DNA of 64,000 nt from an uncultured Gammaproteobacteria bacterium (GCA_943788005.1 CALSOP010000002.1:248001-312000); one strand, 5' to 3'. Shown: positions 1 to 64,000, counted from the first letter of the stretch. Numbers and translations: made by a program. Notes: generated by a model from the sequence alone, not told the origin.

Positions 1-1
1 A

Positions 2-619
2 GCCTGGCCACAAAAAATAAGTGATCTTTATCGCGGAGAGCCACTACTCATTACCGCAAAAGCGAAACAACTACCCAATGCAATCAATATCAGCGGCGAT
101 GTAGCCAATGATAACTGGTCATCAAAGTTAACGTTAAACGGTGGTCAAACCCGACAAGGCATTTCTACTCTTTGGGCAAGGAACAAAATCGCTGCATTAA
201 TGGAACAAAAACGTGACAACGAATTTGAATCTATAAAACAACTGATCATTGATACTGCATTAGAGCATCATCTGGTCAGTAAATTTACCAGCCTTGTTGC
301 CGTCGATGTCACACCGGTACGACCACTGGATAAAACTCTGGACTCGCATGCGATACCAACACATCTACCTGCCGGTTGGGATCATAAGAAAGTGTTTGGT
401 CAACCTTTTCCGGCAACAGCAACTGACGCACGGCTTAATTTCATCATAGGCATGTTACTGATGCTTCTTACTTCACTTTTAGTCTTATGCCTGCATGGAC
501 GCATGACTGCAGGGATGCAGGAGATAGAGAGACGCAGGAAGCCAAAGCCTAGGTACTTAGGGTCGCCTATAGCGCCTACTGTTGGTGTCAGGAACACAAA
601 CCCTAACCCGTCATCATGA
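2..619 (+). CDS. C-terminal part of a VIT/VWA-type marine proteobacterial sortase target protein (5' truncated by window edge)
   Basis: Frame 2 is open from base 2 through the listed ORF; C-terminal FPATATDARLNFIIGMLLMLLTSLLVL resembles a sorting signal (TAT motif plus TM segment); directly followed by a sortase gene. Confidence 0.7.
   Translation, partial: AWPQKISDLYRGEPLLITAKAKQLPNAINISGDVANDNWSSKLTLNGGQTRQGISTLWARNKIAALMEQKRDNEFESIKQLIIDTALEHHLVSKFTSLVAVDVTPVRPLDKTLDSHAIPTHLPAGWDHKKVFGQPFPATATDARLNFIIGMLLMLLTSLLVLCLHGRMTAGMQEIERRRKPKPRYLGSPIAPTVGVRNTNPNPSS
501..549. repeat. Dispersed 49-nt GGA-hairpin repeat, copy A
   Basis: 43/49 identical to 41936-41984; contains CTGC-AGGGAT-GCAG hairpin. 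Confidence 0.7.
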
Positions 620-1200
620 TTCGTACGTTTAAGAAAGTACTAATAATATTCCTCCCCCTCTGCGGCTTATGGTTCATAGGACAAGGTTCCTATATCCATG
701 CCAAGGCGGTGGTCGCACAACTCCTCCTGGAGACAGCATGGACAGAAACGCTCGGTGGCAATAAGGAGGTGAAACCTTGGCCATGGTCAGATACCTGGCC
801 CGTCGCTCGTCTAAGTGCACCCGCCCTTGGTATTAGTCGCATCGTCCTGGCCGGAGCCAGTGGTTCTTCACTGGCTTTCGGCCCAGGGCATCTTTTTGGT
901 AGTACGCCGCCAGGCGAAAACGGCAATATTATTATCTCAGGACATCGAGACACTCATTTTTCTTTTCTGGAAAATATAAAGAAAGGCGATCATTTAGAAC
1001 TTCAATCAAATAAAAAAACGAGTGCTTATCAAGTCACCGATATACAGATTATCGATAAGACAAAAGTAGAAGCTATTCCTGTCGATTCAGAAAACAAATT
1101 GATTTTAATCACCTGTTATCCCTTTGACGCCATTCAATCAGGCGGACCATTACGTTACATGATTACCGCTAAATTCAAACATTCATTTATTCTTAGTTGA
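616..1200 (+). CDS. Class GN-type sortase
   Basis: SGHRDTHF and LITCYPF motifs (catalytic His/Cys of sortases), N-terminal TM; overlaps the preceding CDS by 4 nt. Confidence 0.85.
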   Translation: MIRTFKKVLIIFLPLCGLWFIGQGSYIHAKAVVAQLLLETAWTETLGGNKEVKPWPWSDTWPVARLSAPALGISRIVLAGASGSSLAFGPGHLFGSTPPGENGNIIISGHRDTHFSFLENIKKGDHLELQSNKKTSAYQVTDIQIIDKTKVEAIPVDSENKLILITCYPFDAIQSGGPLRYMITAKFKHSFILS

Positions 1201-1209
1201 GGAAATCTT

Positions 1210-2535
1210 ATGCACGCATTATTAAAATCAACCTGTGAAATTCCCGTACCTAAAGAACGTTCACTAAGATTAACCGAGCAGGTTAATCCCGTTTTAAGCA
1301 ACGAAGTACGACGACGCTTGCGCTATATGCACATGCAAAGTTTTGATCAGATACAAGGCGGTCTGTTATCGCCGATTAAATTTATTGATCGCGACAGCAC
1401 AGAATATTCTTTAGTTGTAGCTGCTGATCAGGACAAGAGTGAAGAACGTATGGCAATGACCACTTTAGATAATGCCTCTGCATTACTCGATCCCGTGTGG
1501 GGAGGCGTTTATCAATACTCTACACAGGGAAAATGGGATGTCCCTCACTATCGTAAAACCATGGCGGCTCAAGCAGGCCACCTCCGTTTGTATGCATTGG
1601 CCTACGCGCAAATGAAATTGAGTCAATACAACGATGTGTGTGATTCGATTCAATCGTATATAAAGAACTTTATGACTTCAGGTTCTGGTGCATTTTATTC
1701 GGGCCAATCCGATTGCATCGCTGGCATTAATCCAATGCTGTATTTTTCACTTAACAATACAAGTCGGAAAAAAATTGGCATACCAGAAGTCGATAAACGT
1801 ATACACACTAGAGAAAATGGTTGGATTATTGAGGCCTTGGCAACACATTTTGAATACTGTGACAATCAAAATAGTTTAACTATGGCCATTGAAGCTGCCA
1901 GTTGGATAAACCAGTATTGTCGTGATAAAGATAATGGTTATTTGACTAATACAACGAGCCAAACACCATTGTATCTGTCAGATACACTTTCGATGGCCAG
2001 AGCAATGTTACAACTATATCGCGCGACGCTTGATAACCAGTATCTAAAGTTGGCATGCAATTCAGCACATTTTATTAATCGCAATTTCAAAAATGAGATT
2101 TGCGGTTATAACAGTAGATTACACTCTAAAAATGAAACGACACCCCCTCGACAAATTGACGAAAATATCTCACTAACCCGTTTCGCTAATTTACTAAGTT
2201 ACTATAGTGATGAAAAAGAATTCACAAAGATGGCAAAGCATGGTTTGCGCTATCTATGCATCCCGGAGATTGCAACAGCGCGCATGGAAGAAGCCGGCAT
2301 ATTGCTTATTGATCGTGAGATGTCTTCAACACCTTTTACTATTACAATTCATGGAAAAAGATATGACCCTGTTTTAAAAGCGTTTGTAAAGATCGCCCAG
2401 CGTAATGCAGCCTGGTATAAGTTGATTAAGGTCAATTCAGCAGCGTCTGCTTCCGCCTCAATTGAGATTGATGGCATAAAATCAAAAGCGGTAACATCTC
2501 CTGAGAAACTTCAGCAGTTACTTCAAAGTCACTAG
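1210..2535 (+). CDS. YyaL/thioredoxin-domain-protein-like C-terminal (alpha/alpha toroid) protein without an N-terminal thioredoxin domain
   Basis: LLDPVWGGVYQYSTQGKWDVPHYRKTMAAQAGHLRLYALAY resembles the DUF255/YyaL downstream region. Confidence 0.55.
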   Translation: MHALLKSTCEIPVPKERSLRLTEQVNPVLSNEVRRRLRYMHMQSFDQIQGGLLSPIKFIDRDSTEYSLVVAADQDKSEERMAMTTLDNASALLDPVWGGVYQYSTQGKWDVPHYRKTMAAQAGHLRLYALAYAQMKLSQYNDVCDSIQSYIKNFMTSGSGAFYSGQSDCIAGINPMLYFSLNNTSRKKIGIPEVDKRIHTRENGWIIEALATHFEYCDNQNSLTMAIEAASWINQYCRDKDNGYLTNTTSQTPLYLSDTLSMARAMLQLYRATLDNQYLKLACNSAHFINRNFKNEICGYNSRLHSKNETTPPRQIDENISLTRFANLLSYYSDEKEFTKMAKHGLRYLCIPEIATARMEEAGILLIDREMSSTPFTITIHGKRYDPVLKAFVKIAQRNAAWYKLIKVNSAASASASIEIDGIKSKAVTSPEKLQQLLQSH

Positions 2536-2715
2536 TTATTTTCAAAGCAAAGCACTTGACACTTATACTAAATAGGCAGAGACTCGCGCGCCATGAACAC
2601 TCAAACACACACAATATTAATTTCAACTTGGCTGCATCTTCTGCTGAAGCGAGTCAACTATTGTCTGTGTGCCGGAGAATCATAAAGCTTAATTAACAAA
2701 AATACTGATTCATAT

Positions 2716-2753
2716 AAAAAGGCCACAGGATAAAACCTGAGGCCTTTTTTTTT
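2716..2753 (+). terminator. Rho-independent terminator
   Basis: aaaaaGGCCaCAGG ataaaa CCTGaGGCCttttttttt. Confidence 0.8.
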
Positions 2754-2899
2754 ATGTACTGTATGCCGCAAGAGGATACGATTACAGGACGTAATCGGTA
2801 GAGTCGAGTCTGCAACAGAGACCGAGGAGTCCGTAGCCGCGTTCTCCATGAATGGAGTGTAGAACAGGAACCCATAGAGCGAGTTAACCGGAGTAAAAC

Positions 2900-3784
2900 A
2901 TGCAAGTCATAACAGCCTATATTTCAATTGTCCTCATTTGGGCTACAACGCCACTGGCTATCCAATGGAGTAGTGAGTCCGTGGGCTTTCTGTTTGGCAT
3001 ATCTAGCAGAATGATTCTCGGTGCTATTCTTGCTTTAATCATTATCGTACTACTTGGTAAACGCTTAGCCACGCATCGTAAGGCTCTGCAAACTTATGTT
3101 GCCTCTGGATTGGGTTTATTTACTGCCATGTTGACGGTGTATTGGAGTGCCCAATATATCCCTTCGGGCTGGATCTCTATCATCTACGGCGTAACACCTA
3201 TTATTACTGGTTTATTTGCCATGAAATTACTTGGTGAACGCGGTTTAACATTGTTTCGAACTTTAGCGATCATTATGAGTATTATTGGCTTATACATCAT
3301 GCTTAACACTGGACTGCAATTCGGATCAAACACTACCTACGGTATTATTGGCGTCATCGCATCATCGGTGTTTTATTCACTGAGCATGGTTATGGTTAAA
3401 AAAATCGATGCTGATATTGATACTTATTCAACAGTGACAGGAGGCTTACTTGTGTCTGCCATTTTATATATTGCTGTTTGGTTTGGCTCTGGGATTGAAA
3501 TCCCCCCTGAAATACCCTTTCGAGCAGGGGCAGCCATATTTTATCTAGCTACCGTAGGTTCTTTGCTGGGGTTCTTCTTATTTTACTTCGTACTAAAACG
3601 AGTTGAGGCAACACGAACTTCATTAATAACATTGATAGTCCCCGTGTGTGCACTCATGCTCGGTCATTTTCTTAATGATGAGGCGATAACTAGTGAAGTC
3701 ATCACTGGATGTGCCATGATCTTATCGGGCTTGCTTTTATTCGAATTTGAAGGTGCAATACGCCATATAAAAATAATCGATTAA
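2900..3784 (+). CDS. EamA/DMT family transporter
   Basis: ~10 TM segments, EamA-like sequence (WATTPLAIQWSSE..., GITPIITGLFA...). Confidence 0.85.
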   Translation: MQVITAYISIVLIWATTPLAIQWSSESVGFLFGISSRMILGAILALIIIVLLGKRLATHRKALQTYVASGLGLFTAMLTVYWSAQYIPSGWISIIYGVTPIITGLFAMKLLGERGLTLFRTLAIIMSIIGLYIMLNTGLQFGSNTTYGIIGVIASSVFYSLSMVMVKKIDADIDTYSTVTGGLLVSAILYIAVWFGSGIEIPPEIPFRAGAAIFYLATVGSLLGFFLFYFVLKRVEATRTSLITLIVPVCALMLGHFLNDEAITSEVITGCAMILSGLLLFEFEGAIRHIKIID

Positions 3785-3806
3785 TCATAAATTCTGGAGA
3801 TTTACC

Positions 3807-4597
3807 ATGGGCGACACTTTAATAGCATTACTAACGAATATCGCTATTGCCGCTGCCATTTTATTTGGTGGCATTTGGCTGGCTAAGCAAATTAAAAAAT
3901 ATGTTGTATTAATGATGGAAAAACGCAATGTCGATGCATTGCTTGCTTCATTTTCTAGCAATATAGTCTATGTCGCTCTGGTCGCTTTTGTTGTAATTGC
4001 AGCACTGAGTCAACTTGGAATCCAAACCACATCATTTGTTGCATTATTGGTGCCGCAGGCTTAGCCATTGGTTTGGCATTACAAGGTTCTTTGGCTAATT
4101 TTGCATCGGGTGTAATGATCATTGCTTTTCGTCCATTCAAAGTCGGCGACTTTATCGAAGCCGGCGGCGTTGCAGGTGTAGTCGAAGGCATTCAAATCTT
4201 CTCAACACAAATGCGTACCGGTGATAACAAAGCCATCATTCTTCCTAACTCTGGCATTACTAGTGGCAACATAACTAATTATTCTGCGAAAGATACCCGC
4301 CGTGTTGATATGGTCTTTGGTATTGGCTATGACGATGACATTAAGAAGACAAAAGATATATTAATGGAACTAATCACAGACGACGAAAGAATACTAAAAG
4401 ACCCTGAGCCGCTCGTTGCTGTTTCTGAGCTGGGCGATAGCAGTGTTAATTTTGTTGTCCGTCCTTGGGTTAACTCTGCTGATTTTTGGGGTGTTAAATT
4501 TGATTATACAGAAGCTGTTAAATTACGTTTTGATAAAGAAGGCATCTCTATTCCTTATCCTCAACAGGATCTACATCTACATAAAGTAGAAAAATAA
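3807..4597 (+). pseudogene. Small-conductance mechanosensitive channel (MscS family), interrupted by a frameshift near 4046
   Basis: ORFs 3807-4064 and 4073-4597 join as ...SFVALL/IGAAGLAIGLALQGSLANFASGVMIIAFRPFKVGDFI, the MscS core, only if the frame changes. Confidence 0.8.
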
Positions 4598-4611
4598 AAT
4601 CTTATAAATAA

Positions 4612-4658
4612 AAAAACCAGCCAACCTTTAAAGATGAGGTTGGCTGGTTTTGTTTTTT
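4612..4658 (+). terminator. Rho-independent terminator
   Basis: AAACCAGCCAACCT ttaaagatg AGGTTGGCTGGTTTtgtttttt. Confidence 0.9.
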
Positions 4659-4694
4659 AGTTTAATAATTCAAACAGTTGCTGTTCTAAATTAA

Positions 4695-5009
4695 TTAAAC
4701 GACTTTCTTTACTAAGAAATGATAACCTGCGACAACCTCATCTTGTGGCTGACCTAGTGATCCGCTAATACCCAAATCGTCAACCTTGCCGAGACTCAAT
4801 CCACCACCAAGTACTACTCCATTTCTGATAATGCCCTTCTTTACATTAAAGAGCACATTGCCATCAGTATCACTTATTAGGCCATGCTTTACTTTCCCAA
4901 CAGGATTGCCTGCTCCCGCTGCTTCGCCATCTCTGACTACTCCAGCCCATACATTTCCGACTATTTTACCTGAATCATCTTGGACTAAGCCATTATCAAA
5001 ACTTGCCAT
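4695..5009 (-). CDS. 4-fold beta-flower-like repeat protein
   Basis: Repeated units such as GLVQDDSGKIVGNVWAGVVRDG / GLISDTDGNVLFNVKKGIIRNG. Confidence 0.5.
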   Translation of the reverse strand: MASFDNGLVQDDSGKIVGNVWAGVVRDGEAAGAGNPVGKVKHGLISDTDGNVLFNVKKGIIRNGVVLGGGLSLGKVDDLGISGSLGQPQDEVVAGYHFLVKKVV

Positions 5010-5330
5010 ATTCTTACTACCCCTAACTTATATCCACCTTATTATTTATATGCTCCCAATGTGGTGGTTACCATTGTCAGCTCACTTGTTTAGACTAATT
5101 TTAAATTCAAGCAGAATCTTAAATCAAGAAAAACCGAACGACACAACTCGCTCTGTATTGCCTATATATAAGTATAAAAATGATGTAAAAAGTCAGAATT
5201 ATTAATTTACTGGCTTCTATTAAAGTGATTTATTAAGAAAAATCAGGTTTTATCAATCGTTGATAACAACCTTTTGTCATGATCAAAATTGTGCGTTAGC
5301 GGGGGTTTATAAGTCTAGGCAATGCCTTAA

Positions 5331-5981
5331 TTAAATAATTATCGAGTACATGAACTGTTGAAAACCAGATATAAGCGGTCCGATTATTTCAAACAAAACA
5401 CCACTGACTAATAATAAGACAAGGATAATCAAACCATAAGGCTCGATTTTCGCATACCGAGATGCAATTGATTCTGGTAAAAGAGAGAAAACCACGCGAC
5501 TACCGTCTAGTGGTGGCAACGGAAATAGATTAAGAATCATCAATAAACTATTGATGACGATACCTGCCCAAGCCATTAATGTTAAAATATGCGCTACCGA
5601 GTTACCTTGATCAGCAGCAGTAATAAACAATTTAGCAATGAGCAACCAAAAAGCAACCATAAGCAAGTTTGCACCAGGACCGGCTAATGCAACCAATGCA
5701 ATATCGCGTTTTTTATTATTAAGCTGATTCCAGTTTACAGGTACTGGCTTTGCCCAACCGAATATAAACCCACTGGCAAAGAACATAATCAACGGCACCA
5801 CAACGGTACCCACTGGGTCAATATGCTTTAATGGATTGATCGATAATCTTCCCATGTCTTTTGCCGTTGAGTCTCCCAACATCATGGCAGCCCAACCATG
5901 TCCTACTTCATGCAAGGTAATTGCAAAAAGTACCGGAACACTCCAGACAAGGATTTGGTAAAAAATAGAAAGTTCAGACAT
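5331..5981 (-). CDS. Site-2 protease family (M50) metalloprotease
   Basis: HEVGH zinc motif and PLPPLDGSRV, multiple TMs. Confidence 0.9.
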   Translation of the reverse strand: MSELSIFYQILVWSVPVLFAITLHEVGHGWAAMMLGDSTAKDMGRLSINPLKHIDPVGTVVVPLIMFFASGFIFGWAKPVPVNWNQLNNKKRDIALVALAGPGANLLMVAFWLLIAKLFITAADQGNSVAHILTLMAWAGIVINSLLMILNLFPLPPLDGSRVVFSLLPESIASRYAKIEPYGLIILVLLLVSGVLFEIIGPLISGFQQFMYSIII

Positions 5982-6018
5982 GTATTAATTGAAAATAATA
6001 TTTGGTTATAAAATATCA

Positions 6019-6882
6019 CTAATCCTGTGTGCCAAGGAGCCATGCGTCAGTGTCAAGTGCTTGTGCATTTACAACGGCACCCAAATGTTCAAACTCAAAT
6101 GCATTGGTGTCCAATAAATGCGATGGAACAACATTTTGAATACTGGTAAATATTGACTCTACCCTACCAGGTTTTTGTGTGTTCCATTCAGACAACATTT
6201 TCTTAATCGCTTGTCGCTGCATATTGTCCTGCGACCCACATAAGGTACAAGGAATAATTGGAAAAGCCTTTTCTTCAGAATAAGATTTTATATCTGTTTC
6301 AGCACAGTACGCTAATGGGCGAATCACAACATTCTCACCATCATCACTTAATAACTTTGCTGGCATTGATTTTAGCTTGCCACCGTAAAACATATTTAAA
6401 AATAAGGTTTCAATAATATCTTCACGATGATGTCCTAAGGCTATCTTGGTATACCCCTGTTCTTTAGCAAAACGGTAAATAATGCCCCTACGCAGCCGTG
6501 AACATAAACCACAATATGTTTTATTCTCAGGGATAACGCGCTTAACAACACTGTAGGTATCTTCTTCAATAATATGATATTCAATACCCAGCGCATCAAG
6601 ATAGTCGGGTAAGACATGCTCAGGAAAACCGGGTTGTTTTTGATCAAGATTTACAGCGATCAATTCAAACTCTACCGGGGCATTTCGCTGCAAGCTTTGC
6701 AAGATATCCAACATCGTATAAGAATCAGCGCCACCTGATAGGCAAACCATAACCCGATCACCGGCTTCTATCATATTAAAATCAGCAATGGCACGACCGA
6801 CATTGCGTCGTAAACGTTTATGCAATTTATCGTGATTATATTTTTCTTTACGTTGCGCGACTTGCATCTTAGGCTTGACCAC
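6019..6882 (-). CDS. ttcA: tRNA 2-thiocytidine(32) synthetase TtcA
   Basis: PP-loop [49 protein letters not shown]. Confidence 0.93.
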
Positions 6883-7261
6883 CTGTTCCTGTACAAGGAA
6901 AACTTTTTGTAAGTGCTTCTAAAGCCAATGTTTGCGCAGCTTCTTTAGAACGTGAAGATTGCTTACGTAAGTAGGCAATAACCTTATCAGTGACTTCTTC
7001 TTTCGGATTCAGCTGTGGGTTTATACAAAAAAATGGAGCGCTTTGTTCTGCTTGTTGCAACTTTATTACTGTTAAGACCAGGCCAACAACATACTGTACA
7101 CAACCATTATTTGGCGCGCCTGGTGCTGAACCTTTCTCACAGCTTTCGAGAAGTTCTCCTGCCGTCAATAATTCAGACTCTTCTTCCTCTGCGAGTACTA
7201 TATTTGTATTAAGCAGTCCTATGCTTAGAAAAATTAATATCGTTTTCTTTATCAAGCTCAT
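6869..7261 (-). CDS. Rap1a/Tai-like small secreted protein
   Basis: Signal peptide; ELLESCEKG...[10 protein letters not shown]...FFCIN...KVIAYLR Cys pattern. Confidence 0.6.
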
Positions 7262-7325
7262 TTCTCTTCCTCAGTTAAATCGCCAAAGGCGCCGTAGTTT
7301 ATCACTATCCGGTGTAATTATTCCG

Positions 7326-7928
7326 TCAAAATGATGATCCTGGTTGTATTAGAAATTCCAACTCATTTGCACTGGAAAGTCGGTTTAACACTTTGTTTCG
7401 ATGTGGAAATCGACGAAATCGTTCAATAACTTCTTTGTGTTTTTCAGCATATTGCAAATAACCCTGAAACCCGTCCTTCAAATCTTCAGGCACTTCAAAG
7501 AGAAGCTTCTGAAATAATGAAACACATTGACACTGATTATCCAGATTCTCTGAATGTTCCAGCAGCATGTAATAAAAGACTCTTTCGATAAAACGTAATG
7601 AGCTATCATAATTTTTACCAATGCCTTCTAATGCAATTTTCAAAGCCTTGCTGTCTTGTGAAAAAGCATCGAGACTATCGCGATTAATAACTCGTGAAAA
7701 TTGATCTAATATGATAATCAGTGCTAACTGACCTTTTATACTGTTTAACCAATCACCCAGTTCATCGTTAATGGCTAATCGATATAGCTCTCCAAACCGC
7801 TCCTTTATAACATGGTCGGTTTTCGCATCCTTGCCCCACCACAAGCCAGACTGTTGCCTTATGATTTTTTTTTGATCGGTCTCTGTCCCAAACCAAAAAG
7901 AAAGTACTTTATTGATATCTTCAATCAA
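7326..7928 (-). CDS. DUF924 family protein
   Basis: VLSFWFGTETDQ..., LILDQFSRVINRDS, FYYMLLEHSEN. Confidence 0.85.
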   Translation of the reverse strand: MIEDINKVLSFWFGTETDQKKIIRQQSGLWWGKDAKTDHVIKERFGELYRLAINDELGDWLNSIKGQLALIIILDQFSRVINRDSLDAFSQDSKALKIALEGIGKNYDSSLRFIERVFYYMLLEHSENLDNQCQCVSLFQKLLFEVPEDLKDGFQGYLQYAEKHKEVIERFRRFPHRNKVLNRLSSANELEFLIQPGSSF

Positions 7929-7950
7929 TATATATACCTAATACCAAGTA

Positions 7951-8139
7951 TTAGCCACTTACCAAAGCAATTAATAGAAGAACAAATAATACAACTGCAC
8001 CAATGGGTATTAATGCACCTTTCCAATCTGGGTTTTCTATCTGTTGACTATGCTCCATCTCTTTTTTTGCACCCGGCCAAAAGAAAAAGAGTATCGCAAT
8101 CATAACAATGACTAGTGTTACTTGTTCCCAAACTGGCAT
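7951..8139 (-). CDS. Small membrane protein, unknown function
   Basis: Two hydrophobic stretches; 62 aa. Confidence 0.4.
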   Translation of the reverse strand: MPVWEQVTLVIVMIAILFFFWPGAKKEMEHSQQIENPDWKGALIPIGAVVLFVLLLIALVSG

Positions 8140-8298
8140 AGTCGTCTAATCCTTTCGTTCATTAAATTATAGAAACAGGATAATCAGTATAACTTTGAAT
8201 CAACTACGGTCACAGACCATCCTGTATATTTTTGGAGACTCTTTCAATAACATCCTTTACCCTTGATAATTACTTGAAGAAACTAAATATAATTCTAA

Positions 8299-8691
8299 AT
8301 GGATCATACAGCTCTTAATGAAGGCCTGACCTTACTGGCAATATCTTTACTTGTCGTTTGGGTTTTAAAACGAATTAAACTACCCCCAATTTTGGGTTAC
8401 CTATTTGTCGGTGTTCTAGTCGGCCCATATTCATTAGGCTGGTTGCCCGAGGGTGAACATATCAAGACTCTGGCAGAGATTGGAGTGGTGTTTCTGCTCT
8501 TTATGGTTGGTCTCGAATTCTCATTATCAAGACTGATAGCGATGAGAGCGACTGTTTTTGGTCTAGGTAGTTGTCAGGTTGTTATTTCGACCTTATCCGG
8601 TGGGTTTATTGCCTGGCTAACAGGTATCGAATGGCAAGCAGCATTGGTCGTCGGCGGTGCGCTGGCGCTTTCTTCAACAGCAATTGTTGCC
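8299..8691 (+). pseudogene. KefB/CPA2-type monovalent cation:proton antiporter, N-terminal fragment cut by IS copy 1
   Basis: LKLPPILGYLFVGVLVGP-like start, VFLLFMVGLEFSL, ALALSSTAIVA then IS terminus. Confidence 0.85.
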
Positions 8692-8774
8692 TGTACCCCG
8701 TCAGCACCATGTGGACCAACTAGCCTGATTGTCTAAGAGATAGTTTTAGTTCATCGTTAACCCAAGAGGAAACG

Positions 8775-9137
8775 ATGATGACAAGTAAAAGAAGTGTAGA
8801 ACATACTGTGCGCGATATTCGTCGACGCACCCGTAAAAAATATTCAGCAGAAGAAAAAATTCGTATCGTACTTGAAGGCTTACGTGGCGAAGAAAGCATC
8901 GCTGAGCTATGTCGCAAGGAAGGACTAAACCCAAATGTTTACTACCGTTGGTCGAAAGACTTTCTGGAGGCAGGTAAGAAACGTTTATCAGGCGATATCG
9001 TACGTGAAGCGACCTCAGATGAAGTCAAAGAACTGCGTGCTGAAACATCTGCGCTGAAAGAAACCTTAGGCGAAGTAGTCATGGAGAATCGGCTGCTTAA
9101 AAAAAGCGTGCTCGGGGATGGGGAGGACGATATATGA
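8775..9137 (+). CDS. IS transposase OrfA (HTH)
   Basis: EEKIRIVLEGLRGEESIAELCRKEGLNPNVYYRWSKDFLEAGKKRL. Confidence 0.9.
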   Translation: MMTSKRSVEHTVRDIRRRTRKKYSAEEKIRIVLEGLRGEESIAELCRKEGLNPNVYYRWSKDFLEAGKKRLSGDIVREATSDEVKELRAETSALKETLGEVVMENRLLKKSVLGDGEDDI

Positions 9138-10132
9138 GGTACTTAGCATCGGATAAAGTCGAGATTATTCAACTGGTACAGAACTCAGATCTGTCGGTTC
9201 GACAAACGCTGACTCGGCTGGACATTCATAAGTCCACTTTTTACAACTGGCTCAAACGTTATGAAGAGAATGGCGTTGATGGCTTGGAAGACAAGAAGCC
9301 GATTCCCCATGCGGTATGGAATAAAATCACCGAAGACCACTGTGAAGCCGTTATTGAGTTAGCCTTAGAGAAGCCTGATTTGTCTCCACGAGAGTTAGCC
9401 GTAAATTACACTGACAACAAGGCTTACTTCGTCTCAGAATCCACGGTGTACAGGCTGCTGAAAGAACAAGACTTAATTACCAGTCCGGCCTATATCCTGA
9501 TGGAGGCCAGTGATAAGTTTCAACAGCCCACTACGCGCGTGAATGAGATGTGGCAAACGGATTTTACCTATTTCAAGATTATCGGTTGGGGTTGGTATTA
9601 CTTATCCACGGTATTAGATGATTACTCACGTTACATTATTGCCTGGCGTTTATGTACGGGCATGAGTAGCCGTGATGTCTCTGATACGCTGGATGACGCC
9701 TTACGCTTTACGGGACTTGATACAGTAAAGGTAAATCATAAACCGCGTTTACTCAGTGACAATGGCCCGTGTTATATCTCCGGTGAATTAGCCGATTACC
9801 TTGAAGAAAACGGTATGACGCACACTCGAGGTCGACCTTATCATCCACAAACACAAGGCAAGATAGAGCGCTGGCATCGTTCAATGAAGAATCAGATATT
9901 ACTTCACCACTATTATTTCCCCGGGGAACTGGAGGAACAGTTGCAGCGTTTTGTGAGTTATTACAACCATGAGCGTTATCATGAATCACTTGATAACCTG
10001 ACACCGGCTGATGTCTTTTATGGGCGTGGCGAAGAAATACTAAGTCAACGAGAGCTAATCAAACAAAACACGTTAGCGATGAGACGACAAATGCATTACG
10101 ATAAACAACAAGTGAAGCACATAACCTATTGA
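9134..10132 (+). CDS. IS transposase OrfB (DDE integrase core)
   Basis: WQTDFTYFKI...LSDNGPCYIS...HPQTQGKIERWHRSMK; ATGA overlap with OrfA. Confidence 0.93.
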   Translation: MRYLASDKVEIIQLVQNSDLSVRQTLTRLDIHKSTFYNWLKRYEENGVDGLEDKKPIPHAVWNKITEDHCEAVIELALEKPDLSPRELAVNYTDNKAYFVSESTVYRLLKEQDLITSPAYILMEASDKFQQPTTRVNEMWQTDFTYFKIIGWGWYYLSTVLDDYSRYIIAWRLCTGMSSRDVSDTLDDALRFTGLDTVKVNHKPRLLSDNGPCYISGELADYLEENGMTHTRGRPYHPQTQGKIERWHRSMKNQILLHHYYFPGELEEQLQRFVSYYNHERYHESLDNLTPADVFYGRGEEILSQRELIKQNTLAMRRQMHYDKQQVKHITY

Positions 10133-10192
10133 TGAACTAATGTGTCTCTTAAATCAAACCGCTACCTGTCCAAAAGGTTTTGACGACGTACA

Positions 10193-11455
10193 GTCGGATA
10201 CCAATCTGTTAGATTAAAACCCGAACAAAAAGACATCGATTCAGCTGAAAATACATATAAGCGATTATGGCATCCCAAAAAGGGGATTGCCAAAATATTA
10301 AGCTCTTTTAATCCAGGCTTGATGGGTAAAATTGTCCTCGCAAGTACAACTGCTGTGATATTGGGTATTGCTGTTTCATATCTATTATCACAATCAGTAG
10401 ATTTAACATTCGCCATATCCTGTTTAACTATGCTGATAGCCAATTTTGTTTTTGCCAAGCTAATTGCAAAACCCTGGCAACAAGCTGCGAGAAAAGCTGC
10501 CGAGATATACGCCAACCCCGTCGCGCAAGAGGTCTATACCGGACGTCATGATGAGCTTGGACAATTGCAACTGGCGATTCGTATGCAGAAGGCAAAACTT
10601 GAAACCGTTATCTGGCGTATCAATGATGCTACTGTTGATTTGAAAGATTCCGTTGATGCCGCATTGATAAATGTTGAACAGACAGAACAAAATATGGATA
10701 ACCAAAACAGGGAAATTGAACAAGTTGCAACGGCCATGAATGAAATGACCGCAACGGTTAATGAAATTGCAAAAAACACGAGTTGTACAGCTGAATCGAC
10801 ACAACATGCCGATACTGAGGTTAACCTTGGAAAAGAGATTGTCCAATCAACCATCAGTCATATCGACGCACTGGCAGCTGAAGTCGAAAATGCTGTAGAT
10901 AAGATAAATACTCTGGCACATGACAGCAAGCAGATTGGAAGTATTGTTAATGTCATCACTGAGATAGCCGAACAAACTAATTTGCTAGCACTGAATGCGG
11001 CCATTGAAGCTGCCAGAGCAGGTGAACAGGGTCGTGGCTTTGCTGTTGTTGCAGATGAAGTCAGGACTTTAGCAAGCCGAACACAGACATCTACTCATGA
11101 AATTCAAGCCATGGTTACTACCTTGCAGTCTTCTGCTGATACTGCCGTACAGGTAATGACGCGCGGGCAGGATGCTGCTGCAAAATGCGTAGAAAAAGCC
11201 AAAGGCGCCGGGGAATCACTAGATTCGATCACCAATGCGGTTGATTCAATTACACAAATGACAACACAGATTGCAACAGCTGCAGAAGAACAAAGCGCTG
11301 TATCAGAAGAAATTAACAGAAATGTTATTCGCATTAGCGAACTTTCTGAGCACACCTTGCATGGAACTCAAATGATCAGTGCTTCAAGCAACAATGTTGA
11401 TCAAAGTGTAACTCGACTAAACAATCTGGTTAAACAATTTGGAAGTGGTCTGTAG
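10193..11455 (+). pseudogene. Aer-like methyl-accepting chemotaxis protein, N-terminal PAS region lost at the IS copy 1 junction
   Basis: Frame open from the IS edge: [26 protein letters not shown] (Aer-type post-PAS), then MCP core [37 protein letters not shown]. Confidence 0.8.
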
Positions 11456-11567
11456 AACCATTCTGCGATAGGTTTTACAGAACATCACCCTGCTGACACA
11501 ACTGAAGCATATAGGCGTAATAGAAGAATAGAATTGAAGTTAACGAGTCGATAAAAAAGCTTTAATT

Positions 11568-11644
11568 TGGCGCGCTCGGAGGGACTCGAACCCCCAACCC
11601 TCGGGTTCGAAGCCCGATACTCTATCCAGTTGAGCTACGAGCGC
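11568..11644 (-). tRNA. tRNA-Arg(TCG)
   Basis: Reverse strand GCGCTCGTAGCTCAACTGGATAGAGTATCGGGCTTCGAACCCGAGGGTTGGGGGTTCGAGTCCCTCCGAGCGCGCCA; loop CTTCGAA. Confidence 0.95.
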
Positions 11645-11710
11645 TAAGGATATGTAGGAACGCGTAAGCTTAATGGTTTAAATGAATCTCGCAAGCCATT
11701 TATGAATACT

Positions 11711-12301
11711 TTATTGCCAACCTTCAACACCGGCCATATCAGGTAATTCATGCGCTATGCCTTTATGACAGTCGATGCAGGTCTTTTCACCTTGAGCTAA
11801 ACCACGAGAATGCGCTGCTTCAGCTCTTTTTCCTTGTCGCGTGAAGTCCATGTATTGAAAATCATGGCAATTACGACACTCAAGCGAATCATTGGCTTTA
11901 AACCTATCCCATTCGTGTTGTGCTAGCTCTTTTCTCTTGGCAAGAAATTTCTCACGAGTGCTTATGGTCTTGAAGATTTTTCCCCACACTTCTTTCGATG
12001 CTTGCATCTTTCTCGCAATCTTATCGGTCCAATCGTGTGGCACATGACAATCTGGGCAGGTAGCGCGAACACCAGAACGGTTACTGTAATGGATAGTGGA
12101 TTTTAATTCCTGGTAGACATTGGCTTCCATCTCATGGCAACTAATACAAAAGGTCTCCGTGTTTGTCGCCTCAAGAACGGTATTAAAACCACCCCAAAAG
12201 ATAACCCCGGCGACAAAGCCGGCAATGATTAGAATACCAAGACTAAAATAGCGACTAGGGCTACTGATCGTCTGCCAAAGCTCTTTGATTTTATTTAGCA
12301 T
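11711..12301 (-). CDS. napC: NapC-type membrane-anchored tetraheme cytochrome c
   Basis: Four CxxCH motifs (CISCHE, CPDCHV, CRNCHD, CIDCHK), N-terminal TM; next to NapB/NapA. Confidence 0.93.
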
Positions 12302-12304
12302 GAA

Positions 12305-12766
12305 TTATTGTTTTTTCTTTTTGTTATCTAAAATAGTATCAATATCTTCAAAGGTATTCTCTACCAATGGTTTAAGTTCGCCTTGCGGCACATGACATTG
12401 ATTACAAAAATAACGTCGCGGTGATACCTCAGCCAAAAAGTTGCCATCGCGATCCATATAATGAGTAACACTTACCATCGGTGCTTGTGACTCATCAACC
12501 TGTCTTCTGCTATGACATGACAGGCATTTATTGCTATTCAGATCGATACGATAATTGGCGGTTTTATGCGGTATGGTTGGCGGTTGCATCGGATAATTAC
12601 GTTTTCGTTTCATATCCTTATTTTCTTCATTACCCATACGCGGGGCGTCTGGCTCCACACTAATTTCAGCCGAACGTAGAGTAGCAATATTCTGTTCCGC
12701 CAGAGCTTGCTCGACAACAACCAGGAACGGCATCAGTAACACAATTAAAAACAATCGTTTCATCAT
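12305..12766 (-). CDS. napB: NapB diheme cytochrome subunit
   Basis: CLSCHSRR and CNQCHVPQ motifs, MVSVTHYMDRDG. Confidence 0.92.
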   Translation of the reverse strand: MMKRLFLIVLLMPFLVVVEQALAEQNIATLRSAEISVEPDAPRMGNEENKDMKRKRNYPMQPPTIPHKTANYRIDLNSNKCLSCHSRRQVDESQAPMVSVTHYMDRDGNFLAEVSPRRYFCNQCHVPQGELKPLVENTFEDIDTILDNKKKKQ

Positions 12767-12773
12767 AAACCCC

Positions 12774-14450
12774 TTATACAGCCGTAATCTTTACTGCACA
12801 TTTTTTAAAGTCAGTCTGTTTTGAAATTGGATCAGTTGCATCCAATGTTACTTTGTTGATCAATTGACTCGCATCAAACCATGGCACAAAGATCAAACCA
12901 CGTGGCGGTTTATTGCGACCGCGCGTTTCTACCCGGGTACGAATATTTCCGCGTCTGGATGCGACTATTATTTCACTACCACGACGAACACCAAGGTCAC
13001 TTGCGTCATCGGGATGCATAAAGGCAACTGCATCAGGGAACGCCTTGTACAGTTCCGGCACACGTTGCGTCATGGAACCAGAATGCCAGTGCTCTAGCAC
13101 ACGACCTGTCGACAACCAGAACGGATATTCCTCGTCAGGGGATTCAGCAGCCGGTTCGTAGGGTAAGGCGAAGATATTCGCTTTGTTATCTTTATTTCCG
13201 TAGAACTGATAGTCAGTCCCCGCCTTTACATAAGGATCACTGCCCTCTTTAAATCGCCAGCGTGTTTCCTTACCGTCGACTACCGGCCAACGTAGACCAT
13301 GCTCCTTATGATAGACATCAAAGTCTGCAAGGTCATGGGCATGTCCTCGACCAAACGTGGCATATTCTTCAAACAAACCTTTTTGTAGATAAAAACCAAA
13401 ATCTTTAGATTCATGGTTCGCGTAACCTTCTTCGATATCGGATAAAGGGAACTTGTCAACTTGTCCATTTTTAAACAAGACTTCATACAAGGTCTTTCCC
13501 TTATAGTCTGGGTTCGCATCTAGAATATCTTTTGGCCAAACCTCATCTGTTTTAAAACGTTTTGAAAATTCTACAACTTGCCATAAATCTGATTTCGATT
13601 CTCCCGGCGCATCCACCATTTCATGCCAGAATTGTGTGCGACGTTCGGCATTACCATAGGCGCCCTCTTTCTCTACCCACATCGCAGTAGGCAAGACCAA
13701 ATCAGCTGCTTGGGCTGTTACGGTCGGATAGGCATCGGAAACCACAATAAAGTTTTCAGGGTTTCTATAACCGGGATAACCTTCTTCGTTTATATTCGGG
13801 CCAGCTTGCATGTTGTTATTGACTTGTACCCAATAGGCGTTGAGCTTGCCATCTTTCAACATACGGTTTTGTAAGACTGCATGGTATCCAGGCTTCGCAG
13901 GAATAATACCTTCCGGAAGCTTCCATATTTTTTCTGCTATATCGCGATGTTCTTTTTTCTTAACAACTAAATCAGCTGGTAGGCGATGGGAAAACGTGCC
14001 TACTTCACGCGCGGTACCACAGGCTGATGGTTGCCCCGTTAAAGAGAAAGGACTGTTGCCGGGTGTTGAAATCTTACCCGTGAGGAGATGGATATTATAA
14101 ATAAGATTATTGCACCACACACCACGCGTGTGTTGATTAAAGCCCATGGTCCAAAACGATGTAACTTTAATTTTTGGATCGGCATAGAGCTCAGCCATTT
14201 TTTGCAATTTATCTCTAGGTACTCCAGAGAGTTTCTCGACATAATCTTCACCGTATTTAGAGACGTATTTAGCGAACTCTTCAAAACTGATCGGTGTTGA
14301 GCCACCCGCTTTATCGGCATTCTTTGCTGCTTTTTGTAATGGATGATTCGGGCGCAGACCGTAACCTATATCTGCATTACCCAATTTAAAATTCACATGT
14401 TTATCCACAAATGACTTATTAACCCGATCATTTTTAATGATGTAATTGGC
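12774..14450 (-). pseudogene. napA: Periplasmic nitrate reductase NapA, C-terminal ~2/3; N-terminus (Fe-S region) lost at the IS copy 2 junction
   Basis: [34 protein letters not shown] continues open to the IS edge; [29 protein letters not shown]. Confidence 0.92.
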
Positions 14451-14533
14451 TGTACCCCGTCAGCACCATGTGGACCAACTAGCCTGATTGTCTAAGAGAT
14501 AGTTTTAGTTCATCGTTAACCCAAGAGGAAACG

Positions 14534-14896
14534 ATGATGACAAGTAAAAGAAGTGTAGAACATACTGTGCGCGATATTCGTCGACGCACCCGTAAAAAAT
14601 ATTCAGCAGAAGAAAAAATTCGTATCGTACTTGAAGGCTTACGTGGCGAAGAAAGCATCGCTGAGCTATGTCGCAAGGAAGGACTAAACCCAAATGTTTA
14701 CTACCGTTGGTCGAAAGACTTTCTGGAGGCAGGTAAGAAACGTTTATCAGGCGATATCGTACGTGAAGCGACCTCAGATGAAGTCAAAGAACTGCGTGCT
14801 GAAACATCTGCGCTGAAAGAAACCTTAGGCGAAGTAGTCATGGAGAATCGGCTGCTTAAAAAAAGCGTGCTCGGGGATGGGGAGGACGATATATGA
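14534..14896 (+). CDS. IS transposase OrfA
   Basis: Same translation as 8775-9137. Confidence 0.9.
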   Translation: MMTSKRSVEHTVRDIRRRTRKKYSAEEKIRIVLEGLRGEESIAELCRKEGLNPNVYYRWSKDFLEAGKKRLSGDIVREATSDEVKELRAETSALKETLGEVVMENRLLKKSVLGDGEDDI

Positions 14897-15891
14897 GGTA
14901 CTTAGCATCGGATAAAGTCGAGATTATTCAACTGGTACAGAACTCAGATCTGTCGGTTCGACAAACGCTGACTCGGCTGGACATTCATAAGTCCACTTTT
15001 TACAACTGGCTCAAACGTTATGAAGAGAATGGCGTTGATGGCTTGGAAGACAAGAAGCCGATTCCCCATGCGGTATGGAATAAAATCACCGAAGACCACT
15101 GTGAAGCCGTTATTGAGTTAGCCTTAGAGAAGCCTGATTTGTCTCCACGAGAGTTAGCCGTAAATTACACTGACAACAAGGCTTACTTCGTCTCAGAATC
15201 CACGGTGTACAGGCTGCTGAAAGAACAAGACTTAATTACCAGTCCGGCCTATATCCTGATGGAGGCCAGTGATAAGTTTCAACAGCCCACTACGCGCGTG
15301 AATGAGATGTGGCAAACGGATTTTACCTATTTCAAGATTATCGGTTGGGGTTGATATTACTTATCCACGGTATTAGATGATTACTCACGTTACATTATTG
15401 CCTGGCGTTTATGTACGGGCATGAGTAGCCGTGATGTCTCTGATACGCTGGATGACGCCTTACGCTTTACGGGACTTGATACAGTAAAGGTAAATCATAA
15501 ACCGCGTTTACTCAGTGACAATGGCCCGTGTTATATCTCCGGTGAATTAGCCGATTACCTTGAAGAAAACGGTATGACGCACACTCGAGGTCGACCTTAT
15601 CATCCACAAACACAAGGCAAGATAGAGCGCTGGCATCGTTCAATGAAGAATCAGATATTACTTCACCACTATTATTTCCCCGGGGAACTGGAGGAACAGT
15701 TGCAGCGTTTTGTGAGTTATTACAACCATGAGCGTTATCATGAATCACTTGATAACCTGACACCGGCTGATGTCTTTTATGGGCGTGGCGAAGAAATACT
15801 AAGTCAACGAGAGCTAATCAAACAAAACACGTTAGCGATGAGACGACAAATGCATTACGATAAACAACAAGTGAAGCACATAACCTATTGA
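14893..15891 (+). pseudogene. IS transposase OrfB with premature TGA at 15352-15354
   Basis: ORF track splits it into 14893-15354 and 15421-15891; intact copy at 9134-10132. Confidence 0.92.
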
Positions 15892-15951
15892 TGAACTAAT
15901 GTGTCTCTTAAATCAAACCGCTACCTGTCCAAAAGGTTTTGACGACGTACA

Positions 15952-16580
15952 ATCCATCTGGCTAATTCAGCCAATGCTATTTCTTTAGCGCCCGTTATTT
16001 CGGCAATACGATCATCTATGAGTGCCAATTCGAGTTGTGCGCGAAGCACATCATGCTGATTATCTCTACCAACAGCGTATTGACGTTGAGTTGTATCGAG
16101 TAATTGAGTAAATAAATCCCTGTTCTGCTGGAGAATAGCTTCAGTTTTAATATTTAAATATAAATCGAGATAACTATTGCGTAATGAGCGTATAACTTTC
16201 TTTCCCTGCTCCAATGCTTTTGCCTCATCAACATTTGCAATATCCAAAGTTTGAAGACTTCTGTAATGGAGTGTACGTCCACGAGGAAATGATTGCTGAA
16301 TACCAAATTGAATTTGCGTCATGTTTTCCTGACTGCGGTCAAAACTATTGACGGGGAAATTCATCATTCCGAGTTTAATCCTCGGATCAGGTAATTGCCC
16401 CTCAGCAATGGCTTGTTCGCTTAAGCTTTCCGCTCTTGCGGTATATTGCTTGGTAATAAAATCAGAATCTAATGCGAACCGCTCTGCTTCCGCTAATGTT
16501 AATTCATCGGCGAATAATGCAGTTGCTGTAATAGCTAATAAGAATAAACCAACATATTTTGTAAAATGATAAACAGACAT
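15952..16580 (-). pseudogene. TolC/CzcC-like outer membrane efflux protein, C-terminal half lost at the IS copy 2 junction
   Basis: LTLAEAERFALDSDF...EGQLPDPRIKLGMMNFPVNSFDRSQENMTQIQFGIQQSFPRG; stops reading as host gene at the IS edge. Confidence 0.85.
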
Positions 16581-16654
16581 AACACACCTCTAATGCATAT
16601 AAAAAATAACGACTGATTTAAATCTAAATCAGCACATACAGTAGACAGCGGTAT

Positions 16655-17146
16655 TTAAATCAGAAGTACGGTGTATCGTTGATGAGGGAGGAGGATTGCC
16701 TGGTCTGGCGTTGCGGGTATTCTGTGACCGGGGGGTGCTCGTTTCGATGAAACTATTTCAAATGCTACATATACAAATAAATCTGGAGAAAACTTAATCT
16801 TTCCTGCTAACTCTGAACTCTTATCACTACTGACTGTTGCAGTTATGACATCACAATCACAAGCACCCAGACAATGGTCATTAATGGTCTCATCTTTTTC
16901 TGTTATGGACTCATCAACTTCAGATGAGTGACAGGAATTTGATAACTCGGAACTCTGTGTTTTATTATCATCAATATCATCCATTACCGCTATACAAGTT
17001 TGACAAAACAACAACAGCCAACTACCCAAAAATATGGACAATACGACTGACGCAATCTGACTTTGACTATGTTTAAGAGTAATCAACATATGGATATTAT
17101 AGTTCAATATTGAATTTGTAGTCTGTATTTTAATAAAACAGTTCAA
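16655..17146 (-). CDS. Small secreted/membrane-anchored Cys-containing protein upstream of the efflux gene
   Basis: Hydrophobic N-terminus, CLGACDCD motif; probable start is the internal MLITLKHSQ. Confidence 0.35.
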   Translation of the reverse strand: MNCFIKIQTTNSILNYNIHMLITLKHSQSQIASVVLSIFLGSWLLLFCQTCIAVMDDIDDNKTQSSELSNSCHSSEVDESITEKDETINDHCLGACDCDVITATVSSDKSSELAGKIKFSPDLFVYVAFEIVSSKRAPPGHRIPATPDQAILLPHQRYTVLLI

Positions 17147-17561
17147 GAATATTAAATTATATGTCTGGATTCATTCATCAAGGTGACTAGAATCAATATA
17201 TCAAACTAGCTCCTTTCATAAACCAGTTCTGTCTATATCCAAATAAAATTAATATCTACTAACAAGTGCGTTTCCTGTCTGCTACTGTCAAATATTTATA
17301 TACAACCAACTGCTTCCTTTAAATTGCTTTTAAGCACGTTAAGAGGCTTATTAGTAAACTTTCTCGATAATGAACGCTCTTATAAGCCTGAAATCGTTAA
17401 TATTTGTGGCAAAAACAGTCAGATTCTCCTATAGTGCACACAGCTACAGTTAGTGTTATTGGCAGTTTTGGTTTTTTCCATCCGTGATACTCGCATGAAT
17501 TCCCCGTTTCATTACCTGTACAAAACACAATTTGTTTAATTTAATGCAGGTGAAAAGAGAC

Positions 17562-17762
17562 ATGGCTACAGGAACAGTAAAATGGTTTAACGAATCAAAA
17601 GGTTTTGGTTTTATTACTCAGGATGATGGCGGCGCAGATGTATTTGTACATTTCAATGCTATACAAGGTACCGGATTCAAAACCTTGAACGAAGGTCAAA
17701 AGGTAACTTATGACGTAGAGGACAGCCCAAAAGGCCTCCAGGCAACTAACGTTTCCGCTTAA
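17562..17762 (+). CDS. Cold shock protein (CspA family)
   Basis: [37 protein letters not shown] upstream of ATG 17562 (ORF track start 17532). Confidence 0.95.
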
Positions 17763-17789
17763 GTAACACCTTATCGGATAAACCGACAA

Positions 17790-17820
17790 AGAATCCCGTT
17801 TCGACGGGTTTCTTTTTTTT
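17790..17820 (+). terminator. Rho-independent terminator
   Basis: GAATCCCGT ttcg ACGGGTTTCtttttttt. Confidence 0.85.
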
Positions 17821-17867
17821 GGGTTTATTTGCAATAACAACTTCAATACTCCGAAAGGGGAAAAGAA

Positions 17868-18128
17868 TTGAAAAAATTATTTATTGGCAATTTAGCCCCA
17901 AGTACTAAAGAACAAGAACTTGAAGACTTGTTCTCGGAATTTGGTAAAGTTCGATCACTCAAACTTGTGACAGATGTATTTTCTGGTCAGTGTAAAGGGT
18001 TTGGTTTTATTGAAATGGAAGGCCACGAAGCACGTGCAGCCATTGCTGGTTTGAATGGCAAAGACTTTAACGGTAAACAGTTGAAGGTTAACTTTGAAGT
18101 CATTAAGCCAGGGCGCGGACGACGTTAA
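17868..18128 (+). CDS. RRM-domain RNA-binding protein
   Basis: RNP2 LFIGNL and RNP1-like CKGFGFIEM; TTG start. Confidence 0.9.
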   Translation: MKKLFIGNLAPSTKEQELEDLFSEFGKVRSLKLVTDVFSGQCKGFGFIEMEGHEARAAIAGLNGKDFNGKQLKVNFEVIKPGRGRR

Positions 18129-18229
18129 GCATTAACACAGAGGCGACCAGCGCAAAGAGTACATCGTCTCTGCCTAAAATATATGTGGTGATTCCTGCAA
18201 TGTTGGAATCACCAATTCCATGCAACACC

Positions 18230-18709
18230 TCATTTTCTAAGCAATAATTTATCGTCAATCGCTATAAATTTAGTTGCTTGTTTAATTAGCAAATCCGAAG
18301 TTAATTCAGGTACACCATAGACTTCTGTTCTGGTATTAAATCGTTTTTTGATTCGTTGTAATAATATATCGAAATCACCATCGCCTGACGCTAACACAAC
18401 AGTGTCACAATTTTCCGCTTCTTCAAAGACATCTAGCGCAATACCGACATCCCAATCGGCCTTAGCTGTCCCGTCAAGACGTTGTAACATGGGTTTGAGT
18501 TTTACTGTAAAACCTATTGCACGCAGGATATTCTGAAATTGCATCTGCTTTTCATCACCACGATCTGTTGCATACGCATACGCATTGACAATTTCACGAT
18601 CACGAGTCACTTCTGCCCAAAACTTATTGTAATCAAAACTACATTGATATGCTTGTCGGCACGTGTAGTAGATATTTTGTACATCAACAAAGATACTGAT
18701 TTTTTCCAA
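18230..18709 (-). CDS. NYN/LabA-like (PIN-like nuclease fold) protein
   Basis: ISIFVDVQNIYYTCR, KADWDVGIALD, VVLASGDGDFDILL. Confidence 0.88.
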   Translation of the reverse strand: MEKISIFVDVQNIYYTCRQAYQCSFDYNKFWAEVTRDREIVNAYAYATDRGDEKQMQFQNILRAIGFTVKLKPMLQRLDGTAKADWDVGIALDVFEEAENCDTVVLASGDGDFDILLQRIKKRFNTRTEVYGVPELTSDLLIKQATKFIAIDDKLLLRK

Positions 18710-18956
18710 AATTACACCTGTCGTATATGTTTATAGATAGGGGATATTAATTAAAATTAATGATTATTATCGCGAGCCAGACGACCATATATAGTCTCAC
18801 AGCTTTCTTGGTTGAGCCATGTTAATTCGGACCGCCAGTAACTATTCTAATTGAGGACAAGGTAATTAACATTTATTATATATTGATATAGATCAACATT
18901 AATTTGTTACAATAAGTCCATTATTAAGCAATGGCATTAATGGAGTAAAAAATAAT

Positions 18957-19556
18957 ATGAAAAAGTCATATTACAAGAATATGCAAATTATTATCTTCTT
19001 ATATTGCATCTCACATATTAGTGTAGCTATTGGCTTAACAGCCGATGAAATTGTTTATGAAACAACCCAGGAAGTTCTAAATCGACTTGAACTTGATAAG
19101 GAACGCTTGCAGACAGAAAAAAAACACATCAAGGTGATTGTTCGCGAATTAATTATGCCGCATATGGATTTCAAGACTATGTCTGCTCTGGGGGATAACT
19201 GGGAGATATTAAATGGCGGCAAACAAGCTTGCTTAAGTCGTGGTTTTAAGAATTTATTAGTCGAACGATACGCACATGTTCTGTTAAGTTATCGTAACCA
19301 TGATATTTATTACCAAACTGCCAAGCCTATTGGCGAGAAGGATTATGTCTCTGTAATTCAAACATTAACTCGTTCTGAAACAAAGTCTTCAACAATAGAA
19401 TACCGAATGCATCCTGATGGTGATAGTTGGAAAGTAGCAGACCTTTTAATAGATGATGTTAGTCTTATCAGAAACTATAGAAAGATGTTTAATAAAGAAA
19501 TAAAACAAGAGGGTCTTGTAGGCTTTATTAAAAATTTTAAGGAATGTAGTTTATAG
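18957..19556 (+). CDS. MlaC/Ttg2D-like phospholipid-binding protein
   Basis: Signal peptide; IVRELIMPHMDFKTMSALGDNW..., YRMHPDGDSWKVADLLIDDVSLIRNYR. Confidence 0.85.
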   Translation: MKKSYYKNMQIIIFLYCISHISVAIGLTADEIVYETTQEVLNRLELDKERLQTEKKHIKVIVRELIMPHMDFKTMSALGDNWEILNGGKQACLSRGFKNLLVERYAHVLLSYRNHDIYYQTAKPIGEKDYVSVIQTLTRSETKSSTIEYRMHPDGDSWKVADLLIDDVSLIRNYRKMFNKEIKQEGLVGFIKNFKECSL

Positions 19557-19595
19557 CGCTATAAAATTCCTGATAGACGTAACTATATAAAGTCT

Positions 19596-22070
19596 ATGAC
19601 TGTGAAACTTTCATCTATATATGATCGTCTTATACTAGATAATCCTATCGCAGTTATTTTTTCATTCCTTTGTATTGTAGCTGTATCACTCTTTTACTCT
19701 TTTGACCTTGAACTCGATGCATCAGGCGAATCACTTATATTAGAGAATGATACGAGCCTAAATTACTACCGCCAGATAAGTCAAAAATATGCATCTGACG
19801 ATTTCATCGTTATTGCTTTCAGACCGACAAAAGAACTTTTATCAGAACAATCTATTAACACCATCCGTGCATTACGCGATGAACTATTAGAACTCAGTAA
19901 CATTGAATCCGTTAGTTCTATTCTTGATGTGCCTATCATTTATGAATCTGGATTGAAACTATCAGAGATCACAGATGAATTGCTGTCACTTGATTCTGCT
20001 GATATAGATTATGACGTTGCATATAAGGAATTCAAATCAAATCCACTCTATAAAGAGTTGATTGTTAGTAAAGACGGAGCAACAACTGCATTACAAGCTT
20101 TATTTAAAAGAGATGCCGAATATGATGCGTTATTAAACCGACGCCAACAGTTGCAAACATCAATTCATGCTTTATCTAATACTGAAATAATTGAACTTGA
20201 AGATATAAAACAAAAAATAAGAATCAAGAATAAATCTCTTTCAAAGACTCGTGAACAGGATATTAAACTAATACGAGAAATAATAGCACGTCAAAAAGAT
20301 CAAGGAGAATTATATCTAGGCGGAATTCCAATGATTACGGTTGACATGATTCAATTTATTAAACATGACCTGGTTGTCTTTGGTAGTGGTGTGTTCATAT
20401 TTCTAGTCTTAATTCTTTCTCTCTTTTTCCATAAAGTTCGCTGGGTATTATTGCCCATGTTGATTTGCGCCATCACAGGTTTAAGCTCAATTGGTTTTAT
20501 GGGTTTCAGCGGATGGGCTATAACGGTTATATCGTCGAACTTCTTATCTATCTTGTTAATTATCACCTTGTCGCTAACAATTCATCTCATCGTACGTTAT
20601 AGAGATCTACAATTGTCATATCCAGCCTCAACACATAAAGAGTTAATCAAGTTAACAACTGCATCAATGGCTCGCCCTTGCTTTTATACGATATTGACGA
20701 CTGCTGTTGCATTTGCCTCACTGGTTGTAAGTGAAATCAGACCAGTAATAGATTTTGGCTGGATTATGGTGATTGGCCTAGCTATAGCATTTATTGTGAG
20801 TTTTACTGTTATGCCAGCGTGTTTAACTCTACTTGGTGGGACTGATGCCCCTTCTCAGAATGACAGAACAAAAGCCATAACGTTAAATCTCGCTAAAATA
20901 GTGCATCGTAATCCTGCTTTTATAATCATTACTTCATTAGTTCTAATGATTTCTATTGGCTATGGTATTTCAATGTTAGAAGTAGAAAACAGATTTATCA
21001 ATAATTTCAAATCTGATACCGAGATATTTCAAGGAATGAAATTAATTGATAGTGAACTAGGGGGCACAATGCCTTTAGACATCATTATTGATCCTGATAA
21101 ATCATTTATAGAAATGAGAGATTCACTCGCAGCTGAAACGAATGAACTGGATGCTTTGTTTTTTGACGAAGAGGGGGAATTAACCGAACCGAATTATTGG
21201 TTGAATCCAACTATGCTGAATAAGGCTAAGTCATTACATGAATATCTGGAGTCACATTCTGTTATAGGCAAGGTAATTTCAATTGTGACATCATTAAGCA
21301 TTGTAGAAAAATTAAACGGTGCGCCCTTTAATGAATTTGAATTAGCCTTAGTGCGAAAACGCATTCCAGATTCAATTGCTGGCGATCTTGTAAGCCCCTA
21401 TCTATCAGATGATTCTAATCAGATACGCTTCAGTATTCGTGTTATTGAGTCTGACCCAAAGTTAAACCGCAAAGAGCTGTTGAATAATATTCATAACTAT
21501 CTAATTGAAAACTTAGGGTTTGAAAATGGTCAAGTACATATGACCGGAATGATGGTGCTCTATAACAACATGTTACAAAGCCTGTATCGCTCACAAATTT
21601 TAACCATAGGTGCTGTTTTTACTGCCATTTTATTTATGTTTATTATTTTATTCAGAAATATCCATCTAGCACTAATTGCCATAGTGCCGAATATATTTTC
21701 AGCAATATTAATCCTTGGCATTATGGGTTGGGCTGGTGTACCACTAGATATGATGACTATAACAATCGCTGCGATAACGATTGGGATTTCCGTCGATAAC
21801 ACCATTCATTATTTACATCGCCTGCAACACGAATACCCTCTTTGCCATGACTTTAAAAAAGCTATCAACCTCTGTCATGGTAGTATTGGTAAAGCTATGT
21901 ACTACACATCTATAGCAATTATGTTTGGTTTTGCATTACTTTCATTTTCTAATTTTATCCCTACGATATACTTCGGTCTGCTAACCAGTTTTGCCATGTT
22001 TGTTGCTTTAATAGGTGATTTATTATTGTTGCCCGCAATTGTATTAGTCATGAAGCCAAAGATCGCATGA
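19596..22070 (+). CDS. RND/MMPL-family exporter (HpnN-like)
   Basis: 824 aa, two TM bundles; ISVDNTIHYLHR; adjacent MlaC-like gene. Confidence 0.85.
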   Translation: MTVKLSSIYDRLILDNPIAVIFSFLCIVAVSLFYSFDLELDASGESLILENDTSLNYYRQISQKYASDDFIVIAFRPTKELLSEQSINTIRALRDELLELSNIESVSSILDVPIIYESGLKLSEITDELLSLDSADIDYDVAYKEFKSNPLYKELIVSKDGATTALQALFKRDAEYDALLNRRQQLQTSIHALSNTEIIELEDIKQKIRIKNKSLSKTREQDIKLIREIIARQKDQGELYLGGIPMITVDMIQFIKHDLVVFGSGVFIFLVLILSLFFHKVRWVLLPMLICAITGLSSIGFMGFSGWAITVISSNFLSILLIITLSLTIHLIVRYRDLQLSYPASTHKELIKLTTASMARPCFYTILTTAVAFASLVVSEIRPVIDFGWIMVIGLAIAFIVSFTVMPACLTLLGGTDAPSQNDRTKAITLNLAKIVHRNPAFIIITSLVLMISIGYGISMLEVENRFINNFKSDTEIFQGMKLIDSELGGTMPLDIIIDPDKSFIEMRDSLAAETNELDALFFDEEGELTEPNYWLNPTMLNKAKSLHEYLESHSVIGKVISIVTSLSIVEKLNGAPFNEFELALVRKRIPDSIAGDLVSPYLSDDSNQIRFSIRVIESDPKLNRKELLNNIHNYLIENLGFENGQVHMTGMMVLYNNMLQSLYRSQILTIGAVFTAILFMFIILFRNIHLALIAIVPNIFSAILILGIMGWAGVPLDMMTITIAAITIGISVDNTIHYLHRLQHEYPLCHDFKKAINLCHGSIGKAMYYTSIAIMFGFALLSFSNFIPTIYFGLLTSFAMFVALIGDLLLLPAIVLVMKPKIA

Positions 22071-22088
22071 ACTTGTTCTTAGCTTCAA

Positions 22089-22550
22089 ATGAATAGAATT
22101 TTTTATATGCTTATGAGCATAATAATCGGCCTGATGAGTGCAAACATAGCTCATTCAGAAATAGACTCGTCGATAACACCAGAGAAGTTAGAATTTCACG
22201 TTGTCTATAGCAAAGATTTACGCGACATCATGCAGCGATTAAACCAATTAGTTTATAAAAAAGAGTTAGGTGAACTAAATAAACAAGAGATACGAAAACG
22301 ACACATGGAAGAATTAGTCTATACCGTTAATGAATTAGGTTATGCCGCAATATTTTTACAGGAGGCATTGCCGGGTTTTGATTTAAGTACAGAAGAAAAA
22401 GATATTTTTCATGCAATCGCTATACAATTACAGAAAGAAGCCGAAAATATTAAAAAGATGGCTGAACAAGATGATACGGTTAATATGGAGCGTTCCTATA
22501 AGCGGCTAAATGACACCTGTTCTGCGTGCCATGAACTATTTCGATTCTGA
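22089..22550 (+). CDS. Cytochrome c'-like four-helix heme protein
   Basis: Signal peptide; C-terminal CSACHELFRF. Confidence 0.7.
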   Translation: MNRIFYMLMSIIIGLMSANIAHSEIDSSITPEKLEFHVVYSKDLRDIMQRLNQLVYKKELGELNKQEIRKRHMEELVYTVNELGYAAIFLQEALPGFDLSTEEKDIFHAIAIQLQKEAENIKKMAEQDDTVNMERSYKRLNDTCSACHELFRF

Positions 22551-22575
22551 ATAAACTTAATACTAGTAACAATAC

Positions 22576-23298
22576 TTACCAATTTTCAAGCGCAGTACGA
22601 AGGTCAACTTCAAATGTCCAAGCTGTTTTAGCTTGCTTGTACAAGTACTCATAAGCATCCACTATGCCTTCAATACTGATCATGCCTTCATCACCTAACT
22701 TATCTGCATACTCCCTAAAATTTACATTGGCTTTTTCACCATTAATTAAACCATCTATGACAACATGCCCCACATGAATACCTTCCGCCCCAACTTCTTT
22801 TGCCATTGCCTGAGCTAGCGTCCTTAATGCTGCCTTGGATGCATTAAAAGCTGAAAAACCAGCACGTCCACGTAGCGAAGCACTGGCACCCGTAAATATA
22901 ATTGTTCCTGTGTGATTGGCTTGCATACGCCGAACCGCTTCACGGCCAAATAAAAAGCCACCGTAACAACATGCCTTCCATGCATCTTCAAAATAATCAG
23001 CTTTCATATCTAAAATACGGCCCGGAAAATTATTTCCAACATTATAAATTGCGATATCGGCAGGTCCTATTCCACTAGCTGCATCAAATAAGCTGATAAT
23101 CTGTTCTTCATCAGTGCTATCAACTACATAGGGTGTGGCCACACCTCCTGCTGCTTCAATAGCAGAAACGACAGCGTCTAACTTAGACTTTGTTCGCCCG
23201 GCTACGACAATATGTTTACCTAATGATGAAAAACGCTTACAAAGCGCACCGCCTAATCCATCTTCAGGTCCAACGCCGATGATGATCGCTGTATTCAT
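22576..23298 (-). CDS. Short-chain dehydrogenase/reductase
   Basis: IIGVGPEDGLGGALCKRFSSLG Rossmann motif; FSAFNASKAALRTLAQ active-site-like region. Confidence 0.88.
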   Translation of the reverse strand: MNTAIIIGVGPEDGLGGALCKRFSSLGKHIVVAGRTKSKLDAVVSAIEAAGGVATPYVVDSTDEEQIISLFDAASGIGPADIAIYNVGNNFPGRILDMKADYFEDAWKACCYGGFLFGREAVRRMQANHTGTIIFTGASASLRGRAGFSAFNASKAALRTLAQAMAKEVGAEGIHVGHVVIDGLINGEKANVNFREYADKLGDEGMISIEGIVDAYEYLYKQAKTAWTFEVDLRTALENW

Positions 23299-23403
23299 TA
23301 ATTTATCCTTTCGTTAGTGTAGGGATGAGGAATATAGCTGTGTTCTTAGGAGATGTTAAGACACAGGCTCTGTGCACCATCATATACTTTAAAAAAATGA
23401 TGT

Positions 23404-23457
23404 GCCCCGGAATGATAACTCTGGACACTGGATTGAGAAAATCTATCTCACCATCTA
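23404..23457 (+). other. Degenerate att-like site plus remnant of a serine-recombinase 3' tail
   Basis: CCCGGAATGATAACTCTGGACACTGG vs CCCGGAAGGATAAATCTGGGCACTGG at 26311-26336 (23/26); frame reads RNDNSGHWIEKIYLTI*. Confidence 0.5.
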
Positions 23458-23507
23458 ATAAACTATCATTTAGTCTGTATAAAATTTCACTTAACTTGTT
23501 AATACCT

Positions 23508-24431
23508 TCACAGCTTAATATTATTGAATGTATCGCAGCTATCCATATCGCCGCTTTCCAAGCCGATCTTAAACCACTTGACCCGTTGCTCTGAACTACC
23601 GTGAGTAAAAGAATCTGGACTTACATGTCCTTGGGACTGTTTCTGTAAGGTGTCATCTCCAATCGCACTAGCTGCAGTCAAACCTTCTTCAATATCGCCA
23701 ACTTCAAGTAATTGTCTTGTGTTATTAGCATGGCTGGCCCAAACACCTGCGAGACAATCAGCTTGTAATTCTTGTAAAACAGAAAGCTTGTTTCCTTCAA
23801 CTTTATTTAGTTTGCTTCTCGCTGCATGTACCTTTTTGGATGTGCCTTCAAGAGTTTGAATATGGTGGCCTACTTCGTGAGCAATAACATAAGCTTGCGC
23901 AAAGTCACCGGGCGCTTTGAAACGATTCTTCAGTTGATCATAAAACCCCAAATCGATATAGACTTGTTGATCAGTTGGACAGTAGAAAGGACCCATGGCT
24001 GATTGCGCCATACCACAAGCAGATTTTACAGCGTCTCTAAACAAAACCAGAGTTGGTTCCTGATAGGTTTTTCCTTTCTTTTGAAATAAGGTATTCCACG
24101 TCTCTTCAGTATCCGCCAGAATCACAGAAACAAAATCTACTAATTCTTTCTCCGCCGCACTCTCCTGAATCGGCCGCTTTGAAGTGCTACTAACGGTGCT
24201 GACTGGTTGCAGTCCGAAAATACTTAGCATACTACCTAGGTTACCTGTCAATAAGCCATAACCACCGACACACGCTACTAGTATTACTGTTCCTTTAAGA
24301 CCGAGAAACTTAAATAACATCGGAAGTAAACGAATCAATCCACCACCACCGTTCCCACCACTCAGTCGAGAAGCACGCATGCTGCGTCGATCTTCCACAT
24401 TGCTACTTTTACGATTTCCACGCCAACGCAT
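23508..24431 (-). CDS. ypfJ: YpfJ-type neutral zinc metallopeptidase
   Basis: MRWRGNRKSSNVEDRR start, AYVIAHEVGHHIQTLEG, LQADCLAGVWA. Confidence 0.93.
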   Translation of the reverse strand: MRWRGNRKSSNVEDRRSMRASRLSGGNGGGGLIRLLPMLFKFLGLKGTVILVACVGGYGLLTGNLGSMLSIFGLQPVSTVSSTSKRPIQESAAEKELVDFVSVILADTEETWNTLFQKKGKTYQEPTLVLFRDAVKSACGMAQSAMGPFYCPTDQQVYIDLGFYDQLKNRFKAPGDFAQAYVIAHEVGHHIQTLEGTSKKVHAARSKLNKVEGNKLSVLQELQADCLAGVWASHANNTRQLLEVGDIEEGLTAASAIGDDTLQKQSQGHVSPDSFTHGSSEQRVKWFKIGLESGDMDSCDTFNNIKL

Positions 24432-24527
24432 AATTATTTTCCTAACAAGCTAAATTGTGAATATAAATACCGTTGATAAACTAACAGAAATATTAATCCA
24501 TAGAAAAAAAACTGGCAGCGAATGAAA

Positions 24528-24570
24528 TGCCGCGCCATGAAGGGCTCGAACCTCCGCCGCCTGTTTCGTA
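24528..24570 (-). pseudogene. Partial tRNA-Arg(ACG)-like 3' half (att remnant)
   Basis: TGCCGCGCCATGAAGGGCTCGAACCTCCGCCGCCTGTTTCGTA aligns with the tRNA-Arg 3' half at 32113-32156; no 5' half follows. Confidence 0.7.
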
Positions 24571-24626
24571 AATAATTACTCTAATTACTAATTTCTTATA
24601 TTAATTAGCTGTTTATCTTTATGAAG

Positions 24627-24699
24627 TGTCCCATAACTTATAAAGTTATCATTTGACAAGAATTTGAAGTTAATCATACAACCCTTCTACTATGGGACA
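24627..24699. repeat. 73-bp segment bounded by 9-bp inverted repeats TGTCCCATA/TATGGGACA
   Basis: Direct reading. Confidence 0.5.
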
Positions 24700-24904
24700 A
24701 TTTTGTGGTCTAAGTTGACACCTTATCAAGGACAAAAGCTGCAATTACTTTTTCTGGATGGGCTTCCCATTCACAGGTACCCTGCAAATGCCAGATTTCC
24801 ATTGAGATATCATGCTTAATTCCTAGCTCAGGTACTGAGAAATTTATCCTTTAATCAAATTTAATAGTAAACTGTTTATGATTTAATTTATCTACGCTGT
24901 AGCA

Positions 24905-26239
24905 ATGCCCACGGGGAAATATATGTCAAATTTTAAAACTATTGGCCGTTATAAAATTGAAGAAAAGATCGGGGAAGGATCATACGGCCTTGTTTTCCGG
25001 GGCCAAGATCCGCTATTGCAAAGAGACGTTGCTATCAAGGTCGCAAAAATCAATACGAATTCACCTGAAGAAACACAGGAGCTTGCAAAAGCTTTCTACA
25101 ACGAGGCACAGATAGCGGGGAATTTCACCCACACGAATATTGTAACGGTTTTCGATGTTGGTAGAGATAACGGTATGGACTATCTTGTCATGGAGTTGGT
25201 GCCAGGACGGCCTCTTGATGATTATTTTAGTGATACGGGTATTGAGAGCGTAGAAGAATGCATCGATATCATTCATAAGTGTTGCGTAGCTTTAGATTTC
25301 GTTCACTTTCACGGGATCATCCATCGTGATATCAAGCCGGGCAATATAATATATAACCGACCTCAAGGCTTGGTGAAGTTAACGGATTTCGGTATTTCTC
25401 ACTACTTAGAATCCAAGGATCTTGTCACAAATGCAGGCACACTTGCCTATATGGCACCCGAACATTTTCTTGAAGCTCGCGATATCACTATCCTAACCGA
25501 TATCTTTGCACTGGGATGCACCATGTATAAAATGTTAACTGGAAAAAGGCCATTCGATGGAAATTCGAAAACATTAGTCAACCAAATCCTCTATGAAGCT
25601 CCCACGCCATTATGGGGACTTAGGCCAGATATACCAGATGATATTTGTGAAATCGTAGAAAAAGCAATGGCAAAACAGGATGCAGACCGATATCAATCCG
25701 CATTGGAATTTGCCGCTGATCTTATAATGGCTCATAACAAAATCGAACTTGAGAAAACCCAAAGTAGGAAATCTGTTTCGTGGCCACCTGAATTACAGTA
25801 CTACACTAACTTTAGACAGAATGACTGGTTTCGCTATTTTTCGCCTGATCAGATACAACAATTACTGCAAATTGGGTCAGTTAAAATAGTTCCTGATGGT
25901 TATGCCATCATCACGGAAGGAGAAGTCAGCCAAGAGTTCTTTCTGCTAATAGAAGGCCAGGTAATGGTTATGAAAAAAGGGGTTAATATCAGCTTACTTG
26001 AGAGCGGTGCTTGTTTCGGTGATACAAGCTTGCTTGGTGAAACAACACAACGTACCGCCAGCGTAAAAGCTATAGGCAGTGTGACACTCTGGATTATTGA
26101 TTCAAACAAAATAGAAAGCCTATCAGCAGAGAACCGCGCGTCTCTGTTCAAGACCCTGCTGGGAGTTTCTATGGAACGTCTCGAAGAACTTACCGGGGAT
26201 GTAGCTACCTTTATAGAAGGTTCTGATTTACAGATATAA
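24905..26239 (+). CDS. Ser/Thr protein kinase fused to a C-terminal cyclic-nucleotide-binding domain
   Basis: IGEGSYGLVFRG, AIKVAK, HRDIKPGNIIYN, LTDFGIS, YMAPEH; C-terminal IITEGEVSQEFFLLIEGQVMVM...FGDTSLLGETTQRTASVKA. Likely true start at internal ATG (MSNFKTIGRYKIEEKIGEG). Confidence 0.93.
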   Translation: MPTGKYMSNFKTIGRYKIEEKIGEGSYGLVFRGQDPLLQRDVAIKVAKINTNSPEETQELAKAFYNEAQIAGNFTHTNIVTVFDVGRDNGMDYLVMELVPGRPLDDYFSDTGIESVEECIDIIHKCCVALDFVHFHGIIHRDIKPGNIIYNRPQGLVKLTDFGISHYLESKDLVTNAGTLAYMAPEHFLEARDITILTDIFALGCTMYKMLTGKRPFDGNSKTLVNQILYEAPTPLWGLRPDIPDDICEIVEKAMAKQDADRYQSALEFAADLIMAHNKIELEKTQSRKSVSWPPELQYYTNFRQNDWFRYFSPDQIQQLLQIGSVKIVPDGYAIITEGEVSQEFFLLIEGQVMVMKKGVNISLLESGACFGDTSLLGETTQRTASVKAIGSVTLWIIDSNKIESLSAENRASLFKTLLGVSMERLEELTGDVATFIEGSDLQI

Positions 26240-26303
26240 TTAAAATACTCACGCAATTTAATAATAAAAAGTAATCAAAGTTCCACTCTGATACCAAGTG
26301 AAA

Positions 26304-26321
26304 TGGCGCGCCCGGAAGGAT
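26304..26321. repeat. attL, 18-bp exact copy of the tRNA-Arg 3' end
   Basis: TGGCGCGCCCGGAAGGAT; identity begins exactly at the CCA-encoding end. Confidence 0.8.
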
Positions 26322-26392
26322 AAATCTGGGCACTGGGAAGAATTACTGGTTATTAATATTTAAAATTTCAGCTTATGTGATACATTATAATT

Positions 26393-26428
26393 TATTGAAC
26401 AGACAGCCATTATTGAACAGACAGCCAA
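26393..26428. repeat. Tandem 18-bp repeat (2 units)
   Basis: TATTGAACAGACAGCCAT / TATTGAACAGACAGCCAA. Confidence 0.85.
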
Positions 26429-26511
26429 TAGTTAATGCAATCATTTAACATGCCTGTATGTTCTGTTATTAAATAAACTAATTATCCTCAAAAATAATTC
26501 AAGAGTAAAAA

Positions 26512-27615
26512 ATGGAAGCAATAGAGAAATCTTTTTCAAAAATCCCCGTCCAGGCAAGCCGCTCGTATACCACAAAAAATTTCAATGAAACTTTTGGCGA
26601 GATTTTTCTGAGAAAAAACATTCACACCCATTTAATTGAAAACAGCAAGTTTAACTCAAAATTACTCTCGTATGATGAGGGTTATCAGGCAAACCAAGCG
26701 AACTCAGAGCGTTTTATTAAACATATGAGTGAAATTGTTGAGATGTTAAAATCCAAATACCCCAAAGGTGCTAAATTAGTAGAAGTAGGCTGTGGGAAAG
26801 GCGACTTTGTTGAATTTATTCAGAATGATGGCTACTTCAAAATAACAGGATATGATGCTGCTTATCAGGGCAAAAACCCTGCTATACAAAATACGTTTCT
26901 AGACTCAAATTCAAAAATTACTGCAGATTTAGTTATTCTGCGTCATGTACTAGAACATATTCATAAACCTCACCATTTCTTGAGAATGCTCGCTGATATT
27001 TTTTCAACAAGCGATATTTACATAGAAGTTCCAGAGACGGATTGGATTTTTGAAAATGAGGTTTTTTTTGACATAACCTATGAACATGTAAACTATTTCA
27101 ATAAAGACTCAATAAGTAATTTATTCAAAAACATTATTGATACTGGAGTTCTTTTTGAAAGGCAATATCTATATTTATTAGCTGACATACAGTCACTTAA
27201 CTACCATGACTTATGTAAAAACTATGATGACCAATCATCATGGGAGCCAGTTAAATTAGAAAAATTATTTTCTAATTTTTTTAATCAAATAGAGAAAATA
27301 ACTGCTGACGACATATCTGGTAAGAAAGATATTTACATATGGGGAGCATCAACCAAAGGAGTTATGTTCTGCCACCATCTAAGCAATCTTTACCCAAGCT
27401 TATTCAATAGAGTAAAAGGAGCCATTGATATAAACCCTTTGAAGAGTGGACAATATATGCCATCAACCAAATTACCAATATACAGCTTTGAAAATTTTGC
27501 GGATATGAATAAAGGAAATGAAATAATATTAGTTTCAAACCCGAATTATCATTCAGAAATTTATGATATGTTAAAATCGAAAAATAACAAGGAACCCCTG
27601 CTTCTAGACCTGTAG
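26512..27615 (+). CDS. Class I SAM methyltransferase with C-terminal C-methyltransferase-like domain
   Basis: LVEVGCGKGDFVEFI, LRHVLEHIHKPHHFL, IYIWGASTKGVMF. Confidence 0.8.
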   Translation: MEAIEKSFSKIPVQASRSYTTKNFNETFGEIFLRKNIHTHLIENSKFNSKLLSYDEGYQANQANSERFIKHMSEIVEMLKSKYPKGAKLVEVGCGKGDFVEFIQNDGYFKITGYDAAYQGKNPAIQNTFLDSNSKITADLVILRHVLEHIHKPHHFLRMLADIFSTSDIYIEVPETDWIFENEVFFDITYEHVNYFNKDSISNLFKNIIDTGVLFERQYLYLLADIQSLNYHDLCKNYDDQSSWEPVKLEKLFSNFFNQIEKITADDISGKKDIYIWGASTKGVMFCHHLSNLYPSLFNRVKGAIDINPLKSGQYMPSTKLPIYSFENFADMNKGNEIILVSNPNYHSEIYDMLKSKNNKEPLLLDL

Positions 27616-27922
27616 CTTAAATCCACTAGTATTGTAACTTTAATATCACCCATATCTGCTTCTAAAACAGCGCACTCCGCAAAAGTTATTTAGCTCTTTA
27701 ATTATTTTTAACCCCGTATATGTAACACGGGGGGCTCCAAATACATAAAAACCTTACTATTTCACTTATCACCATATATATCAATAACTTGCAATAATTA
27801 GGCGCTTCAAAGCCCCTTCCACTCAGCTTAAATGCAGTCATATTTCGGAATTGTGCTTGACTGGATTATGCTCACTAGTGTACTTTCTGGGTATATTCAG
27901 AATTAACGCAGGAGTATTTAAT

Positions 27923-28504
27923 ATGATTAACACGATTCTCACGCCCGACGAGGCAGCAAAAGCACGACATTCTTTGGGGCTATCCCAAAATCATGTGGCC
28001 AAGGCAACCAACATCAGCCGCACCACGCTGGCGCTATTCGAGGTCAAAAAATACCTCCTGAGTGATGCGCAATTGCTCGCCCTTAAGGATTACTTTGGAA
28101 CATCAGGCTATGTCTTCGATGAAACTGAGTCGCTCTCCTCGCCCGAGTTACCAACACACAGTGAGCCTAAAGAGGTAGGGCTGCGTTTAATGGATGGCTT
28201 CGCTATTCCTGACGACATTGATGAGAACGTCATTGAGGATGCATTAGGTGAATATGAGCACAATGAAACCGAGATTGATGCACTGCTGACATCACATGCC
28301 GGAGCTCACTGGTTCAGTGGCGATGCTAAACAGGACGGCGTCAATCGATTGCAAGTTTTGATGTCTAAAAATTATTTGTTAATACAGCAACTACAAGGAC
28401 GCGAGCGATTAGCGTCGATAGCCCTGACTGATGAAATCGATCCTGAACAGATCACTAACGGTGAGTTGTTAAAACATGCGCTGAACACGCACGAGGTCAG
28501 TTAA
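27923..28504 (+). CDS. XRE-family HTH protein
   Basis: ARHSLGLSQNHVAKATNISRTTLALFE; RBS gcaggag upstream of ATG 27923 (ORF track start 27851). Confidence 0.8.
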   Translation: MINTILTPDEAAKARHSLGLSQNHVAKATNISRTTLALFEVKKYLLSDAQLLALKDYFGTSGYVFDETESLSSPELPTHSEPKEVGLRLMDGFAIPDDIDENVIEDALGEYEHNETEIDALLTSHAGAHWFSGDAKQDGVNRLQVLMSKNYLLIQQLQGRERLASIALTDEIDPEQITNGELLKHALNTHEVS

Positions 28505-28529
28505 GCAATGTATAACAAGGGGTTAAGCC

Positions 28530-29057
28530 ATGACAGCTAGACAGAAAAAACAGATTGCAGAGCGGTTACGTTCCGCACGCGAAAAACTGGAAATCACACA
28601 AACTGCATTGGCTAAACAATCAAAGGTTGGCCGTAGTGCCATTGTGCATTATGAAAACGCGCAGGCAATTCCCGGCGGGATGGAGCTCATCAAGTTATGC
28701 AAAGTTTTGGATATCACGCCCAACTATATCCTGAGTGGCACTGAGCAATTTCGGACGTCTCAGGAGCCTGAAACAGCTTTATTAAGTGATGACATGGTGA
28801 CTATGTTTTTCCGAGTCGCCATGTGTTTAACAAGCCTCAGCCCGGAAATCAGAGAAAGTGTTTCTTCGCTATTGATGACTTTGGTTAAACAAAAAATGAG
28901 TAATAAAGATTATGCGGACTTCATTGCGATGACAGACAACATTGCACAAGATATGAACGAAGCAGGGCTTGATTTTGAAAAAATATTCGACCAAATGGAT
29001 AACGATATTGATCTCGACAAGCTCAATAAACGCCTTGAGAAAAAGACAAAAAAATAA
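28530..29057 (+). CDS. XRE/Cro-CI-like repressor
   Basis: LRSAREKLEITQTALAKQSKVGRSAIVHYENAQAIP. Confidence 0.85.
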   Translation: MTARQKKQIAERLRSAREKLEITQTALAKQSKVGRSAIVHYENAQAIPGGMELIKLCKVLDITPNYILSGTEQFRTSQEPETALLSDDMVTMFFRVAMCLTSLSPEIRESVSSLLMTLVKQKMSNKDYADFIAMTDNIAQDMNEAGLDFEKIFDQMDNDIDLDKLNKRLEKKTKK

Positions 29058-29060
29058 AGC

Positions 29061-30137
29061 ATGTCAGACACGCCTCAACGTTTATTATTTGGTCACGACA
29101 CACTTGAATGCGCCTATTTCTTGGTTGCTAAAAGTACCGCCGAGATCAACTTCGATCACCTCGCCTTCGATAAAGAATCGATGCGACACAACAAAAATCC
29201 AGAGCCTAAAGTCATCACATTAGGCGGCACTGACTTTTTAATGCACCCCTATGGCACGTCAGGTGGGTATCCGTTTGTTATCGAGAACAAAGATTTTTTA
29301 ATTCGTTTTGGTCAATACAATTCACCGAGCTTTTTTGTTAAATACCAATGTCAGGCACTTTGGCAAAAAGGACCTTTAGCACTCCATGAGGAATTCATGA
29401 ACTGGGCCGATGCCGTCGGGCTATTCGCTCATCATGAAGAAGCGTTATCACGTGTTGATTTCGCTTTTGACTATCAAATAGAAACCATCGACTTTAATGA
29501 AGATGACTTCGTCAGCCTCGCGAGAAAAGACAGTCGCTATCGCAAAGACCGTGTCACGCAAACCTTCCAATATGGCAAGGGCGACGTCGTACTACGTGTA
29601 TACGATAAGGTTGCTGAAATCTCGGAGCAAAGCCACAAGGATTGGTTTTACACGCTCTGGGAGACCGACACAAACGTATGGCGCATTGAATGGCAATGCC
29701 GCAAACCTATTCTCAAACGTTTCGGGTTAGTCACTATTAAAGATCTCATAGAGGGTCAAGGTGATGTCTTACGTTATCTCGCAACCGAGCACGACACCTT
29801 GCGTGTGCCATCCAAGGACTCCAACCGTTCACGTTGGCCTTTGCATGCACTCTGGCAAGACCTACAGACACACATTAATGATATAGAGGGTGTCGGTGTC
29901 TATCGCACTCTCGATGACAAGGCCATTCTCGCTGAAAACAAAGAACGTATTGCGATCAGCATATACGGTTACATGAAAAGATTTGCTGCGCTTCAATGCG
30001 TTACTAGCGATTCAAAATCGTGCAGTCTTAACCAAGCGTTCGACCTATTAAAAACGCGGCTAGATGATATCCATGAGCCCTTTATCTGGCCGAGCGAAGT
30101 CGAAAAACGTGTTAACAAAATACGGTTAGGTTCTTGA
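29061..30137 (+). CDS. Replication initiation factor (Rep_trans/RstA-like) protein
   Basis: LSRVDFAFDYQ, VVLRVYDKVAEIS, WRIEWQCRKPILKRFG, typical of Rep_trans initiators. Confidence 0.75.
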   Translation: MSDTPQRLLFGHDTLECAYFLVAKSTAEINFDHLAFDKESMRHNKNPEPKVITLGGTDFLMHPYGTSGGYPFVIENKDFLIRFGQYNSPSFFVKYQCQALWQKGPLALHEEFMNWADAVGLFAHHEEALSRVDFAFDYQIETIDFNEDDFVSLARKDSRYRKDRVTQTFQYGKGDVVLRVYDKVAEISEQSHKDWFYTLWETDTNVWRIEWQCRKPILKRFGLVTIKDLIEGQGDVLRYLATEHDTLRVPSKDSNRSRWPLHALWQDLQTHINDIEGVGVYRTLDDKAILAENKERIAISIYGYMKRFAALQCVTSDSKSCSLNQAFDLLKTRLDDIHEPFIWPSEVEKRVNKIRLGS

Positions 30138-30328
30138 TGTTAAGCGAAGCGATGCAAGCACGACTCTCAGAGAGCCGAAATAGAATTCTTAGCTATGGTG
30201 AGCTTGCATTGCCTCCTTCACAATTTAAAGCATTCAGAAAATTAGTACTTGATGAGTTAGGCCGAAGTGGTTTGGAATCGGATTTGGAAAAAATATTGGC
30301 CGACTTAAAACAACAACAGGAACGGTAA
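30134..30328 (+). CDS. Small protein, unknown function
   Basis: 64 aa, start overlaps the rep stop codon. Confidence 0.5.
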   Translation: MMLSEAMQARLSESRNRILSYGELALPPSQFKAFRKLVLDELGRSGLESDLEKILADLKQQQER

Positions 30329-30373
30329 GGCATGGGCAGGCAAATACTATGCAAAAAAGGAGGTGCGCCATGA

Positions 30374-30526
30374 GTGACCGATTCCGATTTTACTTATGAA
30401 CCTGTCGTGGTATTAAAAGGTGATATTGAAACCGTGCCGACTGAGGACGAGTTACGCTTACTGTTACAATTTATGCCTGAACTTTACCGTGACATGCTTA
30501 TACTAACTGAAAACAATCAGGAGTAA
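30374..30526 (+). CDS. Small acidic protein, unknown function (not in the supplied ORF track)
   Basis: GTG start; VTDSDFTYEPVVVLKGDIETVPTEDELRLLLQFMPELYRDMLILTENNQE*; ends just before the recombinase ATG. Confidence 0.5.
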   Translation: MTDSDFTYEPVVVLKGDIETVPTEDELRLLLQFMPELYRDMLILTENNQE

Positions 30527-30531
30527 TCATC

Positions 30532-32157
30532 ATGGCCGTTGCACTCTATGCGCGCGTATCGACGACACGCCAAGCCGATAATGACTTATCCATCCCAGAT
30601 CAGTTAAAACAAATGCGGGATTGGTCTAAGACAAATGGGTTTGATGTCGCGATTGAATATATTGAGCCGGGTGCATCGGCCAAGGATGACAAACGTCCTG
30701 CCTTTCAAACGATGATCATGGATGCCACCATGAAACCTTCACCGTATGACGCCATCATCATACACAGTCTGTCTCGTTTCTTTCGTGACTCACTCGAATT
30801 CGCGCTCTATGAAAACCGGCTGAAAAAAGCAGGTGTTAAACTCATTTCGATCAGCCAACAAACGAGTGACGATCCGTCAGGCGAGATGGCCAGAAAAATG
30901 TTTAGCTTGTTTGATGAATACCAAAGCAAGGAAAACGGCAAGCATACCTTGCGTGCAATGAAAGAGAATGCACGTCAGGGCTTTTATAACGGCACACGAC
31001 CACCTTACGGTTATAAAAAAGTAGATGCGAGTATCAAAGGCAATCGTGGTCGCATGAAAAAACGCATTGTGCCGGATGAGGTCGAGTCCGATATTGTCAG
31101 AAAATTGTATAACCTCTATGTGAATGGCCATGAGGGTAAACGACTTGGCGCAAAGAGCATTGCTACGCTCATGAATCAACAAGGCTATACATTGCGTGGT
31201 GCAACGTGGCGAGCGCAACGCGTGAATGAAATACTAAAAGACACCACTTATATTGGACAACACTATTTTAATAAGCGAGACGCACAAAAAACGCTTAAGC
31301 CTGAATCGGAATGGGCTTTAACCAAAGTTGAACCACTCCTTGAAAAACAAGTGTTTAACACTGCTCAACGCATTCGTGAACAACAATCACCCAAGCAATG
31401 CGCACCACGTAGTTTGGCCTCCCCTATTTTGTTAAGTGGGCTTATAAAGTGCGGACAATGCGGCTCAGGCATGACATTAATGACGGGCAAGAGTGGTCAA
31501 TATCGGTATTACAAATGCACCAAGCAAAAGAACAAAGGTAAACATTTGTGTAACACACCGAACATACCGATGACACCATTTGATGATCAAATACGCACGC
31601 ACTTAGCAGACAAAGTGTTTACCCCAAACCGCGTTCGAAACATGCTCGAACTGTTAAAGAAAAACTTCAAGCACGTGCATACGCACGAACAAGCCAAGAT
31701 AGGTTCCTTACAACGTCAGTTAAAAACAACCGAGGCAGGCATCACGCGTTTATATGAGGGCATTGAGCAAGGCGTGCTCGATCTTGATGAATCACTCACA
31801 GCACGTCTGAAACAGCTCAACACAAAGAAACAGGACATGCTCATAGCATTGACCGGAATGCGTGAACGACAAAACATACCCATTGATAAGCTAACAAAGA
31901 GTCAGCTTGATGCCTTTTGCAGAGCATTGAAATCGAGGCTTAATGATAAAGCGTCGCACTTCGGCAAAGCGTATATGCAGTTATTAGTTGATGAAGTGGT
32001 TATCGAGAAAAAGCAGGCTATTGTATCGGGTAGTTATGTGGCATTAGCAGAGGTAGCTCATGGAGCAACTAATGATAAACGTTTATCATCAGTGCCCATT
32101 TTTACTAGTAGTTGGCGCGCCCGGAAGGATTCGAACCTCCGACCCCCTAGTTCGTAG
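30532..32157 (+). CDS. Large serine recombinase (resolvase N-terminus, recombinase, zinc-ribbon)
   Basis: ALYARVSTTRQADNDLSIPDQ, LSRFFRDSLEFA, GTRPPYGYKK, LIKCGQCGSGMTLMTGKSGQYRYYKCTKQ...C; stop codon lies inside the tRNA gene. Confidence 0.95.
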   Translation: MAVALYARVSTTRQADNDLSIPDQLKQMRDWSKTNGFDVAIEYIEPGASAKDDKRPAFQTMIMDATMKPSPYDAIIIHSLSRFFRDSLEFALYENRLKKAGVKLISISQQTSDDPSGEMARKMFSLFDEYQSKENGKHTLRAMKENARQGFYNGTRPPYGYKKVDASIKGNRGRMKKRIVPDEVESDIVRKLYNLYVNGHEGKRLGAKSIATLMNQQGYTLRGATWRAQRVNEILKDTTYIGQHYFNKRDAQKTLKPESEWALTKVEPLLEKQVFNTAQRIREQQSPKQCAPRSLASPILLSGLIKCGQCGSGMTLMTGKSGQYRYYKCTKQKNKGKHLCNTPNIPMTPFDDQIRTHLADKVFTPNRVRNMLELLKKNFKHVHTHEQAKIGSLQRQLKTTEAGITRLYEGIEQGVLDLDESLTARLKQLNTKKQDMLIALTGMRERQNIPIDKLTKSQLDAFCRALKSRLNDKASHFGKAYMQLLVDEVVIEKKQAIVSGSYVALAEVAHGATNDKRLSSVPIFTSSWRARKDSNLRPPSS

Positions 32158-32189
32158 CCAGGTACTCTATCCAGCTGAGCTACGGGCGC
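32113..32189 (-). tRNA. tRNA-Arg(ACG)
   Basis: GCGCCCGTAGCTCAGCTGGATAGAGTACCTGGCTACGAACTAGGGGGTCGGAGGTTCGAATCCTTCCGGGCGCGCCA; loop CTACGAA. Confidence 0.96.
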
Positions 32190-32235
32190 GTATTTGAGAA
32201 CGGCGAATAATATAGAACTTAGGGATTTAGTCAAA

Positions 32236-32327
32236 TGGCGGAGAGAGAGGGATTCGAACCCTCGATACGGGATAAACCGTATACTCCCTTAGCAGGGGAG
32301 CGCCTTCAGCCGCTCGGCCACCTCTCC
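32236..32327 (-). tRNA. tRNA-Ser(GCT)
   Basis: GGAGAGGTGGCCGAGCGGCTGAAGGCGCTCCCCTGCTAAGGGAGTATACGG... with long variable arm, CCA end. Confidence 0.96.
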
Positions 32328-32489
32328 AATATATTCAACACAGCAAAACACCCTTCAAAATTGGGTGATTTCCCAAAACAATATGCTATTTTTGACCTAA
32401 GATTTTTAGGTCGTCAAGGATACCCTTGCCGGGATTCCCGGTAAAGACTAGTTAAAAAAACCTTCTAACTAATATTATATTTCTAATGC

Positions 32490-32669
32490 TTATTCATCAC
32501 CGGTTTTCTCATCCTGTATCCGATCATAAATTTCTTCACGGTGTACGGCAACATCCTTCGGCGCATTAACACCAATACGTACTTGATTACCTCGGATACC
32601 TAAAACCGTAACGTTTACTTCATCCCCAATCATCAACGACTCACCTACACGTCGAGTTAATATCAACAT
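32490..32669 (-). CDS. csrA: Carbon storage regulator CsrA (59 aa, absent from the supplied ORF track)
   Basis: [59 protein letters not shown]. Confidence 0.97.
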
Positions 32670-32790
32670 CTCAATTCTCCTTTATCTTCCGTAATCATCA
32701 TATTTCCATCATCTTATAAGTAAAGCCCCTAAACGTAATCAGCGCTTCTCTAGCCTAATGATAGTGTTCCATCATTAGGCTAATCGGGTA

Positions 32791-34029
32791 CTAATCGTTA
32801 GCGTCTACTATACTTCCTTTATCCAGCCCGAAAGCTGTATGTAAGGTACGAACTCCAAGTTCTAAGTATTTTTCGGCCACAACTACAGAAACCTTAATTT
32901 CTGATGTAGAAATCATTTGTATATTTATTCCTTCGTCTGCCAATGCCTTGAACATGGTATTGGCTATCCCAGCATGTGAGCGCATACCTACACCCACCGC
33001 AGAAATCTTTACAATGGTATTATCACCCGAAACGTCCTTGGCATCGATAGATTTTGCGGTTTTCTGTAAAATCTCGAATGCTTTGTCATAGTCAATGCGG
33101 TTGACAGTGAATGTGAAGTCTGTGCTGTTATCCAGACCGACATTTTGCACAATCATATCGACTTCAATATTAGCATCAGCAATCGGCCCGAGTATCTTAG
33201 AAGCAATTCCAGGCATGTCTGGAACACCTACAATCGTCAACTTTGCTTCATCGCGATTGTGAGCAATACCTGATATCAATGCCGCTTCCATATTTTCATC
33301 CTCATCGGTTATTAACGTGCCTGGACCATCTTCAAAGCTGGAAAGGACGCGTAAATTAACATTATATTTTCTGGCAAATTCAACGGAACGTATTTGTAAT
33401 ACCTTGGAACCGAGACTGGCCATTTCCAACATCTCTTCGTAAGTAATCAAGGGGAGCCGTTGTGCATTCTGGACTATTCGTGGATCTGCTGTATAGACAC
33501 CATCAACATCAGTATAGATTCGGCATTCATCTGCTTCTAAAGCAGCTGCCATCGCTACTGCCGTTGTATCAGAGCCACCCCGGCCCAATGTCGTAATGTT
33601 GCCATCTTCATCAATGCCCTGAAAGCCAGCTACAACAACGATTTTACCTTCATTTAGTTTCTTATGGACACGAGCAGCCTCAATATCGACAATCCTCGCC
33701 TTATTATGTTCGTTGTCTGTACGAATATGAACTTGGCCGCCAGTATACGACACTGCAGGATAGCCTTTTTCTTCCAACGCCATACTTAGTAAAGCGATGG
33801 TAACTTGTTCGCCTGTCGACAATAAAACATCCAGTTCTCGTGGCGTAGGAGTATGTGATAACGCTTTTGCAAGCGATAATAGACGATCGGTCTCACCGCT
33901 CATAGCGGACAAAACTACTACGACTTGGTTACCCTGTTTTTTTGTTTCGATTACTCTGTCGGCAACTGCTTGAATTCGTTCAATTGTGCCAACGGACGTA
34001 CCGCCATATTTTTGGACTATTAATGCCAT
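32791..34029 (-). CDS. lysC: Aspartate kinase
   Basis: MALIVQKYGGTSVGTIERI, GRGGSDTTAVA, ACT domains. Confidence 0.96.
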   Translation of the reverse strand: MALIVQKYGGTSVGTIERIQAVADRVIETKKQGNQVVVVLSAMSGETDRLLSLAKALSHTPTPRELDVLLSTGEQVTIALLSMALEEKGYPAVSYTGGQVHIRTDNEHNKARIVDIEAARVHKKLNEGKIVVVAGFQGIDEDGNITTLGRGGSDTTAVAMAAALEADECRIYTDVDGVYTADPRIVQNAQRLPLITYEEMLEMASLGSKVLQIRSVEFARKYNVNLRVLSSFEDGPGTLITDEDENMEAALISGIAHNRDEAKLTIVGVPDMPGIASKILGPIADANIEVDMIVQNVGLDNSTDFTFTVNRIDYDKAFEILQKTAKSIDAKDVSGDNTIVKISAVGVGMRSHAGIANTMFKALADEGINIQMISTSEIKVSVVVAEKYLELGVRTLHTAFGLDKGSIVDAND

Positions 34030-34091
34030 ATCGCTGATTGTGGTAAAAGGCGACGAATTCTAGCTGAACTGAGCAATATAAGGAATAGACA

Positions 34092-36698
34092 TCAAGTGGA
34101 AATTTGACTGCGTATCCAGTCTGGGACATTTTTTAGTGCATCTTCCAAACTTGATGGGTCGTTTCCGCCTGCCTGAGCCATATCCGGTCGGCCACCTCCT
34201 TTCCCACCAACTTGCTGTGCGACATGGTTGACCAAGTCACCCGCCTTGATTCGGTCAGTGGCGTCTTGAGTTACTCCAGCAACCAAACTCACTTTTGAAT
34301 CGTTCACTGTCGCTAGTATAACTGCTGCCGTGCCGAGCTTATTTTTCAATTGGTCGACTGTATCGCGTAGGGTTTTTGGATCGATACCTTCGAGAGATTT
34401 TGCAATGACTTTAATCCCTTCTATAATCTCTGCATCGCTGGCCATATCCGAGCCTGCACTACTGGCCATCTTACCTTTAAGTTGTTCCAGTTCTTTTTCC
34501 AGTTTACGGGTTTTCTCGATTTGAGCAGAAAGCTTCGAGTCGACTGACTCTATATCTGTTTTAAGGATCTCGGCTATTCTTTGTAATTTAACTTCCGCAT
34601 TTTCAATCCAGTTTAACGCACCAACACCCGTTACGGCTTCTATCCGACGAACACCTGATGCCGTTCCAGACTCCGAGACTATTTTGAAAAAACCGATATC
34701 TCCCGCACGTTCAACGTGTGTGCCGCCACAGAGTTCGCATGAAAAATCACCACCTATATTTAATACCCTAACCGTATCTTCATACTTTTCACCAAATAAA
34801 GACATGGCTCCAGACGCCTTGGCTTTATCCAATGACATAACCTGGACTTCAGTCGCTTCATTCTTTAATACTTGAGAATTTACCAATCTTTCAATCTCTT
34901 GAATCTGTTGTTTTGTTAAGGGCTCGTTATGTGAAAAATCAAAACGTAATCTGTCATCAGCAACCAACGATCCTTTTTGTACGACATGGTCGCCTAATAG
35001 GTTACGTAATGCGGTATGTAATAGGTGCGTCGCCGAATGATTACGCATGATGTCGATACGTCGCTTTTGATCAACAGATGCACGCACAACATCACCCACT
35101 TTTAATGTGCCTGTACGCAGTACACCAAGGTGTATATGTGATTGGCCTTGTTTCTTTGTATCTTCTATTTCAAAAAAAACATCATCGGTAAAGAGTTCGC
35201 CCTTATCGCCCACTTGACCACCTGACTGAGCATAGAATGGTGTTTCTAATAATATAACGCCGCCAATATCACCTTGTTTTAAAGACTTTACATTACGACC
35301 ATCCTGATAAAGCGCAATGATAGTCGTCTTTTGCCGTAAGCGTTCGTAACCCGTAAATGCACTGACTAAGCTATCATCGGTATCTACCGAAACACCGACA
35401 TCAAACTTACTGGCAGCACGCGCACGTTTACGTTGTTCAGCCATGGCCTTATTAAAGCCATCCATATCGACTTTTAGGTTCCGTTCACGCGCTATATCTG
35501 CGGTGAGATCAACTGGGAATCCATAAGTATCATATAAGCGGAAAACATCTTCTCCCTGGATCACATCACCATCCATTTTACTGATAACGTCATCCAGTAC
35601 TTTTAGGCCTTGTTCAAGAGTCTCGGCAAAACGGTCTTCTTCAGCAAGCAATGTTCTTTCAATATTTGCTTTTGATTGTTCTAACTCAGGATAGGCTTTG
35701 CCCATAACTTGATTGAGCACATCAACCAGCTTATAAAAAAACGGCTCACTAAAACCTAGTTTATTACCATGCCGAATTGCACGACGAATGATTCTGCGTA
35801 AGACATATCCTCGTCCTTCATTTGAAGGTATAACACCATCAGTAATTAAGAATGAACAGGAACGAATATGATCCGCAACCACTTGGCTTGATATGGCATC
35901 AAGATTGTTTTTACCTGACAGCTCCTTTATTGCCTGAATAATTTTTCCAAATAATTCAATCTCATAATTATTATGCACATCCTGCATCACAGCAGTAATA
36001 CGTTCCAACCCCATACCAGTATCAACAGAGGGATGTGGAATAGGCTTTAGATTACCACTTGTATCACGATCAAATTGTGTGAATACGAGATTCCATATTT
36101 CGATATAACGGTCCAGATCTGAACCTTCTGAACCTGGGGGACCACCAGGGATATCTTCACCATGGTCATAGAATATTTCACTACAAGGGCCACAAGGGCC
36201 TGTATCACCCATGGACCAAAAATTATCGGCTGCGCCACAGCGACTAAAGCGCTCTGGTGAAACACCAATTTCTTTTAACCAAATATCGGCCGCTTCATCA
36301 TCGTCTTCAAAGACGGTTATCCATAATTTAGATTCTGGTATTTTTAATTCTTCAGTTAAATACTCCCAGGCATAAGCAATCGCTTCACGCTTAAAGTAAT
36401 CACCAAAACTAAAATTACCTAGCATTTCAAAAAAGGTGTGATGGCGTGCGGTGTAACCAACATTTTCTAGGTCATTATGTTTACCACCCGCGCGTACACA
36501 ACGTTGCGAAGATGTCGCCCGTTTATAATCACGTTTTTCTCTACCAAGAAAGACATCCTTGAATTGCACCATGCCCGCATTAGTGAATAATAAAGTAGGA
36601 TCATTTGATGGTACCAAAGAGCTACTCGAGACTACTTCATGATCTTTCGATTTAAAGAAATCTAGGAATGATTGGCGAATATCGTTGCTGGTTTTCAT
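34092..36698 (-). CDS. alaS: Alanyl-tRNA synthetase
   Basis: [72 protein letters not shown]. Confidence 0.98.
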
Positions 36699-37063
36699 TA
36701 TTTTAAAAGTTGGCTTATCTGTTCACTACTGAAACCGCGACTATATAGGAATCGAGATTGTTTTGCCTTAGTTTGATAATCCCTAGGGACACTTTCACCG
36801 TATTTTTTTACCCTGACTTCTTCTGCCAACGTCATCCAGTCTATCGATTCTGATTCAAGGCATTGTTCGATCAAAACGGGCTCAACACCGCGTTGCCGTA
36901 ATTCCTGAATAATCTTATTCGGTCCCTGCCCTTTGTTAAGACTATGATGCACAAAACTCTCGGCAAATCGTTCATCACTCTGGAGACCTTCACCGCTCAG
37001 GGTATTCAACAGATCTTCGATCAAACCCTCATCTGTGCAACGCCGTGCGAGTTTATTTGCCAA
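36698..37063 (-). CDS. recX: RecX regulatory protein (start may lie further upstream)
   Basis: Between recA and ala[33 protein letters not shown]. Confidence 0.88.
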
Positions 37064-37134
37064 TTCCTTGCGGCTATGTTCCCGCCTAGCCAGAAAGTCA
37101 CATGCCCGCTGCAGGACTTCCTGGCGTTCTGTAC

Positions 37135-38214
37135 TCAGACTGCTGCTCCTTCTTTCTCGGCCTCTTCTTCTTGGGCACCATTAACTTCAGTAACATCTTC
37201 TGGTGTTAGTTTAGGCAGTAATTGTTCCCTTATATTTGCTTCAATTTCTTCTGCAATCTTTGGGTTTTCTTTTAAGAAGTTACGCACGTTTTCCTTCCCT
37301 TGGCCAATGCGATCATCCTTGTAGCTGTACCATGCACCGGCTTTATCGATAAGCTCAAGTTTCACGCCTAAGTCAATCACTTCACCTAAACGAGAAATCC
37401 CTTCATTATACAAAATTTCAAACTCTGCTTGTTTAAAGGGTGGCGCTATCTTATTTTTCACGACCTTCACACGAGTTTCATTACCGATGACTTCATCACC
37501 TCTTTTAATCGCGCCTATTCTTCTGATATCTAAACGCACCGAGGCATAAAACTTTAATGCATTACCACCCGTGGTTGTTTCCGGGCTACCGAACATGACA
37601 CCAATCTTCATGCGGATTTGGTTAATAAAAATAACACAACAATTCGCGCGTTTGATATTACCCGTCAGCTTTCTTAAAGCTTGCGACATTAAACGGGCGG
37701 CAAGGCCCATGTGTGAATCACCCATCTCACCTTCTATTTCTGCCTTCGGTACTAATGCAGCAACGGAATCGATTACGACCAATTCAACAGCACCACTACG
37801 AACTAACATGTCACAAATCTCTAATGCCTGCTCACCGGTATCAGGTTGCGATACGAGTAATTCATCAATATTCACCCCAAGCTTCTCAGCATAAACGGGG
37901 TCAAGGGCATGCTCTGCATCGATAAAGGCACAGGTCTTACCCTGCTTTTGTGCTTCGGCAATCGCTGATAAAGTTAGCGTAGTTTTACCAGAAGACTCAG
38001 GTCCATAAATTTCGACGACACGCCCATAAGGTAATCCACCAGCGCCGAGCGCGACATCTAGGCCTATTGAACCGGTGCTCACCGTGGGCACTGCTGCCAC
38101 AGCTTGGTCACCCATTTTCATAACAGAACCTTTGCCAAATTGTTTTTCAATTTGGCCTAACGCCATCGATAGTGCTCTCTTCTTATCTTCTTCAATCTTT
38201 TCTGCGCTTGCCAT
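37135..38214 (-). CDS. recA: Recombinase A
   Basis: [66 protein letters not shown]. Confidence 0.99.
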
Positions 38215-38413
38215 GTTAATTCTCCATGTTTGCTTTATTCGAAATACCTAAGCCATTCCCCCGAACAGCCCTCATGGAAAGAACTATAGTTAATACATTT
38301 TTTAATGTCAATACTTTTTACTACCTGTGTATTTTTTACTATATAATATATTTTATTAGCTAGTGGTCATATTTTGTATAATCCGTGACATTAAACCTAT
38401 TTTTATAATAACA

Positions 38414-39286
38414 ATGCTAAACGATATCAAATGGGCGACGCGCCAACGCTTGCAATACATAGAGCTTATGGCCTATTACACGGGTGTTGTCACTCGTAGT
38501 GAGGTGGCCAAAGCCTTCGGTATCTCCGATGCTGCCGCGACTAAGGATCTGAAGCTGTATAGCGAGATAGCCCCTGAAAACCTGACTTATAAGCACACTG
38601 TATTTGGATTTGTGCCAACACTCTCATTTAAAGAGGTTTTTGCGGATCTTTCACCGGCAATCGTTTTACCCATGATAGAAGCTAATCTGACTGTTGTTGG
38701 CGGCCCTAGCCAAGATAGCGCTGTATTCGGTATCCCTGTTGATGGCCTCGTCCTACCCAATCGATTACCTGACAAGGCCGTGCTGGCACAGGTAACACGT
38801 GCCATACATAACAAGAAAAAGCTAAATGTTAGTTACCATTCACTTTCACAAAGAACCTCTGATGAAAGCCGTATTATCGAGCCTCATTCTCTAGTCAACA
38901 CCGGTTTTCGCTGGCATGTCCGTGCTTACAATGAGGATACCTTTGATTTCAGAGACTTCGTCTTATCACGCTTTGAAGATGCAGAGTGCAGGGATGAACA
39001 GGCTGAATCCAGTGCTCAATATGATGATGACTGGGTTGAGATCATCACAATGAAATTGACTCCCCACCCGAAACTGGAAGATAGAAATCGAGCAAGCCTA
39101 CTAATCGATTACGGCAGTGATAATGACATTATCGAGATTAAAATCCGCCGCGCCTTGATTGGCTATTTACTACAACAACTGTCTGTTGATACGACGCAAG
39201 ACCACTCATTAAATCCGAATAAATATCAGTTGATTGTATTGAATCGTGACGAAATAGAGCCTTTTGCCGGTTGGGCGTTTAATTAA
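38414..39286 (+). CDS. WYL-domain transcriptional regulator (BrxR/CapW-like HTH-WYL architecture)
   Basis: HTH MLNDIKWATRQRLQYIELMAYYTGVVTRSEVAKAFGISDAAATKDL; WYL-type HSLVNTGFRWHVRAYNEDTFDFRDFVLSRF; ORF track start 38363 is upstream of the likely ATG. Confidence 0.75.
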   Translation: MLNDIKWATRQRLQYIELMAYYTGVVTRSEVAKAFGISDAAATKDLKLYSEIAPENLTYKHTVFGFVPTLSFKEVFADLSPAIVLPMIEANLTVVGGPSQDSAVFGIPVDGLVLPNRLPDKAVLAQVTRAIHNKKKLNVSYHSLSQRTSDESRIIEPHSLVNTGFRWHVRAYNEDTFDFRDFVLSRFEDAECRDEQAESSAQYDDDWVEIITMKLTPHPKLEDRNRASLLIDYGSDNDIIEIKIRRALIGYLLQQLSVDTTQDHSLNPNKYQLIVLNRDEIEPFAGWAFN

Positions 39287-39311
39287 ACTAAAAAAGTATT
39301 TCCGGCTTTTA

Positions 39312-39806
39312 CTATGATGCTTTTTTTAATAAATCAATTAAACCTTGTATTGCTAATAAACAAGACTGTTCTCTGACCTTTAATCGATCACCATCAAAAC
39401 GAATTCGCGTTGTTGTTCCTTCATTGCCTCGCTTGTACCATCCCAAGCACACTGTGCCGACAGGTTTATCCTCTGAGCCACCGTCCGGACCTGCTACACC
39501 AGTAATTGATACGCTGTAATCTGCCCGACTATTTTCGACGGCGCCTATCGCCATGGCGCTTGCTGTTTCTTCACTGACTGCGCCAAACTTTTGAATCGTA
39601 TCAAACGGCACGTCTAACATTTCTTGCTTGGCTTCATTGGAGTAGGTAATAAAGCCACGTTCAAACCAGGCAGAACTCCCTGGTATGCACGTCAGAATTT
39701 CAGCAAGTCCTCCACCTGTACACGATTCAGCTGTGGCTAGCTTGGTTGATGTTTTTAAAAACAGTTCCGCGAGTTGTTCTGCTTGTAGTGTTGCTACATC
39801 ACTCAT
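39312..39806 (-). CDS. pncC: CinA-like nicotinamide-nucleotide amidase
   Basis: LATAESCTGGGLAEILTCIPGSSAWFERGFITYSNEAK, SITGVAGPDGG. Confidence 0.95.
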   Translation of the reverse strand: MSDVATLQAEQLAELFLKTSTKLATAESCTGGGLAEILTCIPGSSAWFERGFITYSNEAKQEMLDVPFDTIQKFGAVSEETASAMAIGAVENSRADYSVSITGVAGPDGGSEDKPVGTVCLGWYKRGNEGTTTRIRFDGDRLKVREQSCLLAIQGLIDLLKKAS

Positions 39807-40324
39807 GATGGCTTTAATCTTTTCTCTTTAAAGAATGTCTGAATTAATGCACGGCACTCATCTTCCATTATGCTTTTGTCTATTTCAACCTTGTGATTTA
39901 ATTCTTCTGTTTGAAGTAGGTTAAAGATGCTGCCACACGCGCCTGTTTTTGGATCTGCAACAGCGAAAATAAGTTTAGAAAGTCGTGCATGGACAATAGC
40001 ACCCGCGCACATTGCACAAGGTTCGAGTGTGACATACATCGTTGCGCCAGGTAGACGATAGTTGCCGACATTGTTGCCTGCGTTACGTAACGCTATTATT
40101 TCAGCATGCGCTGTGGGGTCATGAGATGATATCGGTTGATTCCAACCTTCTCCAATAATTTTATCTTCATGAACGATAACTGCGCCAACAGGAACCTCAT
40201 CATATTCTTTCGCTTTTTGCGCTAATTCAAAAGCACGCTGCATCCATTTAACATTATGATCCATGGATGCTAATGAATTGTCATTCCCACTCGATAGTAG
40301 CCGGCGGTTTTCCTGAAATATCAT
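39803..40324 (-). CDS. tadA: tRNA-specific adenosine deaminase
   Basis: [25 protein letters not shown]. Confidence 0.95.
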
Positions 40325-41861
40325 AGGTTACGCGCGAAATGCCATCGACTTCATTGATAATACGATTGGAAACATGTCCGAGAAAGTCGTACGGCAGATG
40401 TGCCCAATGTGCTGTCATAAAATCTACGGTTACAACAGCACGTAATGAAACAACATAATCATATTTACGCGCATCACCCATGACACCGACAGACTTAACA
40501 GGAAGGAACACTGTAAAGGCCTGGCTCACTTCATCGTATAAATTATTCGCACGAAGTTCTTCGATAAAGATATTGTCTGCAAGGCGCAGTAGATCTGCAT
40601 ATTCTTTTTTAACTTCACCTAAAATTCTCACACCTAAACCTGGCCCAGGGAACGGATGACGATAAACCATTTCTTTTGGTAAGCCGAGCTGCACTCCCAA
40701 GCGTCTAACTTCATCTTTGAAGAGTTCACGTAAGGGCTCGACCAATTCCATCTTCATCGTGTCGGGCAGACCACCAACATTATGATGTGATTTTATAACA
40801 TGCGCCTTACCGCTCTTGGCGCCGGCAGACTCGATCACGTCAGGATAAATTGTACCCTGCGCCAACCATTTCATATCATCGAAATCATTTGAATGCTCTT
40901 CAAAGATTTTGATGAATTCACCACCAATGATCTTACGTTTAACTTCCGGGTCTTCAACACCACTTAGTTCATCGAGAAAACGTTGCTCGGCATCGACCCG
41001 AATAACTTTGATACCCATATGTTCGGCGAAGGTTTCCATAACTTGATCACCTTCGTTCAACCGCAACAAACCATTATCAACGAATACACAAGTCAATTGA
41101 TCACCAATCGCTTCATGTAATAGTGCGGCAACAACTGAAGAATCAACACCGCCGGATAAGGCTAATAACACTTGATCATTGCCAACCTGTTCTTTAACTC
41201 TTGCTATACCGTCTTCAACAATATTTTCTGTTGTCCAAAGTGAATGGCATCCAGCGACTTTATGTAGAAATCGTTGCAAGATAGCCTGTCCTTGGGTCGT
41301 ATGTGTTACTTCCGGGTGAAACTGTAAGCCATAAAAGTTTCGCGTCTCATCAGCGATACCGGCGATGGGCGCGTTTTCGGTAGAGGCAATCACTTTGAAC
41401 CCTTCCGGTAATGTTTCAACGCGATCGCCGTGGCTCATCCACACGTTTAAAAGTCCATGACCTTCGTCATTGACTTCATCTTGTATATCTTTCAATAAAT
41501 TTGAATGACCACGTGCTCTAATTTGCGCATAACCGAATTCACGTAGGTTGGAATTAGCCACTTTGCCACCAAGCTGTTCTGCCATGGTTTGCATACCATA
41601 ACAAATACCTAATACGGGTAACCCCATATTGAATACCAGTTCGGGGGCTCTGACACCATTTAGCTCAGTAACCGTTTCCGGTCCACCTGAAAGTATGATG
41701 GCATTAGGTTTGAAATCTTTTATTGCCTGCTCTTCCATATCAAAGGCATGGATCTCACTATAGACACCCGCTTCGCGGACACGTCTGGCAATAAGTTGAG
41801 TGTATTGCGATCCAAAATCCAGGATCAAGATACGTTCGGAATGTATATCAGTTGTCATCAA
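40281..41861 (-). CDS. guaA: GMP synthase (glutamine-hydrolysing)
   Basis: [31 protein letters not shown]-terminal [12 protein letters not shown]. Confidence 0.98.
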
Positions 41862-41935
41862 TTTATTTTAAATTTAAATTCGAGTTTAAAAGTTCTTAAA
41901 TGAGTGCAAGACAAGGCAAAAAGTGGCGAGGAAGC

Positions 41936-41984
41936 GAATGACTGCATGGACGCAGGAGATAGAGCGACGCATGGAGCCAAAGCC
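41936..41984. repeat. Dispersed 49-nt GGA-hairpin repeat, copy B (guaB-guaA intergenic)
   Basis: 43/49 identical to 501-549; CTGC-ATGGAC-GCAG hairpin. Confidence 0.7.
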
Positions 41985-42060
41985 GAGCACACATAATAGT
42001 AAGTGAGCATTTCGAGCTGCTTTTTAACGCAGTATTGTGCCATATGAGCGCTTTCAAATA

Positions 42061-43557
42061 TTAAACGCGATAGTTTGGTGGTTCTTTAGTAATAGTTACA
42101 TCATGCACATGACTTTCTTTGTAACCCGCATTGGTTATACGTGTAAATTTTGCTTTTTCGCGCATCTCTTTCAACGTAGAACAGCCGGTATAACCCATTG
42201 CTGCACGAATGCCTCCGGTCATTTGGTGGATAATAGCGGCTAGTGGACCTTTATAAGGAACCCGCCCTTCAATGCCTTCTGGCACCAATTTTTCAATTTC
42301 ATCATTCTCCTGAAAATAGCGATCCGAAGAACCATGTTGTTGCGACATGGCACCCAATGAGCCCATACCACGATACGATTTATAGGAGCGTCCTTGATAA
42401 AGCTCAACTTCACCCGGTGCTTCCTCGGTACCCGCGAACATGCCACCCATCATCGTACTATGCGCACCCGCAGCTAATGCCTTGGCAATATCGCCTGAAA
42501 AACGAATACCACCATCTGATATAAGCGGCACACCTTTACTCTTCAACGCCTTCGCAATATTGAAGACTGCAGATATCTGCGGCATACCAACACCACTAAC
42601 TACTCTCGTGGTACAGATCGAGCCAGGGCCTATTCCTACTTTCACAGCGTCGGCACCAGCATCGACTAGAGCAAGTGCTGCCTCAGCTGTAGCAATATTA
42701 CCGCCAATGACTTGAGTGTCTTTGAAATTCTGCTTTACCCACTTGACCATATCCAAAACACCTTTGGAATGCCCATGTGCAGTATCGACCACAATGACAT
42801 CTACACGTGACTTAACAAGTTGCTCTACTCGTTGCATTGACGCTTCTCCGACACCGACAGCTGCACCAACACGTAAACGCTCGGAAGAATCAATACAGGC
42901 ATTGGGATACTCAGATGCCTTTTGCATATCTTTAACGGTGATTAAGCCCGCAAGTTGAAACTTATCGTTTACTACCAGAACTTTTTCTATTCGGTGCTTA
43001 TGTAATAAAGCTCGAACTTCTTCCTTGGTAGCATTTTCTTGAACTGTTACAAGGTCTTCCTTACGCGTCATAATATTACGCACAGGATCATCTGTTTTAA
43101 TTTCAAAACGCAGATCACGACTGGTCACGATACCAACTAGCTCTTCCCCATCGACGACAGGGACACCTGAAATGTTTTTTTCACGGGTTAAATCGATAAC
43201 TTCCTGAATACTGGTATAAGGCCCGACTGTTAATGGTTCCTTGATAACACCACTCTCATATTTTTTAACCCGTCTTACATTCTTGGACTGCAGTTCAGGA
43301 CTCATATTCTTATGAATAATACCAATGCCGCCTTCCTGAGCCAAAGCTATAGCGAGTCCTGATTCAGTCACAGTATCCATAGCAGCAGATACAATAGGGA
43401 CGTTTAGGGTTATTTCCCTTGTTAACAGGGTTTGTAATGAGACTTCACGCGGTAAGACTTCAGAATAATCTGGTACGAGTAAAACATCATCAAAGGTAAG
43501 CGCTTCTTCAGCAATAATCATGACGGGTCCATTTGTTGGATTTGAAATAACCGACAA
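42061..43557 (-). CDS. guaB: IMP dehydrogenase
   Basis: [22 protein letters not shown] domains, [17 protein letters not shown]. Confidence 0.98.
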
Positions 43558-43632
43558 TTATAGTCTCTACTCGCTCAACGGCAAACTCTCTTCTGCTTTG
43601 TTTCGCTATTCTTTTCGCTTAACATAAATAAT

Positions 43633-44991
43633 ATGTCCCCAATCAATAGCAAATCACCCGATCCAAACGATATTTACACGATAAGTCGTTTAAATCGTGA
43701 AGTCCGCAGAGTTCTGGAAGATGTGTTTCCGACGATCTGGATACAAGGCGAGATTTCAAATCTAGCTAAACCAGCATCAGGCCATCTTTACTTCACCTTA
43801 AAAGACAATGCAGCCCAAGTAAGATGCGCCATGTTCAAAAACCGTCAATCTGGCCTACGATTTGATCCTGAAAATGGCATGCAAGTCATGGCTCGAGCCA
43901 ATATCGGACTTTATGAAGGTCGCGGCGAATACCAGCTCATCATCGAGTCACTAGAACCCGCTGGCGCTGGTGCGCTACAGATCGCTTTCGAAGCATTAAA
44001 ACAGAAGTTATCTACTGAAGGTCTATTTGCTGAAGAAAACAAAAAGTCACTACCGCAATATCCAAAAACTATTGGCATTATCACCTCAGCTACAGGAGCC
44101 GCCGTTCAAGATATCCTGAGTATCCTCAAACGTAGATACCCTTACGGCAAGGTGATTATTTACCCAGTTGCTGTACAGGGTGAAGGTGCGGCAATAAAGA
44201 TAGCTAATGCTATTAAACTTGCTGACCAACGAAAGGAATGTGATGTGTTAATCCTATCGCGCGGAGGTGGCTCCTTAGAAGATCTGTGGTCATTTAATGA
44301 AGAAGTTGTCGCACGTGCATTATTTGATACTGCAACACCCATTGTCAGTGGCGTAGGTCATGAAATTGATTTTACCATTGCCGACTTTGTTGCTGACCAT
44401 AGGGCGCCAACACCCTCAGCTGCCGCTGAGCTAGTCAGCCCTGATATGATAGAAACGGTTACAAAACTGAAGCAACAAGAAGAACAATTGATTCATCATC
44501 AAAAGCAAATTATTCATAATCTCCGTCGCCATGTTGAATTGTTATCGGTGCAAGTACCGCACCCTAAACAACGTCTAATAGAGCTAATGCAACGAACGGA
44601 TGAATACTCAATGCGAATCAGACATCAAATTGAGAGTGAGCTATCAAATAAAAAGATAAGCCTTTCTACATGGTTACATAAAATCAGTGAATTAAACCCT
44701 GTACATAAAGTTTCCCAACAGCTCGAAAAGGTAAAGCATATACAATCCCAACTTGAGCAATCGATAAAACAAATTCTTGATAAATCAAATAGCGACATTT
44801 CTAGATTGAGTCATATGTTGAACACTATTAGTCCTATCTCAACATTAGATCGAGGCTATGCCATTGTCACGGATACCAAAACAAATTCAATTGTTACAGG
44901 TGTTAATAATCTAAATGCCGGAGATCAACTTCGAATTAGATTATCTGCAGCTGAAATTGATTCGACTATAGATGAGATCCATGAAAACTAA
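43633..44991 (+). CDS. xseA: Exodeoxyribonuclease VII large subunit
   Basis: YTISRLNREVRRVLEDVFPTIWIQGEISNLAKPASGHLYFTLKD; VGHEIDFTIADFVADHRAPTPSAAAEL. Confidence 0.97.
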   Translation: MSPINSKSPDPNDIYTISRLNREVRRVLEDVFPTIWIQGEISNLAKPASGHLYFTLKDNAAQVRCAMFKNRQSGLRFDPENGMQVMARANIGLYEGRGEYQLIIESLEPAGAGALQIAFEALKQKLSTEGLFAEENKKSLPQYPKTIGIITSATGAAVQDILSILKRRYPYGKVIIYPVAVQGEGAAIKIANAIKLADQRKECDVLILSRGGGSLEDLWSFNEEVVARALFDTATPIVSGVGHEIDFTIADFVADHRAPTPSAAAELVSPDMIETVTKLKQQEEQLIHHQKQIIHNLRRHVELLSVQVPHPKQRLIELMQRTDEYSMRIRHQIESELSNKKISLSTWLHKISELNPVHKVSQQLEKVKHIQSQLEQSIKQILDKSNSDISRLSHMLNTISPISTLDRGYAIVTDTKTNSIVTGVNNLNAGDQLRIRLSAAEIDSTIDEIHEN

Positions 44992-45802
44992 ATTTATTTT
45001 ATTAGTACTCTCGGTTTATCTGTCATCGATTTCTGTTATTAATGCATTAGAACTTCCTGCTGAGTCTGCCGTCCCCGGTGGCATTGCTATTATCTCAATT
45101 CATACGGAAGAAAAACCAGAGGCTTATTTAAATGATCAAAGGGTTATGGTTGTTGGTTCAAGCGATAATTGGAAAGCCATTGTTGGCATTCCCCTCACTG
45201 AAAAAACTGGCTCACAGGTACTAACTGTCAAAAACAATGATCTTAAAACAAATTATCAATTTGAAATTCTCAATAAAGAATATGAAACACAATATCTCAC
45301 CATCAAGAATAAAAGAAAAGTAAATCCGAATAAGCAGGACATGTCTCGCATAGTTGCAGAAAAAGAAATCATCTCGAAAGCAAAATCACATTGGCGTGAT
45401 AGTGATAATATAACGCTACAATTCATTAAACCAACAGAAGGACCTTATAGTAGCCCATTTGGCTTAAAACGTTTTTTTAATAAGCAACCAAGAAAACCAC
45501 ATAGCGGTTTAGATATCGCAGCGCCAAAAGGAACGCCCATTGCTGCACCAGCTAATGGTATCGTAATAAATACGGGCAATTATTTTTTTAATGGCAATAC
45601 TGTCTTTATAGACCATGGCCAAGGACTGATTACTATGTATTGTCATATGAACCACATAGATATTAAAGAAGGATCTCAAGTAAAAACCGGTGACATTATT
45701 GGCAAAGTCGGATTAACTGGCCGTGTAACCGGAGCACATTTACATTGGAGTGTAATTTTAAATAATACTACGGTTGATCCGTTATTATTTTTAGCAAAAT
45801 AA
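44972..45802 (+). CDS. M23-family peptidoglycan endopeptidase
   Basis: RKPHSGLDIAAPKGTPIAAPANGIV..., GAHLHWSVILN. Confidence 0.93.
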   Translation: MRSMKTKFILLVLSVYLSSISVINALELPAESAVPGGIAIISIHTEEKPEAYLNDQRVMVVGSSDNWKAIVGIPLTEKTGSQVLTVKNNDLKTNYQFEILNKEYETQYLTIKNKRKVNPNKQDMSRIVAEKEIISKAKSHWRDSDNITLQFIKPTEGPYSSPFGLKRFFNKQPRKPHSGLDIAAPKGTPIAAPANGIVINTGNYFFNGNTVFIDHGQGLITMYCHMNHIDIKEGSQVKTGDIIGKVGLTGRVTGAHLHWSVILNNTTVDPLLFLAK

Positions 45803-45815
45803 TAGTACGCAGGAA

Positions 45816-46571
45816 CTAATACCTGAGTTTGTACCAAACTATTCCAATATACTCGTGTAATGCCATACGAACATTAAACAACGCGGAAGCATCAGGAAAA
45901 TAATAAACCCAAGATGAGTTAGTCATATTAGAAGTAAAGACAGTGGGTGCTGGTGTTACCTCAATGCCTGATTGCTCAAACATCATGACGGCGCGAAGCA
46001 TATGCCAAGCGTGAGTGACAAGATAAATCTCCTTAATTCCATTTTCTTTTAATATTGCTGCAGAATAACTCGCATTTTCAGCAGTATTCTTTGAATTGGT
46101 CTCTTGCCACGCTACAGATACATTAAAACTATTCGTCAGCGTATCTACCATAACAGATGCTTCTGATAATTCACTGGAGCCAACATACCCACCGGAGACA
46201 AGAATAGGCAGGCCAGTCTGTTTATGCAGAAAAGCGGCGTAATGGTTCCGTTCTAAGACAGCGGCACCATCAATAGCTTTACCAAACTCTAGTGCATAAG
46301 GATGACTGCCCGCAGAGAGAACAACAATTGCCTGTTCATTTTTAACTACAACTGGAGGTTCAAGTGGTGGATATCGTTCTAAACTCTTAATCAACAAGTG
46401 AGAAAATGAGGGAGAAAAAAATAATACTAAAGACAGAACACCAACGTAAATTAATAGCTGTGAATATTTTTTATATTTTTTAAATAACAATAAGCCAGAT
46501 ATAACTAACAAAATATTTATTGTTGGAGGTAATATTATCGCCTTAAGTAAAGCGATTACCGAAAAACTCAT
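45816..46571 (-). CDS. YdcF/ElyC-family DUF218 membrane protein
   Basis: IVVLSAGSHPY, SKNTAENASYSAAIL, VTHAWHMLRAVMMFEQSG. Confidence 0.9.
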   Translation of the reverse strand: MSFSVIALLKAIILPPTINILLVISGLLLFKKYKKYSQLLIYVGVLSLVLFFSPSFSHLLIKSLERYPPLEPPVVVKNEQAIVVLSAGSHPYALEFGKAIDGAAVLERNHYAAFLHKQTGLPILVSGGYVGSSELSEASVMVDTLTNSFNVSVAWQETNSKNTAENASYSAAILKENGIKEIYLVTHAWHMLRAVMMFEQSGIEVTPAPTVFTSNMTNSSWVYYFPDASALFNVRMALHEYIGIVWYKLRY

Positions 46572-46594
46572 AACTCATTTATCCTGAAATAGAT

Positions 46595-47545
46595 TCACCC
46601 GATGCCTGTAAATCGGCATGGTAGGAAGATCGTAACCATCGGCGCGCTAGCAACATTATCAAAACCTAGACCTTCTGCAAATTGTCGCAGTTCTTCAAAT
46701 TCTTCAGGATGCACATAGCGCTCTACGGGCAAATGAAAACGACTCGGTTGTAGGTATTGTCCGATTGTTATCATATTACAATCATGATTTCTTAAATCTT
46801 TTAAGACTTGTCTTACCTCATCTATTGTTTCTCCTAGACCTAACATTAGCCCAGACTTAGCCGGGACTGAATCATTTTGCTGTTTGAATTTTTTAATCAA
46901 TTCTAATGATGCTGAATAGTCTGCGCCTGGCCTAACTTTAGTATATAAAGCGGGTACTGATTCAAGATTGTGATTAAACACATCTGGCGGTGCTGCCTTT
47001 AGTATATCAAGTGCAATATCAATCTTGGAGCGAAAGTCTGGCACCAGTATTTCAATTTTTGTATCTGGAGACTCTACCCTTATCTCATTAATGCAATTCA
47101 CAAAATGACCCGCGCCACGATCCAATAGATCATCCCTGTCGACTGAGGTAATAACCACGTACTTTAGTTGCATCAGTTTTATAGCGTTTGCGAGATTTTT
47201 AGGTTCTTCTGCATCAAGTCCTTTTGGTTTGCCGTGTGCAACATCACAGAATGGGCAACGACGAGTACAAATATCACCCATTATCATAAAAGTCGCTGTG
47301 CCTTGCCCAAAGCATTCACCAATATTAGGACACGATGCTTCTTCACAAACAGTATGTAATTTATGTTTGCGTATCAATGATTTCAAATCTAATACTTTTT
47401 TATCTGTAGGCGCCTTAGCTTTAATCCAAACAGGTTTTCTTTCTAGCTTACCCTCTACAGGTATAATCTTTACTGGGTTTTTGTTGGTCTTTAGCTTGCC
47501 GCGCTTATCGCGCTCTGGCTGTTTATGAATATTATCTTGATACAT
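46595..47545 (-). CDS. lipA: Lipoyl synthase
   Basis: [41 protein letters not shown]. Confidence 0.97.
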
Positions 47546-47565
47546 TAATTCTTCCTTTGGTTCAC

Positions 47566-48201
47566 TTATGCAACATCTGACAAGACACCTGATAATTTAT
47601 CCAGGTTATTAATCAAATGGTGAGAAAGCCTCTGCTTTACATCTGCAAAGGCAATATCTGTCTTATGTTTTACTAGTTGTGTACAAACCAAGCCCTCATA
47701 CCCGCAAGGGTTGATACCTTCAAAAGGTTTTAGATCCATATCTATATTTAATGAGAGCCCATGATAAGTAGTTCCTTTTTTTATGCGAACACCTAAGGCC
47801 GCAATTTTTTCACCGTGGACATACGCCCCCGGTGAACCTGATATTCGTTCAGCATTAATTTCATAATCACATAAACAATCGATAATTGATTTTTCGATCA
47901 ATGAAACAAACTTCTTAATGGAATAAGAACGTTGTTTAATATCTATCAATAGGTACGCTATTAATTGTCCAGGTCCATGATATGTGACCTGTCCACCACG
48001 ATCCGTCTTAACCACTGGAATATTAGTTGTATTCAACAAATGCTCTGTTTTGCCAGCAAGCCCTAATGTATAGATCGGCGGGTGTTCAAGTAACCATATT
48101 TCATCGTCGGTATCAGAATCACGTCGCTCATTAAATTCACGCATGCGATCATAGATTGCCATGTATTCCTGCATACCAAGATCTTTTATTAGTATGGTCA
48201 T
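47566..48201 (-). CDS. lipB: Octanoyltransferase
   Basis: [43 protein letters not shown]. Confidence 0.96.
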
Positions 48202-48512
48202 AAGGCCATCAGCACCTTTTCATGGGCAGTCAGCTCAAGGTAGATATTATCGAGTTGCTGTCGACTCTCTGCTTCCACAGTAACTGTAATTGAGATGTAT
48301 TTCCCTTCCTGACTAACACGGCTTTTTATAGCGCCTTCCGTCAAATCAGGGACATATTTTCTTACAATCTCGACAATCAGAATGTCAAAACCTTCTTCGG
48401 CCATCCCCATTGCTTTGATGGGAAACTGACAGGGAAATGACATAATGCTATCTTCATCAGGCTCTTGCATAAGATTTTGCTTTTGTTCAATATTTCGAGG
48501 AAAGATTAACAT
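48198..48512 (-). CDS. YbeD/DUF493 family protein
   Basis: [50 protein letters not shown]; next to lipB. Confidence 0.85.
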   Translation of the reverse strand: MLIFPRNIEQKQNLMQEPDEDSIMSFPCQFPIKAMGMAEEGFDILIVEIVRKYVPDLTEGAIKSRVSQEGKYISITVTVEAESRQQLDNIYLELTAHEKVLMAL

Positions 48513-48542
48513 ATTTTCATTTATCTGAATGATACTAAAAGG

Positions 48543-49043
48543 ATGATGCTAAAACACGATCAAACTCTAGCTGATCTACGATCAATCAATGCCTCAAATG
48601 GCAGATTAAGCTGGATCGGCATCAGACCTAAACACCAGCAAGGTATGATCATGCCAGAAAAGGCTATCTTATTGGAAAATAAAGGTATTGAGGGTGATCA
48701 TATTGCCAAAGGCTCTAGTAGGAAACGTCAGGTTACACTCATCCAGGAAGAACACCTACCGATCGTAAGTAAATTAGTAAATAGTAATACTGTATATCCT
48801 CAGTTATTACGACGAAACCTCGTTGTAGGAGGAATTAATTTACTGGCTCTCAAAAGTGAGCGATTTTCCATCGGAGAATGCGTTCTGGAAGGAACAGGTC
48901 TTTGCCATCCTTGTTCACGTATGGAAGAAGCATTAGGAACAGGAGGTTATAATGCCATGCGCGGACATGGTGGAATTACAGCTATCGTGATTCGTGGTGG
49001 TACTATCGCTTTACATGACAGTGTCGTCTTATTGACGGAATAA
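48543..49043 (+). CDS. MOSC-domain protein
   Basis: GIEGDHIAKGSSRKRQVTLIQEEHL, LRRNLVVGGINLL, GTGLCHPCSRME. Confidence 0.88.
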   Translation: MMLKHDQTLADLRSINASNGRLSWIGIRPKHQQGMIMPEKAILLENKGIEGDHIAKGSSRKRQVTLIQEEHLPIVSKLVNSNTVYPQLLRRNLVVGGINLLALKSERFSIGECVLEGTGLCHPCSRMEEALGTGGYNAMRGHGGITAIVIRGGTIALHDSVVLLTE

Positions 49044-49137
49044 CGGATGGCCGTTTAAATTCAACAATTGATTGTAATTTTAATACATGCCCCCAACTAT
49101 TAACTATAATAGAATTATCAGCCATTGGAGAGAAGTA

Positions 49138-49514
49138 TGGATATTAAAGAAAATGCCAAGAACGTAGATGTTTGGACCCGTGGTCTATTTATACTAATTT
49201 ATGGTGTTATATTTTATTTCCTATTTTTCCTGATTTGGTTAGTGGTTATTTTTCAATTTCTTATGAAATTGATCACAACAGAATTGAATGAGCAATTACT
49301 CGACTTTAGTGATTCCTTAACTAAATATGTGAGCCAAATACTACTCTATATCACCTTCAAGTCCGAAGAACGCCCGTTCCCATTTAGCCCATGGCCGTCA
49401 GATGATGATGTCATGAATTCAAACTCTCTTAGTAATCAAACGGCTACCAAGAAGAAGAAAACATCAAAGAAAAAAGCAATAAAGAAAACGCCTAAAGGCC
49501 CAGACGAAACATAA
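49138..49514 (+). CDS. DUF4389 family membrane protein
   Basis: RGLFILIYGVIFYFLFFLIWLVVIFQF, YVSQILLYITFKSEERPFPFSPWP. Confidence 0.75.
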
Positions 49515-49673
49515 TAAAATAGTTATCTAACTAATATGTGATGCATTTCTCTATACATTAGACCTGCAAATTGAAACATGTGATAGAGATAACAAACGTA
49601 ATTGCTTAATTTGTAATAAAATTAACATGTTTATGAACTATTTAAATTCAAGCAATTAATCCAAGGTCACAAA

Positions 49674-50534
49674 ATGACAGACAATAAAATAAATCCAAGT
49701 TATCTCAGCAAGATCCCAATCTTTGCATCGCTCAGTAATGACGAACTACAAGAGATCATTAATTCTCCAGACAATGGTTATGAAGAATATGAAATGAAAC
49801 AGGCTATTATTCGTGAGGAAGAAATTGGCGATTGCATGTATGTCATTCTGGAAGGCACGGTTGAAGTCTCGATTAAAGGCAGTTCAGGTGGTCGCGAAAT
49901 CACGATTGCTACTTTACGTGCAGGTGACTTTTTTGGTGAACAATCATTACTCCCCGGTGGTACTGGAAGAAGGAATGCCAGTGTCCGTGCATTTCATCCA
50001 AGCAAGCTATTTCGTATAGATAAAAAACATGTATTGTTAAATATTGGTGGCCTAGATGAATCAGAGGACGTAACCGTTCAGATGTTCCAGTCCGGTGAAC
50101 AAGAAGTTCGCGATATGCTGGGTAAACTTCGAATATTTGAATCTCTTGCATCATCAGAATTAGATACCTACCGTTCATGGACCGAGGTAGTCACTGTGGG
50201 CCCTGGTGATTTCGTTGTAAAAGAAGATGAGCCCGGTGATCATTTATTCCTCGTTCTTGAAGGCATTGTCGAAGTTTTTATAATTGATGAAGATGGAAAG
50301 ATCAATATACTCGCCAGATTGAAACCTGGAGAATACTTCGGCGAACAGGCATTAATGGATGATAGCAGCGGGGAGAGAAATGCCTATGTCCGAACGGATA
50401 ATGAAACGCGACTAATTAAAATTGCAAAAGATTATTTCAAATTAGCATTAAAAAGAGATAGCGTTTTAGCTATGTCCTTAAAAAAGGTAGGCGAAGCCCA
50501 AAAGGAAGAGATTTCAAAGCTTGAAGGCAAATAA
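49674..50534 (+). CDS. Tandem cyclic-nucleotide-binding-domain protein
   Basis: Two CNB domains with cassettes FGEQSLLPGGTGRRNASVRA and FGEQALMDDSSGERNAYVR. Confidence 0.9.
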   Translation: MTDNKINPSYLSKIPIFASLSNDELQEIINSPDNGYEEYEMKQAIIREEEIGDCMYVILEGTVEVSIKGSSGGREITIATLRAGDFFGEQSLLPGGTGRRNASVRAFHPSKLFRIDKKHVLLNIGGLDESEDVTVQMFQSGEQEVRDMLGKLRIFESLASSELDTYRSWTEVVTVGPGDFVVKEDEPGDHLFLVLEGIVEVFIIDEDGKINILARLKPGEYFGEQALMDDSSGERNAYVRTDNETRLIKIAKDYFKLALKRDSVLAMSLKKVGEAQKEEISKLEGK

Positions 50535-50665
50535 TAATATAGCTGTTCATTAGTACCCGCCCTTCCCAACCCAAGCTATTCCAAAGCAATTGATTTATAC
50601 TGGACCTTCAGAGTCACGGTATACGTGGCTGGCTCTATTGATATTGGTAATTCTATTTTTTCATC

Positions 50666-51589
50666 ATGTCTGCATTAAAAATAAAAAATTTAAATAAAAT
50701 ATATTCAAACAAATTCGAAGCATTAAAAGGGATTGATCTGAATGTAAAACAAGGTGATTTTTTCGCATTACTAGGTCCTAACGGCGCAGGGAAATCAACT
50801 ACGATTGGTATTATTTGCGGTCTTGTCAATAAAACATCCGGCTCAGTTAAAGTCTTTGGGCACGATATAGACACAGATAATGATGCGGCAAAAGCTTCTA
50901 TCGGAGTCGTCCCCCAAGAACTCAATTTCTCTCAGTTTGAGACATCCTTAAGCATTGTCATCAATCAAGGTGGTTACTACGGAATATCTAGACGCATCGC
51001 AACTGAACGAGCGGAGAAATATCTTAAAAAGCTTGGACTTTGGGAAAAACGTAATGAGGTTTCACGTAACTTATCGGGCGGGATGAAACGTAGATTGATG
51101 ATTGCCAGAGCACTAATCCATGAGCCAAAAATGTTAATTCTGGATGAACCGACCGCCGGAGTTGATGTTGAGTTGAGACGTTCTATGTGGGATTTCTTAA
51201 TAGATTTAAATCAGCAAGGCATAACAATTGTACTTACCACTCATTATCTTGAAGAGGCTGAAAGCCTTTGTAAGAATATCGCGATCATTGACCAGGGCAA
51301 AATCGTTGAAGATACCTCAATGAAACAACTGCTATCAAAATTAGACAAGGAAACATTCTTTTTTGATTTGGTTGACCCTATTACTTCGTTACCTGATTTA
51401 AACGGCCTTAATAGTAAATTAATAGACCCTACAACTGTAGAAATTGAAATATTACGTAAAGATAATATCAATCAAGTTTTTGATGTTTTTTCCAGTAACA
51501 ATATAAATGTTTGTAGCATGAGAAATAAATCTAATCGACTGGAAGAGCTGTTTCTTGATTTGTTAAATAACAATAATAAAACGGATTAG
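50666..51589 (+). CDS. ABC transporter ATP-binding protein
   Basis: GPNGAGKSTTIGI Walker A, LSGGMKRRLMIARAL, LILDEPTAGVD. Confidence 0.96.
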   Translation: MSALKIKNLNKIYSNKFEALKGIDLNVKQGDFFALLGPNGAGKSTTIGIICGLVNKTSGSVKVFGHDIDTDNDAAKASIGVVPQELNFSQFETSLSIVINQGGYYGISRRIATERAEKYLKKLGLWEKRNEVSRNLSGGMKRRLMIARALIHEPKMLILDEPTAGVDVELRRSMWDFLIDLNQQGITIVLTTHYLEEAESLCKNIAIIDQGKIVEDTSMKQLLSKLDKETFFFDLVDPITSLPDLNGLNSKLIDPTTVEIEILRKDNINQVFDVFSSNNINVCSMRNKSNRLEELFLDLLNNNNKTD

Positions 51590-51598
51590 ATTATCTCA

Positions 51599-52366
51599 AT
51601 GCAATCTCTATTTATTCCATACAGTACAATCGTGATTAAAGAAGTTTCGCGGTTCACACGAATTTGGGTACAAACTATTCTGCCCCCGGCAATCAGCATG
51701 ACATTATACTTTGTGATTTTTGGTAGCCTAATAGGACCAAGGATTGGAACCATGAACGGATTTGATTATATCGACTATATAGCGCCCGGTATAATCATGA
51801 TGTCGATCATCAATAATTCATATGCGAACGTTGTTTCTTCTTTTTACGGTGCTAAATTCCAGCGCCATATTGAAGAGATGTTAGTAGCCCCTATACCAAA
51901 CTTTATCATTCTCGCTGGCTTTGTCACAGGTGGCATTGTACGAGGATTTCTCGTTGGGGTAGTCGTCACTATAGTCGCGCTATTTTTTACAGACCTGCAG
52001 TTACATAGCTTTCCGATAACTATTGCAGTCGTGCTAATGACTTCGATCGTCTTTTCCCTTGCTGGAATGATTAATGCTATTTTTGCAAATAAGTTTGATG
52101 ATATTTCTATCATACCCACTTTTGTATTAACTCCGCTTATCTACTTAGGAGGAGTTTTTTATTCAATTGACCTACTACCTGAATTCTGGCAAAAAGTATC
52201 TGCCTTTAATCCTATTTTATATATGGTGAATGCTTTTAGATACGGCATGCTTGGAGAATCTGATATAAGCATTACTCATGCTTTTATTATGCTTACAGTT
52301 TTCACAATTACATTGCTGATAATTTCTTTACAATTGTTAAATAGAGGCGTGGGAATAAAATCTTGA
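51599..52366 (+). CDS. ABC-2 type transporter permease
   Basis: Multiple TMs, FVLTPLIYLGGVFYSIDLLPEFWQ. Confidence 0.93.
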   Translation: MQSLFIPYSTIVIKEVSRFTRIWVQTILPPAISMTLYFVIFGSLIGPRIGTMNGFDYIDYIAPGIIMMSIINNSYANVVSSFYGAKFQRHIEEMLVAPIPNFIILAGFVTGGIVRGFLVGVVVTIVALFFTDLQLHSFPITIAVVLMTSIVFSLAGMINAIFANKFDDISIIPTFVLTPLIYLGGVFYSIDLLPEFWQKVSAFNPILYMVNAFRYGMLGESDISITHAFIMLTVFTITLLIISLQLLNRGVGIKS

Positions 52367-52406
52367 TTTTATCCTGATTTAGATTTAATCAGTCATAAAA
52401 ACAAGA

Positions 52407-52763
52407 TCAACTTCCGGTATAAATACAACCTGAAGTACAGGTTTCATTGACAACGATAGAACTAAGTAGTGGCAACTGTGGATTTAGCTTATGCCATAGC
52501 CATTTAGCCAAGTTCTCACTCGTTGGATTTTCCAAGCCTTCTATCTCATTAAGATAACGATGATCCAAACATTCAAATACCGGTTTGATTGCAACGCTTA
52601 TATCAGCAAAATCCATCACCCAACCCGTAGTTTCATCAATATCACCTGATACATGTACTTCAATGGTGAACGAATGACCGTGTAATCGACTGCATTTATG
52701 ATCATCGGGTAAGTTGGGTAAGCGATGTGCTGCTTCAATGGTAAATGACTTATATATTTCCAT
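52407..52763 (-). CDS. queD: 6-pyruvoyl-tetrahydropterin synthase/QueD-family protein
   Basis: FTIEAAHRLPNLPDDHKCSRLHGHSFTIEVHV. Confidence 0.92.
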   Translation of the reverse strand: MEIYKSFTIEAAHRLPNLPDDHKCSRLHGHSFTIEVHVSGDIDETTGWVMDFADISVAIKPVFECLDHRYLNEIEGLENPTSENLAKWLWHKLNPQLPLLSSIVVNETCTSGCIYTGS

Positions 52764-52765
52764 AA

Positions 52766-53605
52766 TTAATGACAGTATCCCGATTTAAATTCCTGATAAA
52801 GCTTATTAACAGTTTGCCACAAGGGGCCAACTTCGCCAGTTCCTACAGGCATATTATTCAATTGGGTTACAGGCACGATCTCCCAAGTTGAACTAGTAAT
52901 CCAGATCTCATCGGCATTCAATAATTCTTCTCCAGTGATCGTTGTCTCAGAATAAGCCATCTTATGATCGGCCAGTATTTCAACGACTAAATCTCGCGTT
53001 ATCCCAGGCAAAACATTATTGTTTTTAGGTGGCGTAAATATTTCGTTATTTTTACAAATAAAAACATTACTTGCGGCACCTTCTGTTATGTAACCGTCCC
53101 TAATCAGGATTGCTTCTTTTGCACCCTGTTGTTTTGCTTTATGCCTGAGTATGACACTCGGTAGTAAGGTGATAGCCTTAATATCGCAATATTGCCATCG
53201 AATATCTTCATGAGTTATTGCATTAATACCGCCGGACAAATCCTTCTTTTCGATAGGTCGGCTCATTGCAAAGATTGTTGGATTTTCGGCAAGTGATATA
53301 TCGTGATCTCGTTCAGTAACACCGCGTGTAACTTGCAGGTATATTGATTGTTCAGATACTTCGACAGTCTCAATCAGTTTTTCAAATATTGAGAACCACT
53401 CACTAGAAGAATACGGGTTCTCCATGAAAATAGCCTTCAAGCTATTCTCAAGACGCTGCATATGTTCATCAAAACGAAATATTGTACGATTAAAAATTGG
53501 GATGACTTCATAAACCCCGTCACCAAAGGTAAAGCCACGATCAAGCACGTTAATTGATGCTTCTGAAAGAGGTTTATACTCCCCGTTTAAATAAACCGTA
53601 GTCAT
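52766..53605 (-). CDS. dat: D-amino-acid aminotransferase (class IV)
   Basis: VLDRGFTFGDGVYEVIP, GYITEGAASNVFI. Confidence 0.92.
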   Translation of the reverse strand: MTTVYLNGEYKPLSEASINVLDRGFTFGDGVYEVIPIFNRTIFRFDEHMQRLENSLKAIFMENPYSSSEWFSIFEKLIETVEVSEQSIYLQVTRGVTERDHDISLAENPTIFAMSRPIEKKDLSGGINAITHEDIRWQYCDIKAITLLPSVILRHKAKQQGAKEAILIRDGYITEGAASNVFICKNNEIFTPPKNNNVLPGITRDLVVEILADHKMAYSETTITGEELLNADEIWITSSTWEIVPVTQLNNMPVGTGEVGPLWQTVNKLYQEFKSGYCH

Positions 53606-53610
53606 AATTT

Positions 53611-54756
53611 TTATTCAAATAAAAGATACACTTCATCTTTTAGTCTATTAACGATGCCACCTTCAGCGATCGACTCGAGTGCTAATAGAGGTACTGTTGT
53701 GATATTTTTATTTTCCAGCATTATATTTAGCACACCTTTTTGATCGCCTTTATTGACAGGTGCCATGATCTTTTTATCCACCTCAACAACAGGCTCAAGT
53801 TTTTCATACTGGCCTCTTGGAACTGTAATATAGATATCCTTATTAATACTTAAGTTAAGATTATCAATGTCTGCTTTCCATACTTTAACACTGGTAATCA
53901 AGTCTCCTACGCTATAAAGCTTGTGTGTCTCAAAGAATCGAAAACCATAGTTTAATATTGCTTGACTGGCTTTTGCTCTGGCATTCATTCCGTCTGTCCC
54001 CATTACAACAGAAATAAGCCGCATACCCTCTCTAGTAGCCGATGCAACCAAACAATAACCGGCTTCTTCAGTATGCCCTGTCTTTATGCCATCAACACTA
54101 CGGTCTCGCCAAAGTAATTTATTCCGGTTATGTTGCTTTATCTTATTAAAGGTGAATTCCTTTATTTTGTGTAATTCATAAACTTCCGGGTAGTCTCTTA
54201 TTAAGGCCTGAGCCAACTTAGCCAAGTCGCTAGCAGTCGTATAGTGGTCAGGGTCGGGTAAACCGGTACTATTAACGAAGTGCGAACTGTTCATACCTAA
54301 CTGCTCTGCATGTTTATTCATCAAATCAGCAAAGACACCTTCGGTACCTGATATATATTCAGCCAATGCAACACTGGCATCATTTCCCGATTGAATAATG
54401 ACACCGTGGAGTAGATCATCAAGTTTAACTTTCTTATTAACCTCAATAAACATCCTTGAGCCTTCGGTTCGCCAGGCTTTTTCACTAACCAAAACTTCAT
54501 CTTCAAGTGAAATTTTTCCATTCGCTAGCTCACTGGCCACGACATAGATAGTCATGATCTTGGTTAAACTGGCGGGAGGGAGTTTCTCTTCTGTATTTTG
54601 TTCTACCAATATATCTCCACTATTAAAATCCATCACCACATAGGATGAGGCTTTTATTGTAGGTGGGGCAGGGACAATCATTTCCCCTGCCACAACTTGC
54701 AGAGGAAAAAATACTAGAAAAAATATAATTTTAAATAATCTAATTTTCATATCCAT
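53611..54756 (-). CDS. dacA: D-alanyl-D-alanine carboxypeptidase (PBP5/6 type)
   Basis: LPPASLTKIMT, QSGNDASVALAEY, DGIKTGHTEEAGYC. Confidence 0.95.
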   Translation of the reverse strand: MDMKIRLFKIIFFLVFFPLQVVAGEMIVPAPPTIKASSYVVMDFNSGDILVEQNTEEKLPPASLTKIMTIYVVASELANGKISLEDEVLVSEKAWRTEGSRMFIEVNKKVKLDDLLHGVIIQSGNDASVALAEYISGTEGVFADLMNKHAEQLGMNSSHFVNSTGLPDPDHYTTASDLAKLAQALIRDYPEVYELHKIKEFTFNKIKQHNRNKLLWRDRSVDGIKTGHTEEAGYCLVASATREGMRLISVVMGTDGMNARAKASQAILNYGFRFFETHKLYSVGDLITSVKVWKADIDNLNLSINKDIYITVPRGQYEKLEPVVEVDKKIMAPVNKGDQKGVLNIMLENKNITTVPLLALESIAEGGIVNRLKDEVYLLFE

Positions 54757-54762
54757 TCATTT

Positions 54763-55611
54763 CTAATTAGTAACAATACGATGTTCATTAACGTCATAGT
54801 TTGTCAGGTTTGAAACAATAGCATCGGCTTGTTCAATATCAGTTAGCGGGCCAATCCTGACTCGATACAGGGTATTACCGGAAACAACAACTTCATTGAT
54901 GTTTATCTTATTTTTGCCAATTGGCGCAAGTTTTTGCTTTAAGCCCTCGGCGTTATTTAAATTGCTAAATGACCCCACCTGAATATAAAAACCATCTTCA
55001 TTCTTTACAGTTGAAGTGCTTTCTACTGGTGCACCATTAGTTGAATCAACAGCTACAGTCTGCCCAGGTCCAACAGCTCTGATCTCAACCAGTCCAGTAC
55101 CATTTTTAACAATATCAAGCTTGGTAGCAGCAGTATACGAAAGGTCAATGATGCGATTCTCGTGAAAAGGCCCGCGGTCGTTAACCTTAACAATGATTTT
55201 TTTACCATTTTTTAAATTAGTCACTTCAACATACGTAGGTAACGGTAAGTTTTTATGTGCAGCTGTCATCGCATACATATCATAGGTTTCACCACTAGAA
55301 GTACGTCGACCATGGAATTTTGTGCCATACCATGAGGCTATGCCCTTCTCTACAAAGCCTTTATTGCTTTCCATAACATAATAGCGTTTATCAAAAACGA
55401 CATATGACTTTGGATTACCATAGCGACTTTTAGGTTCTTCCTTGGGCACAGCATTTTGGATTTTGGAAACATCAACTTGTTTGCCAGGTGCTTTATCACT
55501 TGATGAGGGAGCAACGCCAACACTTCCGCATGCGGATAAAAAAAATGTCGCAAGCAATAAAAATAGCCTTATGACTATTCTTTCTGTGAATATTTTTAAA
55601 GCTAAAGACAT
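54763..55611 (-). CDS. rlpA: RlpA-like septal ring lytic transglycosylase with SPOR domain
   Basis: GIASWYGTKFHGRRTSSGETYDMYAMTAAHKNLPLPTYVEVTN, C-terminal FYIQVGSFSNLNNA. Confidence 0.94.
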   Translation of the reverse strand: MSLALKIFTERIVIRLFLLLATFFLSACGSVGVAPSSSDKAPGKQVDVSKIQNAVPKEEPKSRYGNPKSYVVFDKRYYVMESNKGFVEKGIASWYGTKFHGRRTSSGETYDMYAMTAAHKNLPLPTYVEVTNLKNGKKIIVKVNDRGPFHENRIIDLSYTAATKLDIVKNGTGLVEIRAVGPGQTVAVDSTNGAPVESTSTVKNEDGFYIQVGSFSNLNNAEGLKQKLAPIGKNKININEVVVSGNTLYRVRIGPLTDIEQADAIVSNLTNYDVNEHRIVTN

Positions 55612-55616
55612 TTCTA

Positions 55617-56615
55617 TTAATCTAGGGCCTGAGATGTATTATTAATAATTTTTGAAATCTCTGATGCTAATTGATAAACAGCCATAGCGTATAAATGGCT
55701 ATGATTGTAGCGAGTTATGACATAAAAGTTTTTATGTGCCAACCAATATTCATTGCTATTTTTCTGTTCATATTCTAATAATTTTAATTTCTCATTTTTT
55801 TCAAAAAGTGAATTTGATTTTATACCCAGCTTTTCCAATTCAGACTCATCGATATCTGGCTTAAGACCGTTACCTAGCACACCTTTATATTTTTCACCCT
55901 CTAACTTTACTTTAGCAACGATGGGCTTATCCTTTTGCCAACCATGTTCGGCAAAATAATTTGCAACACTGCCAATGGCATCATCCGGGTTATTCCAGAT
56001 ATCAATTATATTATCTCCGTCGAAATCGATCGCATAATGACGATAACTACTCGATATAAATTGCGGCATACCCATTGCCCCGGCGTAAGATCCTTTTAAG
56101 GTAAGTGGGTCAAACCCCTGTTCACGTGCAAGCAATAAGAATTGCTCAAACTCGTCACGAAAAAAAGCAGCCCTCTTTGGATAGTGAAACCCAAGTGTAT
56201 TTAGCGCATCGACAACGCGATAACTTCCAGCAATTCGACCATAAAAAGTTTCAACACCAATTATTGCAGTAATTATCTCTGCGGGGACGCCAAATTTCTT
56301 TTCCGCAGCCTTTAGCTTCTCTCGGTTTTTATTCAGAAAATCGACGCCCTCATTAATACGCTTTTTCTTTAAAAATATATTTCTGTATTTATACCAAGGC
56401 AATCTTTTCTCTGCTGGCTTTGAAATTGCTTTGAGAATTGTTTCCGAGACGATGACTTGTTCAAACAGCTTTTTTAGACTTGTTGAATCAAAGTCATATT
56501 GAGAGACCATCTTCTTAATGAAATCATTCTGCATTGTCGATACATCTGTATTAGCCTGGGCGAAAGACACCCACAAGCACAACAGAGTTATTATGATTAA
56601 TTTAATTTTTTGCAT
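55617..56615 (-). CDS. mltB: Membrane-bound lytic murein transglycosylase B
   Basis: IIGVETFYGRIAGSYRVVDALNTLGFHYPKRAAFF, GSYAGAMGMPQFISSSYR. Confidence 0.95.
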   Translation of the reverse strand: MQKIKLIIITLLCLWVSFAQANTDVSTMQNDFIKKMVSQYDFDSTSLKKLFEQVIVSETILKAISKPAEKRLPWYKYRNIFLKKKRINEGVDFLNKNREKLKAAEKKFGVPAEIITAIIGVETFYGRIAGSYRVVDALNTLGFHYPKRAAFFRDEFEQFLLLAREQGFDPLTLKGSYAGAMGMPQFISSSYRHYAIDFDGDNIIDIWNNPDDAIGSVANYFAEHGWQKDKPIVAKVKLEGEKYKGVLGNGLKPDIDESELEKLGIKSNSLFEKNEKLKLLEYEQKNSNEYWLAHKNFYVITRYNHSHLYAMAVYQLASEISKIINNTSQALD

Positions 56616-56618
56616 GTT

Positions 56619-57710
56619 TTAAAATGAGAGAAAACGTCTGTGGGTGTGTATTGCCATTATGATACCGAATCCAATCATTAATGTTACCATTGAGGTGCCT
56701 CCATGGCTAACCAATGGCAATGGGACCCCTACTACTGGTAACTGCCCGGTAACCATGCCCATATTCACAAAGATATAAACAAAGAAGGTTAGTGTTAAAC
56801 CGCTAGCCAATAATTGCCCGAAGGTATCTTGCGCATTAATGGCAATATAGAGCCCACGAGAAATTATGAATAGATAGATACATAATAAAAACAACACACC
56901 TAACATACCGAATTCTTCACAAAATACAGCAAAGATAAAATCCGTTGACCGTTCTGGTAAAAATTCTAAATGTGATTGGGTGCCATTCAACCAGCCTTTA
57001 CCATAAAAACCGCCCGAGCCAATCGCAATCTTCGACTGGATTGTGTGATACCCAGCTCCGAGTGGGTCATTCTCAGGGTTTAGGAAGGTCAAAACCCGAC
57101 GTTTCTGATAATCGTGCATCAAATACCAAAGTATAGGAGCACAGGCTGCCCCCAGGCCCCCCATTATTGTCAGTAAGCGCCATGAGATCCCAGCTATAAA
57201 TAAGACTGAAAAACCGGCAGTGGCAACTAATAAAGCAGTTCCCAAATCAGGTTGTTTTGCTATTAATAAGACCGGTATGGTTATTAGCACACAGGCTGCT
57301 AATACTCGAGTGAACCTTGGCGGCAGTGATTTATCAGCAAGATAAAATGCAACCATCATGGGTACAGACAATTTCATTAATTCTGATGGTTGAAAACGAA
57401 ATATTTTCAAGTCTAACCAGCGTTGAGCACCTTTACCAACATCACCATAGAAAATAACCAGTATTAACAAGACTATGCCAAACAGGTACAAACCGAATGA
57501 CCATCTAGCAATCTCTGCTGGTGGTAATTGAGCAACGATAACCATACCGACCAAGGCAATTAATAATTTTACCGCTTGTCGGTAGACCAGATTCATATCC
57601 TGTCCGCCAGCACTATAAATAACCACTAAACCGACAATACATAGCACCAAAATACCGAAGAATAATGGAAAATCGATATGCAGGCGTTGTCCAAGACTTT
57701 GTTCTTCCAA
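56619..57710 (-). CDS. rodA: Rod shape-determining glycosyltransferase RodA
   Basis: FQPSELMKLSVPM, AKQPDLGTALLV, LPVVGVPLPLVSHGGTSM. Confidence 0.96.
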   Translation of the reverse strand: MEEQSLGQRLHIDFPLFFGILVLCIVGLVVIYSAGGQDMNLVYRQAVKLLIALVGMVIVAQLPPAEIARWSFGLYLFGIVLLILVIFYGDVGKGAQRWLDLKIFRFQPSELMKLSVPMMVAFYLADKSLPPRFTRVLAACVLITIPVLLIAKQPDLGTALLVATAGFSVLFIAGISWRLLTIMGGLGAACAPILWYLMHDYQKRRVLTFLNPENDPLGAGYHTIQSKIAIGSGGFYGKGWLNGTQSHLEFLPERSTDFIFAVFCEEFGMLGVLFLLCIYLFIISRGLYIAINAQDTFGQLLASGLTLTFFVYIFVNMGMVTGQLPVVGVPLPLVSHGGTSMVTLMIGFGIIMAIHTHRRFLSF

Positions 57711-57715
57711 GTTAA

Positions 57716-59575
57716 TTATCCTTTACTAATCAAGTCTCGGTTATTCATAAAGTGATCAAACATTTTACGTGCGATAGGCGCAGCCGTTTTTGATCCTCCA
57801 CCTCCATTTTCAACAATGATTGCTATCGCAATTCTTGGCGCCTCTACCGGAGCAAAAGCAATGAATAGCGCATGGTCTTGGAATTCTTCAGCAATCTCTT
57901 CTTTTTTATACTCTTTATCCTGTGCTATCCCGATTACTTGTGCAGTACCTGTCTTACCTGCAAAGTTGTATTCGGCATTTAATCCGCTACGCCAGGCAGT
58001 ACCACCGATACCGTGCACAACATCTTTCATCGAAGTAATGACATCATCCCAATAGACACTATTAGAAAGCGTAATCTTACTTTCAGATTGATTAGGCAAA
58101 GCATTTACTTCATTGGTAATTGAATTACTTGTACTTGAGACCAGGCGCGGACGGATAATATGTCCTTTATTCGCCAGAGTTGCTGTAGCTTTCGCCAGTT
58201 GCAATGGTGTTGCTAAAGCATAGCCTTGTCCAATACCGAGTATTAAGGTTTCTCCTGGATACCATGCTTGCCCTATTGCCTTACGCTTCCACTCTCTTGA
58301 TGGCATTAATGCTTTTTTCTCACCACCGATATCAATACCCGTTATCTGTCCAAATCCAAATCGTGACATGCCTTCATAAATACGATCAATTCCAAGCTCA
58401 TACGCCAAAGTATAAAAATACACATCACATGATTGCATAATAGCTTTATGCAGATCAGTGTGACCATGCCCCTGTTTCTTCCAATCCCGGTATCTATGCT
58501 CGTGCCCTTTCAAAGAAAACCAACCAGGGCACCATGACTCATCGGAATTAACCCTGACGCCATTTTCTAAACCAATTAATCCCATAAAAGGTTTAACCGT
58601 TGAGCCCGGTGGATATTTACCTTGAATCACACGATTAATTAATGGTTTGTCTTTTGACGCTAACAACAAGTTATATGACTTACTATCTATGCCATTAACA
58701 AACTTATTTGGATCATAACCAGGAGAACTTACAAACGTTAGTACATCACCATTTCTTGGATCCATAGCAACGATCGCTCCACGTCTATTCTCAAGCGCAT
58801 CAATTGCTATCTGTTGCAAAGAAAGATCTATTGTTAAATGAATGTTCTCACCCGGTTTCGGTGCAGTACGGTCTAGCACACGAATGACTCTACCCTGAGC
58901 ATTGACTTCAACCTGCTGGTGCCCAACGTCACCATGTAGCAGTGACTCATAGGACTTCTCAATCCCAAGTTTGCCAATATGGGTTGTCCCGCTATAATTT
59001 GATTCATCAAGGCGTTTAACATCATCATCTATACGGGCAACATAACCGATGGTATGCACTAATTTTTCACCCAAAGGGTAATATCGATTGAGTCCAGCGA
59101 CAACATCAACGCCGGGGAAACGATGCCGATTAACTGCGAATAGTGCTACTTCTTCTTTATTTAAATTTAGCCGTAATGGTATATTTTCAAATCTTCTCTT
59201 TTTCTTAACCGCTTTTTTAAATCGTTCAATATCACTCTCTTCAATCGAAACTATTTCTTGAAGTTGTTCAATAGTTTCATCTAAATCATCAATTTGCTCA
59301 GGAACGACTCCAAGACTAAATGTTGGTTTATTCTCCGCAAGGATAACTCCATCACGACTATAAATAAGACCTCTGATTGGCGGTATAGGTGTGATTTTGA
59401 CTCGGTTTGATTGTGACAAGGTAGAATAGTGATCATGTTGTAAAACCGTCAAATAGAATATTCTTGAGATAATCATGATGATTAACAGAAAAATTATAAA
59501 TGCAGAAATATGAACACGCCTGGCGATGAGACTCGATTCATGATCTTGATCTTTGAGGGCAAACTCCTTAGCCAT
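57716..59575 (-). CDS. mrdA: Penicillin-binding protein 2
   Basis: PGSTVKPFMGLIGLE, SCDVYFYTLAYELGI, AGKTGTAQVIG. Confidence 0.96.
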   Translation of the reverse strand: MAKEFALKDQDHESSLIARRVHISAFIIFLLIIMIISRIFYLTVLQHDHYSTLSQSNRVKITPIPPIRGLIYSRDGVILAENKPTFSLGVVPEQIDDLDETIEQLQEIVSIEESDIERFKKAVKKKRRFENIPLRLNLNKEEVALFAVNRHRFPGVDVVAGLNRYYPLGEKLVHTIGYVARIDDDVKRLDESNYSGTTHIGKLGIEKSYESLLHGDVGHQQVEVNAQGRVIRVLDRTAPKPGENIHLTIDLSLQQIAIDALENRRGAIVAMDPRNGDVLTFVSSPGYDPNKFVNGIDSKSYNLLLASKDKPLINRVIQGKYPPGSTVKPFMGLIGLENGVRVNSDESWCPGWFSLKGHEHRYRDWKKQGHGHTDLHKAIMQSCDVYFYTLAYELGIDRIYEGMSRFGFGQITGIDIGGEKKALMPSREWKRKAIGQAWYPGETLILGIGQGYALATPLQLAKATATLANKGHIIRPRLVSSTSNSITNEVNALPNQSESKITLSNSVYWDDVITSMKDVVHGIGGTAWRSGLNAEYNFAGKTGTAQVIGIAQDKEYKKEEIAEEFQDHALFIAFAPVEAPRIAIAIIVENGGGGSKTAAPIARKMFDHFMNNRDLISKG

Positions 59576-59592
59576 AATTATTTATTATCATC

Positions 59593-60087
59593 TTAAGAGA
59601 TACTGTACTTACGGCGTACATCTCTCAACACTATGAATAACCACGGCCATAAAAACATACTTGTAATTGCTGGCATCCAATACGTCCAATCACGTGTGCT
59701 CGTACCTAAATAGCCCGAGACCAGTAACATAATAAGTTTATAGAATAAAAGATAAAAACAAACCAAAACAGCTTGTTGTGATAAGGGGTATGCTCGCATA
59801 CGTTGGTGAGAATTTATTGTAAGAACCGCTAGTAAAATCATGCCTAGAGCATTTTGACCAAGCACAGCACCTTGTTGTACATCAAGTAATAGCCCTAAAA
59901 ACCAGGCTATAAAAATACCGATGCGATCAGGAACTGCCATACACCAATAGATTAAGACAATGGCAACCCATGCGGGTCGCCAATTCACGGCCCAATCCGG
60001 CAAAGGCAAGGCCGTCAACATAATTGCTATAATAAAACTTATAGCAATTATCCCGTTACCTTGTTTAGGTTCGTCCATTCCAATCAT
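59593..60087 (-). CDS. mreD: Rod shape-determining protein MreD
   Basis: Position between mreC and mrdA; multi-TM WRPAWVAIVLIYWCMAVPDRIG. Confidence 0.92.
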   Translation of the reverse strand: MIGMDEPKQGNGIIAISFIIAIMLTALPLPDWAVNWRPAWVAIVLIYWCMAVPDRIGIFIAWFLGLLLDVQQGAVLGQNALGMILLAVLTINSHQRMRAYPLSQQAVLVCFYLLFYKLIMLLVSGYLGTSTRDWTYWMPAITSMFLWPWLFIVLRDVRRKYSIS

Positions 60088-60905
60088 TTAATAGCTAGCT
60101 CTTTTAGATCTTTATTGATTTCATTTATTTTTTCATAAGGCCAAACCATTAATACTTCGCGGCTCTGACTCAAGTGAGCACTAGGTTTGATCATTACTTT
60201 TGCAAAGGGTTCTCCAGGATCGCGAGAAATTTTTTCAATTTGTCCGACGGGGTAGCCCGAGGGGAACCGGCGACCGAGACCCGAAGAGACGATTAGATCA
60301 CCAACACGAATATCTGAATTATTGGGTAAATGCTCAAGTAAGAGCTTGTCATTTTGCCCTGTACCGACTGCAATGGCGTGTAAACCATTTCTATTTACCT
60401 GAACAGGCAGGGCATGATTTGGATCAGTAATTAAAAGTACCGTACTTGAAAATGGTCCAACATGAATAATCTGACCCATAATGCCGGATGAATCTACAAT
60501 TGGTTGACCATCATAAGCACCTTCTCGCAGACCTTTATTGATGACGACTTGTCTTCTGAAAGACTGTAATTCTACTGCGATTAGTTCCGCAACAAGTACC
60601 TTATCGTTAATTCGGAAAGATGATTCAAGTAACTCTCGCAATCGTCGATTTTCAGTCTCCAGCACTTCATATCGCTGCAATTTTGAACTCAGCAGTAATC
60701 GTTCTTGTTTTAATCGATCGTTTTCTTTTAACAAATTGTTATGGGTGACCAGCGAACTCGAAACCCACTCTGTTATTTCGATGGGTAAATTAACAACATA
60801 CTGAATGGGATAAACCAATGCTGACAGGGTCGATCGTATAATTTTCAGGTGGCCTTCGTGATGATCATCAACCATTAAGAAAACCGAGAGTACAGCAAAA
60901 ACCAC
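60084..60905 (-). CDS. mreC: Rod shape-determining protein MreC
   Basis: Coiled coil plus VAELIAVELQSFRRQVVINKGLREGAYDGQPIVDSSGIMGQI. Confidence 0.94.
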   Translation of the reverse strand: MVFAVLSVFLMVDDHHEGHLKIIRSTLSALVYPIQYVVNLPIEITEWVSSSLVTHNNLLKENDRLKQERLLLSSKLQRYEVLETENRRLRELLESSFRINDKVLVAELIAVELQSFRRQVVINKGLREGAYDGQPIVDSSGIMGQIIHVGPFSSTVLLITDPNHALPVQVNRNGLHAIAVGTGQNDKLLLEHLPNNSDIRVGDLIVSSGLGRRFPSGYPVGQIEKISRDPGEPFAKVMIKPSAHLSQSREVLMVWPYEKINEINKDLKELAIK

Positions 60906-60972
60906 AAAGCGGAGGTTAGGAGAAGAACTTTTTTGAAACAGTGTGTTAATAGACGTCCTCCGTCTTCAGTGA

Positions 60973-62022
<1,050 letters not shown>

Positions 62023-62269
62023 TTAAACCAGTTAGTTAGTATTAGCATTGTGATATAGTCTCGACAGGTGGCTATATAGGAAGGATTGGGTAGCAACTGT
62101 CTTATGCTGAAATCCTCTAAAATCAAATTTTTACGCTATTTTAGCAATCCCAGACCCCGCTAAGATCGCCTAAAGTTAGAAAGCGTAACTTTAACAATGG
62201 GCGAGGCTTTGGGCAAGCAAAGGAATGTGATAAATTCCTCCTTTTTCAATAAATAAGAACGGCTAGTTT

Positions 62270-62557
62270 ATGTCCCTCGATAAAACAGAAGTGCAAAAAA
62301 TTGCCTGGTTGGCCAGATTGTCAATCGATGAGCAAGATATCTCCACTTATAGTGATGAACTTTCAAATATTTTAGGTCTGGTTGAAAGCATGAATTCTGT
62401 TGATACCAACGGAATTTCACCAATAGCACATCCCTTAGACTTAACTGCGCGGCTTCGAAGCGATGCGATAACGGAAATCAATCAACGTGAGCAATTCCAA
62501 AAGAATGCTCCACTAACAGATGCAGGCTGTTATCTCGTACCAAAAGTTATTGAATAA
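62270..62557 (+). CDS. gatC: Asp/Glu-tRNA amidotransferase subunit C
   Basis: VQKIAWLARLSIDEQDISTYSDELSNILGLVESMNSVDT; followed by gatA. Confidence 0.96.
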   Translation: MSLDKTEVQKIAWLARLSIDEQDISTYSDELSNILGLVESMNSVDTNGISPIAHPLDLTARLRSDAITEINQREQFQKNAPLTDAGCYLVPKVIE

Positions 62558-62618
62558 GATTTAACCAAGCTCTCAATAATATTTTCAAAATTCAACTTAC
62601 GTTTATTCAATAATAATC

Positions 62619-64000
62619 ATGCATCAATCCACACTGGCACAATTATCAACTGCACTTGAATCGAATCAGATCAATAGCGAAGAATTAACACGTCTTTATC
62701 TTGAACGCTGTAAACAATTTAATGAATCATTAAATTGTTTTATTACCATCAATGAAGAGTTGGCATTAGCTCAAGCAAATGCTGCTGACAAACTTCGTGC
62801 CGCTGGGAATGCCTCACCATTAACAGGTATCCCCATTGCGCAAAAAGATATCTTTTGCACCAAGGGTATAAAAACATCCTGTGGCTCAAAGATGTTAGAT
62901 AATTTTATTGCACCCTATGATGCAACTGTTATCGAAAAAATGAATGCCGCCGGAATAGTAAACATAGGTAAAACCAACATGGATGAGTTCGCCATGGGTT
63001 CATCCAATGAAACCAGTTTTTATGGTGCGGTTAAAAACCCATGGGATCAAGACACTGTCCCCGGTGGGTCATCGGGTGGTTCGGCAAGTGCTGTTGCCGC
63101 TCGCTTAAGTCCTGCAGCAACAGGCACTGATACCGGTGGTTCAATTAGACAGCCTGCTTCACTTTGTGGCATAACCGGCCTGAAACCCACCTATGGAAGG
63201 GTTTCCCGCTATGGCATGATCGCCTTTGCATCTAGTCTTGATCAAGGAGGGCCAATGACCCAGACCGCTGAAGACGCGGCCTTAATGATGAATGTGATCG
63301 CTGGTTTTGATGAACGCGACTCAACCTCTGCCGAACATCCGGTTGATGATTACACGACAAAATTAAATGACTCAATTGATGGCCTAAAGATTGGACTACC
63401 AAAAGAATATTTTGGTGAAGGTCTCGATAGCAATATTGCCAAGTGTGTTGAAGATGGCATTAAAGAACTGGAAAAGCTTGGTGCAACTTGCAAAGAAATA
63501 GAATTACCTAATACAGAACTCTCGATTCCTGCTTATTATGTTGTTGCGCCAGCAGAGTGTTCATCAAACCTGTCACGTTTTGATGGCGTGCGTTTCGGGC
63601 ATCGATGTGAAGATCCAAAAGATCTTTCTGATCTATATTGTCGTAGTCGTGGTGAAGGTTTTGGTAAAGAAGTGAAACGCCGCATTATGATCGGTGCTTA
63701 TGTTTTATCTGCCGGTTATTACGATGCGTATTATTTAAAGGCGCAACAAATCAGACATCTTATTCGTGATGATTTTCAAAATGCACTCAAAGATGTTGAT
63801 GTCATTGCTGGACCAACAGCAACAGGCACTGCATTTAAATTAAATGAGATGATAGATGACCCCATCAGTATGTACCTGTCCGATCTCTATACGGTCTCGG
63901 TTAATCTTGCAGGTCTACCTGCCATCTCTGTACCCGCTGGTTTTGTAAACAACTTACCGGTCGGTATGCAGTTGATAGGGAATTATTTTGAAGAATCGAG
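62619..64000 (+). CDS. gatA: Asp/Glu-tRNA amidotransferase subunit A (runs off window)
   Basis: [24 protein letters not shown]..., [53 protein letters not shown]. Confidence 0.97.

Follow-up and report, generated by a model that had tools for sequence, protein, structure and literature searches.

Streptococcal IMEs of the MobT/Rep_trans type (PMC5704250, PMC5357655) are small and integrative, encode a Rep_trans initiator/relaxase and have no conjugation machinery of their own, and in these respects the element described here resembles them. They differ from it in their hosts (Firmicutes); moreover, tyrosine integrases serve those IMEs in the tables of PMC5704250 that encode Rep_trans, the serine-recombinase IMEs of the same paper disrupt genes whereas the present element targets tRNA 3' ends without disruption, and in the present element a GTAAC hairpin sits at the cargo junction. 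The staphylococcal cassette chromosome (SCC) is alike in its CcrB-like large serine recombinase, exchangeable cargo, recurrent insertion at one site, recombinase-less cargo segments and possession of its own replication module (PMC7581432). In contrast to SCC, with its staphylococcal site and Cch/Cch2 helicase operon, our element has a tRNA-Arg target, a Rep_trans initiator, no helicase among its ORFs and no CCPol/MP. With the pT181-type plasmids (RepD/RepSTK1, PMC4797284) it shares the Rep_trans fold, the catalytic residues and a predicted nick site in a hairpin loop; it differs in being integrated with a recombinase, in the origin sequence and in the C-terminal part of the initiator, for which no counterpart was detected. 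The CTX/RS1-type filamentous phages and satellites (RstA) likewise have a Rep_trans initiator next to an RstR/DicA-like repressor, but our element encodes its own serine recombinase and has no Zot, capsid or morphogenesis genes.

We analyzed a stretch of 64,000 nucleotides (the window) from an uncultured Gammaproteobacteria bacterium (GCA_943788005.1, CALSOP010000002.1:248001-312000), for which an earlier description made from the sequence alone (the sequence-only reading) was at hand. With a probability of about 80%, as judged from sequence comparison, the locus would be a replicating, probably mobilizable integrative element of ~5.8 kb that lies at a tRNA 3' end and carries swappable cargo. 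The enzymes are known ones, in a combination, layout and origin for which searches of open-access papers gave no description, in keeping with the earlier suggestion that the element type could be an undescribed one. The order of the parts is attL, variable cargo, origin candidate, regulator(s), Rep, two small ORFs, large serine recombinase and attR/tRNA, and the features are as follows (window coordinates, strand).

11568-11644, minus: tRNA-Arg(tcg); attB, unoccupied in the window; genome G375 has the same element core there
23406-24583, no strand: older core-less cassette; degenerate arm at 23406-23437, Zn-metallopeptidase at 23508-24431 (minus), tRNA-Arg relic at 24525-24583
24905-26239, plus: protein kinase and cNMP-binding gene in the hotspot; adjoins tRNA-Arg(acg) in G373 and G375, too
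26304-26336, plus: attL; crossover region TGGCGCGC (26304-26311), then element arm CCGGAAGGATAAATCTGGGCACTGG; same arm in relatives
26512-27615, plus: cargo SAM-dependent methyltransferase; Methyltransf_23 and Methyltransf_14 (Pfam)
27712-27746, plus: candidate replication origin/Rep nick site; hairpin CCCCGT-ATATGTAAC-ACGGGG, then GGCTCCAAATACAT; exact left edge of the conserved core
27923-28504, plus: XRE-like regulator 1; HTH weak, sub-threshold (Pfam)
28530-29057, plus: XRE regulator 2, DicA/RstR-like HTH; Pfam HTH_3 8e-13, NCBIfam DicA/RstR below cut-off
29061-30137, plus: REP, predicted Rep_trans-type initiator/relaxase, from fold search, residue check and homologs
30134-30328, plus: o64, small ORF; most relatives have it; its start overlaps the stop of REP
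30374-30526, plus: o50, small ORF 5' of the recombinase; G375 counterpart 98%, those of G323, L124 and L140 diverged
30532-32157, plus: REC, large serine recombinase; Pfam, phrog_95 integrase 3e-93, CcrB-like
32090-32130, plus: attR; element arm CAGTGCCCATTTTTACTAGTAGT, then TGGCGCGC and tRNA sequence; arm pairs in inverted orientation with that of attL
32113-32189, minus: target gene tRNA-Arg(acg), ARAGORN; stays intact

The exact 18-bp repeats and the ORFs of the sequence-only reading were recomputed and came out at the same positions, and its methyltransferase at the left end was recovered with Pfam; the tRNA target, the attP dyad, the hairpin at 27712-27746 and the role of the methyltransferase as exchangeable cargo are points beyond it. 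As for its two XRE genes, the second holds as an HTH_3 protein, while the first gave only the weak sub-threshold HTH, and its start is more probably ATG 27923 (Shine-Dalgarno GGAG) than TTG 27851. Each of the Resolvase, Recombinase and Zn_ribbon_recom domains of REC scored above its Pfam cut-off, as in a large serine recombinase, and the 3' end of the REC ORF extends through attR into the tRNA. The dN/dS values of REP (0.09) and REC (0.08) indicate purifying selection; that of XRE regulator 2 was 0.17. No excisionase was identified in the element, and we infer o50 only as a candidate directionality factor. As had been claimed, neither capsid, Zot-like nor conjugation genes were found, and searches of the element with Pfam and PHROGs gave no coupling protein and no packaging or filamentous-phage morphogenesis genes; since genes for a capsid, packaging and conjugation are absent, transfer must borrow a helper or take another route. 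The gap between o64 and o50 (30328-30374, ATGGGCAGG...AAAAAAGGAGGTG) is nearly identical to that of G323, the surrounding proteins being ~55% identical, and is possibly a leader peptide or regulatory site. Assemblies of two species (contigs L028:1, L103:1 and L023:1) break at one place within XRE1 (window 28198-28282), and confusion of the assembly by the shared element is the probable cause.

The 18-bp repeats (26304-26321 and 32113-32130) flank the element, the right one being the 3' end of tRNA-Arg(acg) and the left one a copy of it, and the genome of the window carries a single copy of the element. Joining of the ends yielded an attP with the inverted arms CAGTGCCCATTTTT... and ...AAATCTGGGCACTG, in which a 9-bp TGGGCACTG arm stands on each side; this dyad was reached by 62 of 5000 shuffles. 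In a relative (the congeneric MAG JAJFKL010000045.1, also G369/G375), a 92%-identical core lies inside tRNA-Arg(tcg), with TGGCGCGC-CCGGAAGGATAAAACTGGGCACTG as attL and CAGTGCCCATTTTTGCTAGTAGT-TGGCGCGC-TCGGAGGGAC as attR, and the 10 bp after TGGCGCGC are of the element type at attL and of the tRNA type at attR. Since element and tRNA sequences switch there in both attachment sites of the relative, this comparison places the crossover inside TGGCGCGC, approximately the first 8 bp of the 18-bp repeat and the only ones shared. Such a short crossover core and an inverted-arm attP of about 50 bp are expected of a large serine recombinase. The more distant G323 relative has the same arms and a tRNA-Asn 3' fragment as the target, and recombinase relatives elsewhere also end within tRNA genes for Asn (L127, L140), Arg (L128) and Glu (L142). 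By anatomy, with REC present and with attL and attR flanking elements at the tRNA genes of several genomes, the element would encode its own excision and integration and insert site-specifically, as IMEs do. Separately, in G373 (L061:7357-7394) an element arm adjoins tRNA-Arg(tcg) in reverse orientation, which would fit integration in either direction through a palindromic central dinucleotide (GC). Upstream of the G726 element, on the reverse complement of L143 (~2780-2830), P-left and P-right directly adjoin, and the arrangement resembles a junction between two tandem elements.

The HMM check proposed for 29061-30137 was only partly favorable: REP scored 13.7 bits against Rep_trans (PF02486; E 0.049), below the gathering score of 29.6, and E 0.0044 against Phage_CRI (Pfam). 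The L124 relative gave 21.3 bits with Rep_trans, and the best of 14 REP homologs reached it at E 7e-7. The sequence search of PDB with REP gave only a sub-significant match to 4cij (E 0.11 and 0.41); a REP model built from 14 sequences (pLDDT 76), which replaced a poor three-sequence fold (pLDDT 52), matched RepSTK1 4cij with Foldseek (E 5e-12, prob 1.0, TM 0.43-0.56). All 11 conserved/active-site residues checked from PMC4797284 were present with the expected short spacings: R179, Y181, K183 and E186 (RxYxK..E), R131, D133, A135 and D137 (RxDxAxD), R208 and E210 (RxE), and D13 (N-terminal Asp), with Y181 as the predicted nucleophile. From the Pfam score of the homologs, the RepSTK1 fold match and the eleven residues, REP is by predicted anatomy (fold and active site) a Rep_trans-type nicking enzyme, and the claimed pairing of a Rep_trans protein with a large serine recombinase is borne out by fold, active site and Pfam domains. 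The label "HUH endonuclease" was rejected for REP, Rep_trans proteins being without HUH (PMC4797284).

The sequence-only reading had also named a satellite. In such a case the element would depend on a filamentous or tailed phage, and REP would make single-stranded or circular DNA for packaging by this helper. CTX-phage replication proteins belong to Rep_trans (PMC4797284), the best viral fold match was an Inoviridae protein, and one relative in an IMG/VR contig has a neighboring gene that weakly matches a terminase small subunit; however, REP had no match in 50,697 phage records, neither the REP profile nor the hairpin pattern (see below) had a match in IMG/VR, packaging and capsid genes are absent from the element, and most relatives are chromosomal, beside tRNAs. 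We regard a satellite as improbable and found no positive evidence for it; the element may plausibly be mobilizable. Among plasmids, only four weak matches to REP were obtained, and the recombinase search of IMG/VR did reach one family member, L124. That L124 is a linearised circle with an intact attP was considered and rejected, as it has no terminal repeat and its second arm lies 7 nt from the core versus ~17.

The origin candidate, CCCCGTNNNNGTAACACGGGGGGCTNNAAATACAT (27712-27746), lies at a sharp boundary between cargo and core: the window, G375 and G377, which carry different cargo, show an abrupt onset of similarity at 27712, where CCCCGTATATGTAACACGGGG starts. The same hairpin sequence is found at the same place in G323 (Rep 54% identical), which has a second relic elsewhere with the core deleted. 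A phylum-wide Rep search gave six further elements (Rep 36-52%, recombinase 35-51%), 6/6 with the motif upstream of rep. The hairpin is nearly invariant (n = 11 copies) with Reps down to 36% identical; GTAACACGGGGGGC and AATACAT are invariant in all the copies, and a 5-7 bp stem forms in 10/11, two of which have a loop one base longer with the stem kept. The pattern search of 399 Pseudomonadota genomes gave 12 matches (0 with the reversed-pattern control), and the hairpin was present in 8/8 REP-bearing genomes versus 4/391 others (Fisher 3e-14). Folding energy alone is uninformative, since in a stretch of 156 nt the hairpin folded no better than its shuffles did (z 0.14), and L124 (REP 50%) had no recognisable hairpin in its contig. 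A second setting is provided by tyrosine-integrase islands (L016-L022, L115), which have a homologous Rep (22-28% identity over the alignment) and the octamer GTAACACA, but differ in having a tyrosine integrase and a small HTH gene; in these distant Reps the octamer falls within the rep coding sequence and belongs to a hairpin with compensatory changes, two pairs covarying between its arms, as a Rep site would show, and the covariation gives paired peptide changes (GA..NTAP versus GT..NTVP). Because the two independent settings, upstream of rep and inside rep, share the motif, the hairpin is a candidate Rep recognition or nick site, and the GTAACACGGGG hairpin is the putative nicking substrate of REP. 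The in-gene GTAACACA hairpin was observed in the rep N-terminal region of L016, L017, L007, L020, L021, L022, L013 and L115.

The search for elements with the same gene order, proposed earlier, was successful: several other genomes hold homologous elements that agree in gene order and in their ends, the order REP-o64-(o50)-REC being kept in members down to 36% identity, and sequence comparison gives close and distant cousins of the same layout across Pseudomonadota. Two of the grounds named for refuting the sequence-only reading, a lack of related elements and a 29061 ORF outside any replication or relaxase family, therefore do not apply. Since a core fragment in G377 (487 bp) shares 97.3% identity with the window versus 84% for the host flank, horizontal movement of the element core between species is supported. 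This interspecies spread also agrees with an IME in which REP acts as a relaxase only and the hairpin as oriT, without vegetative rolling-circle replication, and in streptococci many IMEs and ICEs are mobilized by relaxases of the Rep_trans/MobT type (PMC5704250); we nevertheless consider this separation possible but less probable than a replicating element, since MobT of Tn916 and ICEBs1 does both jobs (PMC5704250) and separation is not expected. Core-less and decayed relatives occur commonly at this site, which might point to an immobile remnant whose conserved genes merely betray former mobility; yet its genes are all intact, both arms are present, selection is purifying and a near-identical core occurs in other species, and such a remnant appears very improbable.

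The methyltransferase is absent from the G375, G377 and G323 elements, which have other cargo at the same place. The genes between attL and the hairpin are unrelated: the methyltransferase in the window, PAS-GGDEF-EAL in G375, a TPR-methyltransferase in G377, a lipoprotein-like gene in G323 and DUF2971 with others in G456. Where attL was not located, a SIR2-HerA pair (G794), a PAS histidine kinase (G453) and a caspase-like protease (G516) were found left of the hairpin. The SIR2-HerA defence pair (PADLOC E 1e-170 and 4e-283; L141 9082-12397, immediately left of the hairpin) is probably cargo of the G794 element. Exchange of the passenger region between elements is shown by these sequence comparisons.

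For the replicating, probably mobilizable element, the following course is proposed. The large serine recombinase would join attP, with its inverted TGGGCACTG arms, to the tRNA 3' end by a crossover in TGGCGCGC that leaves the tRNA intact; the regulators would hold the operon quiet, and induction would lead to excision as a circle with the predicted attP junction CAGTGCCCATTTTTACTAGTAGTTGGCGCGCCCGGAAGGATAAATCTGGGCACTG. REP would nick the loop of the conserved GTAAC hairpin for rolling-circle replication and probably also serves as relaxase when a helper conjugation system mobilizes the element. The passenger region from attL to the hairpin is swapped between elements, and repeated insertion at tRNA-Arg would, from the pattern seen in the comparison, leave core-less cargo in the flank. 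More tentatively, and with more doubt than confidence, the family might be pan-Pseudomonadota with the Rep nick site as the cargo-exchange junction, so that Rep nicking itself may capture or exchange cargo. In this reading the nick site would be the cargo junction, with the attL-hairpin side swapped and the other side conserved. The family itself is defined by origin hairpin, gene order and attachment arms; it is compact and has one exchangeable cargo slot, through which signalling enzymes, methyltransferases and, probably, a SIR2-HerA defence pair have entered the genomes of proteobacteria. The hairpin can serve as a search key for the family and for relics where Pfam misses Rep, the recombinase group as a source of integrases targeting tRNA 3' ends, and cargo exchange driven by a rolling-circle initiator would become a testable question.

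The tRNA-Arg flank is a hotspot of insertion: to the left of both tRNA-Arg genes, almost every congener has a different sequence. The attL arm occurred 12 times in the own genus (control, 0) and, at two mismatches, 35 times family-wide versus 10. Segments with attL, cargo and then the tRNA, without a core, were found in G375 (acg) and G376. In the core-less cassettes at L030:6006-9013, L065:537-2161 and window 23406-24583, the arm is on the left, followed by cargo and by tRNA-Arg or its relic on the right; recombinase, Rep and the second arm are missing. These cassettes could conceivably be non-autonomous elements in their own right, which the recombinase moves in trans, and not decay products, and the layout trailer/P-right, cargo, trailer/tRNA does recur in G375 and G376; we are inclined to doubt it, however, as the P-left arm is missing and post-integration deletion or tyrosine-integrase islands (45-nt tRNA fragments) can give similar scars. 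The 45-nt tRNA fragments in relatives were dropped as products of this recombinase, tyrosine-integrase scars being more likely. The cassette at 23406-24583 is absent from G375, and the kinase gene is absent from G374 between the conserved flank and the tRNA. This Ser/Thr kinase (24905-26239) scored with the defence kinases PD-T4-6/MADS6 in PADLOC; such matches are generic for kinases. A 1.5-kb sequence occurs twice in the window (8691-10193 and 14450-15951), both copies matching one 89%-identical segment in G373; it lies near the tRNA-Arg(tcg) locus and probably represents an insertion sequence.
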